Below are positions 1 through 64,000 of a stretch of DNA of 64,000 bases, one piece after another. Positions within the stretch are counted from its first letter, which is position 1. The number at the start of each line of letters is the position of its first letter. Below the pieces are notes generated by a model, which had not been told where the DNA came from, made no database searches, and saw only the letters and a list, made by a program, of their open reading frames with translations. The position numbers were made by a program, and so were the translations under genes. The DNA is from Artemia franciscana (lineage: Eukaryota > Arthropoda > Branchiopoda > Anostraca > Artemiidae), in assembly GCF_032884065.1 (NCBI RefSeq), contig NW_027063627.1, forward strand, positions 482,001 through 546,000. Direction: 5' to 3'.

Positions 1-420
1 AAAAACTTCAAATTTAGATTAATATGAACGAAACAAGGATATGCCCGTTAAAAACTATGTGTAATCGATATCTCCAGTTTGAATGTAGTTACAGAGGTGA
101 CATTTTCAAAGATTTTAAAAGGATGAGGGTTGAATAAAATCCATAGATTTTTTCGAATTTAGGCGGTCACTGGAAAGTAAAGAACAATATCAAAACATAG
201 CGTATGCATTTTAATATCTGAAAGGTGTTATAACTGACTATTTCTAATGAAAAAATAAGGTTGTTCCATATATAGGTTAGTAGATTCTGACAAAAAATTT
301 CTAAACTTAGATTATTATGGCCCAAACAAGGATAAATCCATTAAGAACTTTACGTAATTGATATCTCCAATTTGACTGTACTTGTCGAGAAGAAACTCTG
401 AGATTTTCAACTTACCAGAC
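1..420. repeat. Two diverged copies of a ~290-bp tandem unit
   Basis: The first ~130 bases recur with substitutions from about 292 to 410. The shared blocks are an AAACTT-AGATTA stretch, an ACAAGGAT word and a GATATCTCCA-TTTGA stretch. The offset of about 291 bases suggests a satellite-like tandem unit that continues left of the window. No coding signal is seen. Confidence 0.6.
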
Positions 421-1679
421 ATTTAAAGCGTCATATCACCTTTAAATTGTCGGCATCACCGAAACACATCTCAAAATCTTTGCATCCAGCTGGTGGCAGT
501 AGTCCGGAAGCACCCGTTATCCCAACACATCGCCGACATTGCAGTCTGGGTGAATATGTATTTCCGGCTCAGTGTTGGAGCATTTGTGACAAATATCTTT
601 CCTGAAGGCTGAACCAGATGCCAAGCATGGGGCACTTTATACTAAGAAGCGACCATTTTTTATGGAAAGAACTGGATAGACGATGAATAGTAGAAACTGG
701 TTGCAAAAACTAGGCTAGATTATTCTGAAGTGACGCAGAACAAGGTTGGACAACGTGTGTAGAATAATTCCTCAACATTTCAACGACTTTTGACTAAAAC
801 AGGTGGTTGCAGATCTAAATTTAACAATATTAGAAGGAATTCTTAAAAACAAGCCTAAGAGTAGATAATTTATCAGTGTAGATATTGTAACATGTTTGTG
901 TTACCAGACTAGTGGTGATCAAATATAGCTTTAATTTACGTATTCCTACGCCTATAAATTGTAGAATTGTGTCAGCAACTTGTGACTTTATCTTTGCTTA
1001 GCCCAATGCTGATGCCACTTTACAAGAATAATTAGTTTTATCCAAGTCAATTTCACAGGAAATTCCGTGTGGATTCCGTGGACCCAAATAAAATTAGATT
1101 TACGTTGCCTAGGCAACAGGAAGTGTTGCAGCAACCCTTTACTGGCTTTACCAGCAAAAGTATTACGACATTATTTTGGCTTTACAGCCAGTTCTCTTAG
1201 ATGTACATACGTAATGCACCCTTAAATGTATCGAAAACAGAATATTGACCTTGCAGCCAGTTGAACCTTAAATGTATGTATGCAATGTATCCCTAAATCG
1301 GAAACAAATAAATGTAGACAGATTGCCACATGTATTTAACCCCTAGTTGTAGTTTCTTTTTCGTTATCGACTGCTTTCCGCAAAAATTGCACAGGAATCG
1401 GCGGGAAATGTTACTTTGGCTTTGCAGCCAGTTGAACTTATCATTTTGTAGCATTCACATCGTGGCGGATAAAAGCTTAAATAAGAAATCCTATATCATA
1501 AATTGTAATATGAAGCTATCCCTAACTGTCAGAATCATAATGCTGCCAATACCCTTTCTTATAATACTTGAAAAACCATTTCATTATGTTTTATTTTTAA
1601 TTATAATCGTTGCTTAATTATTTAATTCTTGGTGACAGTGTATTTTTCTACTATCCAGCATATCAAAAACAACAGATGT
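421..1679. other. No gene seen; short dispersed direct repeat
   Basis: No convincing ORF or exon is seen. A ~20-base motif around CAGCCAGTTGAAC, preceded by TTGGCTTTG or TTGACCTTG, recurs near 1175, 1250 and 1420, so a short tandem repeat with irregular spacing is present. A 95-codon ORF at 1330-1617 spans the repeat and has no recognisable domain, so I treat it as chance. Confidence 0.4.
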
Positions 1680-2519
<840 letters not shown>

Positions 2520-3204
2520 TCTATATATATAAAAATAAGTTGTCTGTGTGTCTGTCGAGTGACGTCATGTTTGTGTGTCGACTGACGTCATGTTTGTCGA
2601 CTGACGAAATTACAGACCGGGACATCGGGACACAAATGAGGACCGGGACACCGGGACATAGGGAATATAAATGACGAACGGGACACTCAAAGAGAAAGCG
2701 ACCGGGACACAAGGAATGTTCGATTAGCAATCACCATCAACAAAGCTCCGGGACACAAATGACGACCGGGACACAGGGAATATAAATGACGACCAGGACA
2801 CTCAAAGAGAAATTACAGACCGGGACACCGGAACACAAATGACGACCGGGACACCGGGAATATAAATGACGACCGCGACTCTCAAAGAGAAATTACAGAC
2901 TGGGACACCGGGACACAAATGACGACCGGGACGCAGGGAAACAACAACAACGGGGACGCCGGGGGGCACAGGGGGATATATAAATGACGACGGCGACACA
3001 GGGAATGTTCCATTAGCAATCACCATCAACAAAGCTCAAGGGTAATCATTATAATAATGAGGTATAGATCTGAATACAGATTGTTTTTCCCATGGACAAT
3101 TATATGTTGCATGTTCAAGAGTCGGTAAACCTGACAATCTATTTATATGCACAGACAATGGGACAGCCAAGAATGTTGAAATATTCGCAAGTTTTACGTA
3201 GTTA

Positions 3205-3208
<4 letters not shown>
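2520..3208 (+). mobile_element. Non-autonomous Helitron, 3' truncated
   Basis: The 5' end is TCTATATATATAAAAATAAG followed by GTTGTCTGTGTG and two TGACGTCA octamers. The body is a minisatellite built on GACCGGGACACNGGGA and AAATGACGA units (about 2605-3003). It ends with a relic of the Pif1-like helicase C-terminus (3018-3203) and then runs into a TA array. The usual 3' hairpin and CTAG are missing, so the 3' end is lost or replaced by TA repeats. Confidence 0.75.
3018..3203 (+). pseudogene. Helitron helicase C-terminal relic
   Basis: In broken frame the sequence corresponds to the last ~60 codons of the intact helicase at 15,220-15,407: the INKAQG motif, DLNTDCF, GQLYVACSRVGKPDNL and a final AKN-V-YSQVLR before TAG. 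A small deletion or insertion after the CAAGGG block breaks the frame. It has no independent function and marks descent from an autonomous Helitron. Confidence 0.8.

Positions 3209-3289
<81 letters not shown>
3209..3289. repeat. (TA)n microsatellite
   Basis: About 80 bases of TA dinucleotides between the truncated Helitron and the resumed satellite unit. Confidence 0.97.
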
Positions 3290-3291
<2 letters not shown>

Positions 3292-3295
3292 ATAT

Positions 3296-3930
3296 GAAAC
3301 TTGATGGGAAGAATAAGCACAAGTTATAGATACGTGACTGACATAACTGGAACAGATCCGTTCTCTTTGGGGGAGGTGGGGAATGTTAATTTGAAAAATT
3401 AGGGAAATTGAGATATTTTTAACTTAAGGGGTTAACGGGTGACCGGATCTTAGTGAAATTTTATATTTAGAAGGAACTCATGTCTCAGAGCTCTTATTTC
3501 GAATCTTGACCAGATCTGTTGACACTGAAGGGAGTTGGAGGGGGAAACCGGAAGTCTTGGAAAACGCTTAGAGGGGAGAGATCGGGATGAAACTTGGCGG
3601 GTAAAATAAGCAAATGTCGTAGATACGTGATTGACATAACCAGACTGGATCCACTCTCTTTGGGGGAGTGAGGGGATGGGGTTCAGTGATTTGGCGAGTT
3701 TGGTGCTTCTGTACGTGCTAGGACGATGAAAACTGGTAGGCGTGTCAGGGAGCTGCACAAATTGACTTGATAAAGTCGTTTTCCTCGATTCAGCCATCTG
3801 GGGGGGGGCTGAAGGGAGAGGAAAAATTAGAAAAAATGAGGTATTTTTAACTTACGAGTGGGTTATCAGATCTTAACGAATTTTGATATTTAGAAGGACC
3901 TCGTGACTCAGAGCTCTTATTTTAAACACC
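3296..3930. repeat. ~300-bp tandem satellite, right block
   Basis: Continuation of the G-rich unit of 1680-2325, about two copies, beginning at ATGAAACTTGATGGGAAG. A ~100-base extra segment (about 3680-3800) sits inside one unit. A 115-codon antisense ORF over this block is a by-product of the repeat. Confidence 0.7.
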
Positions 3931-6247
3931 GACCGGCATTAAGCCTCTGATTTTCCTTTTAAATCAATCTGTTGATTCTTAGAATTTTGCTAGAGCTCAT
4001 GTCATATGAGCTCTTGGCTCTTCCGGCCTCGTCACAAGTGCCATATGAGCTCTTAGCTCTCGTTTAAATGAGGTTTAATTCAATTCAATATCAGTAAGAT
4101 TTAAGTGATATTTCAATGCTACGAACAGAGAAATGGGGCTATATTCCCTGTCCTGATCAGGTTGTTTCTGCTTATTTTTATTTTTATCACCACTCTGTAA
4201 TTTGAATTGAAATATTTAATTGTAGCCCAAAATTGACTCGGAAGAAACTCCCTTTCTAATCCTCGTAAACATACATACCTTAGGTTTGCACAAGCAATAA
4301 TTTTGAACTTTTTAGAGGAGTGTTCTTCTTTTTCTATTTTCAAATTTTTGCTTACAAAATTTTCATTAAAAACCAAGGAAGTGATCATTTCATTATAAGA
4401 AAAAAATTACGTTGGCACCGACATTGGTAAAGACAGATTGAGTTGTCGATGTCAATCTATCAAGTAATTTCGCAAGGACTCCATCAGGGCGCCATCTAGG
4501 AATGGGGCATTTTCCCTGAGTTTTTTTACTCCCCCTTGATTTTGAAAAGCTATTTTCTTATGGTATTTTCAATTTCACTAAAAATGTTGTTTGATACTTT
4601 TATTAAAGAAACTGAAAAAATGACAAATTCTCCCCTCTTTGATTTTTAATAAAACATTAACCAATATCTCTGAATCTTCATGAATTGACAACATTGGATT
4701 CCTTTTGGTGAGAGGGGAATGGTCAACCGCAGAAAGCGTGAACGGTCATTAACTTTTTTTACACGTCAGTTATTTAATAGCCTGTATTTTCTGTGCGACG
4801 AAAACCTGACTTTTATTCTTTGTCTAAAAATTCAAATGCAAATTGTTTTTTTTTTCGGATTTAGGTGAACTAGACTTCCCCTAAAATTTTAGCTCCTACG
4901 GCTCCATTTTTTCTTTGTTTTTGAAAAAAAAATGGTTAACTTATTTTTTGAAGAAGTCGATACCTTCCAAAGAGAATATTTCAGAAGTGTCAGACATAGG
5001 TTCAAAGATGTTAAAGTCAAAGAATCAAAATGTTTTTCCCCATTTAAAAATATTAAATAAATAAAATAAAAAAGTAAAGAATGGCTGTATTTCTGTCAGC
5101 TCAAAGTAAATGCCTCTGTCTAGAATAACCTAGTCCTTGAATGTTGGATTAGTTCAAAATTTGAATCAAGAAGGAAGACCTAAATCTTAGTTTCAAACAT
5201 TGCGTAGTGTTTAAGTTGAGATCCTTGTAAATAAACAGCGACTCAGTCAGAGTTCGATTTAGAAAGGGGTCAACTTACTCCTAAATTGGAGTAAGGAGTA
5301 AATAATTTTATAAACAATAAATAAATAATAAATAATTTTAAGGAATTATTACATGTCCATAAGTATATGGCTGCTCAGATGCCAATTATTTAGTCAGGGT
5401 TATGGGTCTTCAACCACAGTCTACTAGCACCGCCACTGTAAATCATTCATTCAAAACTTCTCCAGCTCTTCAGTAATAATCGAGCCCATATTCTTGTGTA
5501 TACCTATTGCTCCTTTTATACTTATACAAGACTAATGAATTAAAGGTAGACGGATTTAAAAATCTAGACAGATGTAAAATATACAGCATTCGCCAAAAAC
5601 AAATTTAATAGCGGAATAACACTGATCACAACTGAACAAAAAAATATGATCGGAGGGTCCTAATAGAGATCAGTTTTAAATTCATTACGTCGTTTTTGGT
5701 TCAATCAACACCGGTCACTAAGGCACGTCTCAAAACTACAAAACACGCCACGATATTTTAATTTTATCTTATTGTAAAGATTAACATAGGAACTAAAATT
5801 CTTGATTTATTTTTTCTTTTTTCTATTATCTAGTTAGCATTAAGTTTCCCACCTTAAACAAATTATCAAGATGCAGGAGAAAAGAAGCTAGTACCATATC
5901 AGTGCATTTCGATAGTTAAAAAAAAATATAAGAAAAGGTACTGTTGCCTACAGTCTGCGTACATTTCAATAAAATATTGCGCTTTATTCACAGAGGAAGA
6001 TCGATTAGATTTAAGTTTCGTCATTTAACGGTTGCAGCTGATAAATAATTGAGTTAGTTCCATCCCCTCCCTTGATATTTCGTGTACTTCGTAATCATTT
6101 TTCTAAGCACAGTAACTAAAATGTTGCATTCTACGCGTAGCTAAAGCATAAACGACTTCGTCATGAAAAAGGGATGACAGGTTTAGCGACACGAAACCTG
6201 TTAGAATTTATAAAAGCTGTCACTAAAAGTTGCTGAATCAGATCATT
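3931..6247. other. No gene seen; possible 3' region of the Orange-domain gene
   Basis: AT-rich single-copy-looking sequence with several poly-A and poly-T runs. No exon could be supported on either strand. Because the minus-strand Orange exon ends at 6248, part of this stretch may be its 3' UTR or a further intron, but no poly(A) signal could be assigned with confidence. Confidence 0.4.
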
Positions 6248-6480
6248 TCAGCTTTTGGAAGAACTTTGCCCAAGCAGGTGTTTCGTTAGTCCAGTCACTA
6301 AAGGGTCAAAGGGGGACAGGTGTTCAACTTCAACCAGGTATCGTAACGTTTCATGTATGCAAGCATTAAAACCCAGCCAAAAACTTTCATCTTTATGGTT
6401 ATGAAGGGGAGTCGTCTCTTCAGCAGGTGAATGAAGTCTATGAATCAAATCACTGGATTCAGTATCTTGTTGGGAGATAC
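6248..6480 (-). CDS. cwo: Orange-domain exon of a bHLH-O repressor (probably clockwork orange)
   Basis: The exon follows a good acceptor (TTTTTATTTCAG) and reads ISQQDTESSD, a short linker, then a Hairy/Orange domain: FWLGFNACIHETLRYL, then VEVEHLSPFDPLVTGLTKHL, ending GQSSSKS and a stop. The spacing G-F-x-x-C-x-x-E-x-x-R-Y-L-x-x-V-E matches Orange domains, which pack beside the bHLH and set dimerisation and repression specificity in Hairy, Hey and Cwo proteins. Its first two bases (GT) complete the split glycine codon left by the exon at 8626-8737, so the two exons join in frame. Cwo is a circadian E-box repressor in arthropods; a Hey-type protein is the main alternative. If the stop is real the protein ends soon after the Orange domain, shorter than insect Cwo; a missed donor before the stop would explain that. 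Confidence 0.7.
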
Positions 6481-8625
6481 CTGAAATAAAAATAGAAAGT
6501 CATCGACACTGGCATGTGTAGGTCAATCAAGATTTTAAGGTCTTCTCCTAATCCATCTCATCAGTGATGTTCTTTCGATAAACATAAACGTTTTATAGAT
6601 TATGTTAAAAGTATGTTACCTGAAAGCTTTTTTTTTTCTTCAGCCCGTAGTGGCAAATAGTTATTTTAGACACAGTACAAAAAGTCCTTTAAATAATTTA
6701 CTGTAAGTAGGTCGTTTGAAGCTAATGGGGTTAGTCAGGGTTTCTTCAGGGGGGAGGGAGGGGAGGGTGGTGAAGATTTCAGAGAAGATATTCAATATTA
6801 CGTTCTGAAAAAATATGCATTTAATGATTATTTTAGCGGAGGGACAGCTTTTCCAACGTTTATGATGAAACTACACTTAAAACACAGGTTTTTCCGGGGA
6901 AACAGAAAACAATCGTTTATAAGGAAAAAAACTACTGTTTCAACAGCTGTTTTCCCCTAGTTTCTCCAAGATTGAGTAGCCCCTTAACATTTTTCTGAAG
7001 ACAAATACACAGCTATTGAACTGTTCCCTATTATAAAGTGAGGCAGTGAACTACCTCACGAAGTTTAAAATATAATTATTGTCAGAAAAGCTCTAACATT
7101 GTTTGATTCTTCAGTCATGGTAAATTACATCAGAATGAAAAGAAACAGCTTTTGATAAAATAAAAGCTAAAAAATAAACTTGGATAAATTTAGATGTACG
7201 AACAAGAAATGTAGGAATGAGAGAAAGAACGCGGAAAAAACAGCCAGTCAAACGGTTGCACGGGGTCACAACGCTGATGCAAGCAAATTAGCATTATAGA
7301 TTGAGACAATAAACGCTTTCAAACTTTCTGCAGCGAATTACAAAGAAGTATCTTATAATACCACATAAACAAAGAGCAAAACTACATAAAAAAAACACCT
7401 ATAACTGTAAATAGCCACCAAAGTCTTTACGTGAAGGCATTGATAAAAATTTAAGTCAATAGTTAAACCAAATTTGCATCTTCAATAGTTTCAAATCAAC
7501 CTTTGACCTCTCCCCCCCACTTAGTTTTACATAACAACGACGTCAGATAAAAAAATTAATATACTACATATTTCTTTGTATTATTGCAATACAAAGCAGC
7601 CTAAGATAATTACAAAAGCGCATGTTCCTCCTTTATCCCACTCTACAATGAGCTTCACTCTTTACTCCTTCCCATGGAGACCCTGTTTCCTTTGAATAGC
7701 TCTTACGACCTCTTTTCAACCTATCTGAAGACATTCTGCTTGTTTTTTTTTTATTATTACTAAAAAAAATCCTTCTTCTAATACTTCTGATCCTAGTTGT
7801 AAGCCTGATCTATCAAACCTTTATCAACAGCGAAAAATCATCTATGCCTTCGCAATTTTCCTTTTTACATCTTCACTGCAACACCTAAAGATATCCGACA
7901 TCCTTACTGATAATACTACCTAGGCAAGTGAGAGCATCAACTCAATTCTACTGTTGCCTAACACTGGAAGTGTTAAGAGGTAGGAAGAACAGGAGGGCAA
8001 TTGTACTTCCCGACCGTTTTGAAAAAAAGAAGACAAAAATGCCCTCCATAAATCTCGACAACAAATACATAGTTTTACACTTTCATAAAAAAAAGAAAGA
8101 AGAAATTCCTTGCCAACTGTCGTCTCTGCTTACTATGACCCTAGCGGAAAGCTTGAAAGATTTATCAGGTAATTTAATTTTGACATTTTCAAATGCAAAT
8201 TACGTCCAACTGGTAAATCCGAAGTTAATAAAGGTTGAATACGCCTACATAGGAGAAAAACTTGACATTTTTGGATTCAACATATAGATTCAACAGAAGA
8301 TGCACGAATCACATGGCGCTTCCATTTACGGAGATGATGAAATAGAACCTAAACAAATCCTTTGATGTAAGAATTTGACGACCTTGACGTTTTTTATAAA
8401 AATTCGCATTGCTCCTTCCATCCGCATCCCCCCCCCACCAAGAGAAAGCTGTGTGGACGTTACATCATTTTTGATGCCCCAAAACAAAGACAGGCAAAAA
8501 ATAAAAGAACATTCCTATAAAATTAGACGTCTCGTCTGCGTTATGATAATCAGCTCCACGCCTGTATCTTTAAGTACTTTCAATTAAGGCGTATCGGCGC
8601 GGAATCTAAAATCAATCAGACATAC
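6481..8625 (-). other. Intron of the Orange-domain gene
   Basis: About 2.1 kb between matched splice sites (donor GGGAG|GTATGT at 8626/8625, acceptor TTTCAG at 6481). It is AT-rich with poly-T runs. A plus-strand 119-codon ORF (7928-8287) has no domain I recognise; it has a lysine-rich centre and no splice or promoter support, and I treat it as chance. Confidence 0.6.
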
Positions 8626-8737
8626 CTCCCATAAAACTGGAATTTCTGCCTTTGAACTGTTTAATAGCTTCTTCTGCCGCATCTAACCAATCGTCAGAGA
8701 TCAATTCGTCATCATAATTATCATCACAGTCGGACCA
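8626..8737 (-). CDS. cwo: Acidic linker exon of the Orange-domain gene
   Basis: This 112-bp exon is bounded by acceptor CCCTTTTAG and donor GAG|GTATGT. It encodes WSDCDDNYDDELISDDW, then LDAAEEAIKQF and GRNSSFMG, with one base of the next codon. That phase fits the Orange exon exactly. An acidic stretch followed by DDWLDAAEEAI lies between bHLH and Orange in proteins I remember as Cwo-like; this is recollection, not a search. The upstream bHLH exon is not found between 8.74 kb and the Helitron cluster and may lie farther right or have been displaced by repeats. Confidence 0.65.
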
Positions 8738-9108
8738 CTAAAAGGGAAATACTTAATAAATTTAGGGATTGAATTAGCTTGTAGGTCGGAACCGCTTTGC
8801 TGTTTCAGCCATTGGTTTACCTCTACATTTAAAACGCATCTTTTAAATTTAAAAAAAAAAAATAATTAATGTTTTGCTTTCATCTTGAAATGCTCAATTT
8901 AACCATTTGTGTTTTCGAAAAAACTAAATTTTCATGTATTTATTTCTATTTATATCTATATGTGATCAATTTTTCTATTGGAAGTGATCTTTAGCGATGA
9001 TGAAATAAAAAAAAAAAGTTTTTTCAAAGGAGGTAGAGAGCAATATTAAGACTTGATATTAAGTCTTTTAATATCAATATAGTCAGTATAGTTTATTGAT
9101 ATTAAGTC
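8738..9108. other. No gene seen
   Basis: AT-rich sequence upstream of the acidic exon (minus strand), with a short AATATCAATAT-type near-palindrome around 9050-9105. Presumably the intron preceding the exon at 8737. Nothing else is supported. Confidence 0.4.
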
Positions 9109-9375
9109 TTGTTAAAGACATATAGTCGAACCTTTGTTTCTTTTAACTGTTCAGGTGGCGGGACAAGAACTTTTTCTTTTGCCTCGACTGGTCTTTTTTC
9201 ATTATGACAGACATATCACCGAACCTTTGTTTCTTTTAATTGTTCAATTAGTGGGATAAAAATTTCTTCTTTTGCCTCAGCTTGTCTTTTGTCATTGTTA
9301 AAGACATATAGTCGAACCTTTGTTTCTTTTAATTGTTCAGGTTGTGGGACAGAAACTTTTTTCTTCGCGCGATTT
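9109..9375 (-). repeat. Two to three tandem copies of a ~90-bp unit, minus-strand coding
   Basis: The unit contains GAACCTTTGTTTCTTTTAA, TGTTCA and TTTTTCTTTTGCCTC. On the minus strand it reads lysine- and glutamate-rich peptide such as AEAKEKVLVPPPEQLKETKV, broken by stops. It lies in line with the repeat-coding segment at 9640-10,200 and may be part of the same decayed ORF. Confidence 0.5.
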
Positions 9376-9639
9376 ATCTAGTCCAGGTTTTTGACTTTCA
9401 AAGTTATGATAGGCATTGATGACCTTATCCAAGGTCAAAGTCCGAAACCTAATAACCATCACCATCATTTTCAATTTCTTTAGTTCGTTTTACATTGGCT
9501 CGTCTTTGGCCATTATGAAATACATATCACCGAACCTTTGTCCTATTAACAAAGGTATGGTAGGCATAGATGACCTTATCCATGTCAAAATCCCAAGCCC
9601 AACCATCATCGCTATCATTTTCAATTTTGAAACGTTTTG

Positions 9640-10200
9640 AATCTCGCTGTCCAGGCTGATTTTCATTGACTCGCTCATGTTTGGTGTCGCATGTCTTCTA
9701 ATCGCGCATGTTTTTACCTTTCATTTTTGACTTGCTCACATGTTAGGTATCGCATGTCTTCTAACCGCGTGTGTCTGCTCTTCATTATCATTTTTAACAC
9801 GCTGCTGCTGTTCTTCTAACCACGTGTGTATTCGCTCTTCATTTTCATTTTTGACTCGCTCAAATGCTAGGTGTCGCATGTCGTCTAACCGCTTGCTTCT
9901 TTGTTCTTCATTTCTTTTTTGACACGCTCTAATTATCGTTTTCGCATATCATCTAACCACCCGTATCTTTGCTCTTCATTTTCATTTTTGTCGAGTTTTT
10001 GGAATTTGATTACTTCAGACAATTTAGCAATGGCCTTTGCTTTAGCTACCCGTATTAGTGTTGTCGCAATTAATGATACAGGTTGTCGATTTTTGCATCT
10101 TATCACGTATGATAGTTCAAGTGTTGGTTCCAAAGAATCAGCATTTATAGTAACTGCAACTACAAATTTTCGTTTTTTGGGCCTTTGGAAACTCAACAAT
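9640..10200 (-). pseudogene. Decayed repeat-rich ORF, Helitron N-terminus-like
   Basis: Read on the minus strand, a basic head (FQRPKKRKFVV, later RVAKAKAIAKLSEV) is followed by tandem ~24-residue units of the type RVKNENEEQR-RLDDMRHLA, interrupted by stops and frameshifts. Charged units built on an EEQR-L core are common at the N-terminus of Helitron Rep proteins, and the neighbouring plus-strand Helitron has a differently worded 23-residue unit of the same plan. I infer a remnant of a second Helitron lineage in inverted orientation. No Rep or helicase motif survives. Confidence 0.4.
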
Positions 10201-10437
10201 CTGATTTATACTATACATAGCATCATATAAGAAATGTTTATATGATGTACTAACATAGAACATAAGGTCAATTGCAAAAACCAAAATTAAGGCTCTTAAC
10301 GAATTTTCTCAGATATCGGACCAATCTTGACCGTTTTTATTATGGGAGAACATCCCAAGATAACAATTTTCCCGAAAAATATGGAGTCGTTTCCGAGATC
10401 ATACATATATACACAATTATTGCTCACTTATGAAGAT

Positions 10438-10438
10438 A

Positions 10439-10532
<94 letters not shown>

Positions 10533-10552
10533 ATATATATATATAAATAAGT
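10438..10552. repeat. TA-rich array holding the Helitron 5' end
   Basis: Nearly pure TA repeats with single interruptions. The Helitron 5' terminal TC lies at 10,530-10,531 inside the array. Confidence 0.95.
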
Positions 10553-10696
10553 TGTCTGTCTGTGTGTCTGTCTGTGGCTCAGGTGACGTCATGTTTCTGT
10601 GTTGACTGACGTCATGAAATTAGTTGTCGTCATTTTTGCTTTGACGGTGACGTCATTCAAGATATTTAAGACATATGTTCACGTAGAAATCTATTC

Positions 10697-13372
10697 ATGT
10701 TTAAGTTTACAATGACTGATGAACTTACCATGGCAAAAGCCGATGAAGATGCTCAAAGAGTCTATGCCAAAAAACTTGCTGCTGATAGAGAAAGTCAGAA
10801 AAGAAAGCGTGCCGAGGAACTACCAGAGCAACGCGAAAGCAGACTTGCTGCTAAAAGAGAAAGTGAAAAAAGAAGGCGTGCCGAGGAATCAAAAGAACAG
10901 CAAGGAAACAGGCTTGAGGCTGATAGAGAAAGAAAGAACAGAAAGCGTGCCGAGGAATCAAAAGAACAGCAAGGAAACAGGCTTGAGGCTGATAGAGAAA
11001 GAAAGAACAGAAAGCGTGCCGAGGAACTACCAGAGCAACGCGGAAGCAGACTTGCTGCTAAAAGAGAAAGTGAAAAAAGAAGGCGTGCCGAGGAATTACA
11101 AGAACAGCAAGAAATCAGGCTTACTGCTGATAGAGAAAGTAAGAAAAGAAAGCGTGCCGAGGAATCACAAGAACAGCAAGAAATCAGGCTTGCTGCTGAT
11201 AGAGAAAGTAAGAAAAGAAAGCGTGCCGAGGAATCAGAGCAACCTGAAAGTTATCGCCTGGCATTCAGGTACAACCCAGTCGATGATTATAGCTTGAGTA
11301 GATGTGTTCAAATCGGGACAATGTCTAAAATTTGTCCCTATTGCAAGGCCTTGAAATTCAATGGTGAAACAATGGGAATGTGTTGCGCCTCAGGAAAAGT
11401 TAAACTTCCTCTATTGGCTGCACCACCAGAGCCAATGAAGACTTTCCTTACTGGAACTACGCCAGAATCTAAGCGTTTTTTGTCAAAAATCAGAAAATAC
11501 AACTCATGTTTCCAAATGACGTCGTTTGGAGCCCAAATCGAAAATCCAGATCAATTTATGTCTACTTTCAAAGTAAAAGGGCAAATTTATCATAGAGCAG
11601 GGTCCCTTCTACCATTCTCAGGCGAGAATCATAAATTTTTACAATTGTACTTCATCAGTGATAGAAATTCTGAATTGAATGCACGTTGCAAAATTTCTCC
11701 CAACGTTGAAAGGACAATCGTTTCCCAATTGCAACATCTTTTCCACGAAAATAATAATTTAGTGCGTCTGTTCAAAACAGCCATCGATTTGATGCCTACT
11801 GATACGCATAAAATTGTTATTTCCGCTGACAAAACGCCTCCTGGCCAAGATGTGCGTAGATACAATGCTCCAACTATCGACGAAGTGGCAATCGTTATGG
11901 TCGGTGATCAGTTTTTACCTCGAGATATTATTCTTCATAAGCGAAACGCTCAGTTGTTAAGAATTGCTGAAACTCATCGATGCTACGATGCCCTACAATA
12001 TCCTATAATTTTTTGGGATGGAGCCGACGGCTATCACTTTAATATTAAATTGATGAATCCAGCCACTAACAAAGAAATGAATAAGAAATGCAGTGCAATG
12101 CATTATTATTCCTATAGACTAATGATTCGGCAGGATGAAGAAAATTATATTTTAAAATGCCGTGAATTGTTTCACCAATTCGTCGTTGATATGTATGCTA
12201 AAATTGAATCAGAACGTTTGCTATATATCCGCCTGAATCAGACCAAGCTCCGCTCTGAACAATACATTCATTTGCGAGATGCAGTTATAAATGACGGTAA
12301 TACCACAAACGTTGGAGGATTAACAATTTTACCTTCGTCATATGCTGGCAGTCCCCGTCATATGCATGAATATGCTCAAGATGCTATTGCGTATGTTCGT
12401 CTCTATGGTCGTCCAGATTTATTTATTACATTTACATGTAATCAATCTTGGGACGAGATACTGCAGCTTTTACTTCAAGGACAATCGGCGGTTCATAGGC
12501 ATGACATTACGGCCCGTGTCTTCCGGCAAAAGTTGAAATCACTGATAAACTACATTGTTAAACTTGAAGTGTTTGGGTCAGTGCGATGCTGGATGTACTC
12601 AGTGGAATGGCAAAAACGAGGTTTGCCACACGCACATATACTAATCTGGCTACATAAAAAAATTACTTCGAACGAAATTGATGATGTGATTTCCGCTGAA
12701 ATACCTGATAAAAATGTCGATAAGGGGTTACATGATATTATTGTAAAAAATATGATACATGGACCTTGCGGTGCACTGAACGAAAATTCACCATGCATGG
12801 CCAAAGGAAGGTGCACAAAGCAATATCCTCGACTTTTAGTATCAAACACAATTACTGGCAATGATGGTTACCCACAATATAGAAGAAGATCTACTGAAGA
12901 CGGTGGTAAAACAGCAATAATAAAGAAGCGTAACGGTACCACCATCGAAGTAGATAACCAGTGGGTTGTTCCATATTCCCCATTATTATCAAAAACATTT
13001 AATGCACACATAAACGTTGAATACTGTAACTCCGTAAAGGCAATCAAATACATATGTAAATACGTCAACAAAGGCAGTGACATGGCAGTTTTTGGCTTGC
13101 AGCCCGAAATCAAAGATTTCGACGAAATCGTACAATATCAGGCTGGAAGATACATAAGCAGTAATGAAGCTGTTTGGCGAATTCTTTCATTTCCGATACA
13201 TGAACGTAGTCCAGCTGTTGTTCACTTAGCGGTACATTTACAGAATGGTCAACGTGTTTATTTCACGGAAACCAACGTGCAACAAAGAGTCCTGAATCCA
13301 CCGGATACAACATTAACAGCTTTTTTTCGCTTTGCAAAAATGATTCTTTTGCAAAAAACTGCTGTATACTGA
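10697..13372 (+). CDS. Helitron Rep (HUH nuclease) part of RepHel
   Basis: The 891-codon ORF begins MFKFTMTDEL. Residues ~30-180 are about seven copies of a 23-residue charged unit (for example DRESKKRKRAEESQEQQEIR), likely a coiled coil. A cysteine cluster follows (CPYCKALKFNGETMGMCC). The central domain is the Helitron-like N region (YAQDAIAYVRLYGRPDLFIT). The rolling-circle nuclease has the HUH motif LPHAHILIW with H645 and H647, and the two-tyrosine motif KYICKY with Y785 and Y789; both tyrosines are present. The enzyme nicks and joins single strands during rolling-circle transposition. The frame ends early at 13,372: the continuation LLYTEVPSYYTWNTKNK lies in the next frame, so an indel at the A6 run (13,353-13,358) splits one ancestral RepHel protein. 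The internal repeat also opens a second frame (10,719-11,297), which is a shadow. Confidence 0.9.
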   Translation: MFKFTMTDELTMAKADEDAQRVYAKKLAADRESQKRKRAEELPEQRESRLAAKRESEKRRRAEESKEQQGNRLEADRERKNRKRAEESKEQQGNRLEADRERKNRKRAEELPEQRGSRLAAKRESEKRRRAEELQEQQEIRLTADRESKKRKRAEESQEQQEIRLAADRESKKRKRAEESEQPESYRLAFRYNPVDDYSLSRCVQIGTMSKICPYCKALKFNGETMGMCCASGKVKLPLLAAPPEPMKTFLTGTTPESKRFLSKIRKYNSCFQMTSFGAQIENPDQFMSTFKVKGQIYHRAGSLLPFSGENHKFLQLYFISDRNSELNARCKISPNVERTIVSQLQHLFHENNNLVRLFKTAIDLMPTDTHKIVISADKTPPGQDVRRYNAPTIDEVAIVMVGDQFLPRDIILHKRNAQLLRIAETHRCYDALQYPIIFWDGADGYHFNIKLMNPATNKEMNKKCSAMHYYSYRLMIRQDEENYILKCRELFHQFVVDMYAKIESERLLYIRLNQTKLRSEQYIHLRDAVINDGNTTNVGGLTILPSSYAGSPRHMHEYAQDAIAYVRLYGRPDLFITFTCNQSWDEILQLLLQGQSAVHRHDITARVFRQKLKSLINYIVKLEVFGSVRCWMYSVEWQKRGLPHAHILIWLHKKITSNEIDDVISAEIPDKNVDKGLHDIIVKNMIHGPCGALNENSPCMAKGRCTKQYPRLLVSNTITGNDGYPQYRRRSTEDGGKTAIIKKRNGTTIEVDNQWVVPYSPLLSKTFNAHINVEYCNSVKAIKYICKYVNKGSDMAVFGLQPEIKDFDEIVQYQAGRYISSNEAVWRILSFPIHERSPAVVHLAVHLQNGQRVYFTETNVQQRVLNPPDTTLTAFFRFAKMILLQKTAVY
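10785..11240 (+). repeat. 69-bp coding minisatellite in Rep N-terminus
   Basis: About seven in-frame copies of a 69-bp unit containing GAAAGCGTGCCGAGGAA. Two adjacent copies (about 10,893-11,030) are almost identical, which suggests recent unequal exchange. The length is a multiple of three, so the reading frame is kept. Confidence 0.85.
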
Positions 13373-13373
13373 A

Positions 13374-15407
13374 GTGCCTTCGTATTACACGTGGAATACT
13401 AAAAATAAAGTATTTGAACGTCGAAAACAGGGTAAGTCAGTCGACGGCCAACCTACCATCTTCAAAGATACCACGATAGGAAGACTCTACACCGTTCACC
13501 CCAATCAACATGAATGCTTCTTTCTACGCCTGCTTTTGGTGAATGTACCCGGTCCGACATCCTTTGAGTATTTGAGAACTGTAAACGGTACTATACATGA
13601 CACTTACCGTAGTGCATGCCAAGCTCTGAATTTATTGGAGAATGACCAACACTGGGATAACTGCATCAATGACGCGTGCGAAACGTCAACCCCAAGTCAA
13701 ATTCGTGCATTGTTTGGCATCATTTTAACAACTTGCTCTCCATCAGCTCCTACAGAGTTATGGGAAAAATATAAGTCAAAAATGTCCGAAGATATACTCC
13801 ATCGAAAACAGTTAGAGACGTCAGATATGACTTTTGATTTTACATCAGAAATTTATAACTACACTTTAGTTATTATAGAAGATTTGTGCGTACGTATGGC
13901 AAACAAACCTCTTCAGGATTTGGGAATGCCTTCACCTAACCGTATCGCTGCTGTTTCGACATGTGTAGAATTGGATCGTGAACAAAGTTACAGTACGAGT
14001 GATCTATTGTCGTATGTACAAAATAACATTTCCAAGTTAACGTCGGAACAAAAAGACATTTATGATACGATAATGCATTGTTTCGATAACAACGTTGGAG
14101 AAATTTTCTTTTTGGATGCGCCAGGAGGTACTGGTAAAATATTTGTGATAAAACTGATTCTGGCATCAATTCGATCAAAAAATGATATAGCGTTGGCAAT
14201 TGCATCGTCCGGAATAGCCGCAACATTGCTGCCTGGTGGAAGAACTGCTCATTCCGCTTTGAAATTGCCTCTGAATTTGCATTCTACAGAAACTCCCACG
14301 TGCAATATTTCCAAATCATCTGGGATGGGTAAAGTATTGCAGCAATGCAAACTTATTATTTGGGATGAGTGCACAATGGCACACAAAAAATCGCTCGAGG
14401 CTCTGGATCAATGCTTGAAAGATTTGAGAGGGAAGTCGAAACCCTTTGGCAGCACATTAATATTGCTTGCGGGAGATTTCAGGCAAACATTACCTATAAT
14501 ACCTAGATCAACTCCTGCAGACGAAATGAATGCTTGCCTGAAAAATTCTAATTTATGGGCACACGTAAAAATATTAAAATTAACTACAAATATGCGTGTC
14601 CGATTGCAAAACGATGACTCTGGTCAAACATTTTCAGATCAATTGCTGGCAATTGGAAACGGAAAGCTCCCAGTAGACTCAATTTCAGGACGTATACAAC
14701 TACCTGCTGATTTCTGTAATTTAGTGACGTCCAAAAATGAATTGATTGAAAAAGTATTTCCGAATATTCTAAAAAATTATAAAAATAATAAATGGCTAAG
14801 TGAAAGAGCGATTCTCGCACCCAAAAATATAGACGTCCACGAAATCAACAATATTGTTTTGACCAAGATTCGAGACCAGGCAGTCCTTTACAAGTCAGTC
14901 GACACAGTTTTGGAACCAAATGAAGCGGTTAATTATCCATCTGAATTTTTAAATTCCATAGATCTTTCAGGGTTTCCACCACACGTGCTACAACTAAAAA
15001 TAGGCGTACCAATAATACTTTTAAGAAATATAAACCCACCAAAGCTTTGCAATGGCACTCGACTTGCCGTAAAAAAAACAATGGAAAACCTAATAGAGGC
15101 CACAATCTTGACAGGGCCTTTTGAGGGTGAGGCTGTTCTTATTCCTCGCATTCCCATGATTACAACGGATCTGCCTTTTCAATTTAAAAGATTGCAATTC
15201 CCAATTCGATTAGCATTTGCAATCACCATTAACAAAGCTCAAGGTCAATCATTAGAAAAATGTGGTATAGATCTTAATACTGATTGTTTTTCCCATGGAC
15301 AATTGTACGTTGCATGTTCGAGGGTCGGTAAACCTTACAATCTATTTATATGCAGCGACAATTGGACAGCGAAGAATGTTGTATATTCGCAAGTTTTACG
15401 CAGTTAA
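13374..15407 (+). pseudogene. Helitron Pif1-like helicase part, Walker A threonine lost
   Basis: This part reads PSYYTWNTKNKVFERRK and continues 677 residues to TAA. The listed first codon is GTG inside a longer open frame, so this is not an independent start; it continues Rep after a frameshift. Superfamily 1B helicase motifs are visible: Walker A DAPGGTGKIF (residues ~249-257), motif Ia region SSGIAATLLPGGRTAHS, Walker B LIIWDECTM, GDFRQTLPIIP (motif III), and the C-terminal AFAITINKAQGQSL and YVACSRVGK (motifs V/VI). The Walker A normally ends GKT or GKS; here codon 14,139-14,141 is ATA (Ile), one C-to-T step from ACA (Thr). Loss of that residue should abolish Mg-ATP use. The domain would unwind DNA during transposition if intact. 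Confidence 0.88.
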
Positions 15408-15430
15408 TTTGTATTGCATCTATCTATCTA

Positions 15431-15752
15431 TCTATCTATATAAAAACGAGTTGTGTGTATGCATGTTTGTTTGTTTGTAAAAAGAGCGTTTGCATATGAC
15501 GTCATTATACGGCTTTGTATATGCACAGACAATGGGAAAGCCAAGAATGTTGTATATTCGCAATTTTTACGTAGTTTGAAACACATATATAAATCTATCT
15601 ATATTCACAGGTGGGACACAGGGACACAACTACAATGGCGCGTAACTAATATGGCGCGTAACGACTTACGCGCGCGGGGGGGCTTGGGGGGGGCGCGAAG
15701 CGCCCCACCAACTAGGTGTTGGGGTGGCGCGAAGCGCCACCCCAACAGCTAG
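15431..15752 (+). mobile_element. 322-bp non-autonomous Helitron
   Basis: The 5' end is TCTATATAAAAACGAGTTGT with a TGACGTCA at 15,497. It keeps a short piece of the helicase C-terminus (about 15,515-15,575, ATATGCACAGACAATGGGA to TACGTAGTTT). The 3' end has two GC-rich hairpins (15,690-15,706 and 15,721-15,743, loop GAA) followed by AACAGCTAG; CTAG at 15,749-15,752 then T. This is a canonical Helitron terminus. It carries no ORF and would need Rep in trans. Confidence 0.9.
15721..15743 (+). other. Helitron 3' terminal hairpin
   Basis: GGGGTGGCGC-GAA-GCGCCACCCC is a perfect 10-bp stem with a GAA loop, six bases before the terminal CTAG. In Helitrons this hairpin acts as the transposition stop signal. 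An identical copy lies at 17,292-17,314. Confidence 0.92.
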
Positions 15753-15879
15753 TATATATATATATATATATATATCTATATATATAAAAATAAGTTGTCT
15801 GTCTGTGGATGTGTGGATGGATGTGTGGATGGATGTGTCAGGTGACGTCACCTGAAAAAACTGGATTAGGTGACGTCAA

Positions 15880-16945
15880 AACTGAAAAAACTAAAAAAAG
15901 GCAAAAACTACAAAAAAAACTAAAAACTAATAAAAAAAATAAAAAAGCTAAAAAACTAAAAAAACTATAAAGGTAAAAACCAATAAAAAACTAAAAAAAA
16001 AACTGAAAAAACTAAAAAAAGGCAAAAACTACAAAAAAAAACTAAAAACTAATAAAAAAAGTAAAAAAGCTAAAAAACTAAAAAAACTAAAAAAACTAAA
16101 AAAAGGTAAAAAACTAAACTAAAAAAAAGGAAAAAACTGAAAAATAAGCTAAAATAAAGGTAAAAACCAATAAAAAACTAAAAAAAAAAAGGAAAAAACT
16201 AATAAATGACGACACTCAAAGAGAAAGCGACCAGGACAAAAAACTAAAAAAAAAGGCAAAAACTACAAAAAAACTAAAAACTAATAAAAAAATAAAAAAG
16301 CTAAAAAACTAAAAAAACTAAAAAAAGGTAAAAAACTAAAAAAACTAAAAACTAAAAAAAAACTAAAAAAGGTAAAAACTAAAAGAACTAAAAAAGAAAA
16401 AAATAAATGACGACACTCAAAGAGAAAGCGACCAGGACAAAAGGAATGTTCGATTAGCAATCAACAAAGCACCGGGACACAGGGAGTATAAATGACGACC
16501 AGGACACAAGTAAAAAAAAAAATTAACAAAACTAAAAAGAAGGTAAAAACTACAAAAAAACTAAAAAGAAAAAAAAACTAAAAACTAATAAAAAAACTAA
16601 AAAATCTAAAAATCTAAATAAACTAAAAAAGAAAAAAAAAGGAAAAAAATAAAGGAGAAAAACAAAACTAAAAAACGAATGTATATACAGACCGGTACAC
16701 CGGGATACAAATGACGACCGGGACACAGGGAATATAAATAACGACCGGGACACAGGGACACAACTACAACGGGGACACCGGGGGAAACAGGGGGATATAA
16801 ATGACGACCGGGACAAAAAAACTAAAAAGAAATAAAAACTAAAAACTAATAAAAAAAACTAAAAAATCTAAAAATCTAAATAAGCTAAAAAAGAAAAAAA
16901 AAGGAAAAAAATAAAGGAGAAAAACAAAACTAAAAAACGAATGTA
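15880..16945 (+). repeat. CTAAAAAA-type A-rich minisatellite
   Basis: Degenerate tandem units of 8-12 bases (ACTAAAAAA, AAAAACTA, GGTAAAAACTA) with strong strand asymmetry: the plus strand is almost free of T except within CTA and GTA. Blocks of GACCGGGACAC units interrupt it. Only found inside this Helitron. Confidence 0.85.
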
Positions 16946-17065
16946 TATACAGACCGGGACACCGGGATACAAATGATGACCGGGACCCGGGACACAGGGA
17001 ATATAAATGACGACCGGGACACAGGGACACAACTACAACGGGGACACCGGGGGAAACAGGGGGAT

Positions 17066-17143
17066 AACCTGACAATCTATTTATATGCAAAGACAATGGG
17101 ACAGCAAAGAATGTTGTATATTCGCAAGTTTTACGTAGTTAAA
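17066..17143 (+). pseudogene. Helitron helicase C-terminal relic
   Basis: Corresponds to the last ~25 codons of the intact helicase (DNLFICKDNGTAKNVVYSQVLR then TAG). The frame is preserved over this short stretch but has no start. It marks this element as an internally deleted derivative. Confidence 0.8.
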
Positions 17144-17322
17144 ACCATATATATATATATATATATATCTATATTCACAGGTGGGACATAGGGACACAAC
17201 TACAATGGCGCGTAACTATTATGGCGCGTAACGACTTACGCGCGCGGGGGGGCTTGGGGGGGGCGCGAAGCGCCCCCACCAACTAGGTGTTGGGGTGGCG
17301 CGAAGCGCCACCCCAACAGCTA

Positions 17323-17323
<1 letters not shown>

Positions 17324-17394
<71 letters not shown>
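17324..17394. repeat. (TA)n microsatellite
   Basis: About 70 bases of pure TA directly after the Helitron CTAG end. Confidence 0.97.
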
Positions 17395-17397
<3 letters not shown>

Positions 17398-19215
17398 CGA
17401 TGAGGGATCATAGGCTAAAACTATAACCGGCTGAATATTCTTTCAATTCATATGGACAATGAAACTAAGTTTTGTACAAAGTGGTTTAAGGGTTCTCATG
17501 CATGTCGAATTTTTGGCAAATTTATTCAAAAATTGCATTGCAATATGATTGTTCGCAATAAGACGGTCGGCACCACACCAAAGCCTCAATATTAAAGACA
17601 TAGTCTAAGAATATTCCTGAGAATCAAGGACAATTATAAACTCTTTTATCCCCCCCCCCCCTTCTCCAAAGCAATCTGAAGGCTCACAGAAAGCTAGGTA
17701 AGTTAGACAAAAAACTCACTTTTGAAATTCAAGCACACTCACCCACCTACAGTAATATTCAGTCCCCCCCCCCTTTATAACGGCTGATACAAAAATTATA
17801 CACCACTGTACATAATCTTATCAAGACTTAGATGAACCAACTTAGTTAAATGAAGCTCTAAAATAAATTTCTGCATTGACTATTTATTTTTTTATGAACT
17901 ACGTGCATTTTTAGGGACGAAAGCACCTGCCTCTGAAACGGGAAAGCTCACTATATGGTCTTTTGATAATGTCAAATCAACTGGCTATCAATTGTTTTTA
18001 CTCGACGGCTTGTTGGCACCCTTTGGGCCAAAATTGTCGTTTTACAACACTAAATGGCAGAAAACTCTCCTTTGTTGTGGCACAGTCTTTTTCGCAAAGT
18101 AAAGAGGGCACTAGAATTTAATCTCTGTTTGAATCAGTTTTTTCCCGATTTTCTAGGACCAAAAGTTTGAGACAATCTCCTCTAGGGAAGCAAAGCAAAG
18201 CCAAAATAAAAATAATAATAATAAACCCGCATCCGTGATCTTTCTTCTCAGAAAAAATACACGATTTCACAGTTTTGAAGACAGTGGGTTGAACCTTCTA
18301 CAGTAGAGTTCTGTGTTTAGTATGCTAAATCTGATGATATAATTTTTATTAAGATCACCAGATGAAATGATTGGAGGTTTGGGATGTGTCACAAGGTATG
18401 GGGTTGTTTTCCCCATGTTCTAAAATCATGCAGATTTTAGACTCTTAGCTTTTGGAGAGTAGCTTTAAACTAGATGAACCTTGTATATTTGGAATCAATA
18501 AAAAATCGATTCTTTTGATTTATATAATGTCATCAAAACTCTGTTTTTTTTAGAGTTTTAGTTCATATTAGCAGGAGTCATTCGCTATTTACAGCTCGTT
18601 ACCGCAGACTATTATTTGTGTGAGGCTAAATAACGTGAAAAAACAATATTATTCGATTCAGAAGTCCAAACGTTAATTCCATAATGACGCTTATGTAGGA
18701 TATTGGGCTCTGAGGTCTTATCATTACTTTTATTGCTATGTCTAATATGCCTTTTTCTGTTTTAAGAAGGGCCTTTGTTCGATTTTCTGTTCTACTGCTT
18801 GGACCAGTTTTTTTTTGTTATTCACTCATTGTCAGTGTATGAGTTGGCATTTGACACATTGGAAAACCCCATTTAACTCAATACTTTTTAATATAAATCT
18901 TTTTCAGATATTTACTGTAATAAAAGCCGCTTTGGGTCATGACAAATGACACAAAATAATAGTACATGGTAATAACACACATAACAAAACATGGTACATA
19001 ACATTAACAATAAAAAAAAAACAGTTTTAAAACAAAAACAAACAAATGAAGACCATAATACGATAAAACTAACATAATTACACAAAATATAGCACACGTT
19101 ATAGATAGCTACTAAATGCTTTAAATCCATGTGAGCCATGGCACAAAAAAAAGAAAAATAAAATATTTCATGCACATCTCCTTCCTTTACAAAAGTCTCT
19201 CCCTATGGGTCATTC
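17395..19215. other. No gene seen
   Basis: AT-rich sequence with several C-runs (17,650 and 17,765). ORFs on either strand are short, and the one at 18,912-19,175 (minus) is low-complexity hydrophobic translation of an AC/AT-rich stretch. No exon or transposon end was recognised. Confidence 0.4.
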
Positions 19216-19219
19216 CCAA

Positions 19220-19900
19220 TTTAATATTTTTTCAATCTTTCTTATTCTCCCATAATGTTTTGATCCCATTGCTGAGACCAGCCACTCACTTGACCTGAAA
19301 CAACAAGTAATTATTTTCTTAAATCCTGTAATTCAGGACAAAGAGCCGTGAAATCAAGCAGATCCTCACCCTTATCTCCACATATGAAGCACGAGTAAGG
19401 ACCATCTATTACCCTTATTCTCCCTAAGTATCTCCTCCATTCTCCAAGTGCCAGGAAGTTACTCCTCCCTAACAAATACCCCTTAGTTTCTTCATTATTA
19501 AAACCCCTAAAATAAATATCATTTCCCTACACCTCCTTACATTGCCGGTAAACTCCATGTGATGTCGAGTGTATGACTTTACTCTGTCATTTCTGAATCT
19601 TCTGGTCTTCCAAAACATCTTATTCTAAATTCGCCAGATTTCCAATCTCCAGTCCAATCCTCTTCCTTTCATTCCAGAGAACTGATAACCCACAGCTGTT
19701 TAAAATTGATCATATCTCGGAAGACCATGAACTTTTCATTTGGTCCTACAACACCTCCAGATAGGCAGCATTTACTAACCTATTATTTGGTAAAGCAATA
19801 ACCTTTGCCAATTATCCTATCATTCTAACCAGTATTTTTTACCCTTAGTGAAAACAATCCTATATCACCTTTTAACACCAAGATTTTAAATTTTCACTTA
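19220..19900 (-). pseudogene. LINE ORF2 C-terminus remnant
   Basis: On the minus strand a frame reads IYFRGFNNEETKGYLLGR, then LALGEWRRYLGRIRV and YSCFICGDKGEDLLDFTALC. The C-x-x-C...E-x-x-x-F...C-P pattern followed by a stop is the C-terminal zinc knuckle-like end of many non-LTR retrotransposon ORF2 proteins. Upstream the frame is broken by stops. No reverse transcriptase motif is retained here. Confidence 0.55.
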
Positions 19901-20084
19901 GCCCTAAAAGTCTCTTGAAATGTCCTAGATATATTCTTTCTGTATAATATTATTTGTGAGCTTCATGTTGGCTATCAGCTTGTTTTATTTTAAGATCTCT
20001 TGTGTTTTTATCTAATTATTTAGAAAACAACATTTGAACCACAAATTTATGGTTTTTGAACTCCTCTGGGGCCAAAGTAGATTG

Positions 20085-20145
20085 TTCTACGCTTGGAACT
20101 ACGTATACCCGGGTTCGATCCCAGGTGCTACAGGGCCATTGTAGT
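20085..20145 (+). repeat. tRNA-like SINE fragment with B box
   Basis: GGGTTCGATCCCAGG matches a Pol III B box (GGTTCGANNCC) and sits where a T-arm would be. A partial anticodon-arm-like stretch precedes it, but the acceptor stem does not pair, so this is not a functional tRNA. A tRNA-derived SINE is the likely source. Confidence 0.45.
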
Positions 20146-20579
20146 CAAGAAAGTGACTTGAATAAACAGATGAGAGGATTTTTTATTTTGAAACTTATCA
20201 AGTTTAGCTGATTTTTTCTGCTGTAATATTAATAATAAATATGATTTAAATTTGAAGTTACTATGACCCCGGTGCATTCAGAAGAATTTATTCTTAAAGA
20301 ATTATTCACAAAGAAGAGGACAACATTTAGAGTGGATTCCAGAAGGTGCGTGAATTAGGCTATATAACAAAAACAATCTTAACGCAAATCGGAAATTTTG
20401 TAATTTGGGAGAGTTTGGCGCCACTGATCGACCCAGCTAGGCAAAAGTACCCACATGTATGTGTTCTGTGGGGGGACTTTTCCGAGAGGGTAAAGATTCA
20501 AGAAAAGTTACGTCACTGCACTAAGAAACAAGAAGAAATATGACAACCATTGACCGTCAAGACCGAATAATCCTTCAAG

Positions 20580-20665
20580 GTTCCATTGCAACTTAACCAC
20601 TGCGTAACTGAACCCCGAACAACTGAACCACCGTAAGTGAACCACCGTGCAATGGAACCAATTCC
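20580..20665 (-). repeat. Inverted arm of the GGTTCAGTT minisatellite
   Basis: Units such as TGAACCACCGT and TGAACCCCG are reverse complements of the ~18-bp unit at 20,745-20,975. Together they form an inverted arrangement with a ~80-bp spacer. Confidence 0.75.
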
Positions 20666-20744
20666 AACAACGTTGAACATGTAAAAATTCTAACACGTGT
20701 TTTACTCAATTATACTGCCTCATATTTTTAGAATACTGAAAAAC

Positions 20745-20975
20745 TGAGTTCAGTGGTTCAGTTGCACCATGATTCAGTTACACGCGGGTTCAGTTGCACG
20801 GTGGTTCAGTTTTACGGGGGTTCAGTTAAATGGGGTTGACTTGCACGGGGGTTTTGTTGCACGAGGGTTTAATTAAATGAGGTTCAGTTGCCTGGTGGTT
20901 CAGTTAGACGAGGGTTCAGTTGCGGAGAGGTTTGGTTTTACAGGGGTTCAGTTGCACGGCGGTTCAGCTACACGC
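20745..20975 (+). repeat. ~18-bp minisatellite GGTTCAGTTGCACGGNG
   Basis: About 12 degenerate units of GGTTCAGTTGCACGGG. Differences cluster at the G-run and the GCA position. A 109-codon ORF starting at 20,877 runs through it and is not a gene. Confidence 0.85.
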
Positions 20976-22359
20976 ACACCATCCTTCAATATTCTTTTAG
21001 AAATCGTCGCTGAAACGATATCAAAACTTTCCTTTTATGCTGCGTCTGAATGTTTCACTTTCTGGGAAAATGAGACAGGCTTTCTTTTGAATGCAGACAG
21101 TGTGAGAGAGATCTTACTACTGCCCGATAAATACGTTACTGATACAAACCCTGTGGGAAAAATTAGAAAAAAATTCCCAATGTCCTCAAAGCTGAAAGTG
21201 ACTTAAGACCTATAATAATAGAGGGGAAACTGGTGAAAATTTTAAGCGGGTAACGACGGAAAAATCTAAAGAAAAGGAAAGGGCAAAGTTCAGTTGAGAC
21301 TGTAACGGTTTTCACAAATAGTTATCAACTAGTTATTTTTTCTTAGTGGCAGTGTTATGTTTATTTTAAAACCAACCTATTAAATTGTTATTGCTACTGT
21401 TACTTGAGACTACTTGTTAATTAATGAAAACACACACAAGAAGTGAAGTTAGGTTAATCTTAATGAAATATAACCTTGGGTTTATACAATAACATAATTT
21501 GGGCTACATTTTTGCACATTAGGGCGGTGGGGGTAAAGTATTTGTACTGTTCCCTAACCTAACCGAACCCCACCCAAACCAATCACAGGCGAAACTAAAT
21601 TTCATTGCATTTAGAATGAAGAAACACGTTTAACATACAGACCATTACCTACCGCGACATTCGATTAACGGAGAAACATATTATTAGGGCTATATATGGA
21701 ACCATCAGGTGAGAGGGGGGAGAGGGTGTATTATCAGAACAATAGCCATGATATTTGGTAAGAGCATAAAATAAGGATTTACCAGCATGTTTCCTTCAGA
21801 AGTAGTCAACCACTAAACTGATACCATAAATTTCATTTGTTTTAGTGTTTTCTTTGGTATGATTCTACTTTAGCTACTTTTGACTATATCATTAGGCATA
21901 AATTTCAATACGTATAGACGCGTCATGTAGGCAAATTTTAGGACCCTCAAGAGGGAGAAGTAGGGGGGGAATAGACATTGTAAACTACTTCTAGAAGTTT
22001 AACCCCCCCCAGAAAATATCCCCTGCGGGAAATACCCCCGCGTGGAAAACAAGGCTTTCCAAATTTGAGAATTTTATTTGAGTTTTGTTTTTTCTAATAT
22101 CCGTAGGGGGATAGTATTTTGGTGCTTGAGTATTATGCGTCACTCATTCAAGTTTACGCTGTGTAAAACTCGAGAACAAACCAGTTTCTTCGTTAGTTAT
22201 TTTCAGGTTAGCGCAAGACAGAATATAGATAGAATATATGGGAAATATATAATTTGGGCTATATATTTGCACATAAGGGGGGGGGATAAAGTATTTGGAC
22301 AGTTTGAAGTCAGAAAACAATTATTTCTAGATATATGGCCAATAAAAAATATGAGATTA

Positions 22360-23020
22360 AGATAGCACTAGAGAATGAAATGATCCAAAAATGGAGTGAG
22401 GAGATACAAAATTCAGAAACATTGAAGTTTTATAAAGACATTAAGGTGTCTATGGGCAAGATCTCTAACTTAAGCTGAATTTACCAGCTAGATATGTGAC
22501 GTTGTGGATACTGCTCGAGGCTAATTGCCTGCCAATTAGCGCAAGATTTGAAAGCTATTCTAAAAAGAGATGTTCCAATGAAGACAGATGTACTTACCCG
22601 CTTTGCAGAGTTAAAGAAGGTTATTCGGTGCATTGCTTGAGCCGGTCTCAGGGGCTTTCTACGATAGGGGAAGGGATAATTGGAAAAAATGAGTTGATGC
22701 TTCCAGGTGTCATAAATAGTACGTCACCTCAGTGTATTTGTAGAATAGCAAGATATCTGGAAATTTTGTTAAATAAAAATTCCCAGTATAAAGTAAATGT
22801 AATGTTTCATTTAAGTGTTTTTTCCAAGTCATAAGTTTCTTTTTCCCAATGACCGTACTTCCAAGTATTAAGTACTAAAAATTCGGATAATGTAGTGCTT
22901 CATTTAAGTGTTTTATGTTGATCGCTGATCAAAATCTATATTATCTGTGTCTTCCATTTATGTTATTTCACTGTGCTCATGGCCGTATATTTGGCTTTAA
23001 AATACACTTATCTATCTAAT
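22360..23020 (+). pseudogene. LINE ORF2 C-terminus and 3' tail
   Basis: Translation gives FYKDIKVSMGK, then LWILLEANCLPISARFESYS and EDRCTYPLC, the alpha-helical and cysteine-rich C-terminus typical of non-LTR ORF2, with frame breaks. The 3' UTR ends GGCTTTAAAATACACTTATC followed by a TATC-type tail near 23,010-23,020, as expected for 3' end-primed integration. No intact reverse transcriptase. Confidence 0.6.
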
Positions 23021-23678
23021 ATGCAGAATAATTGTACCTAACACATTTTGTATTCAGACCCGCTATACTTTACTCCCTCCCTCCCCCCTAATGTGCAAAT
23101 CTATAGCCCAAATCTGTTTCTAAAGTAACGAAGAAACGATACTTGTCTATTATATAAAACACTCTCGAGAAGTGAAATTTGGTGACAAAATATAATGAAA
23201 ATAGAATATTATTAGCAAAATTGTGAAGGTTATTTGTGAATTATTAAATTGGAAGCTTCGGCGTCGGCTGACCTGCTTAAAGATAAAGATGTATTTATAT
23301 TAAGATAAATACAAAAATTATTAACGCGATTCTTGGCCTAGTTCATTTTAGTTCGTTATTAACGCGATCCTTGAGGACACCGGTTAGTTTGCATTGAATA
23401 GTAATATAATATAGTGTCTCACCATGGATGTTCAAATTAAGCTTTGGGATTTGCCAAGGACCGAAGAACAGGCAATTATATTTTTCCAGGATTAAGGGCT
23501 GTTGCCCAAAACAAAACACTGCGTCAATGGACACACCATGACTTAGTACTCTTACGAGAAGCAATATTTTTGGAAGTGTAATACTGCGGTCTGGGAGAAT
23601 ATTTCTAAGTTTTAGTTCTCACAATTTTGCTAATAAAGTCTTTTATTTTCCTCACATTTTTTTTTGTAAAACTGGAGT

Positions 23679-24279
23679 AAACAGTATTACTGGCTTTCAT
23701 ATAAAGTGAATATACCACTCGATGCCTTTTTTATGCTCTTTACAAATATAATAATTGCTTCTATCGGAAATTCAGATTTAAGCACTTTTTGACCTCTTAA
23801 AAATGACCTATATATGGGGTCATTACAAATCTGTAATAGTTTAGAAACAAATTTGGGCTATATATTTGCACATCAGAGGAGTGGGTGGGGGTAAAGCATA
23901 GCATATATTAAATACGTAAACTAACCATTGCTGTTTTTTTTATGTGTGTCTGTGCACATAGAATTTTAATGAGAAGAGAAATCACCAGTGCAACAGCACA
24001 AACACATAAAAAAAATACAGCAATGGTTATTTTACATATTTAATATATGCTATGCTTTACTCCCTCCCCCCCCCCTGATGTGCAAATATATAGCCCAAAT
24101 TTGTTTCTAAACTATTACAGATTTGTAATGACCCCATATATAGGTCATTTTTAAGAGGTCAAAAAGTGCTTAAATCTGAATTTCCGGTAAAAGCGATTAT
24201 TATATTTGTAAAGAGCATAAAAAAAGGCATCGAGTGGTAGGCCTATATTCACTTTATATGAAAACCAGTAATACTGTTT
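23679..24279. repeat. Near-perfect ~280-bp palindrome, ~40-bp spacer
   Basis: Left arm 23,679-23,955 and right arm 23,996-24,279 are reverse complements with few differences (one is a GGCC insertion near 24,240). Landmark: TTTGGGCTATATATTTGCAC at 23,850s against its complement near 24,085. The transcribed RNA would form a ~280-bp hairpin. Confidence 0.85.
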
Positions 24280-24581
24280 GCGCCAATTTTACCTTTTTTT
24301 CATAAGCCTTAACCAAACTTCACTTCTCGAGTGTGTTTTATATAATAGACAAGTACCATAACGAAAAAACCGATTAGTTCTCGAGTTTTACACAGCGTCA
24401 ACTTTAGGAGGGGCACATAATACACAAATAACAAAATTCCTTCCCCTTACGGAAATTGAAAATTCTAAAATTTGGAAAGTGTTACTTTCCACGAGGGGGA
24501 TGGGTGTATCTGGGACCTTCTGGGGGGGGGGAGATGTTTCCTTATGTGAAGGGGCTTATCAAGACTTATACCAAGAAAATT

Positions 24582-25226
24582 AGCGGTACAATTCTAGTTA
24601 ATTGACTTCTTGCTATCTCAGAAAAGGTTTAGGTTAGGAAAATGGAACTTTCAGGGATGGGTCTACAGGCTAAAGTATGTCCCGGGAAGGTATTTTAAAG
24701 TACCCACCTCCACTTCTTCTCCCTCTAGAGGGCCCTGAAATTTGCCTACATGACAGGTTTATACCTATTGAAATTTTGACAAATTAACATTTTACCTTAA
24801 TTTTCAGTTTCTAGTTGCTTTTTCTCTGCCTTTAGTTCTGAAAATGCAATTCCTATTATTTGAGTAGGATGTTGAGCCATATCAATGTTTTTTGTTGTTT
24901 TTTTTTTTCAAAATTTAGGAAATGTATTTGCATATCTTTAAAACCTTATAAAATGGGATTGAGCAAAGTTATGAAGCTGAAAATAAGTTTGTTGTACTTC
25001 AGTTAAGCAGAAGATCTATTTTGCATGGTTTCACTTTTATAACACACATATTTTTAAAGGTCATCAAAGGTCAGGACCCCCTAGAGGGTGAAGGACTGGA
25101 GATAGGTACTTCAAAATACCTTCCCAGGACATATTTTAGTCTGTAGATTCATCCCTGAAACTTTCATTTTCCTAACCTAAACCTTTTCTGGGATAGCAAG
25201 AAGTCAATTAACTAGAATTTGACCAA
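24582..25226. repeat. ~150-bp inverted repeat with ~340-bp spacer
   Basis: Left arm 24,582-24,737 and right arm 25,076-25,226. Matching words include CTAGTTAATTGACTTCTTGC and its complement at 25,195-25,214, and TTTAGGTTAGGAAAATG with its complement at 25,166s. Confidence 0.75.
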
Positions 25227-25572
25227 ATTAGCTTAGGCTCAGTCGAAATCGTTTTTGATATATTTTTATTAAATATTTAATATAAATAAAGATGGTATTT
25301 TGGTTGGGTTAGGTATTTAATATAATGAGTTCAGTGCGCCATCCACTACCATAATTCTTTGTTGTAGCCACAATTTTTTACTAAAGTATTGTATTTTCAT
25401 CATACTTTGGTATATTTCATTAGGATTAACCTAACTTTACTTCTCGAGTGTGTACCGTATAATACACAAGTACCGTATTTTTCAACAAAAAAGGTATTTT
25501 CAGAATTTCGATGGGCAACTGCCCCCTCCTTATTGGTGCCACTGCGCAAGCAATTGTATTAAAAGGCTTTAC

Positions 25573-25644
25573 CTCACTCTTTTCGCTGACCTCTTCTGGT
25601 TCGTACATCTCATCTAAGTCTATTTCACCTAACCTTGTATCCAT
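25573..25644 (-). CDS. Possible first coding exon (unassigned)
   Basis: On the minus strand ATG in AAAATGG context starts MDTRLGEIDLDEMYEPEEVS and runs 24 codons to KSE, followed directly by a good donor GAG|GTAAAG. An in-frame TAA lies 15 codons upstream. The peptide is acidic and looks like a real N-terminus rather than repeat translation, but I cannot name a family. It could belong to the same minus-strand gene as the Orange exons, in which case a bHLH exon should lie between 8.7 and 25.5 kb; I could not find one. Confidence 0.35.
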
Positions 25645-25884
25645 TTTTACTTTCCCTGCCCCAAGCCAAAATCCTCCTTTGACAGATTTTTAAAAAGTAC
25701 TGACTACAACTGATTGAAAGTTTGAAAACTCATCTGAGGAACCCTGCGGGTTGCTACTCAAAGAACTAGAAGCACGTCTTAACTCCGCCTTGGAGTATGG
25801 ACCGTGCTTCCAAATGAGAAGACAGAAATAGAACAAGCAATTTTTCAGAATATGTATTGGACTCAAAAATTATGATAATAAAGA

Positions 25885-26076
25885 CAGAGCCGTTGCTAGG
25901 GAGGTGGGTGGGCAACCAGTGCAATTAACCCGAGCGATATGGCTTGGGGGGGGGCACCATGGCTGAGGAATTGCCAGCTTTGATCCATTTTTTGCTTATA
26001 TTGGAGTCAACAGAGGGGGATGGGGGTACTGTAATTAAATTTGCCCCAGGTACCATCAGCCCTATGAACGGCTTTA
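25885..26076. mobile_element. hAT-like MITE, 192 bp
   Basis: Terminal inverted repeats CAGAGCCGTTGCTAGGG and (right, reversed) TAAAGCCGTTCATAGGG. Flanks AATAAAGA and CTTAAAGA match at 6 of 8 positions, consistent with a decayed 8-bp target duplication. The interior has no ORF. The CAGAG start is typical of hAT elements. Confidence 0.6.
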
Positions 26077-26178
26077 CTTAAAGATGCAAATACGAAATAT
26101 GGTTTAAAAACACGTTTTCACAATGGACTAAAATGTAAAAAATAACATTTTCTTATCGAAAATAAATTAAAATAAATA

Positions 26179-26846
26179 CAAGGATGGATCTAAGGGGGAT
26201 AGGCAGCCCACACCTGGCACTAGTCCGTAGGAGTCACCATTTTCTAAGAGGAGTCGGCTCGAAAGCCACTTTTTGATCTGATCAAATAAAACTTGAATCC
26301 TATGGAACGCGCTTAACGTTTCCCTCGAAGATCAGGGGCGTAATTTACTATGGGGCAGGGGGAGCAACTGCCTCCTACAAACCTCAGTTTGCCCCCCAGA
26401 TGAAATTTAGTTTCTGCAAAAAAATCGTGACAAAACTTTAAATAATACAAACTTTAGCATAATCCCACATGGAGCATGGTGGAACCTCAAAGCTTTGATA
26501 TGAAGACATTATAAAAACATATGCTTCTAGAAAAGTACGTATAGTTAAATTTTCGTCAACAGCATAAGATGATTGTGTATAATCTAAATTGTATGTGCAC
26601 TGTGTCACCAATAAAATGTTGTTACCTGTAAACTAGAGTTTTTTCTTGAACTTTGTTGTGCATAGAAGGGTTTACATAAAAGAATATATTGGTGATAGCA
26701 AACAATTAATTAGATATACAATAAACAAATATATTCTTTAGAGAAGTAAAATAAACCATAATTTGATATCTAGAATGGGTTTGTTGACCAGATGCGTAAA
26801 ATACCAATTTTGCCCCGGGGGGCTAAAAGGTCTAGATCCGTCCCTG
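26179..26846. mobile_element. hAT-like non-autonomous element, 668 bp
   Basis: The left end CAAGGATGGATCTA and the reversed right end CAGGGACGGATCTA form a TIR. Flanking octamers AATAAATA and CATAAGTA agree at 6 of 8 bases. A second start-like sequence CAGGGGCGTAATTTAC at about 26,334 suggests another element nested inside. No ORF. Confidence 0.5.
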
Positions 26847-27280
26847 CATAAGTAAAAAACGAGAGACATGAAATGAATTAGACTTTACATGTCATAGAGA
26901 TCAAATCTACCTAAGTTATACTTGCATAAAAGAAAAAAGTTGACAAGTCGAGGAAAATAAATTAAAAAGAACAAGTCAAGTAGAGCCAAATCCGGTTTCT
27001 GGATAGAAAAGATTCTGGATAGAAAGATTCTGGAGAGAAAAAAAAATTCCACTTTTTAACCCATTTTGAAAATGAGTTGAAAAATAAAAAATCATTTTTA
27101 GTCTTTTCCAAGGCCAAAAGTTTTTTCGCTTCTCTAAGACAAATTTTTGATCTACCTAAGATTTGAGCCTAAGTTACCACGGCCTCAGGAAAATGTTCTT
27201 ACTGCTGTACCATCAAGTCTTGTGTAAGGAATAAATATGGAATAAAAAAGGACTTATCTCAACTGTAGCAGTAATCGCAG

Positions 27281-27481
27281 CAAGGTCCTATCCAGGGGGT
27301 AGGCAGGGGGTTCGTCCCCCCTTCGAAATATTTTTTCCGACATGTGAAAATAAAAAAAAAATGAATATAAGCAAATTTGTTCCACGTTTTTTGAGGTTTT
27401 TTGTTTAATCCCCCTTCCTAGAAAAAAAATCCTCGTGTAAACCATTCCCCCCCCCCAAAGAAAATTCTGGATACGGCCCTG
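27281..27481. mobile_element. hAT-like MITE, ~200 bp
   Basis: The left end CAAGGTCCTATCCAG and the reversed right end CAGGGCCGTATCCAG match at 12 of 15 bases. The interior has G- and C-runs near each end (CCCCCC and GGGGG). Flanking octamers match only partly, so the target duplication is uncertain. Confidence 0.5.
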
Positions 27482-27489
27482 GATCCTAG

Positions 27490-28740
27490 GGTCACATTTT
27501 CCATATCAGATTTCGGGGACCTCTCACTCTCTTCATGGTGTACCTAAACTGAATTTCCTAAGGGGTGCTACATTGCATTTTAAGGGCCTCCTCGTCACAT
27601 GGTGTATCTACATTGAATATTAGGGAGGTTTTTTAACATTAAGGGATATTGGGAGGTTAGGAATAGGAGTATTAACAAGAACATTGTGTCTATGTATAGA
27701 GTGTGATCCGTAGCATTCAAAAGCACTTTGTCTTTAGCCAATAGTAACATTTATGGATGGATCGATTTGGTTGTTGATTAGCTGAGTTACTGTTCAGATT
27801 TAGAAATTCACCAATTACCGTTCAGATATTTTCAACAAAAGAATCGCTTTATTACTGCTACTTCTAACAACGTACTGCAGCAGTAAGCCGCCTGAGGCCA
27901 GCAAAGCTGCTTACACTCCTTTTCCAACCCAATCTATTCAAAAATACACTCTTTACCTCCAATCTATGAAGATCTAATTTCCTTTCAATCTTTAATTTTG
28001 ACCTCTTCCCACCCCATTCAGAGAAGATAAATGCTTTTGGTTTGATCCCCGGAGGGTAGACAAACAGTACAATGTTTGGCAATTGGTCATTCTTCATCCG
28101 TAAACCACTGCCTATCTATCTTTATATATCTTTTATTATAGCTCTAGAAAGTTGAATCGAAATAGATTTTTGGTACAGTTTACCGTTTGAAATACGGTCA
28201 GGTCAACGAGTTCAATATTTCCAAATATATTCAAACACCATAAACTCTGAAAACATCCAAAAATTCACTTATTTTGCTTTTTTACTTTTTATTTTGCTTT
28301 TAAATTGTGGACGCTGAAACCATCTCCACAATTTAAATCTAGGATGATGTTACCCTTCCCATTTCATTCCATGATCACCCATAGCCTTTGTCGTGTTGCT
28401 TCGGACAAATTCAATGAAAATAATCAACACAAATGGAATAAAATACAACCCTACTTAACTACGGATTTCAGACCAAACCAACTACTAGACTCACCTAGTA
28501 CCTTACGAAGACAAAGCAATATTATCTCGTACATAATAGTAATCACTCATGTGCGTATCTGGTATATCCTGCAAGGACAGTTTGGAACATAATTCCGTAG
28601 GTCAGGATTTTTCTGTATGTATCAAACAGTACGTGGTACTCGGCTCAATAGTAACCGAAACTCTAAAATACGAAATTTTAAATCAATACATCCATCATAA
28701 GAATCAGCTTAGTACCCTGATTCCAAATATGTAAGATTAA
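27490..28740. other. No gene seen
   Basis: A minus-strand frame at 27,864-28,097 (GLRRLTAAVRC end, KIERKLDLHRLEVK) looks like a repeated-element translation and is followed by a TATC-like tail at 28,110-28,130; I cannot assign it. The block CTGCAAGGACAGTTTGGAA at 28,567 recurs near 30,994 and belongs to an interspersed repeat. Confidence 0.35.
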
Positions 28741-30334
28741 TTAAATTAATTTTTATCCATTAAAAGTTAATAATCTGAGAAAATATGCCTGATTTGGAAA
28801 AAGTGGGTAAACCCACTTTTTAAGTGGTTTAAACCCCCCGTAACCCCCCCTCCCTCCTAGAATTTAACGAATCTCAATGGAAATCCCACCAATAGCTTCA
28901 GCGTACCCGATAACCCTACTCTAGAGGCTCCAGCTCCTATATATAAAAATGTGGTACTTCGGCGTTTTTGGCCAGAAGGAAGATCACGAATGTGTGTTTA
29001 TTTAATTTTTTTTCCAAGGGTGATAGTATCGAAATAGTGGTCCTAAAAGATTGAGAGAGGGTGGATTCAAACAGAAATTAACAGTTCTAGTGGCCTTTCT
29101 AGGTGACAAAATAGATTGGAGGGCAACTAGGCCTCTCCCACGCCCCTTTTCCCCCAAATGTCGTTCCTATCAAATTTTGAGACAGTCATTTTGTTCAGCA
29201 TAGTTAAAATATTCAATAACTATGCCTTTAGGGGTAACATACCCCCCCTCTCACAATTTGTGGGGAGAGGCCTGTAAGTTATGAAATTTGGCCATTGTTT
29301 ATGTATAATATGTGTTATTAGGAAGTACACAGAAATTTTCTTGGGAGGATTTTGCGCTTGGGGCTGGTTTCCATGGAGAGAATTTCCCGCGGGGGAGGGG
29401 AGAATTTCTGGCGTTGAAATTTTCAGGGATATTTTACACTGGGGGGATTTGACAGAATTCCTATATGAAATTATTTTTATTCGTCTTACTTTCTCTTTGC
29501 CAACTCAATTTTGCATGTGGAGATGTTCCGAAGGAATGCTCGGGGGCTATTTTCATCGTGTTCGGATTTCCAGGAAAAATTCCAAGGAAGGGGGATTTCC
29601 AGAGTGATCGGGAAAACACTTACAAAATAATATTCTTTTTCAAATGAAAGCATGATAAGGAGGATTTTCAGGCTGAATCATTCGCAAGAAACTTTACGGG
29701 GGAGGTTATTTTCAGCAAGGATGGAATGGGTCGCAAGGAATTTTATAGGGGGGGGGGTGTATTTTACATGGGAACGAACTTCCACGGAGGAATCTCCTGT
29801 GAGTAGAGGAAATTTTTCATGGAGGATGAGGCAGATTTACTGGAATTATTTGAAAAACCATTAGAAATTAAGTAAAAAAAAGAAGTTTTTTTTCAACTGA
29901 AAGTAAGAAACAACATTAAAACTAAAAAAAGAAATTATTCATGGATTGGCTCTCTCCTCAAACCCTGCTCCTTACTCTAAATTTTGACTGCTTGTTTTAT
30001 TAGAACAGTTTCTGAAATACAAGGACCTTTTCATTAGAATAGGTTCTTGATTAGTCTATCTAAGAGATAAAATGAAAAAATGAGTATTTTAACTGAAAGT
30101 AATGAGCAACATTAAAACTCAAAACGATTAGAAATTATTCCGTATATGAAAGGGTTGGCACTCCCTTCAATACCTTGCTCTTTACCATAAAATTTTAAAC
30201 ATTAAAAAAAAGCTTCCGATTCTACTGAAAAGGCCCTTGTGTTTCAGAAGCTGTTCTTAAAAAACAATATAGGACAAACAGTCAAACTTTAGCGTAAAGA
30301 GCAAGGTATAGAGGAGAGGACAAATCCCTTCATA
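28741..30334. repeat. Copies of an abundant interspersed repeat family, left part
   Basis: Landmarks: GAGAAAATATGCC, TCCAAGGGTGATAGTATCGA, GGTGACAAAATAGATTGGAG, TTTTGAGACAGTCATTTTGTTCAGC and GTAAGTTATGAAATTTGGCC. Related copies occur at 32,510, 36,181, 38,600, 40,905, 47,330 and 58,000-60,400. The unit at 29,879-30,300 (AACTGAAAGTAA-GA-CAACATTAAAAC) occurs again at 36,290. The family provides empty-site references for two insertions in this window. Confidence 0.6.
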
Positions 30335-30836
30335 TCTGTATATACAGAAATAAGTTGTATGCATGTTTGTTTTTTTGTACGTTTTTTTTTGTAAAAAAAA
30401 GGGTCTGCATATGACGTCATTATAAGATGACGTTGCAGGCCGGGACACAGGGACACAGGGAATATAAATGACGACCGGGAGACTCAAAGAGAAATTACAG
30501 ACTGGGACACCGGGAAACAAATGACGGCCGGGACACCGGGACACAACTACAACGGTGACGCCGGGGGGGGCACAGGGGGGATGTATAAATGACGACGGGG
30601 ACACAGGGAATATTCAATTAGAAATCACCATCAACAAAGCTCAAGGGCAATCATTAGAAAAATGTGGTATAGATCTGAATACGGATTGTTTTCCCCATGG
30701 ACAATTATATGTTGCATGTTCAAGAGTCGGTAAACCTGACAATCTATTACACAACGTAACTAATATGGCACGTAACGACTTACGCGTGGTGGTGGGGGGG
30801 GGCTTGGGGGGCGCGAAGCGCCACACCAACAGCTAG
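30335..30836 (+). mobile_element. Complete 502-bp non-autonomous Helitron with clean insertion site
   Basis: The 5' end is TCTGTATATACAGAAATAAG; a TGACGTCA lies at 30,412. The body holds GACCGGGACAC minisatellite units, a helicase C-terminal relic (30,610-30,750) and a 3' end with hairpin GGCGCGAAGCGCC and CTAG (30,833-30,836). It sits between A and T with no target duplication. The interrupted host repeat reads CTTCATA|TATGGAATAATTTCTG, and a paralogous uninterrupted copy CTCATATACGGAGTAATTTC lies at 36,521-36,541. Confidence 0.9.
30610..30750 (+). pseudogene. Helitron helicase C-terminal relic
   Basis: In frame it reads ITINKAQGQSLEKCGIDL, TDCFPHGQLYVACSRVGKPD, then diverges at NLL before the 3' tail. 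The motif V/VI residues are intact, but there is no upstream domain. Closest to the equivalent segment of the intact copy at 15,225-15,350. Confidence 0.85.
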
Positions 30837-32752
30837 TATGGAATAATTTCTGCTTGTTCTGACTTTTAATGTTGCTCCTTACTTTCAGTTGAAAAAACTC
30901 GTTTTTTTTTATTTACTCTCGTACATAGTCACTTTCACTTTCATCACTAATTTCACTTTCATAACTAATCACTTTCATGTGCTTATCTGGTATACCTTAC
31001 AAGGACAGTTTGGAATAGAATTCCCTAGGTCGGAATTTTTTTGTATTCTGGGGGACTGAGAACCAACCGCTCAATATTAATATTTCAATTTATAAGGATT
31101 AGGATGAATCATACGCTTTACGATGAAAACACTCACAGAGCATTTATATTTAATATACTTTCTGTTGCTGACGCTTTTGCGAATCTTTTGATTAAAATAT
31201 CATGAAAAAATCTTTTTTTTCCGGAAGTACATAATGCATTTTGATATTTACTTCATAGCTGAAGATTGCGTCAGAAAATCCTTAAATTCATTTTCGGCAA
31301 AAATAAAATTTTTGTGCAAATTTGATGAGTTTTCGTTCTGTTGCCTAGCAAATAAGCGTTTTAGTTTTCATCCCTGGACATTGCAACTCAAGCAATATGG
31401 GGTAATGTTCGGCAAATGTGTCAAATTTTATTATTCTCGGGCCTTTCATTTCAAAACCTACTTTGAAAAAAATCATCTTTGCGGAGATGACTGTGGTAAT
31501 TAAGGGACTGTTTATATTATTTTACTGCCTTAACAGCCCAAAGCATCGGTGTATTGATTGAACCTTAACAATCGCTATTAAATAGGAATCAAACATTGTA
31601 GACTAATTGCTCTGTCTGTGGGATAAAGGAAAATAAGATAAAAAGAAGAAAAAAAACAATGGCTTAATTCTTCAGATGAAAAGTTGATTCAAAACTACTG
31701 GTAACCCTATCAGGGAGGATCGACGGAGATGGGAAACGGGTAAAAATCCCAAAGGCCTGAACTTCAAAGTGTCCTTAGGCAGAAGTCTATGTTGGAAGTT
31801 TAAATATTTTTGATGAATTTACCATCAAAATACTCTATTTCATAATTTTGTATAACTCTTTTTTCAACTGAATAAAAAGTTCGAAATTAAACGATCTACT
31901 GTAAAGAAGTTTTAGAAATTTGCAGCTGTAGTACAAAACCCAAAAATCTAATTACAGGAGAGGTCAGCAGACTTGATTGTGCCCTTCGTTGGTTTCCATG
32001 CACAGAACAACCCGATTCGACCTTCCAAGTGCATCTACATCAGTGTTTTATAGCAAAAAAAGCAACAAAAAAACACAAAAAAAAACAACAAAAAACGAGG
32101 TAGCGGCGTCATTCAAAATTGAGCAAAATCTATTTTCAGTATCTAGAGAGGGGACAAATGTGTCATTTTTCAATAAAAATACTTCCACAAAGGTATACAA
32201 AAACAGGGGTCACAGACTCTACCCCCAATTGACGCCAATGTGAAGAGGGGGAGGAGAGACGACGGAACCACGAGAGCCAGTCTTAGCTCTCAAATCAAAA
32301 ACTAAAGACAATTTTCTTCAGCATTAAATAAATTGTTTTACCAACTATAAAGAAATTGATGTATATGTCTGTTTTGTCTAAAAGACTTCGAAGGCCAAAT
32401 AGTAACTCAAATTATAAACAACAAAATTTGTACAACAATAGATATACCCAAGGAATTGGCTTTTATACTAATTCGAAATACATAAAATTAATTGTTTAAT
32501 GGTACTCATCAAAAGCCAAGAGCCTGAGAAAATTTCCCTCATTTTTGAAAAAGGGGAAACACCCCCAAAAGTCAAGCAATCTTAATGAGAATCACACCGC
32601 AGATTCAGCCTATCAAAAACCCCTACTATAGAAGTTTCAAGCTCCTATCTACAAAATGTGGTAATTTGATTTTTTTTTTTTTTTGTAAGAAGAAAGATCA
32701 CGGATGTGTATTTATTTTTTTCCAGGGGTGATCGTTTCGAATCAATGGTCTT
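30837..32752. other. No gene seen; interspersed repeat flanks
   Basis: 30,837-30,905 continues the host repeat of the Helitron insertion. 30,975-31,045 repeats the block at 28,555-28,620. 31,050-32,500 holds no recognised feature. 32,510-32,752 is another copy of the abundant interspersed repeat, ending in the Academ-like insertion site. Confidence 0.4.
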
Positions 32753-32816
32753 TAGACAAGGCGCCAGCATTAAAAAAGATGCTTAGTTGTCAAAACACCC
32801 GACCCAAAAGGTACAA
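32753..32816 (+). repeat. Left terminal inverted repeat of the Academ-like element
   Basis: Two conserved blocks, TAGACAAGGCGCCAG and CCCAAAAGGTACAATAGG, separated by a diverged stretch. They pair with 36,116-36,170. Confidence 0.75.
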
Positions 32817-33061
32817 TAGGTCTAATTACACCATCTTATAGATAATACAACGGCGATTAAGAATATGCTTGGAACGCTGGTCTGCGACTGGTGCTTCATG
32901 GCAAAAAACTACTTTTTTAACATCCTTTTTTACTTTCTTGTGGCTCCTCGTCGGAGTTGGATTTTTAGTCAACAATTGCTCGCTAGGCTGTGCGCAACAG
33001 CGACAATCGTACTGAAAATTCCAGAGAAGAAGTATGAGATACAATAAATAGAAGACATAGA

Positions 33062-35397
33062 TAAATAGAAGACATAGCAGGAATAATAGCTTCTGCAAGT
33101 GCTTCGAACCCGAATTCGAAGCTTTGGTTACAGTACATTCGAATGGTCTTGATTATGCTCCAATTTCTTTTGGCTGACCGCTGTGGGAACTTTGACTTGC
33201 ATTTGAAAGCAATCAGTATGATGCTTCCCTTTATGGCCACCATAAGTACGTAACCTATCTCACAGTGTATTTGCAAGACATGAGCATATACCTGAACAAC
33301 TTCGCAAGCAGTTTTTGCAAGGCCACTTTATTGTGAAAAGATCTGTTGGTTCAGCTAACGCAGTTTCTCCAGACCATGCCTTGGAGTCTGAACCTTGAGG
33401 CAAAACAAAAAGGCGGCATCAAAGGGCTAACTCTGAATACCAGTGCGGTCGCCAAGTGGATATCTACCTTGCCATTTTGTGCAAATGTATCAGCCTAACT
33501 GTGTAAAATAGCTGGAATAAACGGAAACAGCGATTACGATGGATCCGAGAAGGCAGATTTTCAAAACGAGAAATTTGTGTTGAAGACTATGTCAATAGTT
33601 GAAAGTTACGTGAATCTCTTCGATTGTCAAGAAAAAGAACTTGTGAACATCATGACTAGTGAGGTTGCTGAAAATTCAATCCGAGATAGTCTTTTGGCTT
33701 CTGAAGAAAACGGTGTAAGAGCCATTGAAGCATTTGTCGCTGGGAAACCCAACCCCTTTTCAAAAATTAAGGTAGTGACTAAGGCTAGTAGCTTGATGAA
33801 GTGTAAAGAGAAGAAGAAGAAAGCATTCAGCTGCATCCAAGATGAACTAGAAGTGACTAGGAAGATATTACTTGCTTGTGGTAGCGCTCCCACCAGGTCT
33901 TTGTCAGTATTGCGTAGATTGATGCCCCATGAACTCCTTTCGGTATCACCAGCTCTGTTTGAAAGAACATGCACTGGTGCTGGCATTTGGTTACGAACGG
34001 ATTCCAAAGCTGCACTTATAGATTCAATACGAATGCTTAGTGTAATTGATTCTTGGCCTATGAACGTCACTCTAAGACCTGAGGCAAAGCAGGCACTAGA
34101 CTTTATAGCATTCATTAGAACCCAAATTTCGTCAAAAAACAAAACCTTGGAGAATTTTGCATGTAGAATGTTGCGAAACATAACGAAAGAACTGACAGAT
34201 TTTACTGAACTGCATGTCATATCAGACAGATACGATGGACTGCATTTGATAAAGGACCCAGAGGGTTGTCCTATTCTCCTAAAAAAAACAGCAGCGGCTG
34301 TCATAGTAGAAGGGGAGAGGGCACTATCAGAACATTCGTAATCTCTCGATCTGTGACCTTGGAAAACTAGGAGCTTATGCTGACGCAGTCATAGACGAAG
34401 GCGAAAATTGCTGATGTTATATTTGAAATTTGGAAAGATCAGACAGAGAACACGCCCTTTCCGCTGGTGCTTGCTGGAGGGTTTAGTGACAGACGTGAAG
34501 TCTCTGTAAAAGGTCTACCATTTGATGTTTGCTCTGAACTTACTGAGAGCCTAGCGAGCACCCATGAGGAAGCTGATACGAGGCTGGTACTACATGTGAC
34601 TCATTGTTTTCGCAGGGATTATCAGCAGGTGATAGTGAAAGTCAACGACACAGATATCTTGGCCATGCTTATTCAGCATTTCGAGATTATGACTTCTAAG
34701 TGTACTGCATCCGATTCTGAGCTGTACCTCAAGCTTAGAGATAAAACATTCCCGATCCACCAAGTAGTGAAAAAGATCCCGGTCCCTGTAACAAACACTA
34801 TTACCTTTCTTCACTGTTTTACCGGCTGTGATACTGTGAGCTTCTTCTATTCAAAAGGCAAAAAGACCTTCTTTACTGCGGCTCTAAAGCTGGTGTCCTG
34901 GACGAACTGGAAAAGTTAACAGCGAAGGTGATTAGTGCCCCCTAGTTTTTAACAGAGTTTCTGGATTACCTAGCAAACATTTTAGAAAAATTGTCATTGT
35001 TGCCTACGGCAAGCAATATGAAAAGTTTTCCAGTTTAGATGATCTGCGAGTTCACTTATTTCACAAGAAAAGCAGTCTGAAGTGCCTTCCACCAAAAGAA
35101 AACACTTTCAAATACCATGTAAAAAGAGCTGCCTTTCAGTTGTCTTTGATGCTGCAAGCCTCAGAAGCTCGACCATATATTCACAACCCATTGCATTTCG
35201 GGTGGGCATATAGCCATGCAGATGGGGTCGTTCCAATAACTACAACGCTTCTGCAGTGGCCTTCGACAGTCAAAGGTGTGCCCAAATCATTTTCTTGCAG
35301 AAATGGATGTGCTAAACGTTTCCCTTGTTCTTTTGATGGGAAGTGTGATATACTTTGCTCATGTGGTGGCAGCTGCTCAATAGATTCGGATGAAGAA
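33062..35397 (+). pseudogene. Decayed transposon ORF with XPG/FEN-like acidic signature
   Basis: Pieces in shifting frames line up, in order, with a large metazoan ORF family that I remember as repeated in Hydra, insect and crustacean genomes. First comes SKLWLQYIRMV with FLLADRCGNFDLHLKAI (33,110-33,230). Then KYVTYLTVYLQDM, and EQLRKQFLQGHFIVKRS (33,290s). A 254-codon frame (33,577-34,341) ends with VISDRYDGL. A 150-codon frame (34,467-34,919) has THEEADTRLVLH, NDTDILAML and TGCDTVSFF. The last frame (open from about 34,990 to 35,397) has YGKQYEKFSSLDDL, AYSHADGVVPI and a Cys-rich tail CRNGCAKRFPC...CSCGGSC. D-x-Y, EEAD, DTD and GCD in this order resemble the metal-binding acids of XPG/FEN PIN-like nucleases. 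At least four frame breaks and several stops show it is dead; the N-terminus is missing. Confidence 0.78.
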
Positions 35398-36115
35398 TAA
35401 AGAAAGGGGAGTTTTCATGCATTTCTTTCCTGCTTTACCATTTCCTATCTTTTTCTCTTATGTTTAAATGGAAATCGTGACTTGTCTGAAATTTAATATA
35501 CATTAATAAACAAATCGCTAAGATAATCGACGCTTGTTCAGCCTGCCATCTTTAATGTGACTAATCCGAGTATGATGTAGCTTCACATAAAGTTTTCAGT
35601 TGGATAGTAGCCTACTTTTACCAAAATTCTTCGACCCCCTTTATGAAACTTCTTCTGAATCCTTCTATCTTTTAATAAGCTTTTTTGAGATGCTTGTTGA
35701 GAACTTTCTTGATTTCTAATCGAACGTTTGTCTTTAAGGACGTTAATGCTGCAAGCCACAAAATTACAGTCATTTATTCAAGCATTATTTGTGAATTGTA
35801 ATTGCTAGAATAGTTTTTGATTTTGTATATTTAAGCAATATATTGGATATGTATCTGTCCTTAACCAGTAAACGTGTCCGATTTGAAGTCTTTTTTTTGG
35901 AGGGGGGAGGTGAATCGTTTCGTTGTGAGCATGTTCGATTTCGGCTACATTTAATTTTTCAAACTACTGAAAATGATAACGACACTTGTTAATGAAGGGA
36001 AAGTATTCAATTGTATTAGGCATCAATTCTACCTCAAGCACCCAATTCCGATCGCTGTTCCTGGCATATTCGTAATTAGCGGGTTCGATTTGATGGGAAA
36101 TCCACTTTCAACCTG

Positions 36116-36170
36116 TTGTACCTTTTGGGTGAGGGGGGTGTAACATTTTCCGGACCTGGCGCCTGGACTA
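36116..36170 (-). repeat. Right terminal inverted repeat of the Academ-like element
   Basis: Ends CTGGCGCCTGGACTA immediately before the CTT duplication. Mirrors the left TIR including the TTGTACCTTTTGGGT block. Confidence 0.75.
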
Positions 36171-36173
36171 CTT

Positions 36174-36724
36174 AAAAGATCGAGCAAGAGTCAATTCATG
36201 GGAAAATCAAATGTTCTAGTTCCAATTTAAAGTGCCAAAAAGATGAGACGAAAAGTGTCAGAAATTAGATAAAACAAAAGAAGTCTTTTTAACTGAAAGT
36301 ATGTAGCAATAATAAAACTTAAGCCCAACAGAGATTATTCTGTATATGGGGAGGGGGCTGACCCTTCCTTAATCCTTGCTTTTTATGCTATAATCAATTT
36401 TTATCACAATTCTTTAAGATCGACTACTCAAACTCAAGTGCCGTTAAAACTGAATGAGAAATGTTCTAAAGAAGTTTAAGACTTTAACGTAAAGAGCGAA
36501 GCTTGAGGAAGGGACAGCCCCCTCATATACGGAGTAATTTCTGTTCGTTTTAATATTTTTCTTCACTTTCAGTTGAACCTTTTTTTTTATCTATTTTTTC
36601 ATTAGGACCGATAATTCAAAGTTCAATTTAAATTTCAGTTCAAAACTTATTTCAACATTCACGATGCAAATTGGCTAACTATATAAACCTGATAGTGATG
36701 GGTTGATGAACAATCCTGCTTTTT
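36174..36724. repeat. Interspersed repeat copy flanking the transposon
   Basis: It resumes the host repeat (AAAAGATCGAGCAAGAG, TTCTAGTTCCAATTTAAAGT) and contains the AACTGAAAGTATGTAGCAA and CCTCATATACGGAGTAATTTC blocks shared with 30,090-30,900. No gene. Confidence 0.55.
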
Positions 36725-36740
36725 CGTATGACCTATTTCA

Positions 36741-36983
36741 GGTAATTGACCTTGTCCTGTGTATTGGATGAATTGCATGCAAGAACCCTTTTATGGTGGG
36801 AAGCACTTTTTGCCTATGGCAATTATAACTCATGGTGATCGAAAGTTACCCCAAGGATTCACGCATAATCCAACTTCTCACATGTGTCGTAGTTGTATTC
36901 GGGATAGGCTCCCCTGTTTGCTGTCAGATATGCATTGGATATCTCGTATTGAGGAATATCTTGACATAGCAGTATTTCGATAG
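36741..36983 (+). other. Exon-like ORF, unassigned
   Basis: An acceptor-like TGACCTATTTCAG (ending about 36,741) precedes an open frame encoding YWMNCMQEPFYGGKHFLPMA, then HMCRSCIRDRLPCLLSDMHW and a stop. The two CxxC-like pairs and aromatic residues look more protein-like than neighbouring repeat translation, but no family is recognised and no partner exon was found. Confidence 0.2.
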
Positions 36984-37602
36984 TGAGATCATTTCGGGCT
37001 AATGTTAGAGGGTTCCCCCTCTATCTCCTCCATTCTTTTGTAGTTGTGGAGATGTCGTAGAACTTTAAAGCAAGAGGGGTCTCAAGTATGAAAAGAAAGT
37101 TTTTGGCACACTTTTTTGCAAAAAGAAGAAGAGGGTCCTCAGAATGACATGGTTCTTTGCCCGTGTGAAGACACGATTTGTCGCTTGGAAAAATGGACAT
37201 TACATAAGAGAATTATACGCGACGGATTAAAGAACAGTCAGCACGATTAGAAAGTGTGTTTCTAGTAATTTTGCAGGTTTAGAATTTTCAAGCTTATTGC
37301 ATGGCTAAAGTACAGCCCAGGGAGCGAACATTTAATTCAGAAAGACAAAGGGACACGAAGTTTTTGGAATAATCTTCGGTTGAAAATTTCACGTACCAAA
37401 AGCGATTTAGACAAGGAAGAGGTTGCATGCAAGATGGAATGCTAAACTGACGAGGTCCGTGCCTCATCCTTGGAAGGTGGTAACAGTTATGCCCCTGAAT
37501 CTGTTTGGCTACGATACAATATAAACAAAAGCTTGAATCAAAACTATAAAATGCAATACGGTGGTGGCGGGTTGTCAAAGAGACTCTTCCTTTCAATAAA
37601 TC

Positions 37603-37634
37603 TATTAGGTTGCAGCGACAGCTGCAACCTAATA
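37603..37634. other. Perfect 14-bp hairpin, 4-nt loop
   Basis: TATTAGGTTGCAGC-GACA-GCTGCAACCTAATA. The stem is perfect. It has no clear gene context and is not a histone stem-loop (wrong loop and length). Confidence 0.8.
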
Positions 37635-37949
37635 AAGAGTGAATCACGGCGTATAGTAACCAAAAGTTGAAAAATGCGTTTAAAGAAAATTGCCCAATGA
37701 GGAAAAGTTGTCATTTGTAGCTGATTCAGGAATAATAATCATTATTTCGACTATTCTTAATAGTAGAATGTTACTGGGAAAACACATTTTTCCCAATGAG
37801 CATGGAATAGCTTTAAAATGACTTCAAATGGAAATCACCAATATCAAAAACCTTATACAATATAATTAGAGCCCCCCACTGCTTGAACAACAAGGAAACC
37901 CCCCCTTCTCATGCGCAGTACTAATGTGTCCTCTTTTTCTTTTCTTTTT

Positions 37950-38545
37950 TCATCCGTTCCTGAGATACAGCTGATACACCTTTTTGACAACAAGCATGCA
38001 CGCAGTGCCTTTTGATCTAGTTTTATATCATCAGAAACTTTCCTAAAATTGTTTTACTTAATACCCTATTCCGTTCCCGAGATATTGCATCTCTGCTATT
38101 TTGAAAACCTGAATGTGCTTAAACTCTTGCTCTTTTAGGAACTCTTAGCTCCATAGTAGTAACAGGTGTAACAGGAGTAATAGTAGCAGCCCTGAAAGTT
38201 TGAACCTAATACCCTCAGTTGTCTCTGCGATACTGGTGATTGGTTGTTTCAACAACCAGTATTTTCATTGTGCCTTTTCATTTAGTTTTACATACCTTCA
38301 ATTTTCCCTAAAAGTTTCAAGTTAATACCGTACTCAGCCCCGGAGATATTTCATGCCATTTTGACAACCTGTATGCACTTAAACTGTTTTGATTTAATCC
38401 AAGAGTAGTAGTAGTAGAAGTCACAGGGGTAGCCCTCAGACTTTCAACTCAATACCATCAGTCATTCCTTGGATTTTTCTCATACACCCTTTCGCAACCT
38501 GCCTGCATAGAGAGTCGGACTTAGGTTTTTTCTCAGGGGGAAGGG
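37950..38545. repeat. Diverged tandem repeat, ~260-bp unit
   Basis: Recurring blocks: TTCC-GAGATA near 37,960, 38,075 and 38,341; TTTTGACAACCTG or equivalents near 37,981 and 38,356; TTTAGTTTTA-AT; and AAAGTTTCAA-TTAATACC. Units carry GTAGTAGTAG-type trinucleotide stretches. Non-coding. Confidence 0.5.
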
Positions 38546-38715
38546 GGGCCATATCATCTATACTGCAAATATTACAATTTTCGCTTAGAGTGAAAGTTGA
38601 ACGTATTTCATGAGAAAATAATGGTACCCCGGTAAGTTCTTATTACGTGTTTATTGATTTAAAACACTTTTTCCACAAAACAAGTTTTTCAGAGCTCTTT
38701 TTTTTCAAAAGTAAA

Positions 38716-39284
38716 GAGCTCTATTAAACCGAAAGTGAGCAAAAATAAAGTCAAATAATCTTCCAACCGTAAATCGACCACAAGTTACCATCAATAAATA
38801 AATGAAACCAAAATGGAACAGAAATTACAATAAATAACTGAGTCAAACTCAAAACGAGCGAAAAGTACATGAGCAGGGCTGATGACCCCAATGCCTTCTC
38901 AAGACCAGAACATAATTTGTGCTTTACTGGAAAAAAAAAAAAACAACCAAAAATAAAATGACCGTGAATTGTCAGTTTAATACACATACACTGATATTTA
39001 TTCCTTAAAGTTGAAAAAAATTATTTAACAGAGTAAAAAAAGTGAAAACGTATAAAATGTGATTTGTTTTCAGTAAAGTACAAATTATGTTCTGGTCTTG
39101 AGAAGGCATGGGGGTGATTGGCCCTACTCAAGTACTTTTTTCTCGTTTTGAGTTTGACCCGGTTACTTATTGTAATTTCTGTCGGTTTTGGGTTTCATTT
39201 ATTTATCTATGGTGATTTGTGATAATTTTACGCTTGGAAGATTATTTGACTTTATTTTTGCTCATTATCGGCTTAATGGAGATC
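38716..39284. repeat. ~214-bp arm palindrome downstream of UTP14
   Basis: Left arm 38,716-38,929 (AAAATAAAGTCAAATAATCTT, CAAGACCAGAACATAATTTG) is inverted in 39,071-39,284 (CAAATTATGTTCTGGTCTTG, AAGATTATTTGACTTTATTT), with a ~140-bp spacer. Half or partial copies occur at 48,870-49,240 and 60,480-60,620, so it is a mobile fold-back-like family. Confidence 0.8.
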
Positions 39285-39511
39285 TTTATTTTTTTAAACT
39301 TGTTTTGTGGAAAGTTTTTGTCCTAGAAAATTGGAATATGGCTCATTCAAACAAAAAATAAAGTTCTAGTTCCCTTTCAAAGTGACCAAAAATACTCGAG
39401 GACAAGTAGCCACTCTTCCATGCCCCTTTTTCTCCATAAACATGTCAAGACATGTTACTGTCAAGAAACTTTTGAAAGAGTAAATATGTATAGAGCAAGT
39501 AACAATATAAC

Positions 39512-39517
39512 TTTATT
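39512..39517 (-). promoter_or_regulatory. Candidate poly(A) signal of UTP14
   Basis: AATAAA on the minus strand begins two bases after the UTP14 stop codon. It is the only canonical signal close to the stop, which implies a very short 3' UTR unless a more distal site is used. Confidence 0.5.
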
Positions 39518-39518
39518 C

Positions 39519-61093
<21,575 letters not shown>

Positions 61094-64000
61094 CTAGAAA
61101 AGCAAAAAAGAAAAAATCAGAATAGCTGACAAGATATTGCTGGGGGATTTTCTGCCTTTAGACAGGAGTACAGTGCATGGTTGGTGACAAATCATCCAAA
61201 ACTTCCCATCCCCCACCCCAAATTTCTGCAGGTACCCATTTAGAGCTAGGTTAACTCTGACTGAGCTTACATATTCACGCCATTGACCCCTGGATCTTGG
61301 ATATGGCTCCAAAACAAAAAGCACAATCCCAGTTTTATTTGTAGCTATTGGTAGGAGGGTAGCTCTATATTCTGTCAGTTGTTTCGATCTCCTTGTTTTC
61401 CACTTTCGTTGGATTTGAACAACAATTGACAATTTTTAAATTTTTTTGAACAAATGAACAATGTCAGCTGGATCAGATATTTCTCACAACAATCACATAA
61501 GTGAAAAAAAAGTTATTTTAAGCCTAGGCAAAAATATGGACTCGAATCTCTTTTTTTTTAATTTTGGACCAATGTTACTCCATAGAACAAAAGTAACCCT
61601 ATTCTATAGTATTGCAAATCTATTGATAAAAATCATTTTTCATATTTGAAAGCTCTGTTCTGTATAAAATCAAGTGAAATTGCATTATAACAAAATGATT
61701 AAGAAACATGGTAGTCAGAACATATTTTATCAACAGGCTAAATAGCCAGATTGGAACCTGATTTCATCAATTATGTTCTGTTTGTTGTCTGCTAGAACCG
61801 CCAAGACGCACAGTGGACTAAAATTTCTGTACCAGTAGGCATCTGGATGTAACATTTCTATAGTACAAACATTTTTTTGGAGAAACATTTAATTACCACA
61901 GGGCATTGAACACATTTATGCATTTAGCATTTAATATACAGTAAGGAAGCTAAAGGTTTGATTCTAATCCATTACCTAAATTGTAAAAGTAAAATTTGAA
62001 TAGTGTAATATGTATTTTCCTTTCAATGTTGTAATAACTGGAAAAAAATATTTGAAATATAATTCGCTTTCAGTGAAGAACCAATGATACAGTAGGCTTT
62101 AGATTTTTAAAGTTAGGAAAGGAGGCAGTAGCTAAATTCTTGTTTGTAGTGAAACTAAATTTGTTGTGAGTGGTCTTGGGAAGAAATAAGGTTAAACTAA
62201 ATATTTGATATATAATGATGTGAACTGATGAAAAGCCAATCATTCCAAAATTCAATTTTACTGAAATTTAATTTTTATTTTCAATGTTGTAATAAGTATG
62301 TAAGAAAGTGTTTGTAATAAAGCACCATTTTCAGTAAAGCTCTAATGACACAGTAGGTTTTAGACTTTTACAGATAGGGAAGGAGGCAGTACCCATATTC
62401 TTCTTTGAATTGATTTTTGTTTGTTTCAATCTTGATTCGCATATTTAATTAAACCTTTATTTGTTTTAAGGTTTATTTATTCATTTATGTTAGCACATGT
62501 TATATGTTTGTTTGCTATGACTGTTAAATTAGTTTCTGTTTGTTTTGGGCTTCATTTATGCTATAGTAGTAAATATTTCTGTTCGTTTTTAGCTTGATTT
62601 GCATATAAAATTTTAGCTGAACTCGTTTTAAGATTTATTAATTCATTTATATTAGTACAACAAAAGAACAAAACGAAAGCAATACAAAACCAGAAGAATC
62701 GAACAACAAGAACAGTGCAAGAAGAGATAAGAAAACTAGAAACAATATAAAAAAAAGAAAAGCAAAAACAATTGACCCCCCTCCCACACAAAAAATTAAA
62801 TCAAATGTTTTTAAGCAATTCCGACCCCATCCAGGTAAAAGACTCCATCCTAATGCAGGTTAGATTTTAATTACTTTTAGTTTTATTGACAAGTAATTCT
62901 GATTTCCCCTTGTCTTCTTCACTTGATCAGTAGCAATCCATTTTTCTTATTATTAGACATTGCTGTTCTTTTCTGGTTTTTATCGATACTGAGGATGCCT
63001 CATTTGACACATCTGAAGATATTAGCAGTCTTTTTTATCTTTCCTTGTCCTTTTTCAGTGGGCGGTGTTTACCCCCTCCCCTGGAAAATACACCCCGCGG
63101 ATAATACCCCCCCCAGAAAAAACACAAAAAATAGCCACAGCATTGAATTAGAGCCACGCCAACTTCTTTTCATGTCTCAACTGAAGGAGAAGTCTTCATC
63201 AATCAGAAAATCAAGTTTGCTAACTGTCATGCAGAAGAAAACCAGACAATTCTTTTCTACATGTGGAAGATTGGTTCCAGTTCAGATGTCTTCCTTTCTT
63301 CACTTCTGGATTTTCAGAAATTTTAATCAAAAATATCCTGGCTAAAATATTTCTATCAATTTCATTGAAAATGATGGGAAGTCCCTATACATGAAGAATG
63401 TTTACACAATACATGCAATACTTTAAAAAATTGTCCTTACAATAAACTTTCTTTGCTTCAGTTTGCACCAGAGTCTGTTGTAATCAGTTTGGTGATAGGT
63501 GGAGCTACAGATTATATGAATAGTTTTTGAAGCTTTGGAATAGAGCACTCTTTCAAAACGCTCATAAAGCACTTTTGAGAGGATTTGGTCTCTAGATGCC
63601 CAACTAGGGAAATCTCTATTAATAAGGACGCTTATGACGATTTCCTTAACATGTTGCATATAGCCAACAATCAACACCTGTTCCCAGAAATTTCCTAAAG
63701 CCTGATGTAGATATTAGAAAATGGATAGTCCAGGACATAGACAAATTTATCAAAAATATTATCAAGCCAAAAGAAAACGCCAGATGAGTGAACAAGGACA
63801 CTAAAGTGTAACAAGTCATAGAATTTGTCAAAGAGGAAAACTAAGACCTTGAAAAGGTTTGGGATGTCCTTCTTCTTCCATGTGAGGAAATACAATACAG
63901 ATTGTGGATGAATTTGGATCAGAAAAAGTGGCTACCATCAGAAGCATGAACTTTCCAAAAAATCATTAGGAATCATTAGCATCAAGGTTTGGCAATACAT
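61094..64000. other. Upstream UTP14 intron or flank; no exon seen
   Basis: No minus-strand exon matching the UTP14 N-terminus could be found. A diverged direct repeat (CAGTAGG-TTTAGA-TTTTA, AAAGGAGGCAGTA) occurs at about 61,990-62,130 and 62,290-62,400. A C-rich block at 63,065-63,115 (CCCCTGGAAAATACACCCC) resembles 22,000-22,040 and is an interspersed repeat. Confidence 0.4.

Follow-up and report, generated by a model that had tools for sequence, protein, structure and literature searches.

The insertion, its empty site and the coding remnant

Positions 32753-36170 of the window (the whole 64,000-nucleotide stretch that was analysed) hold an Academ-like element of 3,418 bp; its terminal inverted repeats are imperfect, and 3 bp of the target site, CTT, are duplicated (Table 1). 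A preliminary description had set the borders at 32750..36173; CTT does stand at both, but this span includes the duplications. The outer ends, TAGACAAGGCGCCAG (32753-32767) and, reversed, TAGTCCAGGCGCCAG (36156-36170), pair at 13 of 15 positions and the inner block (32802-32821 with 36111-36130) at 19 of 20; inverted alignment of left and right over 100 bp scores 49, a value reached by 4 of 4,986 random window pairs.

The insertion is real, as had been observed from its inverted ends and the CTT on both sides; to these is added one empty site. When the two flanks are joined, they align across the junction with a paralogue of the host repeat that carries no interruption (255 columns, 70%, E 1e-24). 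Two such copies had been put forward as controls; the one near 29,039 stands, but the match to the other (47367-47406) ends 1 base beyond the junction.

Table 1. Features of the element and of its empty-site control, in window positions.
Feature	Positions	Strand	Basis and remarks
Uninterrupted paralogous host-repeat copy (empty-site control)	28870..29116	+	Alignment of joined flanks
Left target-site duplication, CTT	32750..32752	.	Letters read directly; same as 36171-36173
Left imperfect terminal inverted repeat	32753..32821	+	Outer 15 bp and inner block; start common to other copies
5' terminal region of the derivative, ~315 bp	32753..33067	+	Not found in transposase-carrying copies
Decayed coding sequence: end of transposase region (33092-33271) and stretch before XPG-like region	33092..33498	+	tblastn with relative's protein
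Open stretch 1, 280 aa; N-side of XPG-like region, motif ISDRYDG	33499..34341	+	ORF reading, protein comparison
Open stretch 2, 174 aa; acidic motifs HEEAD, NDTD and GCDT, XPG/FEN-like	34395..34919	+	ORF reading, protein comparison
Open stretch 3, 154 aa; C-terminal part	34936..35400	+	ORF reading, protein comparison
Cys-rich tail, CRNGCAKRFPCSFDGKCDILCSCGGSC	35296..35376	+	By inspection; aligned with relative's Cys-rich tail
Right imperfect terminal inverted repeat	36111..36170	-	Inner block and outer 15 bp
Right target-site duplication, CTT	36171..36173	.	Letters read directly; same as 32750-32752

The cargo had been taken for one ORF in a complete transposon; the coding remnant consists of three open stretches spread over two frames, and the main transposase part is absent, the tblastn match to the protein of a relative beginning only at residue 355 of its 423-residue first part. 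The first blocks that match the duplicated C16 pair and the C7 fragment are q316-349 and then q356 onward; a deletion junction would lie at about 33068. The positions of the frame switches are approximate, the reference protein being only ~30% identical. Introns were rejected as their cause: inspection by eye showed no GT-AG stretch of suitable length, and copies with the transposase part lack the two switches. An Rfam scan of the window at gathering scores gave no match. The window copy is one old, broken relic.

Copies of the derivative in the genome

The search for other copies with both ends, which the preliminary description had proposed, yields left-end matches at 21 places in the 1.27-Gb genome and 32 right-end matches. 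Among the 23 other left-end match rows, 13 begin at most 2 bases from the first base of the element, two at base 5 and five at about base 22; three are second pieces of listed copies. Both ends are mapped in eight copies, the window copy counted, and five of these have exact 3-bp duplications (GTA, AAT, TAA and ACT at the others); the remaining three (C76, C233 and C18b) are without a matching one, and a ninth copy, C16, stands outside this count, its left end not being mapped. The outer repeat alone is short and imperfect (13/15), as might befit chance inverted ends that flank a host pseudogene, with no mobile element at all; the left-end matches and their common start, the right-end matches, the separate 3-bp duplications elsewhere and the empty site have already refuted that account, which retains next to no probability.

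The duplications thus recur at other copies; the ORF, whose intactness was to be checked alongside them, is broken in the derivatives: a stop at 34943 is present in 11 of 11 derivatives and in 0 of 3 other copies. Differences among the 11 derivatives are spread almost evenly over the codon positions (0.058/0.060/0.070), as in near-neutral decay; between the derivatives and the older copy L054 they are 0.220/0.215/0.487. (C18b aligned poorly, at 71%, and was left out of the stop, frame-switch and codon-position counts.) From the common stop and the near-even divergence it follows that the break in the ORF is older than the spread of the family. At eight left-end loci, the match to the relative's protein starts at residue 343-345 (five loci), 355 (the window), 359 or 378, in the numbering of the 423-residue first part.

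Relatives that carry the transposase part

In relatives ~30% identical, one frame encodes a transposase domain together with an XPG/FEN-like region and a Cys-rich tail. One of them, C3, measures 4,725 bp, with ends TAGTCAGGGAGCCAC, an AAT duplication and a frame interrupted once; another, C13, has an open frame of 1,137 residues, and its left end was not located. The transposase-carrying copies are without the left end of the window derivative: no full-length copy with exactly this end was found in the genome, and no left end was detected in the C16 duplicated pair, the sole transposase-carrying copy of the window subfamily.

Ends like these occur as facing pairs, the point on which the preliminary description had staked its claim. 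Among 100 places listed of 360, end pairs within 8 kb comprise 23 facing pairs vs 3 neighbours in other orientations, and 14 of the 23 are spaced 4.7-5.1 kb apart. Exact 3-bp duplications were found at nine of the ten facing pairs tested, ~4.9 kb apart, and none at the tenth. With the part upstream of the junction as query, and candidate and pair positions compared by eye, a transposase match is enclosed by 15 of the 23 pairs, all ten duplication-tested ones included, and was not seen in the other eight, among the 150 of 583 candidates scored. Another query, which partly overlaps what the derivative retains, gave 18 of 23, four of them only in the overlap. The proposal of an Academ-like element with inverted repeats and a 3-bp duplication gains support from these facing pairs and from the duplications at other copies.

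By profile, both assignments are weak. In C13, residues 57-382 of the transposase part align with positions 74-402 of 410 of Pfam DUF6589 (PF20231, function unknown; E 1.1e-5), at 24.7 bits, under the curated cut-off of 27; C3 matches at E 0.0015, and the Pfam scan of the L084 piece gave no DUF6589 match. The part that bears this likeness is absent from the window copy. When the whole genome was searched with DUF6589, no match came up, and the control genomes were silent too, so that the search neither supports nor refutes. As a lead, not proof, the Academ transposase domain may be what Pfam lists as DUF6589.

The nuclease assignment is putative and is drawn from the acidic motifs (HEEAD 34563-34577, NDTD 34644-34655, GCDT 34824-34835), which stand in the FEN/XPG order at roughly similar spacing, with no significant profile match. 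Pfam scans, which covered 1,018 of the 1,137 residues of the relative, gave no match to XPG; profile comparison with GEN1/XPG (hhalign) returned a probability of 0.3%, though the expected region was aligned. A PDB search with open stretch 2 gave no match and one with the profile of alignment A2 no XPG match; the only PDB match to the latter, 1ml8 (labelled hypothetical, E 0.0024), was judged chance. Scans of a viral collection with open stretch 2 and with alignment A2 confirmed no relatives, and a scan of prokaryote genomes with the GEN1/XPG profile confirmed none. A fold of open stretch 2 computed without an alignment (pLDDT 31) was discarded. Nuclease activity and catalytic roles would follow from the motif assignment.

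Probable place within the Academ superfamily and proposed origin of the derivative

The AcademX lineage of the Academ superfamily is reportedly due to Kapitonov and Jurka in 2010 and Kojima in 2020. A Cys-rich zinc-finger region is a feature of Academ proteins, and a Cys-rich tail, which may correspond to it, is seen by inspection in both the window copy and the relative; the order of the protein parts and the motifs agree with the Academ description. The ORF family had been thought to lack a recognised transposon context; PMC10045372 in fact describes AcademX elements that combine a nuclease with duplications of 3-4 bp. Compared by that description of the lineage, the element fits AcademX: terminal inverted repeats are present at the window ends and in the facing pairs, a nuclease-like (XPG/FEN-motif) region is encoded, a transposase region is found in relatives from the same genome, and the duplications fall within the 3 or 4 bp of the lineage (5/8 two-ended copies, 9/10 facing pairs, AAT in C3). 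Unlike AcademX, the window copy is without most of the transposase region and without an intact frame; the domain sits between near-identical ends elsewhere, and the window copy is thus filed as a non-autonomous derivative rather than an autonomous member. Miscalling of another superfamily of DNA transposons with terminal inverted repeats and 3-bp duplications would find room in the weak profiles of the XPG and transposase parts; it is nonetheless unlikely, given the protein order and motifs and the AcademX combination of 3-bp duplications with nuclease-like and separate transposase regions.

AcademH, of the same superfamily, has a helicase and 9-10 bp duplications according to PMC10045372, unlike the 3 bp found here, and Pfam scanning of the relative, over 1,018 of its 1,137 residues, showed no helicase. 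Bivalve Academ elements, as described in PMC10294476, are likewise DNA transposons with terminal inverted repeats, and at a mean of 5,565 bp they are close in length to the 4.7-5 kb relatives; the curated ones are autonomous DDE-containing consensuses, whereas the window element, 3.4 kb long, lacks that part.

These considerations favor, at a probability of roughly 0.88, a cut-and-paste transposon of the AcademX kind that is present as a non-autonomous deletion derivative, moved in trans by the proteins of its relatives. The full-length ancestor, of ~5 kb, would have encoded a single protein, in which a transposase domain was combined with an XPG/FEN-like nuclease region and a Cys-rich tail. 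Deletion of an internal segment, most of the transposase domain included, may then have brought the first ~315 bp next to the 3' portion of the gene. Keeping both ends, the derivative would have reached about a dozen or more places, leaving 3-bp duplications. Since the transposase part was lost and the two ends were kept, it was probably moved by enzymes of relatives in the same genome; the founder's ORF being already broken, this movement would have been in trans, through proteins encoded by relatives whose ends are almost the same.

In the older copies L053, L054 and L055 (~72% identical DNA), the same left-end region lies near the XPG-like part, and no transposase match separates the two. 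The differences between older subfamilies and the window fall mainly at third codon positions, so that the ORF was once constrained. Both findings would suit a self-sufficient element, with the XPG/FEN-like protein as sole enzyme and cutter and a transposase domain that was never part of it. However, the distance from left end to ORF and the joining point vary among the older copies, which suggests independent deletions; the recent founder spread in spite of its broken ORF; and the transposase part is present in elements of ~4.9 kb whose ends are near-identical. Self-sufficiency is thus highly improbable. It is also very unlikely that the transposase-less elements form a lasting lineage in this genome, a split-enzyme Academ system in which the nuclease-plus-Cys-tail protein, constrained in the older subfamilies, would have done part of the transposition work and the transposase would have been shared with or borrowed from relatives with the same ends.

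As a probable trans-moved deletion derivative, the window element alone carries little weight, being one further non-autonomous DNA transposon of a known kind. In practice, it connects a fragmentary "uncharacterised protein" with element borders and leads to a relative, recent and abundant, that would suit a first biochemical test of the nuclease part: a first look gave 631 candidates, the 40 scored show 97-100% identity across the 3' end, and some copies have long open frames.

Borders and coding remnant of the window element

The insertion reported in the preliminary description at 32750-36173 is confirmed: direct reading and a repeat search both place the inverted ends as listed in the table, and the element, with the span given there, has CTT on both sides, as had been claimed. 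The inner inverted block is 20 nt long with 19 identical positions. Alignment of the left and right 100 bp scores 49, a value that 4 of 4,986 inverted pairs drawn at random from this window also reach. Joined through a single CTT, the flanks give a junction-spanning alignment to 28870-29116 (255 columns, 70% identity, E 1e-24), which upholds one of the two empty-site controls proposed earlier; at the other, near 47,400, the match ends one base past the junction, so that an empty site is unproven there.

The cargo, described as one ORF, is made up of three open stretches in two frames, with the transposase part missing, and a Pfam search of these stretches returned nothing significant. Nor is the element complete, as had been thought: eight left-end loci match the first 423 residues of the relative (the C3 copy of a ~30%-identical family with all parts in one frame) only near their end, starting at residue 343-345 in five loci, 355 in the window copy, and 359 and 378 in the other two. 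On this pattern the window element is best read as a 5' end joined to the 3' portion of a longer gene.

Features of the window (window coordinates)
Feature	Position	Strand	Remark
Helitron	10670-15404		Helitron_like_N and PIF1 helicase domains
Element	32753-36170		3,418 bp
Outer left end	32753-32767		TAGACAAGGCGCCAG
Open stretch 1	33499-34341		window copy
Open stretch 2	34395-34919		window copy
Open stretch 3	34936-35400		window copy
Outer right end	36156-36170		reverse of TAGTCCAGGCGCCAG
Acidic open frame	44594-45247	minus	
Reverse transcriptase frame	52706-54280	minus	525 residues

Copies in the host genome

The proposed search of the host assembly (1.27 Gb, 6,468 contigs) yields other copies: the 301-base left-end query gives at least 24 match rows at no fewer than 21 places, and the right end at least 32 matches. 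Outside the window there are 23 left-end rows, of which 13 begin within 2 bases of the element's first base (query positions are shifted by 3 because the query includes the CTT), two at base 5 and five at about base 22, the remaining three being second pieces of listed copies. Nine copies were inspected for both ends; in one (C16:22306026) no left end was mapped, and of the eight with two ends, exact 3-bp duplications are seen in five (window CTT, C19 GTA, C7 AAT, C18a TAA, C3 ACT) and are lacking in C76, C233 and C18b.

Several loci show more complex arrangements. Four right-end pieces on C21 (8653127-8661715, L033-L036) lie head to tail with a period of ~1.77 kb and lack the terminal ~33 bp; they are part of an element caught in a tandem array. 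In three copies (L026, L029 and L030, on C18, C15 and C19), the 14 bases past the right end are nearly the same, and these were therefore probably copied as part of a larger repeat, not through separate insertions. At C3:5239283-5244886 (L002/L011), a left half and a right end are oppositely oriented between flanks AAG and AAG; either an inversion or nesting of a second copy would account for this.

The transposase part is borne by a segmental duplicate pair on C16 (residues 29-422 and 33-394) and, from residue 285, by a C7 fragment; no left end was detected in either within the stretch fetched. The C16 copies (L071/L046 at 11969400, L072/L045 at 12001000) lie ~31 kb apart, are 97.6% identical over 5,376 bp and share the same right flank; they form the only transposase-carrying copy of the window subfamily found, and a DNA search with their transposase part returns, besides the pair itself, two pieces of 197 bases and two of 55 bases. 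No full-length copy with exactly the window element's left end was found.

Candidate sources and state of the ORF

Allowing at most one mismatch, the genome contains 360 instances of the 15-bp end TAGTCAGGGCGCCAG, compared with 5 of the reversed control. In a listing of 100 of these places, neighbours up to 8 kb apart face each other as element ends in 23 cases and are otherwise oriented in 3; 14 of the 23 facing pairs are spaced 4.7-5.1 kb, and 9 of 10 tested, picked from those near 4.9 kb, have exact 3-bp duplications. One facing pair (L106/L107, C13:16022413 and 16027379) has flanks CTTA and TAAG, inverted rather than duplicated. When matches to a 119-residue query from upstream of the derivative's junction are compared with the pairs by eye (best 150 of 583 candidates), at least 15 of the 23 pairs, including all 10 tested, enclose a transposase match; no copy of the window derivative's family is among these 150. 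The eight pairs without a match among those listed include the five shortest (1.9-4.3 kb), and may still enclose one among the other candidates. The enclosed matches indicate that nearly identical-ended elements with a predicted transposase part coexist with the derivative in the host genome, and such elements are likely its source type.

Across 11 derivative copies, differences by codon position are nearly flat (0.058, 0.060, 0.070), as they are between the derivatives and three other copies of the subfamily (0.089, 0.083, 0.095), which indicates that the latter have also decayed. Comparison with older subfamilies shows roughly twice as many differences at the third position as at the other two (0.220, 0.215, 0.487 for L054, an older copy of ~72% DNA identity), which argues that coding constraint acted on the ancestors of the subfamily. 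All 11 derivatives and none of the three others have a stop at 34943, which 6 of 11 frame-aware alignments read in frame; the same alignments place frame switches, at approximate positions, near 33,387 (10/10 derivatives covering the site, 0/2 others) and near 34,881-34,894 (10/11, 0/3). Four indels distinguish the window copy from the majority, two of them private, one common to 1 of 13 copies and one to 4 of 13. On these data, the founder's ORF was most likely defective before the derivatives spread; mobilisation by a trans-acting source would be the simplest explanation.

Relatives and placement among Academ elements

A protein search of the genome (best 150 of 959 candidates) finds relatives at ~30-35% identity, some of which have long open frames. 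The C3 relative (4,725 bp, ends TAGTCAGGGAGCCAC, AAT duplication) has its frame interrupted once, which splits it into open parts of 423 and 713 residues; in a C13 copy, 98% identical over 4,155 bp and with its left end not located, this frame is open across 1,137 residues. These two (L077/L069, C3:12130309-12135033; L070/L076) represent a recent, abundant Academ-type family of at least 631 first-look candidates, in which 40 scored copies are 97-100% identical over the 3' end and open frames reach 1,137 residues in some copies.

The relative's frame consists of an N-terminal part, a motif region and a Cys-rich tail. The first weakly matches DUF6589 (C13, E 1.1e-5, 24.7 bits, below the cut-off of 27; C3, E 0.0015); a Pfam scan of a third family's piece (L084) gave no such match. 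In the C13 copy the match (L070:4351-6001, minus strand) spans much of the transposase part, just under the cut-off. Since DUF6589 is of unknown function, this match offers a possible functional identity for that Pfam family; a text search of the papers available returned no mention of DUF6589, and one paper that names AcademX. In the motif region, H-x-E-A-D, N-D-T-D and G-C-D-T are invariant across five aligned sequences, and comparison with GEN1/XPG chains shows that they follow one another in the order, and at roughly the spacing, typical of FEN/XPG nucleases. An hhalign profile comparison aligns the G-C-D region as expected, at a non-significant probability of 0.3%, and the region is for this reason considered a putative FEN/XPG-like nuclease. 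The host's own GEN1-like resolvase is represented by an exon at C13:26589528-26590298 (L089; best PDB match 5t9j, Flap endonuclease GEN homolog 1, E 1.4e-48).

In the available portion of PMC10045372, AcademX elements are given 3- or 4-bp and AcademH elements 9- or 10-bp duplications, the length being linked to the nuclease and helicase that they encode; curated bivalve Academ elements average 5,565 bp, according to the portion of PMC10294476 available. The relatives in the host genome fit the AcademX type. The Academ-like kind proposed earlier stands, and we read the window copy as a non-autonomous derivative of this type: a new non-autonomous family of a kind already known.

Elsewhere in the window, the acidic frame, which had no match in a Pfam scan at E 0.01, presumably resembles a UTP14-type nucleolar protein; the Helitron's domains lie in two overlapping frames; and the reverse transcriptase frame (RVT_1, E 5.6e-33) is one that we take to be LINE-like.
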